A stretch of DNA of 64,000 bases. It comes from Qipengyuania citrea (GTDB lineage: Bacteria; Pseudomonadota; Alphaproteobacteria; Sphingomonadales; Sphingomonadaceae). The stretch is taken from the NCBI RefSeq assembly GCF_024171405.1, contig NZ_JALJZT010000002.1:372001-436000 (forward strand), read 5' to 3'. Both the position numbers and the translations under genes were made by a program. Below the pieces are notes generated by a model. The model saw nothing but the letters and a program-made list of their open reading frames with translations. It was not told the DNA's origin and did no database searches. This document shows positions 1-64,000 of this stretch, in pieces (the stretch's first letter is position 1; each line of letters begins with the position of its first letter).

Positions 1-1
1 G

Positions 2-796
2 CTGCTGACCCGGCTGGACCTGGCGGAATGGGACGATGTCGCCGAGCTATCGACCGCGGCGCTGCGCACCCATCTGGCGTCACGCCGCGCCGACGGCCTG
101 TCGAACGCTTCGACCGCACGCGAACTCTCCGCGCTCAAGGGGTTCATCGGTTTTGCGCGGACGCAGGCGGGACACGCGGTATCCGACCCCCCGCGCCTGC
201 GCGGCCCGCGGATCAAGAAAGGCCTCCCGCGCCCGGTCACCCCCGACGATGCCATCGGTCTTGCGGATACGGTGGAAGCGCTCGCCGCCGACGACTGGAT
301 CGGGGCGCGTGACCGCGCGGTGCTGCTGCTGCTCTATGGCGCGGGCATGCGGATTGCCGAGGCGCTGTCGCTGACCGCATCCGCGCTGCCGCTGGGCGAG
401 CGGCTGACCGTGACCGGCAAGGGCGGCAAGCAGCGCGTCGTTCCCCTCATTCCCATCGTGCGCGAGGCGGTGGCGGACTATGCCGCGCGCTGTCCCTGGC
501 CCTTGCCCCCGCAGGAGCCGCTGTTTCGCGGCGCGAAGGGTGGGCCGCTCGTACAGGGGGTCGTGCAGCGGACCACCGCGCGCGCGCGCAAGGCGCTGGG
601 CCTGCCCGACAGCGCCACGCCGCATGCGCTGCGGCACAGCTTCGCCACGCATCTGCTGGGTGCGGGCGCAGATTTGCGCAGCCTGCAGGAATTGCTTGGC
701 CATGCCAGCCTCGGGTCGACGCAGATCTATACCAAGGTCGATGCGGCCAGCCTGCTCGAAACTTATCGCAACGCCCATCCGCGTGAACGGGACTAG
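2..796 (+). CDS. xerC: Tyrosine recombinase XerC (5' end outside window)
   Basis: This is a site-specific tyrosine recombinase of the XerC/D type, which with its partner resolves chromosome dimers at dif during division. The reading frame is open from the window edge, so the N-terminus is missing. What remains is part of the SAM-like core-binding domain (up to about base 240) and the whole catalytic domain. Catalytic residues are visible: Arg in GAGMRIAEAL, Lys in TGKGGKQR, His and Arg in HALRHSFATH, His in LLGHASLGST, and the nucleophile Tyr in QIYTKV. Its TAG stop overlaps by 4 nt the stop of the convergent DedA gene. No phage or island genes are adjacent, so a housekeeping role fits better than a mobile-element integrase. 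Confidence 0.93.
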   Translation: MLTRLDLAEWDDVAELSTAALRTHLASRRADGLSNASTARELSALKGFIGFARTQAGHAVSDPPRLRGPRIKKGLPRPVTPDDAIGLADTVEALAADDWIGARDRAVLLLLYGAGMRIAEALSLTASALPLGERLTVTGKGGKQRVVPLIPIVREAVADYAARCPWPLPPQEPLFRGAKGGPLVQGVVQRTTARARKALGLPDSATPHALRHSFATHLLGAGADLRSLQELLGHASLGSTQIYTKVDAASLLETYRNAHPRERD

Positions 797-1398
797 CGCT
801 CGGCGCGCGGTTTCCAGCTGACGACCCGCCACAAATAGCCGGCGAGCGTCAGCCCGAGCAGGCCGAGCGTGATCCAGCCGAGCACCTCCTGCGATTCGGC
901 GAGCCATACCGCCAGCCGCCGACCGCTTTCGACCAGCAACAGGTTCCAGATGAACGCCCCGGCAAAGGTGAAGCCGAGGAACCGCCACAGGCCCATATGC
1001 GCGAGCCCTGCGGGGAGCGAGATCATCGTGCGGAAGACCGGGGTGAAGCGGAACACGAAGACCACCCAGGGGCCATGCCGCTGGAAGAAGCGCTGTGCGC
1101 GTTCGACGTCTTCCCATTCCATCGTCAGCCAGCGCGCCCAGCGGTTCACGAAGGGTTCGAGCCGGGTCCGCCCCCAATGGTCGCCGAGCCAGTACCAGAC
1201 GTAATTGCCCGCGGTCGATCCAATGGTGCCGACGATCATCAGCGGCCAGAAATCGATCGTGCCGCGCGACACCGCGACCCCGCCCAGCCCCATGATCACT
1301 TCGGACGGGATCGGCGGAAAGATGTTCTCGACCGCCATGAGCAGGAAAATGCCCAGCAGCCCGCCCTGCTCGATCGCGCGGATAATGAGTTCGTGCAT
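793..1398 (-). CDS. DedA family membrane protein
   Basis: DedA-family integral membrane protein of 201 aa. Family members are undecaprenyl-phosphate or phospholipid scramblase/flippase-like proteins of the inner membrane. Family signatures seen are the N-terminal segment with ENIFPPIPSEVIM, the GxxxG-rich region TIGSTAGNYVWYWLG, and FRFTPVFRTMISLPAG (the conserved F-x-R-x-x-P-x-x-R pattern). Several hydrophobic segments alternate with these loops and the protein ends in a basic tail. The ATG at 1398 begins directly before the first hydrophobic segment, so I preferred it to upstream in-frame starts that encode a non-family Arg/His-rich stretch. It is last in a leftward run rsmI-yraN-gshB-dedA, 32 nt after gshB. 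Confidence 0.9.
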   Translation of the reverse strand: MHELIIRAIEQGGLLGIFLLMAVENIFPPIPSEVIMGLGGVAVSRGTIDFWPLMIVGTIGSTAGNYVWYWLGDHWGRTRLEPFVNRWARWLTMEWEDVERAQRFFQRHGPWVVFVFRFTPVFRTMISLPAGLAHMGLWRFLGFTFAGAFIWNLLLVESGRRLAVWLAESQEVLGWITLGLLGLTLAGYLWRVVSWKPRAER

Positions 1399-1430
1399 GA
1401 AACCGTAACCAGCGGGCCCGCGAAGCGGTC

Positions 1431-2399
1431 CTAGAGCTCCGCGTGGCGGCGCTTGATCGCATCCCAGATCAGCCCGGCGGTGTCGGTGCCGTTGAACTTG
1501 TCGATCGCGACGATGCCCGTCGGCGAGGTGACGTTGATCTCGGTCAGCCACTTGCCGCCGATCACGTCAATTCCAACGAATACCAGCCCGCGGCGCTTCA
1601 ATTCGGGGCCCATCGCGGCGCAGATCTCTTCCTCACGCGCGGTCAGCGTCGTCGCTTCGGCATGGCCGCCCTGCGCAAGGTTCGAACGGAACTCACCTTC
1701 ACCCGGGAAGCGATTGATCGCCCCGGCAAATTCGCCGTCGACCAGCACGATACGCTTGTCGCCCTCGCTCACCTCGGGGAGGAAGGGCTGGACCATATGC
1801 GGTTCGGGCCAGGTCTGGTCGAAGACTTCCGACAGCGCCGACAGATTGGTCCCGTGCTTGTCGATACGGAAAATCGCCTTGCCGCCATTGCCGTGCAGCG
1901 GTTTGACCACGACCGAGCCGTGCTTCTTCTGAAAATCGCGCAGATCGTCGAGATGCCGCGCGACCAGCGTCGGCGGCATGTATTGCGCATAGTCGAGCAC
2001 GAACATCTTTTCCGGCGCGTTGACCACTTCGCGCGGATCGTTGGCCACCAGCGTGGTGCCCTTGAGCCGGTCGAGCAGCAGAGCAGAGCTGATATAGCCG
2101 AGGTGGAACGGCGGATCCTGCCGCATCAGCACCACGTCGATATCGCGCGCAAGGTCGATCCGGCGGCGGTCGCCGGCGTGGAAATGGTCGCCCTCGACCC
2201 GCTGGACGGTAACCGGCGCGGCATGCGCGGTGATGCGCCCATGCGGGGTGCCGTCGCTTTCATAGGCGAGGGTCGCGACGTCGTAATGCCACACTTCGAA
2301 CCCGCGTGCCTGCGCCGACAGCATCAGCGCAAAAGAGCTGTCACCCGCGATATTGATGTTTTCGAGCGGGTCCATCTGGACGGCGACGCGTAGGGACAT
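1431..2399 (-). CDS. gshB: Glutathione synthetase
   Basis: ATP-grasp enzyme that joins gamma-glutamylcysteine and glycine to make glutathione in the cytosol. The 322 aa length is normal for the proteobacterial GshB family. The N-terminal domain contains LRVAVQMDPLENINIAGDSS, a clear family start. The ATP-grasp part has VVVKPLHGNGGKAIFR (glycine-rich loop), EGDKRIVLVDGEF, NRFPGEGEFRSNLAQGG and the metal-binding end LTEINVTSPTG. The gene follows yraN in the same direction with a gap of about 40 nt, so the two are probably cotranscribed with rsmI upstream. Confidence 0.97.
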   Translation of the reverse strand: MSLRVAVQMDPLENINIAGDSSFALMLSAQARGFEVWHYDVATLAYESDGTPHGRITAHAAPVTVQRVEGDHFHAGDRRRIDLARDIDVVLMRQDPPFHLGYISSALLLDRLKGTTLVANDPREVVNAPEKMFVLDYAQYMPPTLVARHLDDLRDFQKKHGSVVVKPLHGNGGKAIFRIDKHGTNLSALSEVFDQTWPEPHMVQPFLPEVSEGDKRIVLVDGEFAGAINRFPGEGEFRSNLAQGGHAEATTLTAREEEICAAMGPELKRRGLVFVGIDVIGGKWLTEINVTSPTGIVAIDKFNGTDTAGLIWDAIKRRHAEL

Positions 2400-2442
2400 T
2401 CCTATTCCTCGTAGTCAGGCGAGCGGCGGGAAGAAGCGAAGA

Positions 2443-2793
2443 TTACGGCTGCCAGGCATTGGGGATGTGGCGAGGGAAGCTGCCCGGCGCAAGCAGGATC
2501 ACGTCGATCCGGATATCCTCGCCGTTTTCGGCATAGCGATGCGCCACCGCTTCCGCCGCCGCCGCGACGCGCGAAAGCCGGTGTTCGTCGATCGCATGGT
2601 CGAGATCGGCGCGCTTGCGGCGCCATTTCACTTCGACGAACGCGACCACCCCGCCCCGCCTGGCGACCAGGTCGATCTCACCCGCGGGCGTCCTGACCCG
2701 CCGGTCGAGCACTTGCCAGCCCTTGGCGCGCAACCACACTGCTGCGCGTGTCTCGCCTTCGCGGCCGCTTTTCTCGGCCAGCTGGCGGGTCAT
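2443..2793 (-). CDS. yraN: YraN family (UPF0102) endonuclease-like protein
   Basis: Small protein of 116 aa of the YraN/UPF0102 family, which has a restriction-endonuclease-like fold; the biological function is still unclear. The family core is present: GREGETRAAVWLRAKGW, then RTPAGEIDLVARRGGVVAFVEVKWRR, which holds the Asp and Glu-x-Lys residues of a PD-(D/E)XK site. Its ATG overlaps the stop of rsmI by ATGA (2790-2793), implying translational coupling. The rsmI-yraN order is common in bacteria and supports the assignment. Confidence 0.9.
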   Translation of the reverse strand: MTRQLAEKSGREGETRAAVWLRAKGWQVLDRRVRTPAGEIDLVARRGGVVAFVEVKWRRKRADLDHAIDEHRLSRVAAAAEAVAHRYAENGEDIRIDVILLAPGSFPRHIPNAWQP

Positions 2794-3641
2794 TCGGAGC
2801 GCAGCGCCATGGCCCGCGCGTAGAGCGTCTTGCGGTCCATCCCGGTGGCCTTGGCGACCTGCCCCGCAGCCTGCGAGGCTTTCATCGTGCGCAGGGCGGC
2901 GACCAGCATGATCTCCGCCTCTTCCTCGCTCGCCACGCTTTCGGGCGGCGGGCCGATCAGCAGGACGATTTCGCCGCGCGGGGGATTGGCATCGAAATAG
3001 GCGCGCACGCCCGCGGGCAGGCCGCGGCGCATTTCTTCGTGCAGCTTGGTCAATTCGCGCGCCACCGCCACTTCGCGTTCGGGAAGAACCTCCTCGATCG
3101 CTGCCAGCGATTTCGCCAGACGCGGCGCGGTCTCGTAGAAGATCAGCGTGCTAACGACCCCGGCCAGTTCTGCGAGCGTTTCGCGGCGGGCCTTGTCCTT
3201 GCTGGGCAGGAAACCGGCGAAGAGGAAGCGGTCATTGGGCAGGCCCGACAAGGCCAGCCCGGTCACGGCCGCGCAGGCCCCGGGCAGCGCGGTAACGGGG
3301 ATGCCCTCTGCCCGGCAATCATTGACTAGCCGGTAACCGGGGTCGGAGACCATCGGGGTGCCCGCATCGCTGACCAGCGCCACCGCCCGGTCGCGCATGG
3401 ATTCGACCAACCGGGTGCGGTCGCGATGTTCGCTGTGATCGTCATAGCGCCACATCGGCTTCGAGATGCCGAGATGCTTGAGCAGCTTGCCGGTGACCCG
3501 CGTATCCTCGCAGGCGATCCCGTCGCAGCGGCGCAACACATCGACCGCGCGCAGTGTGATATCCCCAAGGTTGCCGATCGGGGTGGCGACGATATAGAGC
3601 CCCGGTGTAAGGGAATCTTCGGAAGGGGTCGCATCAGTCAC
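2790..3641 (-). CDS. rsmI: 16S rRNA (cytidine-1402-2'-O)-methyltransferase
   Basis: RsmI uses S-adenosylmethionine to 2'-O-methylate C1402 in the decoding centre of 16S rRNA. The tetrapyrrole-methylase fold is evident: GLYIVATPIGNLGDITLRA at the start, ALVSDAGTPMVSDPG, LPGACAAVTGLALSGLPNDRF, and TLIFYETAPRLAKSL. The C-terminal winged region follows (about the last 50 aa). I chose the GTG at 3641, giving 283 aa, the usual family length; an in-frame TTG a few codons upstream is possible, and longer starts add non-family sequence that runs antisense into the divergent lipoprotein gene. First gene of the leftward run, 37 nt from a divergently read lipoprotein gene. Confidence 0.94.
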   Translation of the reverse strand: MTDATPSEDSLTPGLYIVATPIGNLGDITLRAVDVLRRCDGIACEDTRVTGKLLKHLGISKPMWRYDDHSEHRDRTRLVESMRDRAVALVSDAGTPMVSDPGYRLVNDCRAEGIPVTALPGACAAVTGLALSGLPNDRFLFAGFLPSKDKARRETLAELAGVVSTLIFYETAPRLAKSLAAIEEVLPEREVAVARELTKLHEEMRRGLPAGVRAYFDANPPRGEIVLLIGPPPESVASEEEAEIMLVAALRTMKASQAAGQVAKATGMDRKTLYARAMALRSE

Positions 3642-3678
3642 CCTTCCCCCATGAACCAATATTGAGGGACGCGGCAAG

Positions 3679-4836
3679 ATGAAGCGCTGGACTTTCGACC
3701 GTCGGGCAATGGTAACCCTCGGGCTGGCAGCCCTGCTGGGCGCCTGCTCGGTCATTCCCAAGGCCCCCGAACGCGCGGGGCCGGTGGCGCCGACGCCTTC
3801 CGCCGAACCGACGCAGAGCCTGCCGACCGACGAGACGCGGCACCGGATCGCGCTGCTGGTCCCGATGTCGGGCCGCAACGGGCCGGTCGGCCAGTCGATC
3901 GCCAATGCCACCACCATGGCGCTGCTCGACACCAATGCCGGCAATCTGCGGATCACCACTTACGACACCGCCAAGGGTCCCGAAGCCGCGGCGCGCCAAG
4001 CGATCGCGGAAGGCAACAAGCTGATCCTCGGCCCATTGCTCGGATCGAACATCCCTTCGGTCACCGCCCCGGCGCGTGCGGCGGATGTGCCGGTGATTTC
4101 CTTCTCCAACGATACCGGCGCCGCGGGCCCCGATGTGTTCATCATGGGGCACATCCCCGAACAGTCGATCACGCGCACTGTCCAGTATGCCCGCAGCCAG
4201 GGCGCGCAGAATTTCGCCATTATCGCCCCCGACGGGGAATATGGTTCGCGCGCGGAAGACGCGGTGCGGCGCGCGGTGGCAGCCTATGGCGGCGAGGTCG
4301 TGTGGACCGAACGTTTCGCCCGCGGCAACACTTCGATCGTTAGCGCGGCAGAGCGGCTGAAGGCGCATGGCGGCTATGACACCGTGCTCGTCGCCGATGG
4401 CGCGCGCCTTGCGGCGCAGGCCGCGGGCGTGCTCAACCCGGGCGGCGCCATGACCACCCGGCTGCTGGGTACCGAATTGTGGAGCGGCGAAGGCTCGGTC
4501 ACGCGCGCATCTGCTCTGACGGGGGCATGGTTCTCCGCCGTGTCGGACGATCGCTACAAGCGCTTTACCGACAGCTATGAGGCACGCTTCGGCAGCCAGC
4601 CCTATCGCATAGCGACGCTGGGTTATGACGCGGTTCTGCTGACCTTGCGCGTGGCGCGCGACTGGCGTCCGGGCCGCGATTTCCCCGCTGGCGCATTGCG
4701 CAGCGAAGACGGCTTCCTCGGCCTCGACGGGGCTTTTCGCTTCGGGCGCAACGGGCTGGTCGAACGCGCCTTCGAAGTGCGCGAAGTGCGTGATGGTGCG
4801 GTTGTCGTGGTGGAGAATGCACCCAGCCGCTTCTGA
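3679..4836 (+). CDS. Penicillin-binding protein activator (LpoA-like) lipoprotein
   Basis: Predicted lipoprotein of 385 aa with a periplasmic-binding-protein type I fold. It resembles the C-terminal domain of LpoA, the outer-membrane activator of PBP1a. The N-terminus has basic residues, a hydrophobic stretch and a lipobox (AALLGAC), followed by a Pro-rich linker to about residue 50. The body contains IALLVPMSGRNGPVGQSIANA and GNKLILGPLLGSN, typical of the family. It lacks the TPR-like N-terminal half of E. coli LpoA, as is normal in alphaproteobacteria. Divergence from rsmI mirrors the common rsmI/lpoA arrangement (yraP/yraN/yraM region of E. coli), which supports the call. Confidence 0.87.
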   Translation: MKRWTFDRRAMVTLGLAALLGACSVIPKAPERAGPVAPTPSAEPTQSLPTDETRHRIALLVPMSGRNGPVGQSIANATTMALLDTNAGNLRITTYDTAKGPEAAARQAIAEGNKLILGPLLGSNIPSVTAPARAADVPVISFSNDTGAAGPDVFIMGHIPEQSITRTVQYARSQGAQNFAIIAPDGEYGSRAEDAVRRAVAAYGGEVVWTERFARGNTSIVSAAERLKAHGGYDTVLVADGARLAAQAAGVLNPGGAMTTRLLGTELWSGEGSVTRASALTGAWFSAVSDDRYKRFTDSYEARFGSQPYRIATLGYDAVLLTLRVARDWRPGRDFPAGALRSEDGFLGLDGAFRFGRNGLVERAFEVREVRDGAVVVVENAPSRF

Positions 4837-4899
4837 GCAGGGCGGATAACCCCGCCGGCGCGCTTGTAGCGGCGGGAAACCGCACGATATAGCAGCTGC

Positions 4900-6876
4900 A
4901 TGTCCGACGATCTGTTCGAAAACACGCCGACCTCCAGCGGCGACTATGACGCTTCCTCGATCGAGGTCCTCGAAGGCCTCGAACCGGTGCGGCGCCGCCC
5001 CGGCATGTATATCGGCGGCACCGACGATCGCGCGCTGCATCACCTCGTTGCCGAAGTGCTCGACAACTCGATGGACGAGGCCGTGGCCGGCCATGCCACG
5101 CGGATCGAGGTGCGGCTCGAGGAAGGCAATCGCATCACTATCGCGGATAACGGCCGCGGCATGCCGGTGGACGAGCATCCCAAGTTCCCGGGCAAGTCCA
5201 CGCTCGAGGTGATCCTCTCCACGCTGCACTCGGGCGGCAAGTTCTCGGGCAAGGCCTACGCCACCAGCGGCGGCCTGCACGGTGTCGGCATCTCGGTGGT
5301 GAACGCCCTGTCGAGCGATACGCGGGTCGAAGTGGCGCGCGACAAGCAGCTGTTCGCGCAGAGCTTTGCCAAGGGGCAGACGCTCGGCCCGCTCGAGCAG
5401 CTCGGCCCGACGCCCAATCGCCGCGGCACCACGGTCAGCTTCGTCCCCGACACCGAGATTTTCGGCGACCGCCAGTTTAGCCCCAAGCGGTTGTTCAAAC
5501 TGGCGCGGTCGAAGGCCTATCTCTTCGCCGGTGTCGAAATCCGCTGGAAATGCGCGGACAGCCTCGCGAGCGATGATGTCCCCACCGAAGCGGTGTTCAA
5601 ATTCCCCGGCGGCCTTGCCGATCATCTGGCCGAGCAGATCGGGTCGCGCGAATGCGTCACTGCCGAGCCTTTTGCGGGCAGCCAGGATTTTCCCGAGGAG
5701 GCCGGCCGCGTCGAATGGGCGATTGCCTGGCCGCTCTATTCGGACGGTTCGACCAGCTGGTATTGCAACACCGTGCCCACGCCCGATGGCGGCACGCATG
5801 AGCAGGGCCTGCGCGCGGCACTGACCAAGGGCCTGCGCGCCTTCGCCGAGCTGACGGGAGTGAAAAAGGCCAAGGAGCTGACTGCCGACGACGTGATGGT
5901 CGGCGCCGAGGTCATGCTCAGCGTCTTCATCCGCGATCCGCAGTTCCAGTCGCAGACCAAGGACCGGCTGACCTCGCCCGAAGCCGCGCGGCTCGTCGAG
6001 AATGCGGTGCGTGACCATTTCGACCATTTCCTCGCCGACAATATGGACCGCGGCAAGGCGCTGCTCGGCCAGGTGATGGAGCGGATGGACGAGCGACTCC
6101 GGCGCAAGCAGGAACGCGAGATCAAGCGCAAGACCGCGACCAATGCCAAGAAGCTGCGCCTGCCGGGTAAGCTCACCGATTGTTCGGGCGAAGGCGAGGC
6201 GGAAACCGAACTGTTCATCGTCGAAGGCGATTCGGCGGGCGGCAGCGCCAAGCAGGCGCGCGCGCGCAAGAGCCAGGCGATCCTGCCGATCCGCGGCAAG
6301 ATCCTCAACGTCGCCAGTGCCACCGCCGACAAGATCCGCGCGAATAGCGAAATTGCCGACCTCACGCTTGCGATGGGCTGCGGCACGCGCAAGGACTGCG
6401 ACCCCGAGAACCTGCGCTACGACCGCATCATCATCATGACCGATGCCGATGTCGACGGCGCGCATATCGCGACGCTGCTGATGACGTTCTTCTTCCAGGA
6501 GATGACCGAGGTGGTGCGCGGCGGGCACCTCTACCTCGCGCAGCCCCCGCTCTACCGCCTGACCGCAGGCAAGGAGAGCCGCTATGCCCGCGACGACGCG
6601 CACCGTGCCGAGCTGGAAGCCACCGTGTTCAAGGGCAAGAAGGTCGATGTCGGCCGCTTCAAGGGCCTTGGCGAGATGAACCCCGCGCAGCTGCGCGAGA
6701 CCACGATGAACCCGGCTACCCGCAGCCTCATCCGGATCACGCTCCCGCCCGAGTTCGAGGACCGCGCGAAGGTCAAGGAACTGGTCGACCAGCTGATGGG
6801 CCGCAATCCCGAACACCGGTTCAACTTCATCCAGAACAATGCCGGCGACGTGGACCGCGAGATGATCGACGCGTGA
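4900..6876 (+). CDS. parE: DNA topoisomerase IV subunit B
   Basis: ATPase subunit of topoisomerase IV, which decatenates daughter chromosomes together with ParC. The 658 aa product has the GHKL ATPase motifs (EVLDNSMDEAVAG, ADNGRGMPVDEH, TSGGLHGVGISVVNALS), the transducer domain, and the TOPRIM domain with IVEGDSAGGSAKQAR and MTDADVDGAHIATLL. Its C-terminal end, RFKGLGEMNPAQL and then DQLMGRNPEHRF, fits ParE or GyrB. The absence of the long GyrB insertion and the compact QARARKSQAILPIRGKILNV segment favour ParE. It is monocistronic by appearance, 63 nt after the LpoA-like gene. Confidence 0.94.
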   Translation: MSDDLFENTPTSSGDYDASSIEVLEGLEPVRRRPGMYIGGTDDRALHHLVAEVLDNSMDEAVAGHATRIEVRLEEGNRITIADNGRGMPVDEHPKFPGKSTLEVILSTLHSGGKFSGKAYATSGGLHGVGISVVNALSSDTRVEVARDKQLFAQSFAKGQTLGPLEQLGPTPNRRGTTVSFVPDTEIFGDRQFSPKRLFKLARSKAYLFAGVEIRWKCADSLASDDVPTEAVFKFPGGLADHLAEQIGSRECVTAEPFAGSQDFPEEAGRVEWAIAWPLYSDGSTSWYCNTVPTPDGGTHEQGLRAALTKGLRAFAELTGVKKAKELTADDVMVGAEVMLSVFIRDPQFQSQTKDRLTSPEAARLVENAVRDHFDHFLADNMDRGKALLGQVMERMDERLRRKQEREIKRKTATNAKKLRLPGKLTDCSGEGEAETELFIVEGDSAGGSAKQARARKSQAILPIRGKILNVASATADKIRANSEIADLTLAMGCGTRKDCDPENLRYDRIIIMTDADVDGAHIATLLMTFFFQEMTEVVRGGHLYLAQPPLYRLTAGKESRYARDDAHRAELEATVFKGKKVDVGRFKGLGEMNPAQLRETTMNPATRSLIRITLPPEFEDRAKVKELVDQLMGRNPEHRFNFIQNNAGDVDREMIDA

Positions 6877-6893
6877 CGGCTGTGCCGAACGCC

Positions 6894-6922
6894 TTGGATC
6901 GATAGCGGTTGGGTTGTAGTGT
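6894..6922 (+). promoter_or_regulatory. Possible sigma-70-type promoter for the lipoprotein hydrolase
   Basis: TTGGAT at 6894-6899 and TAGTGT at 6917-6922 are separated by 17 nt, immediately after parE and 26 nt before the ATG of the next gene. This is read by eye from the sequence only. Confidence 0.35.
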
Positions 6923-6947
6923 CCCCCTGCACCGCGGGAGACAGCCG

Positions 6948-8078
6948 ATGAACAGGATCGCCTTGGGACTGCTGACCGCGGCCGCCGGCTTGCTCGGTGC
7001 TTGCAGCCTCCCCTCGCCCAGCCTGTCGCTACTGGCGAGCGATTGCGGGGGCCAGTTCGGCGCACCGGGGGACGTCGCGCCAGGCGATGTCTTCTTCATG
7101 GCCAGCAATATGGCCGACTGCCGTGAGGATTCGCTCCAATTCGCCATCTTCCGCTCGGACGAGCTGTCCTACGGCTTCGTCAAACCGGCCGATCACGGTG
7201 AAGAGCCATCGGACGCGCACCGCGCCAAGCTGCTTGCCGAAGACCAATGGCTGGCGGCGCTGACCGACCAGATCGAGCAACCCGGGAACGAGAACCGCGT
7301 GCTGCTCTATATCCACGGCTACCGCAGCGATTTCGACGATGCGCTCGACCGCACGGTCACGGTGCGCAACCTCAATGCCTATTCGGTCCCGACCGTGTCG
7401 GTGGTGTGGCCCTCTCGCAAACGCTATCTCAGCTATCTCTACGATGCCTCGAGCATCGCCTGGTCGCAGGGCTATATCGACAGCCTGCTGCTGTCACTGG
7501 TCGAGAAGAGTAACAACATCACGCTGGTGGCCCACAGCATGGGAGGGCGCGCGCTGGTCGGGGCGATCAGGCGGCTCAACCTCGCCAAGCCCGACAAGGC
7601 AGCGCATGTGCACCGGCTGATCCTCGTGTCACCCGATATCGACCGCCACCAGGTCCTGCGCGACAATGGTTCGATCTCCGAACTGCTGAAGGGCGGGCGT
7701 TCGGTGACGATCTATTCCTCACAGGAAGACCTCGCGCTGCGAACCTCGCGCTCGCTCCACGGCTACAGCCGGCTCGGCAGCTCGGATTGCAGCTATTCGG
7801 TCGACTATGCGGAGCGCAGCCTGGGCCGTGACGGCAATTGCCACCTCGGCCCGGACCTGCCGGGATTGAGCATGGTGGATACTTCGGCCGCGGTAGCCGA
7901 GGGCGGGCTGCGGCACGCCGACGTGTTCGATACCTGCGTCGGCCGTGCCGATCTGGCGGCGGTACTGAATGGCGAGCCCACCCCGTGGCGCGAAACGGTG
8001 GCGCCGCGTGGGGGCCGCACGGGCTACCGCCTCACCCACGAATCCTACACCGCGCAGCGGGACGACTGCCCCGCCTAG
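6948..8078 (+). CDS. Alpha/beta hydrolase (DUF900-type) lipoprotein
   Basis: Predicted secreted lipoprotein of 376 aa with an alpha/beta-hydrolase fold of the DUF900 (COG4782) kind; substrate unknown. The signal peptide ends in a lipobox, AAGLLGAC. The hydrolase part shows RVLLYIHGYRSDFDDAL (strand plus oxyanion region), SVVWPSRKRYLSYLYD, the nucleophile elbow VAHSMGGRAL, and LVSPDIDRHQV with an acidic residue. I selected ATG 6948 because a GGGAGA-type ribosome site lies just upstream and the lipobox then sits at a normal distance. Its TAG stop overlaps the stop of the convergent OsmC fusion gene by 4 nt (8075-8078). Confidence 0.85.
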   Translation: MNRIALGLLTAAAGLLGACSLPSPSLSLLASDCGGQFGAPGDVAPGDVFFMASNMADCREDSLQFAIFRSDELSYGFVKPADHGEEPSDAHRAKLLAEDQWLAALTDQIEQPGNENRVLLYIHGYRSDFDDALDRTVTVRNLNAYSVPTVSVVWPSRKRYLSYLYDASSIAWSQGYIDSLLLSLVEKSNNITLVAHSMGGRALVGAIRRLNLAKPDKAAHVHRLILVSPDIDRHQVLRDNGSISELLKGGRSVTIYSSQEDLALRTSRSLHGYSRLGSSDCSYSVDYAERSLGRDGNCHLGPDLPGLSMVDTSAAVAEGGLRHADVFDTCVGRADLAAVLNGEPTPWRETVAPRGGRTGYRLTHESYTAQRDDCPA

Positions 8079-9292
8079 ACCCCGGTGGTATGCACGTGGA
8101 GATCGCTTTCCAGCGTCCGATGCACCGGGCACTTGTCGGCGATGGCGATGATCCGGCTCCGCTGGTCGTCGGTGAGCTTGTCGCCATGCAGTTCGATCCG
8201 GCGAACCAGCGCCTGCATCGGCCGCCCTTCCTCCATCGCCTCGACATGATCGCACTCGTCCTGGTGCTTGCGTTCATGCGTCACTTCGACCGTCGCCCCC
8301 TCGAGCGGCCAGCCCTTGCCATCTGCATACATCTTCATCGTCATCGCGGTGCAAGTGCCCAGCGCGGCGTTGAGCAAATCGTAAGGCGTCGGCCCGCTGT
8401 CGTCGCCGCCATAACTCTTGGGCTCGTCGGCGATGAAGCGATGAGTGCGGGTGTGGACCTCGGTGCCGAACTTGCCATGGCCGGTTTTCACCACGACGCC
8501 CTTGGCGGGCATCGGCCAGTCGTCGCGAAGCGGCAGATAGCGGCTTGCCCAGGCGGCGATCATGCTGGCGGCGAAGCGCGCATCGGCCTCGTCGAGCAGC
8601 AGATGGTCCGCGCCTTCGAGGCTGACGAAGCTCTTCGGATGTTTGGCCGCGCCGAACAACGCGCTGGCGTTCTCGATCCCGACGATCGCATCGGTGGGGG
8701 AATGGAGGAACAGCAGCGGACGTTTGAGTCGCCCGACCTCTTCGAGCAGGTCGATATTCTCGACCCGTTCGAGGAAATCGCGGCTGAGCGCAAAATCGCG
8801 ACCGCCGATCGTGACCTCGCCCTCGCCTTCCTTGCGGATCGCCTCGAGATCGCCGTCGATCCGCTGGAGCACATGCGGCACATCGCTGGGCGCGCCGATG
8901 GTGGCGATCGCGGCGACCTTGTCGAAGCCCAGATCATCCGCCGCCGCCAGCACCGCCGCACCGCCAAGGCTGTGTCCGACTAGCAGGATCGGCTGCGCGA
9001 AACGCACCAGCAGCTCTTCCGCTGCCGCAACCAGATCGGCGACATCGGTAGCGAAACCCGCGCGCCCGAATTCGCCATCGCTCCCGCCCAGCCCGGTAAA
9101 GTCGAACCGCAGGCAGGCGATGCCTTCCTGCGCCAGCGCACGCGCCACGCTGACCGCCGCGCGGCTCTGCTTGGTGCATGTGAAGCAATGCGCGAACAGC
9201 GCCGCCCCGCGCACCAGCCCGGTGGGCAGTTCGAGCGAACCGGTCAGTTCGTGGCCGGCATCGGTGGCGATAGTAATCTTTTCGGTCGGCAT
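8075..9292 (-). CDS. Bifunctional alpha/beta hydrolase-OsmC family protein
   Basis: Fusion protein of 405 aa. Residues 1 to about 250 form an alpha/beta hydrolase with nucleophile elbow VGHSLGGAAV and the downstream SPTDAIVGIENAS and EGADHLLLD segments. The C-terminal part, about 265-405, is an OsmC/Ohr-like domain with YGGDDSGPTPYDLL and the redox Cys in ALGTCTAMTMKMYA. This architecture is a known, widespread fusion. The OsmC part suggests reduction of organic peroxides, or a related thiol role, while the hydrolase partner's substrate is unknown. A GAGGAAG ribosome site precedes the ATG. Transcription starts divergently from the MoxR gene. Confidence 0.92.
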   Translation of the reverse strand: MPTEKITIATDAGHELTGSLELPTGLVRGAALFAHCFTCTKQSRAAVSVARALAQEGIACLRFDFTGLGGSDGEFGRAGFATDVADLVAAAEELLVRFAQPILLVGHSLGGAAVLAAADDLGFDKVAAIATIGAPSDVPHVLQRIDGDLEAIRKEGEGEVTIGGRDFALSRDFLERVENIDLLEEVGRLKRPLLFLHSPTDAIVGIENASALFGAAKHPKSFVSLEGADHLLLDEADARFAASMIAAWASRYLPLRDDWPMPAKGVVVKTGHGKFGTEVHTRTHRFIADEPKSYGGDDSGPTPYDLLNAALGTCTAMTMKMYADGKGWPLEGATVEVTHERKHQDECDHVEAMEEGRPMQALVRRIELHGDKLTDDQRSRIIAIADKCPVHRTLESDLHVHTTGV

Positions 9293-9351
9293 GATTTCTT
9301 CCTCGCCTCTGAAGCCATAACGCCCCCTTGCACGAGCGGTGCCCGGTCCCT

Positions 9352-9367
9352 AACGCTAACGTAAAGT
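9352..9367. promoter_or_regulatory. Candidate operator resembling the MerR-gene dyad
   Basis: The 16-mer ACGCTAACGTAAAGTT lies between the divergent OsmC-fusion and MoxR genes. It matches the dyad in front of the MerR gene (26655-26670) at most positions, including the central ACGTAA. The resemblance was found by eye and may be coincidence. Confidence 0.25.
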
Positions 9368-9382
9368 TGCAAGGGAAAACCG

Positions 9383-10237
9383 ATGACAGAACCGACCCGT
9401 TTTGAAGGCACGCAGGCCTATATCGCCACCGAAGACCTGAAGGTCGCAGTCAATGCAGCGGTGACGCTGCGGCGTCCGCTGCTGGTCAAGGGCGAACCGG
9501 GCACGGGCAAGACGGTTCTGGCGCACGAGATTTCCAAGGCGCTCGACGCGCCGCTGATCGAGTGGAACGTCAAATCGACCACCAAGGCGCAGCAGGGCCT
9601 GTATGAATATGACGCGGTCGCCCGCCTGCGCGACGGCCAGCTCGGCGACGAGCGCGTCCATGACATCTCGAACTACATCCGGCGCGGCAAATTGTGGGAA
9701 GCGTTCACCGCCGAACAACTGCCCGTGCTGCTGATCGACGAGATCGACAAGGCCGACATCGAGTTTCCCAACGACCTGTTGCAGGAACTCGATCGCATGA
9801 GTTTCGATGTCTATGAAACGCATGAGCGGATCGAGGCGAAGGAACGCCCGATCGTGGTCATCACCTCGAACAACGAGAAGGAACTGCCCGACGCCTTCCT
9901 GCGCCGCTGCTTCTTCCACTATATCAAGTTCCCCGACACCGAGACGATGCGCGAGATCATCGAGGTCCACTTCCCCGGCATCCAGAAGACGCTCGTCACC
10001 AAGGCGATGGAAATCTTCTACGAAATCCGCGACGTGCCGGGCCTGAAGAAGAAGCCCTCGACCAGCGAGCTGCTCGACTGGCTCAAGCTGCTGCTCAACG
10101 AGGACATGCCGATCGAAGTGCTGCAGGATGCCAATCCCAACGCCGCGATCCCGCCGCTGCATGGCGCCTTGCTCAAGAACGAGCAGGACGTGATGATGTT
10201 CGAACGCCTTGCCTTCATGGCGCGCCGGCAGAGCTGA
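9383..10237 (+). CDS. MoxR-type AAA+ ATPase
   Basis: AAA+ ATPase of 284 aa in the MoxR/CoxD group. Such ATPases act as chaperones with von Willebrand A-domain partners, for metal insertion or complex maturation. Walker A is GEPGTGKT (residues 37-44) and Walker B is LLIDEIDKAD; the sensor region reads VVITSNNEKELPDAFLRRCFFHY, including the arginine finger. The expected vWA partner gene lies at 11843-13027 in the same direction, but an inverted chemotaxis gene sits between them. A bidirectional terminator follows. Confidence 0.92.
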   Translation: MTEPTRFEGTQAYIATEDLKVAVNAAVTLRRPLLVKGEPGTGKTVLAHEISKALDAPLIEWNVKSTTKAQQGLYEYDAVARLRDGQLGDERVHDISNYIRRGKLWEAFTAEQLPVLLIDEIDKADIEFPNDLLQELDRMSFDVYETHERIEAKERPIVVITSNNEKELPDAFLRRCFFHYIKFPDTETMREIIEVHFPGIQKTLVTKAMEIFYEIRDVPGLKKKPSTSELLDWLKLLLNEDMPIEVLQDANPNAAIPPLHGALLKNEQDVMMFERLAFMARRQS

Positions 10238-10261
10238 CACCTACCTGCTGAAAGCAACAAT

Positions 10262-10299
10262 AAAGGGGCGCGGACCATATTCGGTTCGCGCCCCTTTTT
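10262..10299. terminator. Bidirectional intrinsic terminator
   Basis: A 12-bp stem (GGGGCGCG plus GACC pairing with GGTT plus CGCGCCCC) encloses a 6-nt loop. It is flanked by AAA on the left and TTTTT on the right. It lies between the convergent MoxR and chemotaxis genes and could stop both. Confidence 0.88.
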
Positions 10300-10316
10300 C
10301 ATTATCCGCTCGCGGA

Positions 10317-11717
10317 TCAGTCCAGGCTGTAGGCCAGTTCGAAATCGCCCCAGCGGCGGCCGTTTATGACCAGCGGCACATAGACATTGCGCACGACGAG
10401 ATAGTTCTTGCCGTCGCCTTCCTGGCGATAGACCGCCATCATATAGGGTTCGGTCTGCGTCTTGGCGGTCTTGTCGATCGCGTAGAGCATGATGCGGCCA
10501 TTGCGGCAGTGCTGCGTGTCATGCGCCAGATCGCCGGTCGGCGGGCGCGAATGTTCGCTGACATGCGTCGGCAGGAACCCGTTGGTGTCCGATTGCGAAC
10601 ACATGATCACCGGGCGGCCTTCGCTGCTCACCGCGTCGTTGATCGGGCGCCAATTGGCATCGGCCCAATCGCTCAGCTCGGTACGATAGAGCTGCGGGTT
10701 GGTGCCTGGTACCTCGCGGTAGTCGCGGTCGAACAATTGCTCCATCGTCAGCTCGCCCGCGGCGATCGCGGCTTCGGCCGCCGCGACGACCTGTGCGGCA
10801 TGACCCTGCGCCTTCTCCACCATGACGCTGTCCTGCGGAGACAGGCCGGCCTTGACCAGCTTGTCGAACATGTCGCTGGCGATTAGCTCTAGCCCTTCCA
10901 TCCGGTCATGCGCGGTCGCCAGCTTGTTCTCATTGTCGCTGACGGCGCCGTCGAAATCGCCGAGCACGTCCTGCACGCGGTGGACATGGTCCGAAATCTT
11001 GGCGGTGTTGCGCGCGATCAGATCCTGCTGGCCGTCGACCTCGGTCAACAGCTCGGTGACGCTGCGCATCGTGTCCTCGATCGAGCCGACCGAATCCTTC
11101 GCATGGACGCTTGCCTGGGCGCCGCTTTCGATCTTTTCGATCACCTGTTCGGCTTCATTGCCGAGCGTGTCGATGGTGCGGCCGATTTCCTCGGTCGCCT
11201 TGCGCGTTTCGCTGGCGAGCGTCTTCACTTCATTGGCGACGACCGCAAAGGTGCGGCCCTGCTCGCCCGCACGCATCGCCTCGATCGTCGCATTGAGTGC
11301 AAGGATATTGGTGGTCTCGGCAATCTGGTCGATTTCCTGGCTCGACCGGCGCACCTGGTCCATCGCCGCAGCGAAACCGGTGACGTGCTGCGACAGCGTT
11401 TCGACGAGGCTGAGGAGGTTGCCGATTTCGTTCAGCGAATTGCTGATCAGCATCGACCCGTCGTTGAGCCGCTCGATCGCGCGTTCGGACAGCAGCCGGG
11501 CCTCGTCGCTGGCTTCGAGGACCTTGCGCTGGTCTTCATCGAGCGCGGTGACCGTGCCCTGCAGCTCGACATATTCGCTGCGCAGGTGGCCGAAGGAATC
11601 GATCACTCCCTGGACGATCCCCGCCACGTCCGAACAGCCCACGGTTACCTTGCCGCAAGCTGCCGGTATCTGGTCCAGAGCCGACGCCCCCCTGGCATCG
11701 ATCGCGCTGAGTTCCAT
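10317..11717 (-). CDS. Soluble methyl-accepting chemotaxis protein
   Basis: Chemoreceptor-like protein of 466 aa with no transmembrane segment or HAMP domain visible, so probably cytoplasmic. Residues about 90-250 carry the MCP signalling domain, with the highly conserved hairpin tip IAETTNILALNATIEA followed by GRTFAVVANEVKTLA. The C-terminal roughly 170 residues (from about 295) are an acidic/aromatic domain that I do not recognise. It contains REVPGTNPQLYRTELSDWAD and ends WGDFELAYSLD, and could be a sensor module placed after the signalling domain. It is the reverse of the usual sensor-first order. No che genes are nearby. The gene is inverted between MoxR and its probable vWA partner. 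Confidence 0.85.
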   Translation of the reverse strand: MELSAIDARGASALDQIPAACGKVTVGCSDVAGIVQGVIDSFGHLRSEYVELQGTVTALDEDQRKVLEASDEARLLSERAIERLNDGSMLISNSLNEIGNLLSLVETLSQHVTGFAAAMDQVRRSSQEIDQIAETTNILALNATIEAMRAGEQGRTFAVVANEVKTLASETRKATEEIGRTIDTLGNEAEQVIEKIESGAQASVHAKDSVGSIEDTMRSVTELLTEVDGQQDLIARNTAKISDHVHRVQDVLGDFDGAVSDNENKLATAHDRMEGLELIASDMFDKLVKAGLSPQDSVMVEKAQGHAAQVVAAAEAAIAAGELTMEQLFDRDYREVPGTNPQLYRTELSDWADANWRPINDAVSSEGRPVIMCSQSDTNGFLPTHVSEHSRPPTGDLAHDTQHCRNGRIMLYAIDKTAKTQTEPYMMAVYRQEGDGKNYLVVRNVYVPLVINGRRWGDFELAYSLD

Positions 11718-11842
11718 TGCCTGTGTGACCCCCTTTTTGGTCTTGTTCTGCGTAGCTTACGCCGCGTTGGTTAGTGGGCAGTTAAAAAATACGCGCGATA
11801 AGTAACTGGTGCGGCGCAAAGGCACGCGCTAGGCTACGGGCC

Positions 11843-13027
11843 ATGTTCTTCAATTTCGTCGACGAGCTTCGCTCTGCGGGCATTTCCGCAAGCTTCAAGG
11901 AACACCTCACGCTGATCGAGGCGCTCGACCGCGACGTGATCGAGCAATCGCCCGAGGCGTTCTATTATCTCAGCCGGGCGACCTTCGTGAAAGACGAAGG
12001 CCTGCTCGACCGGTTCGACCAGGTATTCCAGAAGGTCTTCAAGGGCATACTGATCGATTACGGCCAGAACCCGGTGGAGATTCCCGAGGACTGGCTGAAG
12101 TCGGTGGCGGAGAAATTCCTCTCCGAAGAGGAGATGGAAAAGATCAAGGGCCTGGGCGACTGGGACGAGATCATGGAGACGCTCAAGAAGCGCCTCGAGG
12201 AGCAGGAAAAGCGCCACCAGGGCGGCAACAAATGGATCGGCACCGGGGGCACATCGCCCTTCGGCAATTCGGGCTACAACCCCGAAGGCGTGCGGATCGG
12301 CGGCGAAAGCAAGCACAAGCGTGCGGTGAAGGTGTGGGACAAGCGCGAGTTCAAGAATCTCGACAACACCAAGGAACTGGGCACGCGCAACATCAAGATG
12401 GCGCTGCGCCGCCTGCGCCGGTTTGCCCGCGAAGGCGCTGCCGACGAGCTCGACCTCGATGCAACGATCGACGGCACCGCCAAGCAGGGCTGGCTCGACA
12501 TCCGGATGCGGCCCGAACGGCACAATGCGGTCAAGCTGCTGCTGTTCCTCGATGTTGGCGGGTCGATGGATCCGTTCATCAAGGTGACCGAGGAACTGTT
12601 CAGTGCGGCCACGGCCGAGTTCAAGAACCTGGAATTCTTCTATTTCCACAACTGCCTTTACGAAGGCGTGTGGAAGGACAACCGCCGCCGCTGGCAGGAA
12701 CGCACCAAGACCTGGGACGTGCTTCACAAATACGGGCATGACTACAAGATCGTGTTCGTCGGCGACGCCGCGATGAGCCCTTACGAGATCACCCATCCGG
12801 GCGGCAGCGTCGAACATATGAACGAGGAAGCGGGCGCAACCTGGATGCAGCGCGTGACCAATACCTATCCCGCCACCGTCTGGCTCAATCCGGTGCCCGA
12901 AAAGCAGTGGTCCTATTCGCAATCGACCAAGGTGATGAAGCAGCTGGTCAACGACCGGATGTATCCGCTGACGCTCGACGGGCTCGACGATGCGATGCGC
13001 GAGCTGAGCCGCAAGACCGGGGCCTGA
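11843..13027 (+). CDS. CoxE-like vWA domain protein
   Basis: Protein of 394 aa with a C-terminal von Willebrand factor A domain of the CoxE/YehP type, the usual partner of MoxR-type ATPases. The MIDAS metal site is seen as LLFLDVGGSMD (D-x-G-x-S form), with later residues in VFVGDAAMSPYE. The N-terminal half contains [21 protein letters not shown] and a charged region rich in Glu/Lys. The ATG at 11843 has little upstream ribosome-binding sequence. DUF817 begins 1 nt after its stop. Confidence 0.88.
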   Translation: MFFNFVDELRSAGISASFKEHLTLIEALDRDVIEQSPEAFYYLSRATFVKDEGLLDRFDQVFQKVFKGILIDYGQNPVEIPEDWLKSVAEKFLSEEEMEKIKGLGDWDEIMETLKKRLEEQEKRHQGGNKWIGTGGTSPFGNSGYNPEGVRIGGESKHKRAVKVWDKREFKNLDNTKELGTRNIKMALRRLRRFAREGAADELDLDATIDGTAKQGWLDIRMRPERHNAVKLLLFLDVGGSMDPFIKVTEELFSAATAEFKNLEFFYFHNCLYEGVWKDNRRRWQERTKTWDVLHKYGHDYKIVFVGDAAMSPYEITHPGGSVEHMNEEAGATWMQRVTNTYPATVWLNPVPEKQWSYSQSTKVMKQLVNDRMYPLTLDGLDDAMRELSRKTGA

Positions 13028-13028
13028 T

Positions 13029-13862
13029 TTGCGCCATTCGCGGTTCGCCGCGGTTCGCGCGCGGCTCGAAAGCTTCGATCCGGGTCGCGGTTGGCGGCTG
13101 TGGCTGTACGAATTCCTGCTGTTCGGTTTCAAACAGGCATGGGCGTGCCTGTTCGGCGGCCTGCTGCTCGCGCTGCTGCTGGGGACGCATTTCTTCTATC
13201 CCGAAGATGCGCTGCTACATCGCTATGATTTCCTGACGCTGGCGGCGCTGGCGATCCAGGGGGCGATGCTGGCCTTCCGGCTCGAGACCTGGGCGGAGGC
13301 CAAGGTCATCCTGATCTTCCATGTCGTCGGCACGGTGATGGAGTTGTTCAAGACCGCCGCGGGGTCGTGGATCTATCCCGAGGCAAGCGTGCTCCATATC
13401 GGCGCGGTCCCGCTGTTTTCGGGGTTCATGTACGCTGCGGTCGGTAGCTATATCGCGCGCGTCTGGCGGATCTTCGACTTTCGCTACAGCGCCTATCCGC
13501 CGCGCTGGGCGACATGGGTGCTGGCGGGCGCGATCTACGTCAATTTCTTCGCGCATCACTGGTTGCCGGACATCCGCCTGGTGCTGTTCGCGGCAACCAT
13601 CCTGCTGTTCGCACGCACGCGCGTCCACTTCCGCAACTGGCGTGTGCATCGCTGGATGCCGCTGCTGGTGGGCTTCGGGCTGGTGGCGATGTTCATCTGG
13701 GGGGCGGAGAATATCGGCACCTTCGCGCAGGCATGGACCTATCCCGGGCAGGAGCATGGCTGGCGCATGGTCAGCCCCGCCAAGCTTGGCAGCTGGTTCC
13801 TGCTGATGCTGATCAGCTTCGTGTTGGTCGAACTGGTCGCCCCGGTGCGCGAACCCGACTAG
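13029..13862 (+). CDS. DUF817 family integral membrane protein
   Basis: Multi-pass membrane protein of 277 aa in the DUF817 (COG3739, YoaT-like) family, function unknown. About eight hydrophobic segments are separated by short loops. Family-typical stretches are LYEFLLFGFKQAWACLFGG, TVMELFKTAAGSWIYPEAS, VPLFSGFMYAAVGSYIARVW and WGAENIGTFAQAW. Translation appears to start at the TTG at 13029, directly after the vWA stop, so the pair is likely translationally coupled. The stop overlaps that of the convergent MFS gene by 4 nt. Confidence 0.85.
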   Translation: MRHSRFAAVRARLESFDPGRGWRLWLYEFLLFGFKQAWACLFGGLLLALLLGTHFFYPEDALLHRYDFLTLAALAIQGAMLAFRLETWAEAKVILIFHVVGTVMELFKTAAGSWIYPEASVLHIGAVPLFSGFMYAAVGSYIARVWRIFDFRYSAYPPRWATWVLAGAIYVNFFAHHWLPDIRLVLFAATILLFARTRVHFRNWRVHRWMPLLVGFGLVAMFIWGAENIGTFAQAWTYPGQEHGWRMVSPAKLGSWFLLMLISFVLVELVAPVREPD

Positions 13863-15145
13863 TCCTTCTGGTCGAGCTCCTCGTTGAGGCGTAGCGAACA
13901 GCGCCAGAAGAAGAACGCCGGCAGCAGCCCGAGGAACGTCGCGCCATAGAGCACGTAACGGACGCTCTCTTCGCCATAGGCGGGTTGCAGCAGGTCGGAC
14001 ATCATCCCGAAGAACAGCGGCCCGAGGCCAAGCCCGATGAGGTTCTGGAAGAACAGCAGCACCGCGGCCGCGATCGCGCGGGCGCGCAGTGGCACCAGCC
14101 CCTGCACGCTCGAATAGGTCGGGCCGTAATAGAGCGAATTGCAGATCGTCGGCACGATCAGCAGGAACAGCGCCATCAGCCAGTTGTCGCTCATGAAGGC
14201 AAGCAAGGCGAAGGGAATGGTGATGACCATGCCCACCGCGGGGGCAGTGAGCACATGGCGGCGGTTCTTGGACCCCCAGCGATCGGCGATATAGCCGCCC
14301 AGCACCGTTCCGGCGATGCCTGCCCCGCCATTGACGAGGCCAAACCACAGCCCGGTTTCACCCGGGGTCAGCCCGTGGGTGCGCTGGAAGAAGATGGTGA
14401 TCCAGGTCACCTTGCCATAGGCGAGGAAGGCGGCTGCCGATCCTGCCGCGACCAGCAGGACGAAGGCGCGCGAACTGAACATGGCCTTGAGCGCGGTTTT
14501 CATCGGCATCTGTTCGGTCGACTGCTGCGACCCGGCCTGCATCATGCCGGTGCGGCGCGGGTCCTTCAGAAACATGAAAACGACCACCGCGAGCGCCAGC
14601 CCAGGCAGGCCCACGATCAGGAAGGCGTTGCGCCAGCCCACCGAATCGGCGAGCAGCCCGCCGATCAGCATCCCCAACAGCGTACCGATAGGAATGCCAA
14701 GCGCGTAGAAGGCGAGCGCGGAGGATCGCTTGGCGGGTTCGACCATATCCGCAATCAGCGAATGCGCGGGCGGCGTACAGCCGGCCTCCCCCACCCCCAC
14801 GCCGATCCGCGCGAGCAGCAGCTGGACGAAGTTCTGCGCCAGGCCGCAGAGCGCGGTCATGGCCGACCAGATCGCCAGCGCGCCGCCGATCAGCCACGGC
14901 CGATTGGTCGTGGACCGGTCGGAGAAGCGCGCAATCGGCAGGCCGAGCACGGTATAGAACAAGGCGAAGGCCAGCCCCGTCATCAGGCCGATCTGGGTAT
15001 CGCTCAGCCCCAGCTCCATCCGGATCGGTTCGGCAAGGATATTGACGATCTGCCGATCGATGAAATTGAAAATGTAGACAATCAGCAGGATCCACAGGGT
15101 TACCCTGACCGATCCGCCTGTTTGCCGTGCTGCCACAGTCGCCAT
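13859..15145 (-). CDS. MFS transporter, spinster-like
   Basis: Major facilitator superfamily carrier of 428 aa with twelve predicted membrane segments. Motif A is recognisable in the loop after segment 2 (LPIARFSDRSTTNRPWLIG), with NFIDRQIVNILAEPI in segment 1 and GVGEAGCTPPAHSLIADM in segment 4. The last two are typical of the spinster-like group that is abundant in sphingomonads and transports lipophilic or aromatic compounds. The substrate cannot be read from sequence. It lies 117 nt downstream of, and in the same direction as, the sulfotransferase/hydroxylase operon, so it might belong to it. Confidence 0.9.
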   Translation of the reverse strand: MATVAARQTGGSVRVTLWILLIVYIFNFIDRQIVNILAEPIRMELGLSDTQIGLMTGLAFALFYTVLGLPIARFSDRSTTNRPWLIGGALAIWSAMTALCGLAQNFVQLLLARIGVGVGEAGCTPPAHSLIADMVEPAKRSSALAFYALGIPIGTLLGMLIGGLLADSVGWRNAFLIVGLPGLALAVVVFMFLKDPRRTGMMQAGSQQSTEQMPMKTALKAMFSSRAFVLLVAAGSAAAFLAYGKVTWITIFFQRTHGLTPGETGLWFGLVNGGAGIAGTVLGGYIADRWGSKNRRHVLTAPAVGMVITIPFALLAFMSDNWLMALFLLIVPTICNSLYYGPTYSSVQGLVPLRARAIAAAVLLFFQNLIGLGLGPLFFGMMSDLLQPAYGEESVRYVLYGATFLGLLPAFFFWRCSLRLNEELDQKD

Positions 15146-15261
15146 TCAAACCTCTCCCGAAGCGCGGGTATGCCCGTCACTTTGGGCCAAGCTCCCTTTC
15201 TTGGCTTAGTTCGTCAAGGCCATTGGTCGAAAATCGAACAGACGGTTGGGGACTTGTCCGG

Positions 15262-16278
15262 TCAGCCCGCGCTATCCACGGCGGCGAACAGCGCGGCGAT
15301 CTGCGCGTGTTCGATCGGCTCGAGTTCGGGACGCCAGACATCGAACAGCAGGACGAGCCGGTCTTCGCCCGAATTGTTCCACGCCTCGTGCTCGATCGTA
15401 TCGTCGAACGCGATGAGTTCTCCCTTGCGCCATTCGCGCTTTTGCGAACCCAGACGCAGTGCACCATCGCCTGGGACGATTAGCGGCAGGTGGCAGATAT
15501 AGCGCGGGTTGAGCATGCCGTGATGCGGCGGGATTTTCTTGCCCGCCTTGAGCAGCGAGAGCAGCAGCGTCGGCGCGCGATTGGGGATGGTGCAAACAGG
15601 CACTTCCCGAGTGATCGTCTGGTAGGCCACGGGGGCATGGGCGATATGTTCGGCAACCGGCTCGCCCTTCTCGATCAGGTCGAGCGAACTCCAGTCGTCA
15701 TTGCCGAGCATGCCGTGCATATCGCCCTGCGGCCGGTCGGCCTCGGCCTCGACATAGGGCTTGAACGTGCCCGATCCTGCCAGCAGTTCGCGCGCTTCCT
15801 CGGCGATGTCCTCGGTGCGCTCCTCGACCGCCTCGCGCCAGTCGAACTGGTGCGTATCGGCGAATTCAACATGCGGCAGTCCGGGATAGTAATAGACACT
15901 GGGCATCGCCGGAAAGGAGCGCGATTCCGGCGCGCGCTGGGCTGCACCCACCATCATCGCCAGCGAGTTGGCGAAGCGTGGGTGCCAGTCCTGCTGCGGG
16001 TGCCCCGCCTCAGCCAGAGAGGCGACGAGATGCCGCACGAATTGCTGCTGGATGTCCTGCATCGCCTGCGCCGCACGCGCTGCTTCGCGTCCGTCCGCCG
16101 GACGCCCGCTCTGCGCGACCGAGACCGCCATTCCGTAGAACGAACCCGCCGCGCGCAGTTCTCCGCGGGCGTAATGATGGTCGCCCTTCGCCATGAGCGC
16201 GGCAAAGTCGTAATTATCCTTCGCCAGCCGAATATCGGCTTGTGCGGGGGACATCGTCGGAGGCTGCATCACCGGCAT
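15262..16278 (-). CDS. Aspartyl/asparaginyl beta-hydroxylase domain protein
   Basis: Protein of about 338 aa. The C-terminal half is a 2-oxoglutarate/Fe(II) dioxygenase domain of the Asp/Asn beta-hydroxylase type: PPHHGMLNPRYICHLPLIVP, ALRLGSQKREWRKGELIAF, DDTIEHEAWNNSGEDRLVLL. These segments contain the His metal ligands and the Arg that binds 2-oxoglutarate. The N-terminal 120 aa look like a degenerate TPR/helical region. Several ATG codons are possible; I used 16278, while 16269 and 16254 are alternatives. An upstream TTG (16335) would overlap the sulfotransferase stop. It is the last gene of the operon with the TPR-sulfotransferase, hinting at joint modification of a protein or peptide. 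Confidence 0.85.
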   Translation of the reverse strand: MPVMQPPTMSPAQADIRLAKDNYDFAALMAKGDHHYARGELRAAGSFYGMAVSVAQSGRPADGREAARAAQAMQDIQQQFVRHLVASLAEAGHPQQDWHPRFANSLAMMVGAAQRAPESRSFPAMPSVYYYPGLPHVEFADTHQFDWREAVEERTEDIAEEARELLAGSGTFKPYVEAEADRPQGDMHGMLGNDDWSSLDLIEKGEPVAEHIAHAPVAYQTITREVPVCTIPNRAPTLLLSLLKAGKKIPPHHGMLNPRYICHLPLIVPGDGALRLGSQKREWRKGELIAFDDTIEHEAWNNSGEDRLVLLFDVWRPELEPIEHAQIAALFAAVDSAG

Positions 16279-16331
16279 AGTCGGTCCCACATGGTTCGGA
16301 GGCCGAACTCTCACCCAGCGGGACGCGAACG

Positions 16332-17786
16332 TCAAGCGCGGTTCGGCTCTCCGAAAACAGCGATCAGCCTATCCAGATGGCCGGCGTAATTGCGCCAGCG
16401 GTTGCACGATCTCGTGTAGAGCGGCTCGCGCACCTGCCACGCGCTTGCGGTGCGGACCTGGGCGGTGCCGCGGTGTGGCGTCAGGCAGGCATCCTCCCAC
16501 TCCAGATCGAGGAACGAGAGCAGCCCGGCAATTTCGGCTTCGGGATCGCTGATCAGCGCATCGTAATCCGCGACACGGACATCATCGGGGTAGAGCTGCA
16601 GCCAGTGCGCCGCCAGACGCTCATATTGCCGATACCAATGCGCGGCGCTGTCGAGGGCGGCGGCATAGGTCAGCGCCGGATCGAGATGCGCGAAGTAGAT
16701 CGACAGGCAATTGTCGAGCGGGTTGCGCCGGGTGAGCACAATTTTGGCATTCGGGAAAATGCGTTTGATCAGGCCGACATGGAGGAAATTGTCGGGTCGC
16801 TTGTCGGTGAGGCCAGCGGTGGGCAAATCCATCTCGCTCAGCCCCTTCAGATAGAGTTGCCGCAAGCGGGTGTAGAAATCGGCGTCGCGGCCAACCAGCG
16901 ATTCGGGATAGGGCTGCAACTGCTCGCGCACGATACGCGGCAGGATCGGCAGTTCGCCGCCCGCGGTCACCCGGCTGTGTGATGCCAGAATGCGCTCCAC
17001 CAGCGTCGACCCCGAACGAAACATGCCGCAGATGAAAACGGGCGCAGGTTCCGGCCCCGCTTCCGTTCCCGCCGCGTCGGGAAAGGCCGCTATCAGCCGG
17101 TCGATAAAGGCCTCTGCCCCTTGTGGATCGTAGGGATGCGCCGCGAGCGCCCGGCTGCCTTGATTGGCGGTGCGATAAGCGGCGAACGCCTCGTCGTAAC
17201 GCTTGCACTGATCGAGCGCGCGCCCCAGCGCGTACCCCAGGTCGGCCCGTTCCAGCGGGCCAAGATCGGTGCGGGCGACTGCGCCCCGAAGTCGCCCGAT
17301 CAGCGGGTGTGCGGGATCATCGAACACGGTCACTTCGGCGAGGCGCATCAGCGCAAGCGCGCTCCCGGGTTCGAGCTCGAGCGCCTGCGCGTAAACCGTG
17401 CGAGCCTGGTCGCGGTCACCCGCATCCTCGTGAAGATTGCCGAGATTGAGCAAGGCCGGGACATAGCCAGGCCGGATCGCGAGCGCCGCTTCGAGCGCCG
17501 CCTGCGCTGCGGCGGGATCGCCGAGGTCATCGGCGAGAACGACCGCACGGTTGAGATGGACCTCTTCGGGCCCGGTTACCTTGCGTTTCAGGGCACTGTC
17601 ATAGGCGGCCAGCGCTTCGCGAAAGACCCCCTGCCGCTTGAGCAGCAGGCCGAAGTTAACCCAGTCATCGGGTCGATCCGGATCAAGTGCGAGCAGGTGC
17701 CGATAGGCTTCGCGCGCCTCATCATAGCGCGCCGAGCGATACAGCGCGGCCGCCTTGCGGGCGAACGCATCGGCCATGTCTGCCAT
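16332..17786 (-). CDS. TPR repeat-sulfotransferase fusion
   Basis: Protein of 484 aa. The N-terminal half consists of TPR repeats, for example RYDEAREAYRHLLALDPDRPDD and later helices up to about residue 210. The C-terminal half is a P-loop sulfotransferase that would use PAPS: VFICGMFRSGSTLVERILAS holds the 5'-phosphosulfate-binding loop, and KIVLTRRNPLDNCLSIYF holds the 3'-phosphate-binding residues. Such TPR-sulfotransferases are common in sphingomonads but their acceptors are mostly unknown. The ATG overlaps the stop of the NamZ-like gene as TGATG (17784-17788). Confidence 0.9.
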   Translation of the reverse strand: MADMADAFARKAAALYRSARYDEAREAYRHLLALDPDRPDDWVNFGLLLKRQGVFREALAAYDSALKRKVTGPEEVHLNRAVVLADDLGDPAAAQAALEAALAIRPGYVPALLNLGNLHEDAGDRDQARTVYAQALELEPGSALALMRLAEVTVFDDPAHPLIGRLRGAVARTDLGPLERADLGYALGRALDQCKRYDEAFAAYRTANQGSRALAAHPYDPQGAEAFIDRLIAAFPDAAGTEAGPEPAPVFICGMFRSGSTLVERILASHSRVTAGGELPILPRIVREQLQPYPESLVGRDADFYTRLRQLYLKGLSEMDLPTAGLTDKRPDNFLHVGLIKRIFPNAKIVLTRRNPLDNCLSIYFAHLDPALTYAAALDSAAHWYRQYERLAAHWLQLYPDDVRVADYDALISDPEAEIAGLLSFLDLEWEDACLTPHRGTAQVRTASAWQVREPLYTRSCNRWRNYAGHLDRLIAVFGEPNRA

Positions 17787-18988
17787 CAGCTGTAGATCAG
17801 ATGCGGCGCAATCGTTTCGCGCCAGGCCGTTTCGTCCGCGCCGGCCAGTTCGTCGAGATCGTCGGGCACGGCCTCGCTGTCGTCGACCCACTCGCGCAGG
17901 GCCGGGCCGCCGTTGATGACATCGATCGCCAGCCGGTCGAGCTCGTATTCATAGGGGAAGTCGCGCCATAGCGGATAGTCGGGGTAGAGCTTGCGGATCG
18001 CCTTGAACGCCAGCGCCTGCAAACGCCATGGCTGGAAGGCGTAATGATCGTAGAACTTGCCTTCGGCATGGATCATCAAGCCGTTGCACAGCGTGCCGAC
18101 ATGCTTGTGGAAGGTGGGTTCGAACCAGCATTCGCGGATCGCACAGCCGCGCATCCAGACCGGGGCGAGTGCGTGCATTTCGGCGAGCACTGCCTTGGCA
18201 TCGACATCGGGGGCGCCGAACAGCACTTCGAGCGGGCGGGTGGTCCCCCTGCCCTCGCTCAGCGTGGTTCCTTCAAGCATCACCGTGCCGGCATAGGCGC
18301 GCGCCATGTTGAGGCTGGCGGCATTGGGGCTGGGATTGATCCATACGCGTTCGTCCGACCAGCCATAGCCGGGGGCCTTGCCGGGCTTCCACCCGCTCAT
18401 CTCGATCACCTGGAGATCGACGTCGAGCTTGAAATGCGCGACGAACCAGCGCGCCATTTCGCCCATGGTGAGGCCGTGGCGCATGACCATCGGGCCCGCC
18501 CCGACAAAGCTTTCTTGGCCGGGCTGCAGCAAGGTGCCTTCCACCGGTCCGCCTGCGGGATTGGGCCGGTCGAGCACCCACACGCTCTTGCCCGCCTTGG
18601 CCGCTTCCTCGAGCAGGTAGAGCAGCGTGGTGACGAAGGTGTAGATGCGGCAGCCAAGGTCCTGCAGATCGAACAGGAAGATGTCCGCGCTGGCCATCAT
18701 CTCCGCGGTCGGGCGGCGCACTTCGCCATAGAGGCTGAAGATCGGGATACCGTAATGCGGGTCGATCTCGTCGCGTGTCTCGACCATATTGTCCTGCTTG
18801 TCGCCCTTCAGCCCGTGCTGCGGCCCAAAGGCGGACGAGGCGCTGATCCCGCGGCCGATCAGCGCATCGAGCGAATGATCGAGGCTGGCGGTAACCGAAG
18901 CCGGATGCGCGACCAGCGCCACACGTTGCCCTTCGAGCGGGGCGCGCAACCCCTCTTCGGTGATGAGACGATCGATGCCGAATTTCAT
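17786..18988 (-). CDS. DUF1343 protein, NamZ-like exo-beta-N-acetylmuramidase
   Basis: Protein of 400 aa in the DUF1343 family, whose characterised member NamZ removes terminal N-acetylmuramic acid from muropeptides. Family blocks seen include RVALVAHPASV, SAFGPQHGLKGDKQDNM, LFDLQDLGCRIYTFVTTLLYL, VLDRPNPAGG and LSEGRGTTRPLEVLFGAPDV. No signal peptide is visible after the chosen ATG (MKFGIDRL), so the product is predicted cytosolic and could act in cell-wall recycling. The start at 18988 overlaps the preceding gene's stop as ATGA; upstream in-frame sequence is not family-like. Confidence 0.9.
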   Translation of the reverse strand: MKFGIDRLITEEGLRAPLEGQRVALVAHPASVTASLDHSLDALIGRGISASSAFGPQHGLKGDKQDNMVETRDEIDPHYGIPIFSLYGEVRRPTAEMMASADIFLFDLQDLGCRIYTFVTTLLYLLEEAAKAGKSVWVLDRPNPAGGPVEGTLLQPGQESFVGAGPMVMRHGLTMGEMARWFVAHFKLDVDLQVIEMSGWKPGKAPGYGWSDERVWINPSPNAASLNMARAYAGTVMLEGTTLSEGRGTTRPLEVLFGAPDVDAKAVLAEMHALAPVWMRGCAIRECWFEPTFHKHVGTLCNGLMIHAEGKFYDHYAFQPWRLQALAFKAIRKLYPDYPLWRDFPYEYELDRLAIDVINGGPALREWVDDSEAVPDDLDELAGADETAWRETIAPHLIYS

Positions 18989-19527
18989 GCGCCGCTCGGT
19001 GCCGCAAGCCGCGCGGTGAAGCAAGCCGGATCGTGGAAATCGGGCTGCTCGCCGCGATGCTCCAGCGCCCAGAAGCTCTTGTGCCCCCCGGCCTCCTCGA
19101 TCACGCAGGTGAGACCCATCGCGCAATCGGTATCCGGCAAGGTGGCGGCAGGCAGTGCGGCATCGAAGATCGCGAAACTGCTACCCATGCGCATGGTGCA
19201 TCCCGGTTCGCGCGGTATCGGGCGCTCCGCCATCCCGTCGCGGCGCGCCGCAAAGTCGTAGGCGTTCCAGCGTTCGGATGGAGACAGGTTGAATTCGCAA
19301 TAGGCGGTCCCGCCATCGGGGCGCAGGAACAGCTCGAAGCATGTCGTCTCCCACAGCCCGTCCGCCCGCCCCTTGCCGGCGAATTTGGGCACCACCAACT
19401 CACCGCTGCCCTCGATCCGCCAGCGCAGGCGCAGCCAGTTGTCATCGCGCCCGATGATGCGGGCTTCGACCCCTGATACCGCGCGCGGCGGATGCCCCGA
19501 ATGGGGCTGCAATCGATACGTTTCCAT
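18985..19527 (-). CDS. DOMON-like domain protein
   Basis: Protein of 180 aa with a predicted beta-sandwich resembling the DOMON-like/carbohydrate-binding proteins often found next to DUF1343 genes in sphingomonads. Readable features are LRLRWRIEGSGELVVPK, RADGLWETTCFELFLRP and YCEFNLSPSERWNAYDF. There is no signal peptide. It is first in a leftward operon whose members overlap by ATGA or TGATG, and is read away from tyrS, which starts 32 nt away on the other strand. The biochemical role is not known. Confidence 0.82.
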   Translation of the reverse strand: METYRLQPHSGHPPRAVSGVEARIIGRDDNWLRLRWRIEGSGELVVPKFAGKGRADGLWETTCFELFLRPDGGTAYCEFNLSPSERWNAYDFAARRDGMAERPIPREPGCTMRMGSSFAIFDAALPAATLPDTDCAMGLTCVIEEAGGHKSFWALEHRGEQPDFHDPACFTARLAAPSGA

Positions 19528-19559
19528 GCCGCCCCTTACCTGCTAGCGCGCGCTTCGTC

Positions 19560-20789
19560 ATGAGCAACTACACCTCCGATCTCCTGCGCGTGCTCGACGA
19601 GCGCGGCTATATCCACCAGGTCACCGACGCCGAGGGCCTCGATGCGCTCGCCGCCAAGCAGATCGTGCCGGGCTACATCGGTTTCGATGCCACGGCGCCT
19701 TCGCTCCATATCGGCAGCCTCGTCCAGATCATGATGCTGCGGCGGTTGCAGCAGGCGGGCCACAAGCCGATCGTGCTGATGGGCGGCGGGACCACGCGGA
19801 TCGGTGACCCCACGGGGCGCGACGAAAGCCGCAAGATGCTGACCGATGCGGCGATCGACGAGAATATCGCCGGGATCCGGACGGTGTTCGAGCGCCTGCT
19901 CGTTTTCGGCGACGGGCCGACCGATGCGGTGATGGTCAACAATCACGACTGGCTGAGCGGGCTTGGCTATATCGAGATGCTGCAGAAGGTCGGGACGCAT
20001 TTCACCGTCAACCGGATGCTGACCTTCGATTCCGTGCGCCTGCGGCTCGAGCGCGAGCAGCCGATGACCTTCCTCGAATTCAACTACATGATCCTGCAGG
20101 GCTACGATTTCCGCCATCTGGCGCAGGAAATGGGTGTCCGGTTGCAGATGGGCGGCAGCGACCAGTGGGGCAATATCGTCAACGGCATGGAGCTGGGCCG
20201 CCGGATGGACGGGAGCGAGCTGTTCGGCCTCACGACCCCGCTGCTGACCACCGCCGATGGCGGCAAGATGGGCAAGACCGCGGCCGGCGCGGTGTGGCTC
20301 AACGAGGCCCAGCTGCCGAATTACGACTTCTGGCAATATTGGCGCAATGTCGATGATCGCGATGTCGGGCGGTTCCTGCGGCTGTTCACCGATCTGCCGC
20401 TGGAGGAGATCGCCCGGCTCGAAGCGCTCGGCGGGTCCGACATCAACGAAGCGAAGACAGTTCTTGCCAATCAGGTAACCACACTCGTTCGGGGTGAAGA
20501 AGCGGCCAGACTGGCTGCGCAAACGGCTGCGGAAACCTTCGCCGGCGGTGGTGCCGGCGCGGACCTTCCGACGCTCGATGTAGGCCCTGACGGCATGCGC
20601 ATCGGAGCGGTGCTGACAGCGCTCGGATTCACGGCTTCCAACGGGGAGGCCAAGCGCAAACTGGCCGAAGGCGCAGTCAAGCTCGATGGCGAGACGGTCA
20701 CCGATCCGGGCTATCTGGTGAGCGTTGCGGCGGGCACCGAAGCCAAGCTCAGCCTCGGCAAGAAGAAGCACGCGGTTATTCGCTGTTAA
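19560..20789 (+). CDS. tyrS: Tyrosyl-tRNA synthetase
   Basis: Class I aminoacyl-tRNA synthetase of 409 aa that charges tRNA-Tyr. The HIGH-type motif is PSLHIGSL near residue 45 and the KMSKS-type loop is KMGKT (residues 236-240). The tyrosine-specific segment NYMILQGYDFRHLAQEMGVR and GGSDQWGNIVNG are present. A C-terminal S4-like RNA-binding domain ends the protein (GFTASNGEAKRKLAEGAVKL). It is divergent from the DOMON-NamZ operon. Confidence 0.97.
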   Translation: MSNYTSDLLRVLDERGYIHQVTDAEGLDALAAKQIVPGYIGFDATAPSLHIGSLVQIMMLRRLQQAGHKPIVLMGGGTTRIGDPTGRDESRKMLTDAAIDENIAGIRTVFERLLVFGDGPTDAVMVNNHDWLSGLGYIEMLQKVGTHFTVNRMLTFDSVRLRLEREQPMTFLEFNYMILQGYDFRHLAQEMGVRLQMGGSDQWGNIVNGMELGRRMDGSELFGLTTPLLTTADGGKMGKTAAGAVWLNEAQLPNYDFWQYWRNVDDRDVGRFLRLFTDLPLEEIARLEALGGSDINEAKTVLANQVTTLVRGEEAARLAAQTAAETFAGGGAGADLPTLDVGPDGMRIGAVLTALGFTASNGEAKRKLAEGAVKLDGETVTDPGYLVSVAAGTEAKLSLGKKKHAVIRC

Positions 20790-20873
20790 CCAGCGACGAA
20801 GCGCCCTTTTTTACCGTCGAAGCACCGGGCCGGTTTACCAATTGGCAGGCTTTGGCCGCCATAAGGAGCTTTG

Positions 20874-21263
20874 ATGTCCGATACCCCCACTCCCCCCAAC
20901 CCCAACCGCAAAGGGATCGCCAGCATGTCTGCCGGAGCACAACTGAGCGTCACCGACCAGCGGCGCATGACCCGCCACCCGGTCGACCATCCCGTCATTG
21001 CCGAACATTTCGGCAAGGGCGACGTGCGGCTGCATATTGCGAATATCTCCGCCAACGGCTTCATGGTCGACAATGGCGACGGCATCGGCCGCGGCGAACG
21101 CGTGATCGTGCGCCTGCCGGTTATCGGCCGGATCGAAGCCTATTGCATCTGGACGCGCGACAACCGTGCGGGCTTCCAGTTCGAACGCATCATCCGCGTC
21201 GACGACTTCCTCGCCATGATCGATACGCTGCAGCCCAACCCGCGGCTGCGCAAGCTGCGCTAA
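20874..21263 (+). CDS. PilZ domain protein (c-di-GMP receptor candidate)
   Basis: Single-domain PilZ protein of 129 aa. The two c-di-GMP-binding motifs are present: RRMTR (the RxxxR element, about residues 30-34) and NISANGFMV (the D/N-x-S-x-x-G element). A strong AAGGAG ribosome site precedes the ATG at 20874. A TTG one codon upstream is in frame but less well placed. PilZ proteins of this size usually regulate motility or exopolysaccharide by binding other proteins. No partner is adjacent. Confidence 0.87.
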   Translation: MSDTPTPPNPNRKGIASMSAGAQLSVTDQRRMTRHPVDHPVIAEHFGKGDVRLHIANISANGFMVDNGDGIGRGERVIVRLPVIGRIEAYCIWTRDNRAGFQFERIIRVDDFLAMIDTLQPNPRLRKLR

Positions 21264-21286
21264 GCCGCAACAGCTTCTACTAGAAC

Positions 21287-21325
21287 AAAAAGCAGGCCCG
21301 TCTTCACAACCGAAGGCGGGCCTGC
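21287..21325. terminator. Strong hairpin with U-tract on the minus strand
   Basis: A 14-bp stem with one G-T pair (GCAGGCCCG outer arm, CTTC inner arm) and a 6-nt loop lies between the PilZ gene and the next MFS gene. Five A residues precede it, so on the minus strand it reads as a classical terminator with a U-run. On the plus strand there is no U-run. It may block antisense transcription or act as a plus-strand 3'-end stabiliser. Confidence 0.55.
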
Positions 21326-21337
21326 CATGCGTCCGGC

Positions 21338-22648
21338 GTGAGTGAAACCGCCGCGCCCTCCCCCGACAGTTCGCCGCTCCGGATAGCGAATTTCCGCGCC
21401 TATTGGTTCAGCCGCCTATCGATGACGCTCGCGCAATATGCGATGATGCTGATTATCGGTTGGCAGACCTATAACATTGCGCGCGACAGCGGGCTGGGGA
21501 TCGCCGCCGCATCGGGCCAGTTGGCGCTGATCGGGCTGCTGCAATTCGTGCCCCTGTTCTTGCTGACGCCCTTTTCGGGCTGGGCGGCGGATCATTTCGA
21601 CCGGCGCAATCTGGCGCGGCTGACCGTTATCGCACAGCTGGGCTGTGCGGGCGCGCTGGCGTGGCTGACCTGGAGCGGAAGTCTTACCTTGCCCGCGCTG
21701 TTCGGGGTGGCGATCGTGCTCGGTGTGGTGCGGTCGTTCAACGGCCCGGCACTGTCCGCGCTCGCACCCAATCTCGTGCCCAGGGCGATCCTGCCGAACG
21801 CCATCGCCCTGTCGAGCATCGCTTGGCAGGTGGGCATGATCGTGGGGCCCGCGATCGGCGGCTATACCTATGCGATCCTGCCGGCGCTGCCCTATTTCGT
21901 GGCCTGCGGGCTGTTCGCCGCAGCGCTCGTCGCGCTGTCTTTCATCGGCAAGGTACCGCAGCCCCCGCGCGCGGCCAACAAGCGCCCCATCCACCAGATG
22001 GTCGAGGGCCTGCGCTACGTGGTGCGCAACAAGATGGTGCTCGGCGCGATCACGCTCGACCTGTTCGCGGTCTTCCTTGCCGGGGCAACCGCGCTCTTTC
22101 CTGTTTATGCGCGCGATATCCTGCAGGTTGGCGAGACCGGCCTCGCGCAGCTCGCCATGGCCCCAGCGGTCGGCGCGGCGCTTACCGCGCTATGGTTCAG
22201 CTTCCGCCCGCTCAAGACCAATGTCGGTCCCAAGATGCTATGGGCAGTGGCGATCTTCGGTCTCGCCACCATGGTGTTCGGCCTCTCGCGCTGGATGCCG
22301 CTCAGCCTGGCGATGCTCTTCATCATCGGCGCGGCGGACATGTTCAGTGTCTATATCCGCCAGTCGCTGATCCAGTTGCACACGCCCGACGACAAGCGCG
22401 GACGGGTGTCATCGGTCAGCCTGCTGACCATCAGCGCCTCGAACGAATTCGGCGATTTTTTCTCCGGCAGCCTCGCCTACCTTGTCGGTCCCGCACTGGC
22501 GGTGGTCGGCGGCGGGGCCGGCGCGATCGTGACCGTCGCCGTCTGGGCGCGTATTTTTCCCGTCTTGCGGACCACGCGGACCTTTGACCCGCCCGATGAA
22601 TTGTTAGACACTCCCCCCGAAGAGAAATTGCAGGAGCAGATGCCATGA
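21338..22648 (+). CDS. MFS transporter, EntS/enterobactin-exporter-like
   Basis: Twelve-segment major facilitator of 436 aa in the group containing EntS-type exporters and MFS_3 members. Typical parts are [19 protein letters not shown] at the start, [18 protein letters not shown] (motif A) and [18 protein letters not shown]. The substrate is unknown. The start is a GTG at 21338. A four-codon reading frame (ATG 21327 to TGA 21341) overlaps it and follows a strong hairpin, which may affect translation. The stop overlaps the cysK ATG as ATGA. Confidence 0.88.
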
Positions 22649-23562
22649 AAGCCGACTCCGTCCTCGCCACGATCGGCGATACCGCCCACATTCGCCTGTC
22701 GCGCCTGTTCCCCGACCACGAGGTCTGGGTGAAGAACGAGCGCGCCAATCCCGGTGGTTCGATCAAGGACCGCATCGGTCTCGCCATGATCGAGGATGCG
22801 GAGGCAGCGGGCCTGCTCAAGCCCGGCGGCACGATCGTCGAACCCACCAGCGGCAATACCGGAATCGGCCTCGCCATGACCGCCGCGGTCAAAGGCTACA
22901 AGCTTGTGCTGGTCATGCCCGAAAGCATGAGCGTCGAGCGGCGCCGGCTGATGCTCGCCTATGGCGCCAGTTTCGACCTGACCCCCAAGGAAAAAGGCAT
23001 GAACGGCGCAATCGAGCGCGCGCAGGAACTGGTCGCACAGACCCCGGGCGCATGGATGCCGAGCCAGTTCGACAATGCCAGCAACTGGAAGGTCCATGCG
23101 CGCACCACCGCGAAGGAAATCCTCGACGATTTCGCCGACACACCGATCGACGCGCTGATCACCGGCGTCGGCACCGGCGGCCACCTCACTGGCTGTGCCG
23201 AAGTGCTGAAACAGAGCTGGAGCGGCATGAAGGCCTATGCGGTCGAACCCACGCTTTCGCCCGTCATCAGCGGCGGCCAGCCCGGGCCGCACCCGATCCA
23301 GGGCATCGGTGCAGGCTTCGTGCCGCAGAACCTGCACACGCAGGCGATCGATGGCGCAATCCAGGTCGCTCCCGAGGACGCCAAGGAAATGGCGCGCCAG
23401 TGCGCGGCCAAGGAAGGCCTGCTGGTGGGTATCTCCAGCGGCGCAACGCTCGCCGCGATCAAGCAGAAGCTGGCCGATATGCCGGCAGATTCGCGCATTC
23501 TCGGCTTCAATTACGATACCGGCGAGCGGTATCTTTCCGTGCCCGACTTTCTGCCCGAGTGA
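22645..23562 (+). CDS. cysK: Cysteine synthase A (O-acetylserine sulfhydrylase)
   Basis: PLP-dependent enzyme that makes cysteine from O-acetylserine and sulfide. The 305 aa product has the PLP lysine in [14 protein letters not shown] (Lys41), the substrate loop [12 protein letters not shown] and the phosphate-binding [10 protein letters not shown]. The end of the domain has [14 protein letters not shown]. Its length and motifs fit CysK rather than cystathionine beta-synthase. The gene is coupled by overlaps to MFS upstream (ATGA) and the hydrolase downstream (TGATG). Confidence 0.95.
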
Positions 23563-24260
23563 TGGAGTTCGAGCAGGTCGGATATCGCGACGGCGCGGTC
23601 GAACTGGCCGGTCTCCACGCGCGGCCCGCGGGCAAGCCCCCCGCCGCGGTGGCGATCTATCCGACCTTCATGAACACGACGGCGGTCGTCGAGGCCAAGG
23701 CCGCAGCGCTCGTCGAAGCCGGCTATGCCGTCCTGATCGGGGACTTCTATGGTCCGGAGACGCCCGCAGACGGTGATGCTGCCTTTGCCGCAATGAGCCG
23801 GTTACGCAGCGATCCAGCATCCATGCGCCAGCGGCTGCGCGCCACGCTCGACCTCCTGCGCAAGCTGGAAACCGACCTCCCGCATCTCGCGATCGGCTTT
23901 TGCCTCGGCGGGATGGCGGTGCTGGAAATGGCGCGCGACGGGCAGGACCTCGCAGCAGTCGTCAGCTTTCATGGTTTGCTTGAAACCGCCCTGCCCGCCG
24001 ATAGGCCGATCACACCGCGTATCCTCGTCTGCCACGGCGATGCCGACGCGCTTGTGCCGCGTAGCCAGGTGGCCGCGTTCTGGGAGGAAATGGACGCGGT
24101 GAAGGCCGACTGGCACTTCCACAGCTATGCAGGGGTCGAGCATGGCTTCACTGCCGCGCAGCGGCCCACCGGGGCGGTTAATCCCGCCTATGATGCGAGT
24201 GCCGACCGGCAGAGCTGGGCGGCGATGCACAGCCTCTTCGACGAAGTGCTCGGCGGATAG
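23562..24260 (+). CDS. Dienelactone hydrolase family protein
   Basis: Alpha/beta hydrolase of 232 aa of the dienelactone hydrolase family. The nucleophile is the Cys of IGFCLGGMAVLEMA, as in true family members; the Asp in ILVCHGDADALVP and the His in GVEHGFTAA complete the triad. The physiological substrate is not evident because no aromatic-degradation genes are nearby. The ATG at 23562 shares its A with the cysK stop (TGATG). Confidence 0.9.
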   Translation: MEFEQVGYRDGAVELAGLHARPAGKPPAAVAIYPTFMNTTAVVEAKAAALVEAGYAVLIGDFYGPETPADGDAAFAAMSRLRSDPASMRQRLRATLDLLRKLETDLPHLAIGFCLGGMAVLEMARDGQDLAAVVSFHGLLETALPADRPITPRILVCHGDADALVPRSQVAAFWEEMDAVKADWHFHSYAGVEHGFTAAQRPTGAVNPAYDASADRQSWAAMHSLFDEVLGG

Positions 24261-24261
24261 C

Positions 24262-24295
24262 AAAAAGGCCCGGACGCAGCGACCGGGCCTTTTCG
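24262..24295. terminator. Bidirectional intrinsic terminator
   Basis: An AAAAGGCCCGG arm pairs with CCGGGCCTTTT around a 9-nt loop between convergent genes. A-runs on the left and T-runs on the right give a U-tract in both directions. Confidence 0.88.
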
Positions 24296-24314
24296 TTTTC
24301 CTATCGCAGAATGA

Positions 24315-26120
24315 TCAGGCAGCGGTGGCGAAAGCCTCCTCGCCCAGCGCCATCGTGCTGTCGCTGCCTGCCTCGAGCTTGCGGCGCAGCGCGCCGGCAT
24401 CGGGCAGGTACCGATCCATGTAATAGCGCGCCGTCGCGAGCTTGGCTTCGTAGAACGCCTTGTCCTCGGTGCCCGCGGCCAGCGCCGCCTGCGCGACCTT
24501 GGCCATCCGCAGCCACATCCAGCCCAGCGTCACGATGCCCATCATGTGCATGTAGTGATGCGCGCCCGCACCGAGGTGGTTGGGGTTCTGCATGGCATTG
24601 TTCATGAACCACATGGTCGCCGCCTGCTGCTGACTGAGCGCCTTTTCGAGCGCTTCGGCAAGCGGGCCGAGATCGTCGTCGCCCTTCGCGGCAGCGATAT
24701 CGTCGCCGACCATCTTGAAGAAGGCCTGGATTGCCGCGCCGCCCTTCTGCGCGAGCTTGCGGCCGCACAGATCCATCGCCTGCACGCCATTGGTGCCTTC
24801 GTAGATCTGCGCGATCCGGGCATCGCGGACGAACTGGCTCATGCCCCATTCCTCGATGTAGCCATGGCCGCCGAAGACCTGCTGCATGTTGGTGGCGACT
24901 TCATAGCCCTTGTCGGTGCCATAGCCCTTGATGACCGGGGTCAGCAGCCCGATCAGCATGTCGGCCTGCTCGCGCTCTTCCTCGGTCTTGGCCTTGTGAG
25001 TCAGGTCGACCTGCAGCGCGCCCCACAGGCACAGTGCACGCATGCCTTCGGTAAAGGCCTTGGCGTCCATCAGCATGCGGCGCACGTCGGGATGCACGAA
25101 GATCGGATCGGCCTGTTCGTCGGGCTCGGCCGGACCGGTCAGCGCGCGGCCCTGGCGTCGGTCGAGCGCATAGGCAACCGCGTTCTGATAGGCGACTTCG
25201 GCCTGGCTGAGACCCTGGATACCGACGCCGAGACGCGCAGCGTTCATCATGATGAACATGGCGGCGAGGCCCTTGTTCTCCTCGCCGACGAGCCAGCCCT
25301 TGGCACCATCGTAATTGAGCACGCAGGTCGCGTTGCCATGGATGCCCATCTTGTGTTCGATCGAGCCGCAAGCGACGCCATTGCGCTCGCCGGGCGTGCC
25401 GTCTTCATTGACGATGAACTTGGGCACGACGAACAGCGAGATGCCCTTGGTGCTGTCGGGCGCGCCCGGCGTCTTGGCCAGCACGAGGTGGATGATGTTG
25501 TCCGCCATGTCGTGTTCGCCGGCGGAGATGAATATCTTGGTTCCGGTAATCGCGAAGCTGCCGTCGGCCTGCGGTTCGGCCTTGGTCCGGATCATGCCCA
25601 GATCGGTGCCGCAATGCGGCTCGGTCAGGTTCATGGTCCCGGTCCATTCGTTGGAGATCATCTTGGGAAGATATTTCTCCTTCTGCTCCTGGCTGCCCTT
25701 GGCGAGTAGCGCGGAGACCGCGCCGTTGGTCAGGCCCGGATACATGCCGAAGGCCTGGTTGGCGCTCGACACGAATTCCTCGAAGGCGAAGCCGAGGACA
25801 TGCGGCATGCCCTGCCCGCCAAACTCTTCCGGCTGCGACAGCGTGCCCCAGCCCGCTTCGCGGAACTGGTCGAAGGCATCCTTGAAGCCCTTGGGCGTGG
25901 AGACCGAACCGTCTTCGTGGCGGGTGCAGCCTTCCTGGTCGCCCGACTGGTTGAGCGGGGCTAGCACTTCGGCGCAGAACTTGCCGCCCTCGTTGATCAC
26001 CGCATCAGTGACATCGGGGCTCGCCATTTCGAAGCCGGGCAGGTCCCCGTAGCTCGCGAGATCGAGCATCTCGTTGATGATGAAGCGAGTGTCGCGGGTA
26101 GGCGCGGAATAGCGGGGCAT
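24315..26120 (-). CDS. Acyl-CoA dehydrogenase (long form with extra C-terminal domain)
   Basis: Flavoenzyme of 601 aa that introduces a double bond into acyl-CoA thioesters during beta-oxidation. The long form carries the extra C-terminal domain of the AidB/FadE type. Characteristic stretches are MNLTEPHCGTDLGMIRTKA, FISAGEHDMADNIIHLVLA, and QVFGGHGYIEEWGMSQFVRD near the catalytic region, followed by DARIAQIYEGTNGVQAMDL. It directly follows the MerR regulator gene, with a gap of about 50 nt, a pairing commonly seen for acyl-CoA-responsive regulation in alphaproteobacteria. Confidence 0.93.
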   Translation of the reverse strand: MPRYSAPTRDTRFIINEMLDLASYGDLPGFEMASPDVTDAVINEGGKFCAEVLAPLNQSGDQEGCTRHEDGSVSTPKGFKDAFDQFREAGWGTLSQPEEFGGQGMPHVLGFAFEEFVSSANQAFGMYPGLTNGAVSALLAKGSQEQKEKYLPKMISNEWTGTMNLTEPHCGTDLGMIRTKAEPQADGSFAITGTKIFISAGEHDMADNIIHLVLAKTPGAPDSTKGISLFVVPKFIVNEDGTPGERNGVACGSIEHKMGIHGNATCVLNYDGAKGWLVGEENKGLAAMFIMMNAARLGVGIQGLSQAEVAYQNAVAYALDRRQGRALTGPAEPDEQADPIFVHPDVRRMLMDAKAFTEGMRALCLWGALQVDLTHKAKTEEEREQADMLIGLLTPVIKGYGTDKGYEVATNMQQVFGGHGYIEEWGMSQFVRDARIAQIYEGTNGVQAMDLCGRKLAQKGGAAIQAFFKMVGDDIAAAKGDDDLGPLAEALEKALSQQQAATMWFMNNAMQNPNHLGAGAHHYMHMMGIVTLGWMWLRMAKVAQAALAAGTEDKAFYEAKLATARYYMDRYLPDAGALRRKLEAGSDSTMALGEEAFATAA

Positions 26121-26171
26121 CAGTAAGTCCTTGGGTCTGGGGTCTGTCGGTTATCTCGCCGGGGAGGCAAA

Positions 26172-26648
26172 TCAGTCGAGATCGACATCGAGCGTTTCGA
26201 TATGCTCGATGAATTCGGTGAGGTCGGTGATCGAGCTGTCGATATCGTCACGCTGTTCTTTCAGCTTGGCGACATGGGCCTTGCATTTCTCGACCGTGAC
26301 GCGGCGCTGTTCGACGCGGCCGTCGCCAAGGTCGTAGAGATCGATCATTTCGCGAATTTCGGTGAGCGAGAAGCCCACGTTCTTGGCGCGCATGATCCAT
26401 GCGAGGCGGGCGCGATCGCGTTTGGAGTAGATCCGCGTGAGGCCGATCCGCGAAGGCGCGATCAGCCCTTCGTCTTCGTAGAAACGCAGCGCGCGGGCGG
26501 TGCAGCCGAATTCGCTGGTGAGGTCGGAGATCGAATATTGTTCGCGGCCCAGTTCGTCCGGCCGTTCGATATGGGCGCCGGCATGGCGGCGATCGCCATT
26601 CTCGGCACGGAAGTCCTTGGGCAGCGGCTGTGTCATGCGCCGACTCAT
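26172..26648 (-). CDS. MerR family transcriptional regulator
   Basis: Regulator of 158 aa with a MerR-type winged HTH starting near residue 37: [21 protein letters not shown], then [22 protein letters not shown] coiled-coil dimerisation region follows (residues about 110-155). There is no Cys-rich metal-binding tail, so this is not a metal sensor. It resembles LiuR-like regulators of acyl-CoA metabolism and is followed by an acyl-CoA dehydrogenase. The start could also be the ATG 12 nt downstream. An inverted repeat sits just ahead of the gene (26655-26670), consistent with autoregulation. Confidence 0.88.
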
Positions 26649-26654
26649 ACGCCC

Positions 26655-26670
26655 ACGTTTACGTAAGCGT
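26655..26670. promoter_or_regulatory. Inverted-repeat operator candidate upstream of merR
   Basis: The 16-mer ACGTTTACGTAAGCGT is palindromic except for one outer pair and begins 7 nt upstream of the regulator's start codon. Position and symmetry fit a MerR/LiuR-type autoregulatory site. It also overlaps the stop codon end of hisI, on the other side. Confidence 0.5.
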
Positions 26671-27041
26671 CAAGTCTTGACGGGTTGGAGAACATCGCCG
26701 TCGAGTCGACGGTAAAAGCAGCTCGGCGCACCCGTGTGACAGGTCGGACCAGCCGGGCGGCAGGACAGTACGAGCGCGTCCTGATCGCAATCGACGAGGA
26801 TCTCCTCGACCTTGAGGACGTGGCCCGAACTTTCGCCCTTCTGCCAGAGCTTGCCGCGCGAGCGCGAGTGGAAATGGGCGAGCCCGGTGGCGCGCGTCGC
26901 GGCCAGCGCCTCGGCATCCATGAAGGCCACCATCAGCACCGCTCGACTGGCGTGATCGACGACGACTGCGCTCAACAATCCCTTGTCGTCGAACTTGGGC
27001 ATGAACCGCATACCTGCCTCGCGCTCGGCCTGATCATTCAC
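26670..27041 (-). CDS. hisI: Phosphoribosyl-AMP cyclohydrolase
   Basis: Third step of histidine biosynthesis: opens the purine ring of phosphoribosyl-AMP. The 123 aa single-domain product (no HisE fusion) has the substrate motif HFHSRSRGKLWQKGESSGH, the metal ligands in LVDCDQDALVL and RPAGPTCHTG. The GTG at 27041 is preceded by GAAAGGTG and gives the normal family length. The frame stays open far upstream, but that sequence is not HisI-like. Other his genes are not in this window. Confidence 0.93.
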   Translation of the reverse strand: MNDQAEREAGMRFMPKFDDKGLLSAVVVDHASRAVLMVAFMDAEALAATRATGLAHFHSRSRGKLWQKGESSGHVLKVEEILVDCDQDALVLSCRPAGPTCHTGAPSCFYRRLDGDVLQPVKT

Positions 27042-27059
27042 TGCGACACCTTTCAAATC

Positions 27060-27394
27060 CCATTCTCGGGCGGCTTTTGTTGCACGATAACCACAAAGTC
27101 GACCCAAAATCCGACATTCTTGCAAATGCCTGTTTGATGATGGCGCAGTTTCGGGAACAAACAGCCGCGCAGGCGAAAGTGAGGCCTGCCCACCGGAGCA
27201 GCGGTGCCAACAGAGCGCCAGGTTCAGGGGGTCAAACGGATTCGCAGCCGCGATAGAGGGTTTACGCGGCGCATCCGGTAACGATGAGGGATGGGCCAAG
27301 GTGCATGCTGGGGGGCTGCACCTGTGTCGCAAGGCAGGTCCGGTTATATTCGTCACGTGGCGCCCGGGATCGCAAGGTCCCGGGCGTTTCGTTT
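27060..27394 (+). ncRNA. Candidate structured small RNA ending in an intrinsic terminator
   Basis: This stretch of over 300 nt between hisI and comF (both on the minus strand) has no convincing coding frame. It ends in a plus-strand terminator (27361-27394) that neither neighbour can use. Upstream of it are several short hairpins: GCAGGC/GCCTGC near 27170, CATCC/GGATG near 27280 and GGTGCA/TGCACC near 27300. I saw no tmRNA, RNase P, SRP or 6S signature. The 5' end is unknown and the start coordinate is approximate. Confidence 0.4.
27361..27394 (+). terminator. Intrinsic terminator, plus strand only
   Basis: A perfect 9-bp stem (CGCCCGGGA with TCCCGGGCG) with an 8-nt loop is followed by TTTCGTTT on the plus strand. 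On the minus strand no T-run follows. The only upstream plus-strand sequence is the non-coding stretch after hisI. Confidence 0.75.
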
Positions 27395-27399
27395 GTCGC

Positions 27400-28152
27400 C
27401 TAATGGGGAAGCGCTTCGTCGAGCACGCGGGAGAAACAGGCGATCTGGACGCTCCTCGCCCCGCCCCGCTTCAGTGCCTTGACGCACGCAGTACTGGTCG
27501 CGCCGCTGGTGAGCACGTCGTCAACCAGTATGATGTCCGCACCTTTGACCTTGGCTGTCCGGCTGCTCCGCAACGTTATCGCACCTTGTAGCGTGCGGGC
27601 CCGTGCGCGCTTGCCGAGACCGCCCAGCGCCGGGGTCGGCCTGGTGCGCATCAGCGCATCGACACACATCGTCCCGTGCCCCATCTTCTGCAACTGCCGC
27701 CCGAGCAGCGCCGCCTGGTTATAGCCCCGCTGCCACAGGCGGCTGCGATGCAGCGGCACCGGGACGATCACCCGCTCGCTGTCCGTGGCAGGCAGCCGCG
27801 CGGCGATCAGCTTTGCCAGCAGCGGCGCCAGCGCGATGCGGCGACCGTGCTTGAAGGCCAGCACCAGCCTGCGCGAGGTATCGGTATAGAGCGTCCCCGC
27901 CGCGATTCCGTCATGCCCCGGCGGATCGGCAAGGCAGGGCGCGCAGATCGCCCCCATCTGCGGTTCGTGATCGCCAAAGGGACGCTGGCAGGCAGCACAG
28001 CAGGGGTCGGAGGGTATGACGAGATCGCTCCAGCAGGTGCTGCACAGGCCGCCCTGTACGCCCACCCCGCCCCCGCAGGCCGGGCAGCGCGGGGGATAGA
28101 TGAAATCCAGCACCGGGGCGAAGCTTTCGGCGAGCAGGCGGCTTGTCGACAT
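27400..28152 (-). CDS. comF: ComF family protein (zinc finger-phosphoribosyltransferase)
   Basis: Protein of about 250 aa homologous to ComF/GntX, needed for DNA uptake in competent bacteria. The N-terminal part has a double zinc-ribbon (PRCPACGGG, CSTCWSD, CCAACQRPF, CAPCL). The C-terminal part is a PRTase domain with the PRPP loop ILVDDVLTSGAT. I chose ATG 28152, because the upstream sequence is not family-like and the divergent methyltransferase starts 56 nt away. No other competence genes are nearby. Confidence 0.9.
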   Translation of the reverse strand: MSTSRLLAESFAPVLDFIYPPRCPACGGGVGVQGGLCSTCWSDLVIPSDPCCAACQRPFGDHEPQMGAICAPCLADPPGHDGIAAGTLYTDTSRRLVLAFKHGRRIALAPLLAKLIAARLPATDSERVIVPVPLHRSRLWQRGYNQAALLGRQLQKMGHGTMCVDALMRTRPTPALGGLGKRARARTLQGAITLRSSRTAKVKGADIILVDDVLTSGATSTACVKALKRGGARSVQIACFSRVLDEALPH

Positions 28153-28207
28153 CTTCGCATGCTGCGCCGCTTGCGCGTGGCTGGCAAGCGCGGCAGGGCG
28201 ATGCGCG

Positions 28208-28962
28208 ATGGCTAGCCAGGCACCGCCCCGCATCTTCTCCCGCCAGCGCCGCATTGCCGGCCTGCGCCGCGCCCGGGTGCGGCAGGCCCACCGCGATGCG
28301 GCGCGCTATATACTCGACGACATGGTCGAGGATGTGCTCGACCGGCTCGAATTCATCCGCCTGTCGCCCAAGCGCGTGCTGGTGATCGGTGACTGGACCG
28401 GCACACTGGCCTTGTCGCTGCGCGGCGCGGGCTCCGAGGTCGAGGAGCGCGATGTCGCCACGCTCGACGAGGAACAGCCCGTCCCGGGCGCGCCCTACGA
28501 CCTCATCGTCAGCCTCGCGTCGCTCGACCGGGTCAACGACCTGCCCGGCGCACTGCTCCACCTGCGCAATGCGCTGGGCGATGACGGCATGCTCATTGCC
28601 AGCATCGTGGGTGCAGGCAGCCTGCCACATCTGCGCCGCGCGATGCTCGCCGCCGAACCCGACAGGCCGGCTGCACGGATGCATCCGCTGGTCGATAACC
28701 AGGCCGCCTCCGCGCTGCTGCAGCGCGCGCTGTTCAAGCGGCAGGTGGTCGACAGCCGTTCGCTGACCGTTTCTTTCGGGACGCTCGAACGGCTGGTGTC
28801 GGACTTGCGCGATCAGGGCCTTGGCGGCACGCTGGCGAGCGCCCCGCCCCCGCTGGGCAAGGCCGCGCTGGAACGTGCCGAACAGGCTTTCCGCAAGGCC
28901 GCCAACGATAAGGGCCGCGTGCTCGAAAGCTTCGAGATTCTAACCCTTACCGGCTGGAAGGA

Positions 28963-28966
<4 letters not shown>
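28208..28966 (+). CDS. SAM-dependent methyltransferase (NDUFAF5/BioC-like)
   Basis: Class I methyltransferase-like protein of 252 aa. The Rossmann motif I appears as RVLVIGDWTGTLALSL, with an acidic strand-2 end (VEERDVATL) and motif IV-like PYDLIVSLASLDRVND. The N-terminus IFSRQRRIAGLRRARVRQAH resembles the NDUFAF5/BioC-like group that modifies arginine in complex I subunits, but this is inference. It is divergent from comF, as in other sphingomonads. The TAA stop overlaps the stop of ppdK by 4 nt (CTAA). Confidence 0.83.
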
Positions 28967-31635
<2,669 letters not shown>

Positions 31636-31661
31636 CAAGGCAATTCCTACAACTTGGACCA

Positions 31662-31679
31662 CATGGACCACGGTCCATG
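31662..31679. promoter_or_regulatory. Perfect palindrome in the ppdK leader
   Basis: CATGGACC and GGTCCATG flank a 2-nt spacer, giving an 18-nt inverted repeat 27 nt before the ppdK start. A further GGTCC half-site lies nearby toward ppdK. It could be an operator or an mRNA hairpin between glyS and ppdK. Confidence 0.4.
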
Positions 31680-31692
31680 GAGCAATAATCCA

Positions 31693-33912
31693 TCAGCCCT
31701 CGATGCGGCTGAAATCGGCGACTTTGTGCACCGCAGCACGGAAGCGCGCAAGCAGGTCGAGACGGTGCGCCCGCTTGTTTTCTTCATCCGCATTTACCGT
31801 CACTTCTTCGAAGAACCGGTCGATCGGCGCCCGCAATGCAGCCAGCGCGGCCATGGCGGCGGAAAAGTCTTCATCTTCAATGGCTCGGCTTGCCGCCGGT
31901 TCCGATTTCGCAAGCGCATCCATGAGCGCCTTCTCGGCAGGTTCGGGTGCGTAGGAAAGCTCTTTCGCATGACGCTCGGCCATCTTGGCCTGGATCACCG
32001 CAGTCATATCGGGATCGTCCACCAGCGCGAGCGGGTCTTCCTCGCCGGTGCGGGCGATCTCGCCCTCGGCGCCGTGCCAGTCTTCCTTCTTGAGGATATT
32101 GGCGGCGCGCTTGTACCCGGCGAGGAGGTTGGCGCCGTCTTCGGTGTCCATGAAGGACTGGAGCGCACGAACGCGAGCGAGCAGGCGGACGAGATCGTCC
32201 TCGCCGCCGAGCGCGAACACTGCATCGATGAGATCGTGGCGGACACCTGCTTCGCGCTGCTGGACCTTGAGGCGGTCGGCGAAGAAGTCGAGAAGGTCGC
32301 CTTGGGCAACGCCGAAACGAAGGTCGTTGTCCTGTACGATGCGGATAACACCCAGCGCCGCACGACGAAGTGCGAAGGGGTCTTTCGATCCGGTAGGCTT
32401 CTCATCGAACGAGAAGAAGCTGCGCAGCGTATCCAGCTTGTCCGCCAAGCTCACCGCCACTGTTACCGGTGCGGTCGGAACATCGTCGCCCTGCCCGACC
32501 GGCTTGTAGTGATCGCGGATCGCGTCGGCGACGGCATCGGGCAGGCCCTCGGCGCGGGCGTAATAGCCGCCCATCAGGCCCTGCAGTTCGGGAAACTCGC
32601 CGACCATTTCGGTGACGAGATCGGCCTTGGCGAGGCGCGCGGCCTGTTCGGCCATGTCGGCGAGGTCTTCCCGGCTCAAGCCGTCACCCCCGCGCAGGCG
32701 GGGGTCCAGCTGGCCTGAATTGCCCGTACCACCGCCGTTATCTGGATTCCCGCCTTCGCGGGAATGACGGGTGTTGGGTTTGACGATTTCTTCCTCGACC
32801 AGCCAACGCGCCAGCTTGGCCACGCGCTCGACCTTGTCGGCCACGGTGCCGAGCTTCTCGTGGAAGGTGATCCGCTCCAGCCCTTTGGCGTGCTCGGCGA
32901 GCGTTTTCTTGCGGTCGACGTCCCAGAAGAAGCGCGCATCGGACAGGCGCGCGGCAAGGACCTTGCGGTTGCCGTCGACCACGCGCGCGCCGCCATCCTC
33001 CGCCTCGATGTTGGCGGTGCAGATGAAGGCGTTGGCGAGCTCGCCCTTTTCGTCCTCGCAAACGAAATACTTCTGGTTCACGCGCGCGGTCAGCTGGATC
33101 GTCTCGGGCGGGACCTCGAGGAAATCCTCCTCGAACCGGCCGAGCAGCGGGACGGGCCATTCGGTCAGGCCGGCGTTCTCGATCACCAGCCCCTCGTCCT
33201 CGACGAGGCGGAGGCCGGCTTCACTGGCGACCTTGGCGGCGCCCGAGCGGATCAGGTCCTGCCGTTCCTCATGGTCGACGATGACGTGCCCCGCGCGCAG
33301 CTTCATCGCGTAGTCGTCGGCATTGCCGATGGTGATGTCGCCCGAGTGGTGGAAGCGGTGGCCCAGCGTGACCGCACCGCTGGTGACGCCGTGCACTTCG
33401 CAGTCGACCACTTCGTCGCCCAGCAGCGCGACGATGCCCGACAGCGGGCGCACCCAGCGCAAGGATTCGGTGCTGATCGAGGCACCACCCCAGCGCATCG
33501 ACTTGGGCCAAGAAAAGTCGCGGATAATCGCGGGGATCGCTTCGGCGAGCAGGTCCGCCGTGGCGCGGCCGGGTACGTTCTTCACCGCGAAATAGGTTTC
33601 GCGGCCCTTCACCTCGCGCACCTCAAGATCGGCCTTGTCGACCCCTGCCTTGCGGCAGAACCCGTCGATCGCCTGATCGGGCGCACCGACGGGCGGACCT
33701 TTCAGTTCTTCGCTGACAGCCTCGGTCGCCAGGGGAAGCCCGCGCGCGATCAGCGCGAGGCGGCGCGGCGTCGACCAGACGGTGACCTCGCCGGCCTCGA
33801 CACCGGCGGCATCCATTTCGCGGCGGAACAGTTTTTGGAGTTCGGCGCGCGCGCCAGCCTGCATGCGGGCGGGGATTTCTTCGCTGCGCAGTTCGAGGAG
33901 GAAATCAGACAT
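31693..33912 (-). CDS. glyS: Glycyl-tRNA synthetase beta subunit with REP-encoded insertion
   Basis: Beta subunit of the alpha2beta2 bacterial glycyl-tRNA synthetase; it binds tRNA-Gly and contributes to catalysis. The 739 aa length exceeds the roughly 690 aa usual for the family. Family landmarks include LLELRSEEIPARMQ at the start, NRKVLAARLSDARFFWDVDR, and FPELQGLMGGYYARAEGLPD. Residues about 382-410 (HSREGGNP, then LDPRLRGGDG) are encoded by a pair of inverted REP-like palindromes inserted in frame, inside the region before QAARLAKADLVTEMV. The frame is kept, so the protein is probably still functional. Confidence 0.95.
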   Translation of the reverse strand: MSDFLLELRSEEIPARMQAGARAELQKLFRREMDAAGVEAGEVTVWSTPRRLALIARGLPLATEAVSEELKGPPVGAPDQAIDGFCRKAGVDKADLEVREVKGRETYFAVKNVPGRATADLLAEAIPAIIRDFSWPKSMRWGGASISTESLRWVRPLSGIVALLGDEVVDCEVHGVTSGAVTLGHRFHHSGDITIGNADDYAMKLRAGHVIVDHEERQDLIRSGAAKVASEAGLRLVEDEGLVIENAGLTEWPVPLLGRFEEDFLEVPPETIQLTARVNQKYFVCEDEKGELANAFICTANIEAEDGGARVVDGNRKVLAARLSDARFFWDVDRKKTLAEHAKGLERITFHEKLGTVADKVERVAKLARWLVEEEIVKPNTRHSREGGNPDNGGGTGNSGQLDPRLRGGDGLSREDLADMAEQAARLAKADLVTEMVGEFPELQGLMGGYYARAEGLPDAVADAIRDHYKPVGQGDDVPTAPVTVAVSLADKLDTLRSFFSFDEKPTGSKDPFALRRAALGVIRIVQDNDLRFGVAQGDLLDFFADRLKVQQREAGVRHDLIDAVFALGGEDDLVRLLARVRALQSFMDTEDGANLLAGYKRAANILKKEDWHGAEGEIARTGEEDPLALVDDPDMTAVIQAKMAERHAKELSYAPEPAEKALMDALAKSEPAASRAIEDEDFSAAMAALAALRAPIDRFFEEVTVNADEENKRAHRLDLLARFRAAVHKVADFSRIEG
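32683..32709 (+). repeat. REP-like palindrome unit 1 (inside glyS)
   Basis: A 27-nt unit starting GTCACCCCCGC and ending GGTCCAG; its 8-bp arms (ACCCCCGC/GCGGGGGT) form a hairpin. It is identical, in inverse orientation, to the unit at 33983-34009, and translates in frame within glyS. Confidence 0.85.
32742..32768 (-). repeat. REP-like palindrome unit 2 (inside glyS)
   Basis: A 27-nt unit in inverse orientation to unit 1. It starts CTGGATTCCCGC and its stem (ATTCCCGC/GCGGGAAT) carries paired base changes relative to unit 1, so the hairpin is preserved. Units 1 and 2 with the 32 nt between them form a head-to-head pair. Confidence 0.85.
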
Positions 33913-33982
33913 TCGCCACCTCCGTCGCCCCTGAGCAGGCAGGGGCCCAGATAAGGGCTGTGGCGCGCGCAAGGGAGGTTAT

Positions 33983-34009
33983 CTGGACCCCCGCCTGCGC
34001 GGGGGTGAC
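33983..34009 (-). repeat. REP-like palindrome unit 3 (glyQ-glyS spacer)
   Basis: The reverse complement of this 27-nt unit is identical to unit 1. It lies in the non-coding gap between the glyQ stop and the glyS start. Confidence 0.85.
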
Positions 34010-34035
34010 GAAGTACGGTTTAGGACTGGCAGAGA

Positions 34036-34935
<900 letters not shown>

Positions 34936-35074
34936 GGCGCGGGGCAATGGCGCAAGCGTCAAACAGGGTCAATGCCGCAGCGCAGCGCGGCTTGCACCGC
35001 AATATCCACCGGCGACTTGGCAATTCGTCGCAATGCTCGGTATCGCGGCCTTCAACGACAGGGAATCACACCGC

Positions 35075-36004
35075 ATGAACCGCATCTCGATCCGCCCGGC
35101 GCTCGCCTGCCTCGCCCCGCTCGGGCTGGCGCTACAGGGCTGCGCCGCGCTGCCCGAAGCCGACGTTGCGGTCGCTCCGGCTACGGCCGAGGCACCTGTC
35201 CCTGCGGGTCCCGGCCTGTGGCAGGTCGCGGATGCGGATACCACGATCTACCTGTTCGGCACCGTCCATGCACTTCCCGAAAACATCGAATGGTACAAGG
35301 GGCCGATCGAGACCGCGCTCGCCGTCTCGCAGGAACTGGTCACCGAGATCCCCAGCAATGCGGCGCATGACCCCGCCGCGCAGCAGATGGTGATGACCAG
35401 TGCGCTGCTGCCCGCCGACGAAACGCTGCGCGACATGCTCTCCGAACCCGATCGGACGAGCTATGAACTCGCGCTCACCAAACTCTCCATGCCGCCTGCG
35501 GCGTTCGACCGCTTCGAACCATGGTTTGCCGGAATGACGCTGGCGGTCGTCCCGCTGCTGCAGGCGGGCTATACCGCCGAAAGCGGCGTCGAGGCGAAGC
35601 TCGAGGAACTGGCCCCCGCCGACGTCGCGCGCGGGGCGCTCGAGACGCTCGAATGGCAGATCGAACTGTTCGACACGCTGCCGGTCGAATCGCAGATCGC
35701 CTTCCTGATGGTGTCAGCCGACAATATCGACCAGGTCGTACCGATGATGGACGACATGGTCGCCGAATGGCTCGAAGGCGATGCCGATGGCCTCGCCGCG
35801 CTGATGAACGACGGGCTGACCGACCCGGTGCTGGCGCATGCACTCCTCTACGACCGCAACGAGCGCTGGGCCGAGTGGATCCACGGCCGCCTTGCCGAAC
35901 CGGGCACCGTCTTCGTCGCGGTCGGCGCGGGCCATCTGGCCGGGCGTGGCAGCGTGCAGGATTACCTCGCCGGACGCGGGCTGTCCGTGACGCGCATCCA
36001 GTAA
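35075..36004 (+). CDS. TraB/GumN family lipoprotein (copy 1)
   Basis: TraB/GumN family protein of 309 aa, a group related to Tiki-type proteases. The N-terminus is a signal peptide with a lipobox (GLALQGC), so it is likely an outer or inner membrane lipoprotein. Family motifs GTVHALP (early His) and VGAGHLAGRGSVQDYL (late His) are present, along with the central ETLEWQIELFDTLPVESQ. The next gene is a paralogue with the same layout, indicating tandem duplication. The function of the bacterial members is unknown. Confidence 0.87.
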   Translation: MNRISIRPALACLAPLGLALQGCAALPEADVAVAPATAEAPVPAGPGLWQVADADTTIYLFGTVHALPENIEWYKGPIETALAVSQELVTEIPSNAAHDPAAQQMVMTSALLPADETLRDMLSEPDRTSYELALTKLSMPPAAFDRFEPWFAGMTLAVVPLLQAGYTAESGVEAKLEELAPADVARGALETLEWQIELFDTLPVESQIAFLMVSADNIDQVVPMMDDMVAEWLEGDADGLAALMNDGLTDPVLAHALLYDRNERWAEWIHGRLAEPGTVFVAVGAGHLAGRGSVQDYLAGRGLSVTRIQ

Positions 36005-36071
36005 TCGTCCCGCAGCCGGGCACGGGCAATTCCCGACTTGCCACGGTGGGTAAACCATGCAGGGAGGAGGC

Positions 36072-36959
36072 GTGACCCGCCGCTTCCTTCCTTCGCTGTG
36101 CATCGCGCTCGTGCTGTTGCTTTCCGCCTGCGGGAAGCAAGCCGATCCGGCCAAGCCCGAAGGCCCCTACCCCGCGCTGTGGGAGATCGCCGACAGCAGG
36201 GGCGCGGTCGAAGGCTGGTTGTTCGGGACCATCCACGCACTGCCCGACGGCGCCAAATGGCGTTCGCCCCAGCTCGACGCCGTGCTGGCCGAAGCCGACA
36301 TGCTGGTGGTCGAGGTCGCCAATCTGGAAAATGGCGAAGAGCTGTCGACGCTGTTCGAGGAAATGGCCTTCGATCGCCCCGCCGGGCCGCTGGCGCAGCG
36401 GATCGATCCCGCGTTGCGCGACGAATTCGAGACTTTGCTGGTCAAGGCCAAGGTCCGCCGCGGCTATTTCGATCCGATGGAAAGCTGGGCCGCCGCGCTG
36501 GCGCTGGCGCAGGTGGCGCAATCCTCCAAGTCGGAAAATGGCGCCGACCGCGCGCTGTTGGCGGTGTTCGACAAGCGCGAGGTGGTCGAGCTCGAAGGCG
36601 CGCGCAAGCAGCTGGCGATCTTCGATACGCTGCCCGAGAGCGAGCAGCGCGACCTGCTGAATGCCGTGCTCGAGGAATCGCGCGCCAATGAGGGCGAAAT
36701 CTCCACGCTCGCCGCCGCCTGGCTCGAAGGCGATACCGAACAGCTCACGCAGCTCACGAGGCGCGGCATCCTGGCCGATCCCGAACTGGCGCAGGCGCTG
36801 CTGCGCGACCGCAATGCCGATTGGGCGGCGCAGATCGAGAACCTGTTGTCGGCGCGCGACAAGCCGCTGATTGCAGTGGGTGCGGGCCATCTGCTGGGCG
36901 CGGACGGCCTGCCGACCATGCTCGAAGCCCGCGGTTTCACCATTCGCCGGGTCGAATAA
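36072..36959 (+). CDS. TraB/GumN family lipoprotein (copy 2)
   Basis: Second TraB/GumN protein, 295 aa. The signal peptide ends in a lipobox (LLLSAC). Family motifs are [12 protein letters not shown], then [14 protein letters not shown], and [17 protein letters not shown] chose the GTG at 36072, because GGGAGGAGG lies just before it; the in-frame ATG at 36057 would put that ribosome site inside the coding region. It is about 65 nt after copy 1, which points to an operon. Confidence 0.86.
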
Positions 36960-36984
36960 GCCCGCCTCCCCCGGGCGTTCTTGC

Positions 36985-37012
36985 TTGCCTTTCGGCCCCG
37001 CCCTGCTATGCG
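36985..37012 (+). promoter_or_regulatory. Possible promoter for rplY
   Basis: TTGCCT at 36985-36990 and TATGCG at 37007-37012 have a 16-nt spacer. The -10 context CTATGCGCGC resembles the CTATATGGGCG found before the tRNA-Lys gene. Confidence 0.4.
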
Positions 37013-37089
37013 CGCGGCCTTCGGCATCATGGTCATCCCTGGAGGCGTGGTGGACCGAGCAACCAAATAGCATTCGAAAGGTAAGTGCC

Positions 37090-37779
37090 ATGAGCGACGC
37101 TCTGACCCTGCCGGCCGAGGCGCGCGAACGGGCTGGCAAGGGAGCCTCCCGTCAACTGCGCCGTCAAGGCCGTGTCCCCGCCGTGATCTACGGCGGCAAG
37201 GAAGAACCCACGATGATTCACGTGGAAGAAAAGGAGCTGATCAAGCAGCTCGACACCGGCCACTTCATGAACTCGATCGTCGAGCTCGAAGTGGACGGCA
37301 AGAAGCTGCGCACGCTCCCCAAGGACGTCGCTCTGCACCCCGTCACCGACCGCCCCGAGCATGTCGATTTCCTGCGCCTCGCCAAGGGCGGCAAGATCGA
37401 AGTCTCGGTTCCGGTCGTGTTCCTCAACGAGGAAGCCAGCCCCGGCCTCAAGAAGGGCGGCGTTCTGAACGTTGTCCGTCACGAGCTCGAACTGGTCTGC
37501 GAAAACGACAAGATCCCGGGCGAGATCGAAGTGGACGTCACCGGCAAGGAAGTCGGCGATTCGATCCACATCAGCGAAGTGAAGCTGCCTGCGGGTAGCG
37601 AAAGCGCGATCACCGATCGCGACTTCACCATCGCCACGCTGGTTGCTCCCTCGGCGCTCAAGAAGGCCGAAGGCGATACCTCGCAGGATGACGGCGAAGC
37701 CGATCCGCAGGATGTCCCCGCCACCGAGCAGGGTGTCGACGAGGACGCTGCACAGGAACAGGCAGACAAGAGCGCATAG
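37090..37779 (+). CDS. rplY: 50S ribosomal protein L25/Ctc
   Basis: Ribosomal protein L25 in the long Ctc/TL5 form (229 aa), which binds 5S rRNA. The N-terminal domain includes [20 protein letters not shown] and [18 protein letters not shown]. The second, beta-rich TL5 domain begins near residue 95 ([18 protein letters not shown]). The C-terminus is an acidic tail rich in Asp, Glu and Gln. Followed by an intrinsic terminator and then pth, the common order rplY-pth. Confidence 0.95.
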
Positions 37780-37805
37780 CCGCCTCTTGCCTCACCGCAA
37801 CGAAG

Positions 37806-37833
37806 CGCCGGTCCCGCAAGGGGCCGGCGTTTT
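37806..37833 (+). terminator. Intrinsic terminator between rplY and pth
   Basis: CGCCGGTCCC pairs with GGGGCCGGCG (one T-G pair) around a GCAA tetraloop, followed by TTTT. With pth 34 nt downstream it may act as a partial attenuator. Confidence 0.8.
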
Positions 37834-37866
37834 GCGTTTGGCCCCACCATCGCTAGAGGACCCCGC

Positions 37867-38436
37867 ATGCAGATCTGGACAGGCCTTGGAAATCCCGGAC
37901 CGAAATATGCGATGAACCGGCACAATGTCGGCTTCATGGCGGTCGACGTCATCGCGGCGATGTACGATTTCGGCCCGGTCCAGAAGAAGTTTTCGGGCTG
38001 GTCGCAGGAAGGCCGGATCGGCACGCACAAGGTGCTGCTGCTCAAGCCCGCGACCTTCATGAACGAAAGCGGCCGCGCGGTGGGCGAAGCGCTGCGCTTC
38101 TACAAGCTCGACCCCGATGCACTGACGGTGTTCCACGACGAGCTCGACCTCGCCGCCTTCAAGGTCAAGGTCCGCATGGGCGGCGGGCTGGCGGGCCATA
38201 ACGGGCTGCGGTCGATCAACCAGCACCTCGGCCCCGATTTCCGCCGCGTGCGGATCGGCATCGGCCATCCCGGATCGAAAGAGCGCGTCCACGGCCATGT
38301 GCTGGGCAATTACGCCAAGAGCGAAATGGACCCGCTGGCCGACATGCTGGCGGCGATGGCGGCCGAAGCCGAATGGCTGGCCAAGGGCGACGACGCCCGC
38401 TTCATGAACGATATCGCGCTGCGCCTGCAGGACTGA
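37867..38436 (+). CDS. pth: Peptidyl-tRNA hydrolase
   Basis: Pth releases tRNA from peptidyl-tRNAs that drop off ribosomes. The 189 aa protein begins with the family signature WTGLGNPGPKYAMNRHNVGF, including the catalytic His19. The active-site Asp lies in VFHDELDLAAFKVKV, and the later signature GGLAGHNGLRSINQHLG is intact. It follows rplY. Confidence 0.96.
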   Translation: MQIWTGLGNPGPKYAMNRHNVGFMAVDVIAAMYDFGPVQKKFSGWSQEGRIGTHKVLLLKPATFMNESGRAVGEALRFYKLDPDALTVFHDELDLAAFKVKVRMGGGLAGHNGLRSINQHLGPDFRRVRIGIGHPGSKERVHGHVLGNYAKSEMDPLADMLAAMAAEAEWLAKGDDARFMNDIALRLQD

Positions 38437-38440
38437 GCCC

Positions 38441-38947
38441 GTGAACCGGATCATGATCCTGGGGCCGTGCGGGAGCGGGAAATCGACCCTCGCGCGCAGG
38501 CTTGGCCAAATGCTCGATCTGCCATCCTACCATCTCGACCAGCTGATGTGGTCGGCAGGATGGGTCGAGCGTGAAGAGCGTGACTGGCGCCCCGAATTGG
38601 AAGCGATCGTCCAGTCACCGCGCTGGGTGATCGACGGCAATGACGCCAGTACGATGGAACTGCGGCTGGCGCGCGCCGACCAGGTGGTGTTTCTCGACTT
38701 CTCGGCCGCGCGCTGCCTGTGGCGGGTGATCCGGCGCATCTGGTCGGCGCGCGGCACCACGAGGCCCGATATGGCCCCCGATTGCCCCGAGCGCTTCGAT
38801 GCGGGCTTCCTCTGGTATGTGGCAACGTGGCATAATCGACCGCGCAAGCGGATCGAGCGGGCTCTCGCGGGACATGAAGACAAGCTGCTGTATATCCGCT
38901 CTCCGCGCGAACTCGAACGCTGGCTCGCTTCGCATTCGCCGCGGTAA
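38441..38947 (+). CDS. P-loop nucleotide kinase-like protein (FlaR/topology modulation type)
   Basis: Small P-loop protein of 168 aa with Walker A in ILGPCGSGKSTLARRLG and a substrate segment LPSYHLDQLMWSAGWVER. This combination is found in the so-called topology modulation/AdK-like FlaR family. Phosphate acceptor unknown. It starts at GTG 38441, 4 nt after the pth stop, so is probably cotranscribed. The C-terminal part VATWHNRPRKRIERALAGH is typical for the family. Confidence 0.8.
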   Translation: MNRIMILGPCGSGKSTLARRLGQMLDLPSYHLDQLMWSAGWVEREERDWRPELEAIVQSPRWVIDGNDASTMELRLARADQVVFLDFSAARCLWRVIRRIWSARGTTRPDMAPDCPERFDAGFLWYVATWHNRPRKRIERALAGHEDKLLYIRSPRELERWLASHSPR

Positions 38948-38977
38948 TTGCTAGGCTGCAGGCAAAGGGAGACTGCC

Positions 38978-39973
38978 ATGCCTGATTTGACTCGCCGTAC
39001 CCTGCTTGCCGGAGCCGCCGCCACCGGAGCGCTCGCGGCCACTGCCGTCCGGGCGCAGGACGACAAGCTGATCCCCGCGCCCGACCTGACGGGCAAGGCG
39101 ATCCTGATCACTGGATGTTCCTCCGGTTTCGGACGCCTCGCCGCCGAACATTTCGCCCGCGCCGGAGCAACCGTCTTCGCCACCATGCGCAACACGCCGC
39201 GGCCCGAGGCCGAGGAGCTGATGCAGCTGGCGCGCGACGAGGCGCTCGATATCCGCGTGATGCGGCTCGACGTACTGCTCGACCACGAAGTGGCCGATGC
39301 AGTCGCCAGCTCCGAGCGCGAAATCGGCCGCGGGCTCGACGTGCTGGTCAACAATGCCGGGATCGGCATCACCGGGCCGGTCGAGGTCCAGGACATGGAA
39401 GCGACCAGGCTCGCCTTCGATACCAACGTGCTTGGCTACCACCGGCTTGCCCGCGCGGTACTGCCCGGCATGCGGACGCGCAAACAGGGACATATCTTTG
39501 CCGTGTCGAGCCAGCTCGGCCGCGTCATCGTCCCCTATGCGGGGCACTATTCGGCGACCAAGTTCGCGGTCGAGGCGATGTTCGAACAGCTCGCTTACGA
39601 GCTGGTCCCGCACAATGTCGGCGTCACGATTATCGAACCGGGCGGATATCCCACGAAGGTGTGGGTCAATCGCAACCGCTATTCGCGAGAGCTGAGGGAG
39701 CGCGCGGATCAGGCCCATCTTGGCGGATATCCGCAGATCGTCGCGCGCATGGGCGAGGAGGACAGTTCGGGCCGAAGCGCCGATCCGATGGACATTCCGC
39801 ACGCGATGGCAAGGGTTCTCGGCATGGCCCCGGGCACCCGCCCCGTCCGCCTGCCCGTCAGCGGCGGAAGCATCCCGCAAGTGGCGATCAACGAGGTCAC
39901 CGCCAAGACGCAGGTCGGCTGGCTGGGCGAAAGCGGCTACGGCCCGTTGATCAAGGCGGTGCACAACGTCTGA
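38978..39973 (+). CDS. SDR family oxidoreductase with Tat-like signal
   Basis: Short-chain dehydrogenase/reductase of 331 aa. The Rossmann motif is ILITGCSSGFGRLAAEH, followed by NNAGIG and the catalytic Ser and Tyr-x-x-x-Lys in YAGHYSATKFAVEAMFEQ. The first 40 residues look like a twin-arginine signal: LTRRTLLAGAAATGALAAT followed by an Ala-x-Ala-type end (VRAQD). Export of a folded NAD(P)-binding enzyme would be unusual, and the substrate is unknown. No cofactor partner genes are nearby. Confidence 0.85.
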   Translation: MPDLTRRTLLAGAAATGALAATAVRAQDDKLIPAPDLTGKAILITGCSSGFGRLAAEHFARAGATVFATMRNTPRPEAEELMQLARDEALDIRVMRLDVLLDHEVADAVASSEREIGRGLDVLVNNAGIGITGPVEVQDMEATRLAFDTNVLGYHRLARAVLPGMRTRKQGHIFAVSSQLGRVIVPYAGHYSATKFAVEAMFEQLAYELVPHNVGVTIIEPGGYPTKVWVNRNRYSRELRERADQAHLGGYPQIVARMGEEDSSGRSADPMDIPHAMARVLGMAPGTRPVRLPVSGGSIPQVAINEVTAKTQVGWLGESGYGPLIKAVHNV

Positions 39974-40037
39974 CGCTCTGGCTATTCGCGTGCGGGGCGG
40001 CTAAGGCGCGCGCCACACACATATACCGGAGTTTCTG

Positions 40038-41138
40038 ATGGGTTTCCGCTGCGGGATCGTCGGCCTGCCGAATGTCGGCAAGTCCACCCTGTTCAACGCA
40101 TTGACCGAGACGCAGGCCGCGCAGGCCGCGAACTATCCGTTCTGCACGATCGAGCCGAATGTCGGCCAGGTCGCGGTGCCGGACGAGCGGCTCGACAAGA
40201 TTGCCGCGATCGCCAAGTCGGCCAAGATCCTGCCGACGCAGCTGGCCTTCGTCGATATCGCCGGACTGGTCAAAGGCGCGAGCCAGGGCGAAGGGCTGGG
40301 CAACCAGTTCCTCGGCAATATCCGCGAAGTCGATGCGATCGTGCATGTGCTGCGCTGCTTCGAGGATGACGACATCCAGCACGTCGCCAACAAGGTCGAC
40401 CCGCTGGCCGATGCCGAAGTGGTCGAAACCGAACTGCTGCTGGCCGATCTCGAAAGCCTCGAGAAGCGTGTCCCCGCCGCTGCCAAGCGCGCCACCAGCG
40501 GTGACAAGGAAGCCAAGCTGATGGCCAGCGTGCTCGGCCAGGCGCTCGAACTGCTCAAGGAAGGAAAGCCCGCGCGGTTGACCGAACCCAAGGACGAGGA
40601 AGAGGCCCGCGTCTTCCAGCAGGCACAGCTGCTGACCGCCAAGCCGGTGCTCTATGTCTGCAACGTCGCCGAAGAAGATGCCGCGAGCGGCAATGCGCTG
40701 TCCGAGCTGGTTTTCGCCAAGGCCAAGGCCGAGGGCGCCGAGGCCGTTGTGGTTTCCGCGGCCATCGAAGCCGAATTGGTCACGATGCCTCCCGAAGACC
40801 GGACCGAATTCCTCGCCGAATTGGGGCTGGAAGAATCGGGACTGAGCCGCGTGATCCGCGCCGGCTACAGATTGCTCGGCCTGCAGACCTTCTTCACTGC
40901 GGGTCCGAAGGAAACGCGCGCCTGGACTTTCCCCACCGGGGCAAAGGCACCGCAGGCCGCAGGCGAGATCCACACCGATTTCGAGCGCGGGTTTATTCGC
41001 GCTGAAACAATTGCCTACGATGATTACCTTGCGCTTGGCGGCGAAAGCGGTGCGCGCGAAGCGGGCAAGCTGCGCCAGGAAGGCAAGGAATATCTCGTGC
41101 AGGACGGGGACGTCCTGTTGTTCAAGTTCAACGTCTGA
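40038..41138 (+). CDS. ychF: Redox-regulated ATPase YchF
   Basis: Obg-like GTPase-fold ATPase of 366 aa that binds ribosomes and responds to oxidative stress. The P-loop is GIVGLPNVGKSTLFNAL, followed by the NYPFCTIEPNVGQV and VDIAGLVKGASQGEGLGNQF switch regions, and the NKxD-like position is changed as typical for YchF. A C-terminal TGS-like/DUF933 domain (FFTAGPKETRAWTF, FERGFIRAETIAYDDY) completes it. Highly conserved and full length. Confidence 0.97.
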   Translation: MGFRCGIVGLPNVGKSTLFNALTETQAAQAANYPFCTIEPNVGQVAVPDERLDKIAAIAKSAKILPTQLAFVDIAGLVKGASQGEGLGNQFLGNIREVDAIVHVLRCFEDDDIQHVANKVDPLADAEVVETELLLADLESLEKRVPAAAKRATSGDKEAKLMASVLGQALELLKEGKPARLTEPKDEEEARVFQQAQLLTAKPVLYVCNVAEEDAASGNALSELVFAKAKAEGAEAVVVSAAIEAELVTMPPEDRTEFLAELGLEESGLSRVIRAGYRLLGLQTFFTAGPKETRAWTFPTGAKAPQAAGEIHTDFERGFIRAETIAYDDYLALGGESGAREAGKLRQEGKEYLVQDGDVLLFKFNV

Positions 41139-41148
41139 GGTCACTTCC

Positions 41149-42417
41149 ATGAACCGGATTGCCGCCGCCCTCGCCCTTGGCTTTGCCAGCGTCCTCGGCG
41201 GGTGCGCCGGCTATACCGATGCTCCGCTCGCCAGTGTGGCAGTGGAACAGCGCGAGCCGGTGACGATCCTCGTCTCGATCGACGGATTCCACCCGGACTA
41301 TCTCGAACGCGGGCTGACCCCGACGCTGTCGCGGCTGGCCAGCGAAGGTGCGCGCGCGGCGATGCGGCCGTCCTTCCCGACCAAGACCTTCCCCAATCAC
41401 TGGACACTGGTGACGGGTCTGGTGCCCGATCATCACGGCATCACGGCCAACCGCATGGAAGACAAGACGCGGCCCGGCGAAGCCTTCACGATGGCCACGG
41501 TCGATCCCTATTGGTGGAACGAGGCCAAGCCGGTGTGGGTCGAGGCCGAGGAAGCGGGCATCCGCAGCGCGGCGATGTTCTGGCCCGGTTCGGCGGTCGC
41601 CTGGGGCGGTACGGCGGAAGGGTATGGCCCGGTACCGGATGGCACGATGGCGAGCGACTGGCAGGCGTTCAGCATGCAGGTCACCAATACGCAGCGCGTC
41701 AATTCGGTGCTCGACTGGCTGCGCCGCCCGGCGGAGATCCGCCCCGAATTCGTGACGCTCTATTTCGATACGGTCGACAGTGCAGGACATGGCGGCGGAC
41801 CGGTGGGCGAGGAGATCGACGAGGCGCTGCGCGACGTCGACAGCCATATCGCCGATCTGCTCGCGGGGCTCGAAAGCCTGGGCCAGCCCGCCAATCTGGT
41901 GCTGGTGTCGGACCACGGGATGGCCCCGACCGGATCGAACAAGATGATCGTGCTCGACGAGATCGTCGATGCGTCGCTCTACCGCGCGGTCGAAAGCGGG
42001 GCCTATGCGACATTCGAAGCCACCGAGGGTAACACCGCGGCGCTCGAAGCGGCGCTGCTGCGCGACCATGCGCACATGGAATGCTGGCGCAAAGGCGAGA
42101 TTCCCGCGCGCTACCAATATGGCACGCACCCGCGCATTCCGCCCTATTTCTGCCTGCCCGATACCGGCTGGACCATCACCGCCCGCGCGTCCGACGCGGC
42201 GTGGAGCGGCGGCAGTCATGGCTACGATCCGTTTGCCCCCGAAATGGCATCTCTGTTCATCGCCCACGGCCCCGCCTTTCGTAGCGGTGTGACGATCGAA
42301 ACTTTCCAGAACACCGCGATAACACCCTTGCTGCGACACTTGATCGGCCTGCCACAGGCGGCGCGCTCGGATGGCGATTTGGCCGATGTCGCGGATGCGC
42401 TCGCCGCGCAAAATTAG
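41149..42417 (+). CDS. Ectonucleotide pyrophosphatase/phosphodiesterase-like lipoprotein
   Basis: Alkaline-phosphatase superfamily hydrolase of the NPP (ectonucleotide pyrophosphatase/phosphodiesterase) type, 422 aa. A signal peptide with a lipobox (VLGGC) precedes the domain. Active-site features: ILVSIDGFHPDYL (metal Asp), SFPTKTFPNHWTLVTGLVPD (nucleophile Thr), FDTVDSAGHGGGP and VLVSDHGMAPTG (metal ligands), and GGSHGYDPFAPEMASLF. Likely periplasmic or outer membrane. It starts 10 nt after ychF and is followed by a hairpin-rich spacer. Confidence 0.9.
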   Translation: MNRIAAALALGFASVLGGCAGYTDAPLASVAVEQREPVTILVSIDGFHPDYLERGLTPTLSRLASEGARAAMRPSFPTKTFPNHWTLVTGLVPDHHGITANRMEDKTRPGEAFTMATVDPYWWNEAKPVWVEAEEAGIRSAAMFWPGSAVAWGGTAEGYGPVPDGTMASDWQAFSMQVTNTQRVNSVLDWLRRPAEIRPEFVTLYFDTVDSAGHGGGPVGEEIDEALRDVDSHIADLLAGLESLGQPANLVLVSDHGMAPTGSNKMIVLDEIVDASLYRAVESGAYATFEATEGNTAALEAALLRDHAHMECWRKGEIPARYQYGTHPRIPPYFCLPDTGWTITARASDAAWSGGSHGYDPFAPEMASLFIAHGPAFRSGVTIETFQNTAITPLLRHLIGLPQAARSDGDLADVADALAAQN

Positions 42418-42474
42418 GCGGCGTGCGGAACGAGCACGCGCCCTCCCCGTTGCCAAGCAAAGCTCAACGGGGAG
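42417..42474 (+). promoter_or_regulatory. Tandem leader hairpins masking the ribosome site of the DUF1206 gene
   Basis: Two adjacent hairpins fill the 63-nt gap before the DUF1206 start. The first (42417-42442) has 9 bp with one bulge; the second is a perfect 10-bp stem (CTCCCCGTTG with CAACGGGGAG) with a 12-nt loop. The GGGGAG ribosome site at 42469-42474 is inside the second stem, 6 nt before the GTG. No T-run follows, so this is not a standard terminator. Confidence 0.55.
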
Positions 42475-42480
42475 ACATAC

Positions 42481-43278
42481 GTGGTCGATAAATCGGAAAA
42501 GTTCAGAACGCTGGTGCGCGTGGGCTATTTCAGCCGGGCAATTCTCTATTCGGTGCTCGGACTGATTGCGCTGACCAGCGCGGGCCGGATCGGCCAGGGT
42601 ACCAATGGCATCTTTCAGGCCATCCAGGATTTCCCGCTCGGCACTGCCATCCTGTGGCTGATGGTGGTCGGCCTGCTCGCCTATGCGCTGTTCCGTTTCG
42701 CCTCGACACTCCTCGATGTCGAACACCACGGCACCGACAAGACCGGCTGGGCCACGCGGATCGGCCATGCGGGGAGCGCGATCGGCCACCTTGCGCTGGC
42801 CTATTCGGCGTACAAATTCGCCACCACGGGCAGCGACAATGGCGGCGGCGCGCAGGAAGCGGCGTCGGGCGTGCTGGCAATCGAGTTCGGCGGCGTCGTG
42901 CTCGGCCTGCTGGGCATCGCCTTCTTCGCCACCGCGGCTTTCCAGGCCAAGAAGGGCCTGACCGGCAGCTTCATGAACCGCATCAGCCCGCGCGCGCCCT
43001 CGCAGACCCGCTGGATCGGCGGCGCAGGCTATCTGGCACGCGCGGTCGTTTTCCTGATCATCGGCTGGTCACTGTTCCAGGCGGGTTTCATGAGCGGCGG
43101 ATCGGACCAGGTGAAGACGCTGGGTGATGCGGTCGCCAGCCTCGCGGGTGAAGGCATCGTCTTCAAGCTCGTCGCGATCGGCCTGCTCGCCTTCGGCCTC
43201 TTCAGCCTCGTCCTCGCACGCTATCGCATCATCCCCGATCTGGGCACCGAAGGACGCGTGCCCCGCTTTCGTGCATGA
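42481..43278 (+). CDS. DUF1206 family membrane protein
   Basis: Integral membrane protein of 265 aa made of three repeated DUF1206-type units. Each unit has a short Arg/Tyr-rich lead (for example VRVGYFSRAILYSVLG, ATRIGHAGSAIGHLAL, IGGAGYLARAVVFLI) followed by two hydrophobic helices. Function unknown. The GTG start is preceded by GGGGAG locked in a hairpin. The stop overlaps the next gene as ATGA, so the two are coupled. Confidence 0.85.
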   Translation: MVDKSEKFRTLVRVGYFSRAILYSVLGLIALTSAGRIGQGTNGIFQAIQDFPLGTAILWLMVVGLLAYALFRFASTLLDVEHHGTDKTGWATRIGHAGSAIGHLALAYSAYKFATTGSDNGGGAQEAASGVLAIEFGGVVLGLLGIAFFATAAFQAKKGLTGSFMNRISPRAPSQTRWIGGAGYLARAVVFLIIGWSLFQAGFMSGGSDQVKTLGDAVASLAGEGIVFKLVAIGLLAFGLFSLVLARYRIIPDLGTEGRVPRFRA

Positions 43279-44042
43279 GCGCGGCGGACGCAGTTCCCCG
43301 CGGGGCCAAGACCGCACGGCTGTACCGCATGGTGATGGACAAGCATGTCTGTCCCTATGGCACGAAGTCCAAATGGCTGCTCGAGCGCGAGGGCTTCGCG
43401 GTCGAGGACCATTGGCTGACCACCCGCGAACAGACCGACGCGTTCAAGGCGCAGCACGGCGTAGAAACGACACCGCAGGCCTTTATCGGGGACCAGCGGA
43501 TCGGCGGTTACAGCGAATTGCGGACCCATTTCGGCTACGATGAGCCTAGCGCTGGCGACACCAGCTACACGCCGGTTATCGCAGTGTTCGCCGTCGGCGC
43601 GGCGCTGGCAGTCGCGCTCAGCCTGTTCGTCTATGAAGCCGCCTTCACCGTGCGCACCGCCGAATGGTTCGTCGCCTTTTCGATGGCGATGCTCGCCATG
43701 CTCAAGCTGCAGGATGTCGAACAGTTCTCGACCATGTTCGTGGGCTACGACCTGCTCGGCCAGCGCTGGGTACCCTACGCCCATGCCTATCCCTTCCTCG
43801 AGGCCGGCGCGGCGGTGCTCATGGCCGGGCGGCAATTGCCCTGGCTCTCGATCCCGGTAGCACTGACCATCGGCACGATCGGCGCGGTCAGCGTTTTCTA
43901 CGCGGTCTACATCCAGAAACGCAGCATCAAATGCGCCTGCGTCGGCGGGAGCGGGAACGTCCCGCTCGGCTTCGTATCGCTCACCGAGAACCTCGCGATG
44001 ATCGGCATGGGGATTTGGATGTTGCTTCGCCCCGCGCTTTGA
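43275..44042 (+). CDS. Glutaredoxin-MauE fusion membrane protein
   Basis: Fusion protein of 255 aa. Residues 1-85 are a glutaredoxin-like domain with a single-Cys active site (HVCPYGTKSKWLL) and the GSH-binding TTPQAFIGDQRIGGYSEL. The rest is a four-helix membrane domain of the MauE/DoxX type, with C-x-C in IKCACVGGSGNVPLGF. Electron transfer to or from a periplasmic thiol partner is plausible, but not shown. Coupled to the DUF1206 gene upstream. Confidence 0.83.
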   Translation: MSAADAVPRGAKTARLYRMVMDKHVCPYGTKSKWLLEREGFAVEDHWLTTREQTDAFKAQHGVETTPQAFIGDQRIGGYSELRTHFGYDEPSAGDTSYTPVIAVFAVGAALAVALSLFVYEAAFTVRTAEWFVAFSMAMLAMLKLQDVEQFSTMFVGYDLLGQRWVPYAHAYPFLEAGAAVLMAGRQLPWLSIPVALTIGTIGAVSVFYAVYIQKRSIKCACVGGSGNVPLGFVSLTENLAMIGMGIWMLLRPAL

Positions 44043-44058
44043 TACATTGCATTTTGCA

Positions 44059-44517
44059 ATGCAGTTCTACGAAGACATCGCCATCGGGCACAAGCAGGCC
44101 TTCGGCCGTTACGAGGTCACGCGTGAAGAGGTGATCGACTTCGCCTCGAAATACGATCCGCAGCCGTTCCACCTCGATGACGAAGCCGCGGCGCAGACCC
44201 ATTTCGGCCGCATCTCCGCCAGCGGCTGGCACACCTGCGCGATGACCATGTCGATGCTGGTCGAGAATTTGACCAAGCACAAGCAGGCGGGCCTGGGTTC
44301 GCCGGGCGTCGACCAGCTACGCTGGAAAAAGCCGGTCTATCCGGGCGATACGCTCCGGTGCGAAAGCGAAGTGATCGAGAAGCGCCGCAGCGCCTCGCGC
44401 CCCGAAATGGGCATCTTCAAGAGCCATCTCACCGTCTTCAACCAGAATGACGAGCCGGTCATGGAAATGGTTTCGAACGGGCTGATCCGCACACGCGACC
44501 CGGAAGGGACCGACTAG
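44059..44517 (+). CDS. MaoC family dehydratase
   Basis: Hot-dog fold enoyl-CoA hydratase/dehydratase of 152 aa. The active-site region is FASKYDPQPFHLDDEAA (Asp, His) and the domain continues FGRISASGWHTCAM and WKKPVYPGDTL. Probably acts on acyl-CoA. ATG 44059 is used; an in-frame TTG four codons upstream exists. One nucleotide separates its stop from that of the convergent lipoprotein gene. Confidence 0.9.
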   Translation: MQFYEDIAIGHKQAFGRYEVTREEVIDFASKYDPQPFHLDDEAAAQTHFGRISASGWHTCAMTMSMLVENLTKHKQAGLGSPGVDQLRWKKPVYPGDTLRCESEVIEKRRSASRPEMGIFKSHLTVFNQNDEPVMEMVSNGLIRTRDPEGTD

Positions 44518-44518
44518 C

Positions 44519-45004
44519 TCAGACGCCGCATCGCGCAATGCCGGTCTTGCGATAGACCACGGCCTCATGCGCATCGCGAATGGTCAGCGTGGCGGAATAA
44601 TTGCTGACTTCCTCGCCGACCTGCTCGCCCGTTTCCTCGTCGAGCTCGAGCGTCATCGAAAACGCGGTCCCGTCATACTTGCGGCGCGCCAGATAGGGCA
44701 GTTCGGCGCTACCCTTGTCCGCGGCCAGCGTGACCAGTTCGCCATTGTGGAGGAAATGCCCGGTCTCCGCCATTGCGAGCGCGGTCGCCGCAAGGCCGCC
44801 GCCCTCGGGCGCGAAGCTGCAGCCTGCGCCATACAGATCGTGCTGTTCGATCTCGCGATAACGGATGGGAGCGAGCACCAGCGGTTGCGGCGGCGGGGTC
44901 TGATGCGCCTCGACCTCGGCGACCGCGGCGGCGCGTTCCTCCTCTGTCGGTTCGCTGGAACAGGCGGCCAGCACCAACGTCACCAGCAGAGCAATCTTGC
45001 GCAT
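44519..45004 (-). CDS. Hypothetical lipoprotein
   Basis: Small predicted lipoprotein of 161 aa; I do not recognise the family. A signal peptide with a lipobox (LVLAAC) is followed by an acidic linker and a domain with one Cys near the middle (DLYGAGCSFAPEGG) and one at the end (TGIARCGV). The ATG at 45004 overlaps the TGA of a displaced mutL 3' end as TGATG. This implies that the gene was originally coupled to mutL. Confidence 0.78.
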   Translation of the reverse strand: MRKIALLVTLVLAACSSEPTEEERAAAVAEVEAHQTPPPQPLVLAPIRYREIEQHDLYGAGCSFAPEGGGLAATALAMAETGHFLHNGELVTLAADKGSAELPYLARRKYDGTAFSMTLELDEETGEQVGEEVSNYSATLTIRDAHEAVVYRKTGIARCGV

Positions 45005-45059
45005 CAATGTCTCCCGAACAGTTTCTCGACGTCTTCCATCGACAGTTTGACCCATGTCG
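45004..45059 (-). pseudogene. Displaced 3' end of mutL
   Basis: This 56-nt stretch aligns without gaps to the true mutL end (46040-46095) with 49 identities. Read on the minus strand it encodes TWVKLSMEDVEKLFGRH and a TGA stop, against TWVKLSMDDVEKLFGRH in mutL. The TGA overlaps the lipoprotein's ATG, so this fragment is probably the original junction. Confidence 0.85.
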
Positions 45060-45137
45060 AGACATAGAACGCACGGTCTGGTCCAGCGTTTCCCGTGTTC
45101 GTTCAACGTCTGATTTGAGGCAATGCGACGCGGATTC

Positions 45138-45172
45138 GCTACGTCCGACTTTGGATGGAAAGCGGACGTAGC
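45138..45172. repeat. Hairpin-forming inverted repeat in the insert
   Basis: GCTACGTCCG pairs perfectly with CGGACGTAGC, and an inner CTTT/AAAG continues the stem after a one-base bulge. It lies 6 nt beyond the stop of the unknown gene, so it may form the 3' end of its transcript. TTTCTTTC follows on the plus strand only. Confidence 0.6.
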
Positions 45173-45178
45173 TTTCTT

Positions 45179-45901
45179 TCAGTTTGCCTTCTCGGCATCA
45201 TCACTAACAACGTGCCAGATTGCCCATTTGAGCAACTCCTCGTGCTGGTCATCAAACCTCGGAATATCCCTCAGGCGAGGAATGCCAAGTAGCATCCGCG
45301 CCTCGGCCTCCTTGTTTGGCCAACGTGATCGGACTTCGTCTTGAATTGCAGCGACGCGCCTGGCCGCCTCCATGAAAGTGAATTTGCCGCTTTTGACCTC
45401 GCGATATGCCGCTTCGTTCAGACGAATGTGAAAAACAACTGTTGCAGCTTTTTCGCTCAAGTCCTCCGCTTCACAATTCGGCGGGCGAGTTTTTGGGTCA
45501 GCATTGTCCCATGCGTCACGGAATGCAGCGTGAAAAAGGGGGTGCGCAGCGCCTCGCGGGTAATAAGACACCGAGTAAATGCCATGGCCGAAGCGGTTCA
45601 GCACGTCGAAAATCTTTGGCAGATCGTTGGTTAGCCAATCAGATGTCGGCCACCTCTTCTCCCAGATTTCCCAAGGATAATCATCCAACGCAGTGCGCTC
45701 AATGTTCACGCCCACTTCGCACAGCGCCGCATAAACCTCGTCGGCATTTCGGTGTTCATTGTCATCGAGCGGGTCATCGTGCAGATGATAGCAAATCCAG
45801 TCTACACCATCTCCAAGTGGAAAGAGGTATCCAAGCGCCTCAATCTCAAACTCAATAAGCTGTGTAATTTCTGACAGGGTCTCTTGTGGTTCAGTCGTCA
45901 T
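45179..45901 (-). CDS. Hypothetical protein of probable foreign origin
   Basis: Protein of 240 aa that I do not recognise. It is rich in Trp, Asp and Glu and lacks a signal peptide or membrane segments. Readable stretches are IEFEIEALGYLFPLGDGVDW, EIWEKRWPTSDWLTNDLPK, and KFTFMEAARRVAAIQDEV, the last being helical. The codon use is visibly less GC-biased than neighbouring genes. ATG 45901 was chosen over a GTG 12 nt upstream. It is the only gene of the insert at the mutL 3' end, suggesting horizontal acquisition; a defence, toxin or cargo role is possible but unsupported. Confidence 0.7.
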   Translation of the reverse strand: MTTEPQETLSEITQLIEFEIEALGYLFPLGDGVDWICYHLHDDPLDDNEHRNADEVYAALCEVGVNIERTALDDYPWEIWEKRWPTSDWLTNDLPKIFDVLNRFGHGIYSVSYYPRGAAHPLFHAAFRDAWDNADPKTRPPNCEAEDLSEKAATVVFHIRLNEAAYREVKSGKFTFMEAARRVAAIQDEVRSRWPNKEAEARMLLGIPRLRDIPRFDDQHEELLKWAIWHVVSDDAEKAN

Positions 45902-46039
45902 GGGAACCCACACGCATCGGCATAAAAGCTTGCAAATTAAAGCAGTATTCCAATGCCCGCAATGGGGTCGCAGCCTGACAGTCCGCTTTTGGCCTCTACA
46001 GCCTAAAAGTTGTCGAGCAGAGGCGGAGGTTAGCCCAGC

Positions 46040-49081
<3,042 letters not shown>

Positions 49082-49094
49082 GAAAGGCAGGGGA

Positions 49095-49985
49095 ATGGCG
49101 CCGACAGGCTCACGGCGCTCGGGGTTTTCTCGCAGGGCGCAATACAACCTCTTCACCGGCTATCTGATCGCGGGCGCTGGCGCGCTTATCGGCGCCATCC
49201 TCCTCACCCTGTCCTTCTTCCAGCCCCAATTGTTCGGCGGGCTGCGCGGGGCGGCGCAGACCGGAGTCTCGCCCGCGACCGAGACCGCCGCCACGGTGAG
49301 GACCGGCAGCAAGGGCTTCTGGGAAACCGTCAGCGGCTATTACCGCGCGGGGTCGAAGAATGCCGATCTCAAGCGCGAGATGGAAATTGCGCGTATCCGG
49401 CTGGCCGAAGCCGAGGCGGTGAAGCAGGAAAACCGGCGGCTGAAGGGCTTGCTCGATCTGCACGACAAGGAGATCGAGCCCGTCGCCGTCGCGCGGCTGG
49501 TCGGCTCCTCCGCCTCGAGCACTCGCCGCTTCGCCTATCTCGGCGCCGGGTCGAACGACGGGGTGGCGATCGGCATGCCGGTCCGCTCGCCCCGCGGCGT
49601 GGTCGGACGCATTCTCGAAGTCGGCAGCGACAGCGCACGCGTGCTGCTGCTCACCGATACCGAAAGCATCCTCCCGGTGCGCCGCGCCAAGGACGAGGTC
49701 GTGGCCTTTGCCGAAGGGCGCGGCGATGGCCTGCTGCGCATCAGGCTGATCAATCTCGGGATCAATCCGCTCAGCCCCGGCGATGTCTTCGTGACCAGCG
49801 GCGCGGGAGGATACTACCCCCCGGGTATTGCGGTCGCCATCCTCACCGAAACCACCGATGACGGCGGTCTGGCGCGCATCGTCAGCGATCCCGCTGCAAC
49901 CGATTACGTCAGCGTCGAGCCGATCTACGAACCCGACGCGGCGCTCGGCGCGGCCACCCCGATCGAGCGCGAGCTGACCGACTGA
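49095..49985 (+). CDS. mreC: Rod shape-determining protein MreC
   Basis: Bitopic membrane protein of 296 aa in the elongasome. One transmembrane helix near residues 18-40 is followed by a coiled coil (about 75-110, rich in Glu/Arg/Leu) and the beta-domain typical of MreC (VARLVGSSASSTRRFAYLG, VRSPRGVVGRILEVG, VFVTSGAGGYYPPGIAVA). It starts 14 nt after mreB and its stop overlaps mreD. Confidence 0.94.
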   Translation: MAPTGSRRSGFSRRAQYNLFTGYLIAGAGALIGAILLTLSFFQPQLFGGLRGAAQTGVSPATETAATVRTGSKGFWETVSGYYRAGSKNADLKREMEIARIRLAEAEAVKQENRRLKGLLDLHDKEIEPVAVARLVGSSASSTRRFAYLGAGSNDGVAIGMPVRSPRGVVGRILEVGSDSARVLLLTDTESILPVRRAKDEVVAFAEGRGDGLLRIRLINLGINPLSPGDVFVTSGAGGYYPPGIAVAILTETTDDGGLARIVSDPAATDYVSVEPIYEPDAALGAATPIERELTD

Positions 49986-50536
49986 TGGAGCGCAACGACC
50001 CGCGGGCGCGCAGCGATGCCTATGGCAGCCGGATCAACCGCTCGCACTCGCCACTGCTCGCCAATAGCGTGCCGTGGATCTCGATCGTCATCGGGTCGGT
50101 TTTGCCGATCTTCCCGATTGCCGCCGGCCTCCCGATGATGCCGCCCTTCGGCCTGCTCATGCTGCTCGCCTGGCGGCTGGTGCGGCCCGGATTGATGCCC
50201 GTATGGGCGGGCATTCCGCTGGGCTTGATCGACGATCTCTACAGCGGGCAACCCTTCGGCTTCGCGATCATGTCATGGTCGCTGATCATGCTCGGCATCG
50301 AGCTGATCGAGGCGCGGCTGCCGTGGCGTGCGTTCTGGCAGGATTGGTTCACTGCGGGTATACTGATACTCGGGTACCTCACCGCCGGATGGCTGTTCTC
50401 CGGCGGCCAACCGACCTTCCATTCGCTCATGGCCCTGGTTCCGCAGCTCGTGCTCACCATTCTCTTCTTCCCCATCGCAGCGCGGCTGGTCGCGGTCCTC
50501 GACCGTACCCGTCTCAAGCGCTGGAGGGCACGCTGA
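49985..50536 (+). CDS. mreD: Rod shape-determining protein MreD
   Basis: Small polytopic membrane protein of 183 aa in the elongasome. Five or so hydrophobic segments are seen, with MLLAWRLVRPGLMPVWAGI and GLIDDLYSGQPFGFAIMSW typical for alphaproteobacterial MreD. The TGATG overlaps at both ends couple it to mreC and mrdA. Confidence 0.9.
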   Translation: MERNDPRARSDAYGSRINRSHSPLLANSVPWISIVIGSVLPIFPIAAGLPMMPPFGLLMLLAWRLVRPGLMPVWAGIPLGLIDDLYSGQPFGFAIMSWSLIMLGIELIEARLPWRAFWQDWFTAGILILGYLTAGWLFSGGQPTFHSLMALVPQLVLTILFFPIAARLVAVLDRTRLKRWRAR

Positions 50537-52653
50537 TGCGGTTGCGCAAGCGCGCGCGCCCGCGCGAAGTCGTCACCCAGTCGACGCTCGAGAACGCCTT
50601 CGACCGGCGGACCTTCGTCATCGGCACCGCGATGGGCGGGCTCGGCGTGCTGCTGGCTGCGCGAATGGGCTACATCGCCATCGCCGAGAACGAGAAATAC
50701 GAGCTCGAGAGCGAGAGCAACCGGGTCAATCTATCGCTGATCCCGCCGCGGCGTGGCTGGATCCTCGACCGCAACGGGGCGCCGCTCGCATCGAACCGCG
50801 CGGACTTCCGCGTCGATATCATTCCCGAACGCACACCCGATCCCGATGCCACGCTCCTTGCGCTTACGGACATCCTCAAGCTCGATGAGAACCAGGCGGC
50901 GGACATCCGCAAGCGGATCGACGACGGCCCCGGCTACCAGCCCGTCGAGATCGCCTCGGGTATCAGCTATGACGAGTTCGCCGCGGTCAGCGTGCGCCTG
51001 CCCGACCTGCCCGGGGTGGTTCCGCAGCGCGGCTTCTCGCGCTTCTATCCCACCGGGCTCACTGTCGGCCATCTGCTCGGCTATGTTGGCCCTGCCAATG
51101 CGGAGGAGTATGAGGAGCAGGATCGCAATCCGCTGCTGATCACGCCGGGGTACAAGATCGGCAAGGATGCGCTGGAGCGCCAGTTCGAACTCGATCTGCG
51201 CGGTATCCCGGGCGCGCGCCGGGTCGAGGTCACCGCATCGGGACGGATCGTCCGCGATCTCGAAACGCGCGAGGACGTCCAGGGCGATCCCGTCCGGCTG
51301 ACGATCGACGGTCCGCTGCAGGATTACGCCGCACGCCGGATCGGGCTCGAGAGCGGGTCGGCGGTGGTGATGGATTGCGAGACGGGCGACATATTGTGCA
51401 TGGCCTCGATGCCCAGTTTCGACCCCAACAGCTTTTCGCAAGGGATCGGGCGTGTCGAATACGGCATGCTGCGCGACGACGAGCGCGTACCGCTGCGCAA
51501 CAAGGTTCTGAAGGGCCTCTATCCCCCCGGATCGACGATCAAGCCGATGCACTGCATGGCGTTCCTCGATGCGGGCATCAAGCCGGACGAAGCGATCATG
51601 TGCGGCGGCGGGCGCCGCATCGGCAATCGCTTCTTCAATTGCTGGAGCAATCATGGCCGGGTCGACATGGCCAAGGCGATCTACCAGAGCTGCGACAGCT
51701 ATTTCTACCATTTCGCCCAGCAGGTGGGTTTCGCCAAGGTGGCCGAATGGGCGCACAAGATGGGTCTGGGCGAAGAATTCCCGCTCCCCGTCACCAGCCA
51801 GTTCTACGGAACGGTGCCGTCACCCGAATGGAAGCAGCGGCGTCACGACAGCGCATGGCAGCCCTATGACACGGTCAATTCCTCGATCGGCCAGGGCTAT
51901 TACCTGACCAACCCGCTCCAGCTGGCGGTGATGAGCGCGCGCATGGCGACCGGGTACAAGGTCATGCCGCGGCTGCAACTCGAGGGCAACAAGCCCCAAT
52001 TTGAGCATTTCGATTTCAGCCCGGAGGAAATCGGCTACGTCCGGCAGGCGATGAGCGATGTCGTAAACGGACCCGGCACGGCGGGACGCGCGCGGCTGCC
52101 GTTCGACGATATCAAGATGGCGGGCAAGACGGGCACCGCGCAGGTCGTTTCGCTCAGCGTCTCCAACGGCAAGACCGGCCCGTGGAAATATCGCGATCAC
52201 GGCCTGTTCGTGTTTTTTGCCCCGTTCGACAAACCGAAATACGCCGGCGCGGTGGTCATCGAACATGGCGGCGGGTCGGGCGCAGCCTATCCGATCGCGC
52301 GCGATGTGATGACCTTCCTGTTCGATCCGGCCAAGGGCATGGACGCGCTGCGCCCGCTCGAAGAACAATGGGGCGGCACTGCGCAGCAGCGGCTGAATGC
52401 GAAATATCGCGCCTATGCCGCAGCGCAGGGCGAGACCGTGCCCCCCGCCCCGTCACGCGACGAGGATATCTTCGACCAGGTCGAAGCCGAAGCGCGCGTG
52501 GCCGCCCGCCAGCCCGAAAGCATCGCTGAACAGGCCAGCCCTTCGCGCATCGACACGCGCTCGCCCGAGGAAGTGTCGCAAGCCTCCGCCTCGGCCAGAC
52601 CGACCTCCGCCCGGAGCACTCCGGCGCCGGATGCCACAGACGCGCCTGAATGA
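50536..52653 (+). CDS. mrdA: Penicillin-binding protein 2 (elongation transpeptidase)
   Basis: Class B PBP of 705 aa that cross-links lateral wall peptidoglycan. After a single N-terminal transmembrane anchor (about 30-50), the dimerisation domain has PRRGWILDRNGAPLASNRA. The transpeptidase motifs are SxxK at Ser333 (YPPGSTIKPM), SCD around Ser385 and KTG at Lys531 (MAGKTGTAQV). The Ala/Pro/Ser-rich C-terminal tail from about residue 610 is disordered. The start codon overlaps the mreD stop. Confidence 0.96.
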   Translation: MRLRKRARPREVVTQSTLENAFDRRTFVIGTAMGGLGVLLAARMGYIAIAENEKYELESESNRVNLSLIPPRRGWILDRNGAPLASNRADFRVDIIPERTPDPDATLLALTDILKLDENQAADIRKRIDDGPGYQPVEIASGISYDEFAAVSVRLPDLPGVVPQRGFSRFYPTGLTVGHLLGYVGPANAEEYEEQDRNPLLITPGYKIGKDALERQFELDLRGIPGARRVEVTASGRIVRDLETREDVQGDPVRLTIDGPLQDYAARRIGLESGSAVVMDCETGDILCMASMPSFDPNSFSQGIGRVEYGMLRDDERVPLRNKVLKGLYPPGSTIKPMHCMAFLDAGIKPDEAIMCGGGRRIGNRFFNCWSNHGRVDMAKAIYQSCDSYFYHFAQQVGFAKVAEWAHKMGLGEEFPLPVTSQFYGTVPSPEWKQRRHDSAWQPYDTVNSSIGQGYYLTNPLQLAVMSARMATGYKVMPRLQLEGNKPQFEHFDFSPEEIGYVRQAMSDVVNGPGTAGRARLPFDDIKMAGKTGTAQVVSLSVSNGKTGPWKYRDHGLFVFFAPFDKPKYAGAVVIEHGGGSGAAYPIARDVMTFLFDPAKGMDALRPLEEQWGGTAQQRLNAKYRAYAAAQGETVPPAPSRDEDIFDQVEAEARVAARQPESIAEQASPSRIDTRSPEEVSQASASARPTSARSTPAPDATDAPE

Positions 52654-53768
52654 CCGGTCTCGTCCCCGCCCCCATCGCACGTCAGCCATGGCAGATGCTG
52701 TTTCCGCTGTTCGTGCTGATCGGCTTCGGCGCGCTGGTGCTGTATTCCGCCGCGGGTGGGAACTGGGATCCCTATGCGTCCTCGCATGTCATCCGCTTCG
52801 GCGTGTTCCTGGTCATGGCCTTCGTGCTCAGCCGGTTCTCGCGCGATCTGGTGATGCTGTTCGCCATCCCGATTTATGGGGTAGTGCTGCTGATGCTGGT
52901 CGCGGTGGAGGCGATCGGTTTCGTCGGGGGCGGCAGCCAGCGCTGGCTCGACCTGGGCTTTATGCAATTGCAGCCCTCGGAGCTGATGAAGCCGGCAATC
53001 GTGCTGGTCCTCGCGCGCTATTACGCAACCTTGCCGGTCGGCATGGTGCCCACCGTGCGTGCCCTGATTGCACCGGGGGCACTGATCCTCGCCCCGGTGG
53101 CGCTGGTGCTGCTGCAGCCCGATCTGGGCACCTCACTGGCGATCGTGTTCGGCGGTGCGGTCATCATGTTTTCCGCGGGCCTGCCGCTGCGCTGGTTCGT
53201 CGGAGCGGGCCTGGCTGCCGCCGTGCTCGCCCCGGTGGCCTTCTTCTTTGGCTTGCAAGACTACCAGCAGAAGCGGGTGTTCACCTTCCTCGATCCCGCC
53301 AGCGATCCGCTGGGCGATGGTTACCACATCACCCAGTCCAAAATCGCGATCGGATCGGGGGGCTTTTCCGGCAAGGGCTTCAACGAAGGGTCGCAGAGCC
53401 ATCTGCACTATCTGCCCGAACCGCACACCGACTTCATCTTCGCCACCATGGCCGAGGAATGGGGCTTTATCGGCGGGCTGATCGTGCTCGGCGCTTTCGC
53501 CATGATTTTCGGCTGGGGCCTGGCAGTGTCGCGCGCGAGCACCGACCGGTTCGGCAAGCTCGTGGCGCTCGGCATGACCGCGACGATCTTCTTCTATGTC
53601 GCGATCAATCTGATGATGGTCATGGGCCTGGCGCCGGTGGTCGGCATTCCGCTCCCCTTCATGAGCCATGGCGGCAGTTCGATGCTCACCAACATGATCT
53701 GCATCGGCTCGTTGATGATGGTTCACCGCTGGAACCGCAAGGCCCCGCGCACCGGCCTGATCCGCTAG
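52650..53768 (+). CDS. rodA: Peptidoglycan polymerase RodA
   Basis: SEDS-family glycosyltransferase (372 aa) working with PBP2. Multi-pass membrane protein with family motifs SQRWLDLGFMQLQPSELMKP, LQPDLGTSLAIVFGGAVIM, YHITQSKIAIGSGG, and GVxPVxGIPLP-like APVVGIPLPFMSHGGSSML. It starts ATGA-overlapped with mrdA. Its TAG stop overlaps by 4 nt the stop of the convergent LuxR gene. Confidence 0.96.
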   Translation: MTGLVPAPIARQPWQMLFPLFVLIGFGALVLYSAAGGNWDPYASSHVIRFGVFLVMAFVLSRFSRDLVMLFAIPIYGVVLLMLVAVEAIGFVGGGSQRWLDLGFMQLQPSELMKPAIVLVLARYYATLPVGMVPTVRALIAPGALILAPVALVLLQPDLGTSLAIVFGGAVIMFSAGLPLRWFVGAGLAAAVLAPVAFFFGLQDYQQKRVFTFLDPASDPLGDGYHITQSKIAIGSGGFSGKGFNEGSQSHLHYLPEPHTDFIFATMAEEWGFIGGLIVLGAFAMIFGWGLAVSRASTDRFGKLVALGMTATIFFYVAINLMMVMGLAPVVGIPLPFMSHGGSSMLTNMICIGSLMMVHRWNRKAPRTGLIR

Positions 53769-54475
53769 AGTTCGATCAGTCCCAGCTTGAGCGCGCGCAC
53801 GGTCGCGGTCACGCGGTCGTTGGTCTGCAGCTTGTCATAGACCCGGCGCGTATAGGTACGCACGGTTTCGGGCGAGATCTCGAGGATCGCGGCGATATCG
53901 CCCGCCGACTTGCCCCGCCCCATCCATTCGACGACCTCGCGTTCGCGGTCCGACAAGGCGACCGATGCCCGGCCCTCGTCCATGACTTTGCAGAGCTGCA
54001 GATGCGCGGCGAGGATCAGCGAGTGGATTTTCTGCAGGCGCTTCTTGGAGAAGCCGTCGGGATCCTCGGCAAACCGCATCGTAGCATAACCGTCGCGATT
54101 GCGCGGACCGAACAACGCGAAGACCACCCAATTGTCGACGTCAAGCTCCTCCAGATCGTCGAGAAAGCTTGTGACATCCGGTATCGACTTTCCACGTGCG
54201 CGCACCTCGGTCCAGGTCAGTACGGGACCGTGCTCAAAAGCGAGTTGGGGGATCGGGTCGCGTCCACGGAAATCGTCGCTAATGTAACGTTTCTGGTATT
54301 CGACGGGAAAATCGCGCGTCCAGATAAATGTGTTTCGCGAGGTGGGCGATTCGAACACCGGCGTGAAGTGATAGCTTAACCAGGTAGCGCCTTGTTCTAG
54401 GCACGCCGCGTAAAGGTATTCGAGAATTGCCTCGCAATCCTCCATCTTGACGATATGTTTCGTGGTGTCGTGCAT
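53765..54475 (-). CDS. LuxR-family regulator with autoinducer-binding domain (solo)
   Basis: Regulator of 236 aa. Residues 1-160 resemble the acyl-homoserine-lactone-binding domain, and about 170-236 is the LuxR/GerE HTH (LSDREREVVEWMGRGKSAGD, SPETVRTYTRRVYDKL). Pocket residues, by TraR numbering: Y61, D70, P71 and W85 are conserved (Y64, D73, P74, W88 here), but W57 is Tyr (Y60) and the G113 position appears to be Trp (W116). No luxI is in the window, so it may be a solo sensing another ligand. Confidence 0.85.
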   Translation of the reverse strand: MHDTTKHIVKMEDCEAILEYLYAACLEQGATWLSYHFTPVFESPTSRNTFIWTRDFPVEYQKRYISDDFRGRDPIPQLAFEHGPVLTWTEVRARGKSIPDVTSFLDDLEELDVDNWVVFALFGPRNRDGYATMRFAEDPDGFSKKRLQKIHSLILAAHLQLCKVMDEGRASVALSDREREVVEWMGRGKSAGDIAAILEISPETVRTYTRRVYDKLQTNDRVTATVRALKLGLIEL

Positions 54476-54497
54476 CGCTACTCTAGCTAGTTTTACT

Positions 54498-54515
54498 GTC
54501 CCCCCGTTGAGGGAC
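54498..54515. promoter_or_regulatory. Dyad in the luxR upstream region
   Basis: GTCCC and GGGAC flank an 8-nt spacer 23 nt upstream of the LuxR start. A short palindrome, ACTGAACAGT, lies at 54539-54548. Either could be a regulator site; neither matches the classical lux box CTG-N10-CAG. Confidence 0.3.
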
Positions 54516-54607
54516 TGCTTTTACCACCGATAGACACTACTGAACAGTATGACGATTGTTGGCGGACCGGGGGGTTAGTCGCTGGCGCAGTTGGGACGCT
54601 GTTGACG

Positions 54608-54928
54608 ATGACCTCTATGGACCGCCGACTTCCGATCGGTAACCGAACCAAGTATGATCCGGGCCAGCGGGTGCAGCGGAGCGATCTCGAGACTTGCGAC
54701 AAAGTACTGCTCGAAGTTGCTCGCGCCAACCGGCGCGGCAGCAGGATTACGATCTGGGATCTTCCGCAAGTTACCGGCATGCCACTGCATCAGGCTTTTG
54801 CCGCTGTTCGGTCGTTGGAATTCGGCCGCCTGATCACGGTAGGTGACGATCTGGCGGACCCATTTGGCGCTACACTAGAGCTTCGCGAGGCAGGATCGCA
54901 TCGCCTGCGCCAGCGCCGCGACGCCTAA
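54608..54928 (+). CDS. Small hypothetical protein, winged-helix-like
   Basis: Protein of 106 aa, not recognised. Residues about 50-95 could form a winged helix: ITIWDLPQVTGMPLHQAFAAV, SLEFGRLITVGDD. The basic C-terminus HRLRQRRDA supports nucleic-acid binding. It is divergent from luxR, separated by about 130 nt, so shared control is possible. ATG 54617 is an alternative start. Possibly a MarR/PadR-like small regulator. Confidence 0.55.
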   Translation: MTSMDRRLPIGNRTKYDPGQRVQRSDLETCDKVLLEVARANRRGSRITIWDLPQVTGMPLHQAFAAVRSLEFGRLITVGDDLADPFGATLELREAGSHRLRQRRDA

Positions 54929-54942
54929 TTTGCCAATGGGGG

Positions 54943-54971
54943 CTTTTCATCGCGAGAAAGCCCGCTATATG
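54943..54971 (+). promoter_or_regulatory. Possible tRNA-Lys promoter
   Basis: TATATG at 54966-54971 is in the context CTATATGGGCG. A weak CTTTTC lies 17 nt upstream. The transcript would have a leader of about 50 nt. Confidence 0.3.
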
Positions 54972-55026
54972 GGCGCCTCCCGAGTCGGGAACGCCTCTTC
55001 CACGAGGCCGCGGTACGCCGCAGTGT

Positions 55027-55102
<76 letters not shown>

Positions 55103-55157
55103 TTTTCCTTCCATCCTTAACTCCTAGCCTGGCGCAGGCGCGCTTGTTTATGCGTGC

Positions 55158-55206
55158 ATCACATCGAATGTGATTGGCGGGATTGGCAATCACATTAGGC
55201 TGTGAT
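55158..55206. promoter_or_regulatory. Tandem inverted repeats in the ribBX promoter
   Basis: Two dyads lie 12 to 60 nt before the ribBX start: ATCACAT-cga-ATGTGAT (55158-55174) and ATCACA-ttaggc-TGTGAT (55189-55206). Their centres are about 31.5 bp apart, near three helical turns. A possible -35 TTGGCA (55183-55188) abuts the second dyad. Layout fits a repressor that binds as cooperating dimers. Confidence 0.6.
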
Positions 55207-55217
55207 ACCCGTCCGCT

Positions 55218-56462
55218 ATGAACACGATCGAAAAAGTTCGCACACTCGTTTCGCAGGGTCTCATGACCCGCGCCGGGCTCGCCCGCGCGGCGGGGCTTCA
55301 TGCCAATACGCTGCGCGAGTGCGGCGAGGATAGCTGGAACCCGACCGCCGATACGCTGGCCAAGCTCGAAGCCTTCCTCGAGGCCAATGACGAGACCCCG
55401 GTCATCGTCGGCGCCGAGGAGATCATCGACGAAGCGCGCAATGGCCGGATGTATATCCTTGTCGATGACGAGGACCGCGAGAACGAAGGCGACCTGATCA
55501 TTCCCGCGCAGATGGCGACACCCAGCGCGATCAATTTCATGGCGACGCATGGCCGCGGCCTCATCTGCCTGTCGCTCGACCGCAAGCGCGTCGAAGCGCT
55601 CGGCCTCGAACCGATGAGCCGCGACAATCGCGAAAGCATGCAGACCGCTTTCACCACCTCGATCGAGGCCAAGGACGGCGTTACGACCGGGATCAGCGCC
55701 GCCGACCGCGCGCGCACCGTTTCGGTCGCCATCGATTCGACCCGCGGACCCGACGATATTGTCACCCCCGGCCATGTCTTCCCGCTGGCGGCGCGCGATG
55801 GCGGCGTGCTGGTCCGCGCCGGCCATACCGAAGCGGCGGTCGATATCTCGCGCCTTGCAGGCCTCAACCCCTCGGGCGTGATTTGCGAGATCATGAACGA
55901 GGACGGCACCATGGCGCGGCTCGACGATCTGATCGGCTTTGCCCGCCGCCACGACATGAAGATCGGCACGATCCGCGACCTGATCGAATACCGGATGCGT
56001 CACGACCACCTGGTCGAGCGCGTCGCCGAGGACAGTTTCGATTCCGACTATGGCGGCGACTGGCGCCTGCTGACCTACCGCAACACTGTCGACGGCAGCG
56101 AAAGCTACGTCCTGCAGAAAGGCCATGTGGTCGAGGACCAGCCTACCCTTGCCCGCGTCCACCCGATCTCGATCTTCGACGATGTGCTGGGCAAGCCCGG
56201 TCCGCGCAAGCGCACGCTGCAGCGCGCGATGCAGGCGGTGGGCGAACATGGCGCGGGCGTGATCGTGCTGATCACCGGGCGTCCGGCATCGAACCGCGGC
56301 TACAGCGAAAGCGACGCGCAGCGCAATGTCGGTATCGGATCGCAGATCCTCGCCGATCTCGGCATCGAGGACATGATCCTGCTCAGCAATTCGCAGCCCA
56401 ATGTCGTGGCGATCGAAGGCTACGGCCTCAATATCGTCGACCACAAACCCATTCCGGAGTGA
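55218..56462 (+). CDS. HTH-fused 3,4-dihydroxy-2-butanone-4-phosphate synthase (RibBX type)
   Basis: Three-part protein of 414 aa. Residues 1-58 form a Cro/CI-like helix-turn-helix ([34 protein letters not shown]). Residues about 62-265 are RibB, which makes the four-carbon unit of riboflavin from ribulose 5-phosphate: [32 protein letters not shown]. Residues about 270-414 resemble GTP cyclohydrolase II but lack its three zinc-binding Cys and key motifs, as in RibBX proteins, so RibA activity must come from elsewhere. The next gene is ribH. Repeats in the promoter suggest autoregulation through the HTH. I saw no FMN riboswitch in the 115 nt after the tRNA. Confidence 0.9.
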
Positions 56463-56467
56463 CCCGC

Positions 56468-56890
56468 ATGGCCCGTTTCCTGATCGTCGAAGCCCGTTTC
56501 TACGACCACCTCAATGACATGCTGGTAGCGGGCGCGCGCGCCGCGCTCGAAGCTGCCGGGCATGACGTGGAAGTCCTCACCGTCCCCGGCGCGCTCGAAG
56601 TCCCCGGCGCGATCGCGCTCGCTTCCGAAAGCGGCCGCTATGACGGCTATGTCGGCATCGGCGTGGTGATCCGCGGCGAGACCTACCACTTCGAAATCGT
56701 CGCCGGTGAAAGCGCGCGCGGGATCATGGCGCTGACGATGGACGGCATGGCCATCGGCAACGGCATACTGACGGTCGAGAACGAGGCGCAGGCGCTGGTC
56801 CGCGCCGACCCGGCCCAGAACGACAAGGGCGGCGAAGCGGCCAAGGCGGCGATGACGCTGCTCGATCTGCAGGGCCGGTTCGCCGGCTAA
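56468..56890 (+). CDS. ribH: 6,7-dimethyl-8-ribityllumazine synthase
   Basis: Penultimate step of riboflavin synthesis: condenses the RibB product with the pyrimidine intermediate. The 140 aa product has [20 protein letters not shown], the conserved [29 protein letters not shown] (catalytic His) and [12 protein letters not shown]. It starts 6 nt after ribBX, in an obvious operon. The stop overlaps by 4 nt the stop of the next, convergent gene. Confidence 0.94.
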
Positions 56891-57978
56891 TCGGCCGCGT
56901 CGAGGAACTCCTTGAGCCCGAGCGGCGCGAACGGCCCGATTATCAGCTGTTCGAACACGCCGATGCCTTCGGACCCGTCATTGCCCGACACACGTACGGG
57001 TACCTGAACGTGGAGGTTCTCGGGCGCCAGCGGGTCGATATCGTCGAGCTCGATATCCTCGCGCACGACCTCGAGCGGGCCGTGGTGGAGACCGTGGCCC
57101 CAATTCGGATCGGTATAGCCCAGCCCGCGCATCTGAAAGCGTCCGAGCGGCTCGAAGGTCACCTGTTCGGGGGCGCCGCGTAGCGCGAGCGAGAGCGTGC
57201 CGCCCGACGGCCAGCGAGTGCCCTGTTCGAGCCGGGTGCGCATGCTGCCATGCCCCTCGGTGATCTCATCGGCAGAGGCCCCCTCGCCCGCCCATGCGGC
57301 GCGCGTGTTCCAGGCATTGCCCTGCGCATCGTTATTGACGTGGAAGAACAGGCTGCCGCCGGGGAAGTTGATCGGGGTCCATTGCCAGAAGAAGCCCGGT
57401 AGCGGCGCCCCCGGCATCGGCTGCGTATCGCGCGCGCCAATCGGGCGCACGCCCCAGCTGCGATCGCGCGTTCCCATGGTCCCGGCGGCCAGGTCCTGCT
57501 TGTCGCCATCGACTTCGATCCAGCCCTCGTACCCTCCGTTCTGCGTCAGCCTGGTATAGTCCATGAAGGCGCGCGGTCCGATCCGGTGCGTGAAACGCGG
57601 CTCCTCGATCGGGAAGGCACGGCCGGTGAAAGTGATGTCGGCGGCCATGTTCTCGAACGGTTCGAGGCGGATACGCAGGATGTTGAGCGCCTCGATGATC
57701 TCGACCGAGATCGGCCCGGCGGCCATCGCCATGCGCTCCATCCCCAGTTCGGCGCTGGCGTGGACGCAGTGCTGCACGCCGTCCCGTACGACGTTGAAAT
57801 GCGCGTCGATAATGTCGAGATGCGGATAGATGCCCAGCGCGACGGCGAAAAAGCCGCTCCCATCGGGCGCGTAGCCGTTGAAGAAATAGCGGTCGTAGAA
57901 ATTGCGGTCGGTGCCGGCGAAGGCCACCGGTTCCGGCGTCTGGTGGATCGGATAGTCGTCTCCGCGGCTCAGAACCAC
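56887..57978 (-). CDS. Uncharacterised protein, AttH/CrtC lipocalin-like
   Basis: Protein of 363 aa without signal peptide. The segment [20 protein letters not shown] resembles the D-x-S-W-G-x-R signature of AttH/CrtC hydratase-like lipocalins, and [20 protein letters not shown] follows, as in that fold. Sphingomonads commonly pair such proteins with phosphotransferases. The specific function is unknown. It begins with a GTG that overlaps the phosphotransferase stop (TAGTG), implying coupling. Confidence 0.72.
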
Positions 57979-59027
57979 TAGGTCGCCTCCTTCAATATCT
58001 GGATACTATCGCGCTCGAGCGCCAGAGAACAGGCCCCGCGCGCCATCGACAGGAAATTCGCGTCGCCGCGCTCGGTGCGTTCGACAAAGGCCGCGCTGAA
58101 CACGGCGGTGGACACGCCATGGAGGATGCCGAGCCGGTAATCGCGCTCGATTTCCTCATGGGTCAGATCGATCCCGCGGACGCGCATTTCCGCGCGCCAA
58201 AGATCGAGCAATTCGCGTTCGTGATCCCGCCACAATGCCGCGCCGATGCCGCAGCCGATGAAATAGCCGACATCGGTCATCGGCCTGCCCACGGCCACTG
58301 TCTGCCAGTCGAGAACGGCGATCGGCTCGCGTCCGTCGCGGACATCGAACAGCATGTTGTCGAGACGAAAATCGCCGTGGACGAGGCATTGCGGGGGATC
58401 GTCGCGCTCGAACCACACCGCACTCGCTTCGCGCAATTGCTCGCAGATCGCCATGAATTCGGGCTCGAGCATTTCGCCGTAGCGCTCACGGAAGACTGCC
58501 TGCGCCTGCGGATACATCACTCCGAGTTGCTGGCGCAGGTCGGCGAGCGGCGCGATCCATTCGGCATCGAGCAATTCGCGGCGGCCCCAGCTGGGCGCAT
58601 GGATCGCGGCCGCCTGCCGGATGGCGGCGCGCGCATCCTCGATCCCGCACCCCGCAATCTGGTCGCCCTGGCGCGCGGGGCCCATGTCCTCGCACAGGAG
58701 GATAAAGGCGCCGCCTGTCTTGTCGACCTCGGTGAAATAGACCTGCGGCACCCGCACATCGAGCAGCGGCGCGGCGTGGCGGTAAAACTCGACTTCCTTG
58801 CGATAGAGCCCGAACAGCGCGGCGGTGCCACGGCTGCTGGCGTCCTCCGCCGGGAACTTCCCCGCGAGCGTTGGGGGTACGTCCTCACCCGTCAGGAAGA
58901 AACGCACGCTGTCGCCCACCTGCCCGGTGCCGATCGGCTCCCAGCGGACAGTATCGACACGCGCATTCAGCTGCGCGCCAAGCCACGCAGCGCTGACCTC
59001 GTCCGGATGCGCCGGAAATTTTCCCAT
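57978..59027 (-). CDS. Aminoglycoside phosphotransferase-fold kinase (APH family)
   Basis: Kinase-like protein of 349 aa in the APH/choline kinase fold. The catalytic loop is CLVHGDFRLDNMLF (Asp and Asn) and the metal-binding strand is PIAVLDWQTVAVGRP. The N-terminal lobe has FFLTGEDVPPTLAGKFPAED. The substrate is not known; family members include acyl-CoA-metabolism-linked kinases. Coupled to the AttH-like gene downstream; it is not evidence of antibiotic resistance by itself. Confidence 0.85.
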   Translation of the reverse strand: MGKFPAHPDEVSAAWLGAQLNARVDTVRWEPIGTGQVGDSVRFFLTGEDVPPTLAGKFPAEDASSRGTAALFGLYRKEVEFYRHAAPLLDVRVPQVYFTEVDKTGGAFILLCEDMGPARQGDQIAGCGIEDARAAIRQAAAIHAPSWGRRELLDAEWIAPLADLRQQLGVMYPQAQAVFRERYGEMLEPEFMAICEQLREASAVWFERDDPPQCLVHGDFRLDNMLFDVRDGREPIAVLDWQTVAVGRPMTDVGYFIGCGIGAALWRDHERELLDLWRAEMRVRGIDLTHEEIERDYRLGILHGVSTAVFSAAFVERTERGDANFLSMARGACSLALERDSIQILKEAT

Positions 59028-59107
59028 AGCCCCCCTCCCACAAAGAGCAATTTTGCGGAACGCTAGCTGCCCTTATGCGTCCTGACAATCATGCAGGACA
59101 GACAATC

Positions 59108-59353
59108 ATGAACGGTGCCCTCGAATGGATCACTTCGATCGGCACCGTGCTCGCCGCATCGATGATCGCCTTCGACATGGGACGCCGCGCCACCGCCTGG
59201 GGGTTCGTACTGTTCTGCGTGGTTTCCGCGCTCTGGATTTACATCGGACTGACCGAAGATGCGATCCCGCTCGCCGCGATGAACGGCATCCTCCTGCTGA
59301 TCAACGCCTGGGGCGTATGGCAGTACTGGTTCCACCCGAAGAACCGGACCTAG
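59108..59353 (+). CDS. Small membrane protein
   Basis: Protein of 81 aa with two or three hydrophobic helices (SIGTVLAASMIAFDM, GFVLFCVVSALWIYIGL, AMNGILLLINAWGVWQYW), ending in PKNRT. The layout resembles short YgjV/PnuC-like proteins, but the family is uncertain. The ATG at 59108 has AGGAC upstream; an ATG at 59075 would add eleven polar residues. Flanked by a palindrome shared with the convergent eno gene. Confidence 0.7.
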   Translation: MNGALEWITSIGTVLAASMIAFDMGRRATAWGFVLFCVVSALWIYIGLTEDAIPLAAMNGILLLINAWGVWQYWFHPKNRT

Positions 59354-59373
59354 GCCGCCCGCCCGCACCGGCA

Positions 59374-59397
59374 GCGATCCCGGTCGACCGAGATCGC
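59374..59397. repeat. Near-perfect palindrome between a small membrane gene and eno
   Basis: A 24-nt palindrome (11 of 12 pairs; outer arm GCGATC, centre CGGTCGACCG) lies between the two convergent stops. It has no T-run, so a classic terminator is not clear. Confidence 0.45.
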
Positions 59398-59411
59398 CTG
59401 GGCCCGGATTA

Positions 59412-60770
<1,359 letters not shown>

Positions 60771-60861
60771 CTATTCGCCGGAACATTGGTGTGCAAGTTG
60801 CGTTGCAACATTGAAGGCTGAAACGCCGGACGACAACCAAGTGAGGGCAAGGACCAGCATC

Positions 60862-61509
60862 ATGGCAGAAACCACCGCAGGCGGCGCACCCAAGAAGCGC
60901 AAAAGTCCTGCCACCCAGAAACCCGCAGCCAAGAAATCCGCCACCGCCGCCAAGCCGCGCAAACCCGCGGCGAAGCAAGGCGCCGCGAAGGAGACAACCA
61001 TGACCAATACCGCAACGCCGGGAAATGCCACCGATAACCGCACCGAAGCCAAGTCGCGCTTCAATGCCGCGCTCGAAGAAGCCAAGGCCGGCGCCGCCGC
61101 GCTCAAGGCCGAAGGCAAGGACCGCGCCACCGCCTATCGCGAGCAGGCCAAGGGCAAGGGTGACGACTGGGTCGCTGAAGCGCGCACCTATGGCGAAAAC
61201 GCCAAGGTCAAGGGCCGCGAACTGGCGACCGAAGGCAAGGTAAAGGCGGGCGAAGGCCTGCGTTCGCTCAGCAAGCTGGTCGATGAAAACGCCTATCAGG
61301 TCGACGAGAAGCTCGGCGCGAAATATGGCGATTATGCCCGCACCGCCTCGAAGTCGCTCGATGGCTATGCCAGCAAGCTCGACGAGAAGAGTGTCGACGA
61401 CCTCGTCGAAGACGGTCGCGAATTCGTCCGCAAGAGCCCGGGCAAGGCAATCGGCATAGCCGCCATTGTCGGCTTCATGCTTTCGCGCCTTTTCCGCGGT
61501 TCGCGCTAA
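60862..61509 (+). CDS. Histone H1-like tail fused to DUF883/ElaB-YqjD-like protein
   Basis: Protein of 215 aa. Residues about 9-45 are a Lys/Ala/Pro-rich stretch like eukaryotic histone H1 or AlgP (QKPAAKKSATAAKPRKPAAK). A charged helical middle follows, and the C-terminus (RKSPGKAIGIAAIVGFMLSR) is a membrane anchor like that of DUF883 ribosome-associated proteins ElaB/YqjD. Binding of DNA or RNA by the tail is an inference. The start at 60862 was chosen because GGAC and GAGGG lie upstream. First gene of a rightward cluster of four small membrane-type proteins. Confidence 0.7.
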   Translation: MAETTAGGAPKKRKSPATQKPAAKKSATAAKPRKPAAKQGAAKETTMTNTATPGNATDNRTEAKSRFNAALEEAKAGAAALKAEGKDRATAYREQAKGKGDDWVAEARTYGENAKVKGRELATEGKVKAGEGLRSLSKLVDENAYQVDEKLGAKYGDYARTASKSLDGYASKLDEKSVDDLVEDGREFVRKSPGKAIGIAAIVGFMLSRLFRGSR

Positions 61510-61531
61510 GCGACCGATTACGGGGGACTGC

Positions 61532-61966
61532 ATGCGCGACGATGACACCGAACGGGCCGACGAATATCCCGGCCCGTTCGATTTGCCCGACGAACACGAC
61601 GCTCCCGAACCGGAGGGCGAGGAGGCTCAGCCATTTTCGCTGACCGATGATGTCCTCGCGCTGATCGAGGATGGCAAGAGCTATGCCGAGGCCGAGCTGC
61701 GGTTTCAGAAAAGCCGCGCTGGTTATATCGGCAATCGGACCAAGGGTGCCATTGCGTTCGCACTGGGCGCATTCGGCGTGTTCCACCTTGCCCTGATTGC
61801 GGCAACGGTCGGAATAGTGATCGCACTGGCACCCGTCATCGGCCCATGGGCCGCAACCGCTGTGGTCACGCTGGCGCTGATCGTCGCCGGGGTTGTCATG
61901 CTGCGCCTTCTCAAGGGACGGCTCGACGATATCCGCGACGCCTTCGATGATGGGGATGGCGAATGA
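61532..61966 (+). CDS. Phage holin family-like (holin-X) membrane protein
   Basis: Protein of 144 aa. An acidic N-terminal third is followed by the helix RFQKSRAGYIGNRTKGAIA and two hydrophobic helices (FALGAFGVFHLALIAATVG, TAVVTLALIVAGVVMLRLL). This matches the holin-X/DUF1469 superfamily, whose members are chromosomal envelope proteins and rarely true phage holins. Coupled by ATGA to the next gene. Confidence 0.75.
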   Translation: MRDDDTERADEYPGPFDLPDEHDAPEPEGEEAQPFSLTDDVLALIEDGKSYAEAELRFQKSRAGYIGNRTKGAIAFALGAFGVFHLALIAATVGIVIALAPVIGPWAATAVVTLALIVAGVVMLRLLKGRLDDIRDAFDDGDGE

Positions 61967-62286
61967 GTGATCGTCGTACACGCATGCTCGAGGATAAATA
62001 TCTGCGCGAATCCGCCCGCGCGCTCGTCGAGGCTGATATCGAGCATCTCAAATCCGATTTTTCGCACAAGAGCCTGGGCGAGCGTGCGTTCGACCGGGTC
62101 CGCGAAGGCGCCGCCGATCTCTACGAAGAGGCTATCGATGTCGCCGATGACAACCGCGGCGCGCTCGCCGCGCTGGTCGCGGCGATCGTCGTCTGGTTCG
62201 CACGCAATCCGATCCTCGGTGTGCTCGGCTTCGATCGCGAAGCCAATGACGAGCGCGATGAATATGACGGAGATTCGGAACGTTAG
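61963..62286 (+). CDS. Hypothetical protein with one membrane helix
   Basis: Protein of 107 aa, not recognised. An amphipathic helix-rich part is followed by a single hydrophobic helix (GALAALVAAIVVWFARNPIL) and an acidic tail. Overlaps its upstream neighbour by ATGA and belongs to the same cluster, whose members resemble each other in layout: charged helix, then membrane helix. Function unknown. Confidence 0.72.
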   Translation: MSDRRTRMLEDKYLRESARALVEADIEHLKSDFSHKSLGERAFDRVREGAADLYEEAIDVADDNRGALAALVAAIVVWFARNPILGVLGFDREANDERDEYDGDSER

Positions 62287-62334
62287 GCCCGCTCGATCCG
62301 TTGGCTTTACGAACGCACATTCCGGAGATTTACC

Positions 62335-62865
62335 ATGGCCGATGCAGCCGAGAACAACGTCACCCCGATCAGCGCCGATAGCAAGTTGAGCGACGAGCAG
62401 AAGCGCGAGCAATTGCGCGACCGAATCGAAGCGGGCGAGAAGCGCAACGAAGCGCGTAGCCTGGCCGACCAGGCCAAGGACGCTGCCGACAGCGCAGTCG
62501 AATTCACCAAGAAGCACCCCTTCGCCGTTATCGGCGGTGTACTCGTCGCCGGTCTGGCGATCGGCGCAATGACGCGCCCGGGCCGCCGGCTTGGTCGTCG
62601 CGGCGGCACCATCGCGGCAATCGCCGCCGATGCCGCGCTCGCCTATGGCGCGCGGATGATCGACAGCATGGCCGACGGCGCGCAGTTCGCCGGCGACCGG
62701 CTCGAGGATCTGGGCGACAGCGCCGCCACTACCGCACGCGGGCTTCGCCGCGATGCCGCCTACAAGCTCGACGTGGCCGGTGATGCGCTGCGTAGCTCAA
62801 GCCGCAAGGCCGGACGCAAGAGCAGCCGCGCCTATCGCGCGCTGCGGACCGGCATCAAGCACTAG
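62335..62865 (+). CDS. YqjD/DUF883-like membrane-associated protein
   Basis: Protein of 176 aa. An acidic/helical first half (DEQKREQLRDRIEAGEKRNE) and AADSAVEFTKKHPFAVIGGV lead to one hydrophobic helix with Gly-rich packing. A basic, Ala-rich region ends SSRKAGRKSSRAYRALRTG. Similar to ElaB/YqjD-type proteins but not identical. GGAG is present upstream. A terminator follows. Confidence 0.72.
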   Translation: MADAAENNVTPISADSKLSDEQKREQLRDRIEAGEKRNEARSLADQAKDAADSAVEFTKKHPFAVIGGVLVAGLAIGAMTRPGRRLGRRGGTIAAIAADAALAYGARMIDSMADGAQFAGDRLEDLGDSAATTARGLRRDAAYKLDVAGDALRSSSRKAGRKSSRAYRALRTGIKH

Positions 62866-62889
62866 GCACAAGCATCGCAAGGATGCCGT

Positions 62890-62923
62890 AGCGGCGCGAC
62901 GGGCTTGCCTGTCGCGCCGCTTT
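62890..62923 (+). terminator. Intrinsic terminator after the small membrane protein cluster
   Basis: AGCGGCGCGAC pairs perfectly with GTCGCGCCGCT (11 bp) around a 10-nt loop, followed by TTTC. It closes the four-gene cluster. Confidence 0.78.
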
Positions 62924-62975
62924 CGCTATGTGCCGCAGCCATTCCTCTCCCCTCCCCTTCGAGAAAGACGATTCC

Positions 62976-63206
62976 ATGGAAGAAACCGAGAGCAAGCAGA
63001 CGCTCTACCTCGTGATGGGCGGCCGGGTGACCGATCCGCGCAGCGTGACCTTTGCCGATCCCGAAAGCATCCACGTCGCCGGCGTGTTCAGCAGCAACGA
63101 AGCTGCGGTAGATGCCTGGCGCTCCAACGCGCAGCGTACTGTCGACGATGCCGAGATGAAGTATGTGATCGTCCACCTTCACAAGTTGCTCGATCCGAGC
63201 GCCTAA
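62976..63206 (+). CDS. DUF4170 family protein
   Basis: Small soluble protein of 76 aa in the DUF4170 family, found in many alphaproteobacteria; function unknown. The family-typical end reads KYVIVHLHKLLDP and the centre contains VAGVFSSNEAAVDAWRSNAQ. ATG 62976 with GAGAAAG upstream is the best start. Confidence 0.85.
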   Translation: MEETESKQTLYLVMGGRVTDPRSVTFADPESIHVAGVFSSNEAAVDAWRSNAQRTVDDAEMKYVIVHLHKLLDPSA

Positions 63207-63213
63207 TTTCGCG

Positions 63214-63702
63214 ATGGCCTATGTAATCAGGCCGTATCGCGACGATGATGCCGAGGTGCTTGCCGAAATCCTCGCCTCGGCGATCACCGATATCGGGCCG
63301 CACGCCTATTCACCCGCGCAGGTTGCTGCGTGGGCCGCACGCCACCCCGGTGCCCGGCGGTACCGGGAGCGGGTTGCCGCTGGCGATGTGATCTTTGTCG
63401 CGGCCGATGTCGATGACCGGCCGGTCGCCTACGTCCTGCTCGAGCAGGACGGACATATCGATCATCTCTACAACCATCCCGAGCATATACGGCGCGGCCT
63501 GGCCACGCAGCTGCTGGCAACTGCGGCGACCTATGCGCGCAAACACGGGATGGAGCGCCTCTACGCCGAGGCCAGCGATCTTGCCCGCCCCGCTTTCCAG
63601 CGGGCCGGCTTCACCGCGACGCACAAGCGCGAATTCACCATTCCGCACGGCGACCGGGACGTCCCGATCCACAATTGGGGAGTGGAGAAACCCCTGTCGT
63701 GA
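63214..63702 (+). CDS. GNAT family N-acetyltransferase
   Basis: Acetyl-CoA-dependent acyltransferase of 162 aa. The first strand YVIRPYRDDDAEVLAEIL and the acetyl-CoA loop HPEHIRRGLATQLLATAATYA are clear, followed by ARPAFQRAGFTATHKREF. The acceptor is unknown. It starts 7 nt after DUF4170 and is probably cotranscribed with it. Confidence 0.88.
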   Translation: MAYVIRPYRDDDAEVLAEILASAITDIGPHAYSPAQVAAWAARHPGARRYRERVAAGDVIFVAADVDDRPVAYVLLEQDGHIDHLYNHPEHIRRGLATQLLATAATYARKHGMERLYAEASDLARPAFQRAGFTATHKREFTIPHGDRDVPIHNWGVEKPLS

Positions 63703-63729
63703 GGCCCCGCATACCCGGGGCCCCGCCGA

Positions 63730-64000
63730 TCAGATGAATTCGATCTTGTTGATCAGGTAGAACTTGTCGCCCGAGGGAACGGTCACTTCGACCTCTTCAT
63801 CGAGCTGCTTGCCGATCAGCGCGCGCCCGATCGGCGAATTGTAGCTGATCCGGCCCTTCGCGGCATCGGCTTCGGTCTGGCCCACGATCTGGTAACGCAC
63901 AGGCTTGTCGTTCTCGTCGAGCAGCGTGACCGTTGCCCCGAAGATCACCTTGTCGCCCGACAGCGTGGTGGGATCGATGATCTGCGCGCGGGTAATCTTG
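63730..64000 (-). CDS. greA: Transcription elongation factor GreA (C-terminal part)
   Basis: C-terminal 90 residues of GreA, cut by the window end. The segment [20 protein letters not shown] and [20 protein letters not shown], followed by [19 protein letters not shown], is highly conserved in the GreA globular domain, which binds RNA polymerase. The N-terminal coiled coil lies beyond the window. GreA rescues backtracked RNA polymerase. Confidence 0.95.

Follow-up and report, generated by a model that had tools for sequence, protein, structure and literature searches.

How does a riboflavin-synthesis enzyme come to carry a DNA-binding domain of its own, and what would that domain do there? The question is raised by a locus of Qipengyuania citrea, analysed here within a 64,000-nucleotide stretch of its genome (the window), in which the RibBX protein begins with a small helix-turn-helix (HTH) head and its gene is preceded by a pair of palindromes (Table 1). 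The explanation that we favour, and consider quite likely, is that the head is a captured phage Cro protein, which would bind operators in its own promoter and repress ribBX and ribH.

Table 1. Features of the ribBX promoter and operon, with positions in the window
Feature	Position	Strand	Remarks
Distal operator ATCACAT-CGA-ATGTGAT	55158..55174	.	Spacer 3 bp; family consensus 4
−35-like element TTGGCA	55183..55188	+	Adjoins 5′ side of proximal operator; picked by eye
Proximal operator ATCACAT-TAGG-CTGTGAT	55189..55206	.	7-4-7 build
Weak −10-like element TACCCG	55206..55211	+	17 bp from the −35, 6 bp 5′ of the ATG; picked by eye
ribBX, 414 aa	55218..56462	+	Cro head, DHBP synthase and degenerate GTP cyclohydrolase II (X) domain
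Cro-type DNA-binding head (predicted), residues about 1-60	55218..55397	+	Helix 3 around GLHANTLRE
RibB (DHBP synthase) domain, residues 67-258	55416..55991	+	PF00926, 6.2e-83
X domain, residues 267-414	56016..56459	+	Cys motif absent, though present in the intact RibA of this genome
ribH (lumazine synthase), probable second operon gene	56468..56890	+	PF00885, 5.1e-40

By its enzyme domains the protein is a RibBX. The DHBP synthase domain is complete (191/191 PF00926 positions), the X domain is a partial GTP cyclohydrolase II without the Cys/catalytic motif (36 bits against TIGR00505, for which the cut-off is 205.85), and a separate, intact ribA with the Cys motif lies elsewhere in the genome (194 bits; C2:2154955), as does ribE. 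The residues before position 67 are HTH-like in the window protein, falling under every Pfam cut-off, and the head is named weakly by PHROGs and Pfam, with a best solved-structure match at E 0.069. At E values up to 10, HTH_3 matches 36 of 48 aligned heads (best 1.6e-5) and the Cro/C1 model HTH_26 matches 35 of the 48; on these matches, the Cro-like HTH proposed for the RibBX N-terminus in the original prediction is supported as being of Cro/C1 type.

Genes for RibBX with and without this head differ in their surroundings. Directly upstream of headless genes lies ribE in 34/37 cases (median estimated gap −2 bp) versus 28/129 for head-bearing genes, where the quartiles of the upstream gap are 49 and 76 bp and so leave space for a promoter. 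The downstream neighbour is ribH in 96/129 head-bearing and 35/37 headless cases. Two genomes hold both kinds of RibBX: in G173 one copy bears the head (C1:8312-9561, aligned in two pieces) and another does not (C1:1572724-1573785), and G072 combines a headless RibBX with a partial head on a fragment at the end of a contig (C16:7-360). Further upstream in the window, the minus strand encodes a regulator of LuxR type at 53765-54475 that has a domain for autoinducer binding (PF03472, PF00196), and a tRNA-Lys(CTT) gene (55027-55099) stands just 5′ of the ribBX promoter. Such a tRNA gene lies at most 300 bp upstream in 33/129 head-bearing loci versus 0/37 headless ones; tRNA genes are common attachment sites for phages.

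Two ATCACA-type inverted repeats had been predicted before ribBX, and they are indeed there, centred on 55166 and 55197.5 with 31.5 bp between the centres. At a threshold of at least 11/12 letters of TCACAT-N3/4-ATGTGA, these two dyads are the only matches in the window. Their inner half-sites form a perfect 10-bp inverted repeat (55167-55176 / 55187-55196), and the proximal dyad may also be read as ATCACA-N6-TGTGAT.

We fetched 166 RibBX loci: 129 head-bearing and 37 headless, the latter comprising 24 of the family and 13 of other families. One genome, G030, is counted twice (L035 and L074); L074 was kept in the 129-locus count and left out of the promoter, permutation and Shine-Dalgarno counts, which cover 128 loci. 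Start codons for the site counts, at the named and phage loci too, were picked by rule rather than taken from annotation. Conservation of the dyads upstream of orthologues, the check proposed with the prediction, holds in 128/129 HTH-RibBX loci and in 0/37 headless loci, a site being scored as at least 10/12 letters of TCACAT-N4-ATGTGA within 150 bp of the start. The site is perfect in 73 loci, has 11 letters in 42 and 10 in 13; L071, with 9, is the sole head-bearing locus below the threshold. Dinucleotide shuffles of the upstream regions reached it in only 26 of 2,580 cases, and palindromes built from 59 permutations of the half-site occurred in at most 13/128 loci (mean 0.92) versus 127/128 for the real one. 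A spacer of 4 is strongly preferred, with 114 loci at 11/12 letters or better, compared with 17 at a spacer of 3; no other length from 0 to 10 gives more than 10 loci.

Position is conserved as well. A proximal-type site (at least 10/14 letters) begins 37 to 26 bp before the ATG in 112/128 ribBX promoters; in 111 of the 128 its start falls within −32 to −26, with −29 (45) and −30 (33) the commonest positions. The remaining 16 promoters lack a good match in this region. In only 58/128 can a second site be recognised, and in 49 of these it lies 30-33 bp from the first. The six bases 5′ of the operator agree with TTGACA at five of six letters in 17/112 loci versus 2/112 at a control offset. Shine-Dalgarno-like letters precede 10/112 head-bearing genes that have the site at its usual place and are commoner (7/16) where a good site is missing there, the pattern to be expected of an operator linked to the start of transcription. 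The ribBX transcript is thus probably leaderless, starting at or beside the ATG, with weak −35 and −10 elements.

A RibBX match was found in 59/61 genomes picked by kinship and in at least 193/199 genomes of a family sample. In the window's genus, RibBX carries the head in 34/37 genomes; the other three, all of them assemblies split into 290-420 contigs, yielded a fragment (two genomes) or no match (one). Among RibBX matches from the order's other families, the 18 full-length ones all begin at residues 56-66 and so have no head. In a collection of named genomes, 80/80 loci (kept of 533) have the head fused to RibB and the site present, although some of these genomes are already among the 166 loci. 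On a tree of the RibBX core, the head label needs seven changes, at least four of them on well-supported branches, and the site follows the head in 4/4 independent pairs on such branches; the sign test gives a p of only 0.125 because there are only four pairs. This tree covers 140 of the 166 loci: L039, L101 and L109 had no core motif or were too short, and thinning removed L074 and rows of the same genus, 23 in all. L039 itself is a poor local alignment, and the RibBX of its genome is headless.

Sequence searches suggest that the operator has a nearly unique target in each genome. The exact 16-mer occurs in 27/45 head-bearing genomes, once in each and, in 26 of these 27, at most about 90 bp before ribBX; the other 18, which include the window's genome, have only inexact sites before ribBX. 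Among 45 genomes taken as headless (34 from the family and 11 from other families, with G072 and its fragment counted here), only G077 has the exact site, in a phage region. In the window's genome, a one-mismatch search with an N4 spacer recovered the ribBX site and two others, and a two-mismatch search with an N3 spacer gave the ribBX site plus three more. No operator match above 10/14 letters was present in the 3-kb stretches that surround ribA and ribE. In G162, the exact site lies not before ribBX but about 100 bp 5′ of a gene for a small membrane protein, located between ribH and eno (L210:2081-2446), which is possibly a second target in one lineage; no operator was seen upstream of the orthologue of this gene in the window (59111-59353).

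The exact site of G077 leads to the relatives of the head among phages. This genome has two RibBX copies, both headless, and a free-standing 68-residue relative of the head (L209:9212-9415), whose gene is divergent from a CI-like repressor gene (phrog_4, 8.6e-17); the prophage stretch is the same as IMG/VR viral contig L218. On the 5′ side of this cro gene stand ATCCCATCTTGATGTGAT and ATCACATTCAGATGTGTT at a distance of 31 bp; a second pair with that same distance, ATCACATTAGGATGTGAT and ATCACATTATGATGTGGT, lies 2.8 kb away. The two paired-operator regions resemble the OR/OL pair of lambda. The whole interval (L209:6371-9418; G077:C1:215372-218418) has the look of a lambda-like control region, bounded on either side by operator pairs in the letters of the ribBX promoters. 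Over 54 residues, blastp gives 57% identity between the window head and the G077 Cro, and the head profile matches the phage Cro profile with a probability of 99.8% (hhalign).

Viral contigs, phage Pan3 and probable prophages from other alphaproteobacteria (L052, L443 and L444) yielded further relatives of the head. A CI-like gene is divergent from cro in L209/L218, L217, L308, L309, L052 and L444; at the remaining phage loci, a simple motif test for such a neighbour found none. Across 14 phage loci (13 viral contigs and Pan3, with L313 and L314 encoding the same protein), the first 7-4-7 palindrome lies 29-31 bp before the cro ATG in seven, and in five of those seven a second palindrome follows 30-33 bp further on; of the other seven loci, four have operators in other positions and three have no convincing operator. 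The L217 sequence (ON968454.1) belongs to Pseudanabaena phage Pan3, for which a cyanobacterial host is listed, and carries a cro/CI pair like that of alphaproteobacterial prophages, with the operator AGCATATTCTGATATGCT; its annotation does not call the frame cro.

The letters of the operator are shared less widely than its build. The exact operator occurs in only one phage (L218/G077), with L312 close to it. When the window promoter was aligned with that of the G077 prophage, the z-score was 4.9 and none of 500 shuffles did as well; for 128 ribBX promoters the median z was 3.2, and 71% exceeded 2. The promoters of six other phages aligned weakly (z 0.8-2.8, L312 from a doubtful start). A 14-letter pattern scan of viral contigs returned at least 120 stretches at 80 or more loci, about the level of chance for a collection of that size; among the matches listed, only L396, the prophage already known, was recognised. 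Judged by eye and in few cases, half-sites go with the motif of the protein: ATCACAT-like half-sites with GLGANSLRD-type proteins (L312 also has ATCCCAT), AGCATAT with NTLNG or NTLLG, mostly CGCAT with DTTLR or DTVLR and, in L220, CACAT with NTLAN. This pairing hints at a specificity code and fits the idea that the HTH reads the dyads.

Sequence comparison thus supports the homology of head and Cro, the shared operator and spacing, the co-occurrence of head and operator and the near-uniqueness of the site. The Cro relatives in phages, the same operator, the 31-bp pairing and the placement 29-31 bp before the start make it most likely that a promoter-operator-cro module was captured by ribBX and fused to the enzyme. 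In a phylogeny built from 54 RibBX heads and 14 proteins of phages, a single RibBX clade is not rejected (p-AU 0.60), although the tree, with 64 columns and unsettled bootstrap values, is poorly resolved. A scan of 385 genomes across the class matched the head profile in ten: four are fusions, all in the window's family, and six lie in different settings, two of them Cro-like and one itself a CI-like repressor. The simplest account is one capture within the family, followed by several losses.

Under the mechanism that we propose, an ancestor within the Sphingomonadaceae would have taken a temperate-phage promoter, with its operators and cro gene, in frame before ribBX. RibB enzymes are dimers, so the heads would be paired, and two heads joined in this way would bind the palindromic ATCACAT-N4-ATGTGAT. 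The proximal operator appears to occupy the gap between −35 and −10, so that a bound dimer would shut out RNA polymerase, and the second operator, about 31 bp upstream, would strengthen repression. The amount of the enzyme itself would then keep ribBX-ribH at a set level, and autorepression by enzyme amount, with no ligand needed, is the simplest reading. We infer DNA binding by the head, its pairing through RibB, repression rather than activation and capture in the direction from phage to host.

Control at the level of RNA was rejected on Rfam searches. As predicted, no FMN riboswitch was found in the window: Rfam at the gathering cut-off returned only a tRNA. RF00050 was likewise found in 0/67 genomes (33 with the head and 34 without; controls 7/14), in a search whose stricter filters may lose weak matches. 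The head is not simply a replacement for the riboswitch, since headless relatives are likewise without a detected one.

We regard as doubtful a ligand-controlled sensor of the kind raised in the original prediction, with feedback from flux or product level, in which the RibB or X domain would bind substrate, product or flavin and so alter DNA binding by the head. This reading extends autorepression by a captured Cro head rather than opposing it, and is encouraged by the union of head and enzyme in one chain. In Shewanella RibBX, the X domain is described as modulating RibB through a mechanism that the source gives as unknown (PMC10012899). However, the analyses presented here point to no ligand, and the X domain is present in headless relatives too. 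Phage Cro proteins, moreover, act without a ligand.

Transfer in the reverse direction, with phages acquiring head and operator from a host ribBX, is decidedly unlikely. The G077 prophage Cro falls on the RibBX side of the head tree and the exact operator is found in one phage only, as that history would have it, but diverse phages have Cro relatives whose operators share the 7-4-7 build and distance while differing in half-sites, and alphaproteobacterial families other than the window's have Cro-like genes as well (L052, L443 and L444). The class scan, in turn, matched the fusion in the window's family only, and the 18 full-length RibBX of other families in the order lack the head. Even less probable, and in our judgement very unlikely, is activation, in which a head seated between −35 and −10 would switch the promoter on in the manner of MerR. 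The operator lies exactly between both promoter elements, a geometry that is by itself compatible with activation; against this, the phage relatives are Cro-like, a repressor family, and the spacer, by eye a normal 17 bp, needs no realignment.

That some other regulator, for instance of CRP/FNR type, binds the dyads while the head has a different role is extremely improbable, for although the TGTGA/TCACA half-sites resemble those of CRP, the dyad is absent where the head is absent (0/37) and, unlike the sites of a global regulator, is nearly unique in each genome. A CRP-type site was also rejected on order and spacing, with TCACA on the outside and TGTGA inside-out with N6.

Self-repressing enzymes and tamed phage repressors are already known; what is new is that HTH head and operators most likely represent, to judge from their sequences, a captured phage cro/promoter module. 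We found no earlier description of HTH-RibBX in the literature, which is weak evidence given that mainly open papers were covered. It seems that head, operators and spacing passed as a unit from phage to an essential pathway of vitamin synthesis, where they have persisted through much of a bacterial family, with head and operator missing together where they are missing. This suggests how a single fusion event can equip a host gene with a ready-made control circuit. The result is a candidate autoregulator with a nearly single target, and is likely to be part of how sphingomonads without a detected FMN riboswitch control riboflavin synthesis. As head and operators are common to host RibBX and some sphingomonad phages, the enzyme might also repress the early promoters of infecting phages and a resident prophage CI might control the host riboflavin operon, though we think such cross-talk unlikely; the sole prophage with exact operators sits in G077, where RibBX is headless, a single case of no statistical weight.

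Several known systems can be set beside this locus. RibBX was reportedly first described by Brutinel in 2013. The RibBX proteins of Shewanella, Aeromonas and Bradyrhizobium share with ours a functional RibB, a degraded GTP cyclohydrolase II and a separate RibA, and differ in that the accessible portion of the source describes no HTH head or operator for them (PMC10012899). The window protein differs from RbkR of archaea in being a DHBP synthase rather than a riboflavin kinase; Pfam finds only DHBP synthase and GTP cyclohydrolase II domains in it, so it does not belong with RbkR. Archaeal RbkR does unite a riboflavin enzyme and a DNA-binding regulator of riboflavin genes in one chain, although it is not known to contain a phage module. 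Bacillus RibR is a regulatory protein derived from a riboflavin enzyme and acts on FMN riboswitch RNA, of which none was found in the window. The likeness to RbkR and RibR drawn in the original prediction stands as a concept and goes no further. RbkR is named as a regulator in one paper (PMC10746257).

The principle of autoregulation has parallels, as it has in the lambda-like switch. PutA, NadR and BirA are enzymes that repress their own genes, and none of them is known to bind DNA through a phage Cro head at phage operators. With lambda-like CI/Cro systems that have an S24-type CI, the locus shares a small homologous HTH and paired palindromic operators upstream; cro of the phage relatives is placed against a CI-like gene, and autorepression is expected, as in lambda. 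The differences are that the RibBX head is the N-terminus of an enzyme, has no CI partner and is served by one operator region. Homology to phage Cro and paired 7-4-7 operators at a fixed distance are both found, whereas a stand-alone gene divergent from CI is not, the head being fused and the window promoter having a tRNA gene upstream. Judged from these comparisons, the head most likely descends from Cro and would act like one, yet is no phage cro gene.
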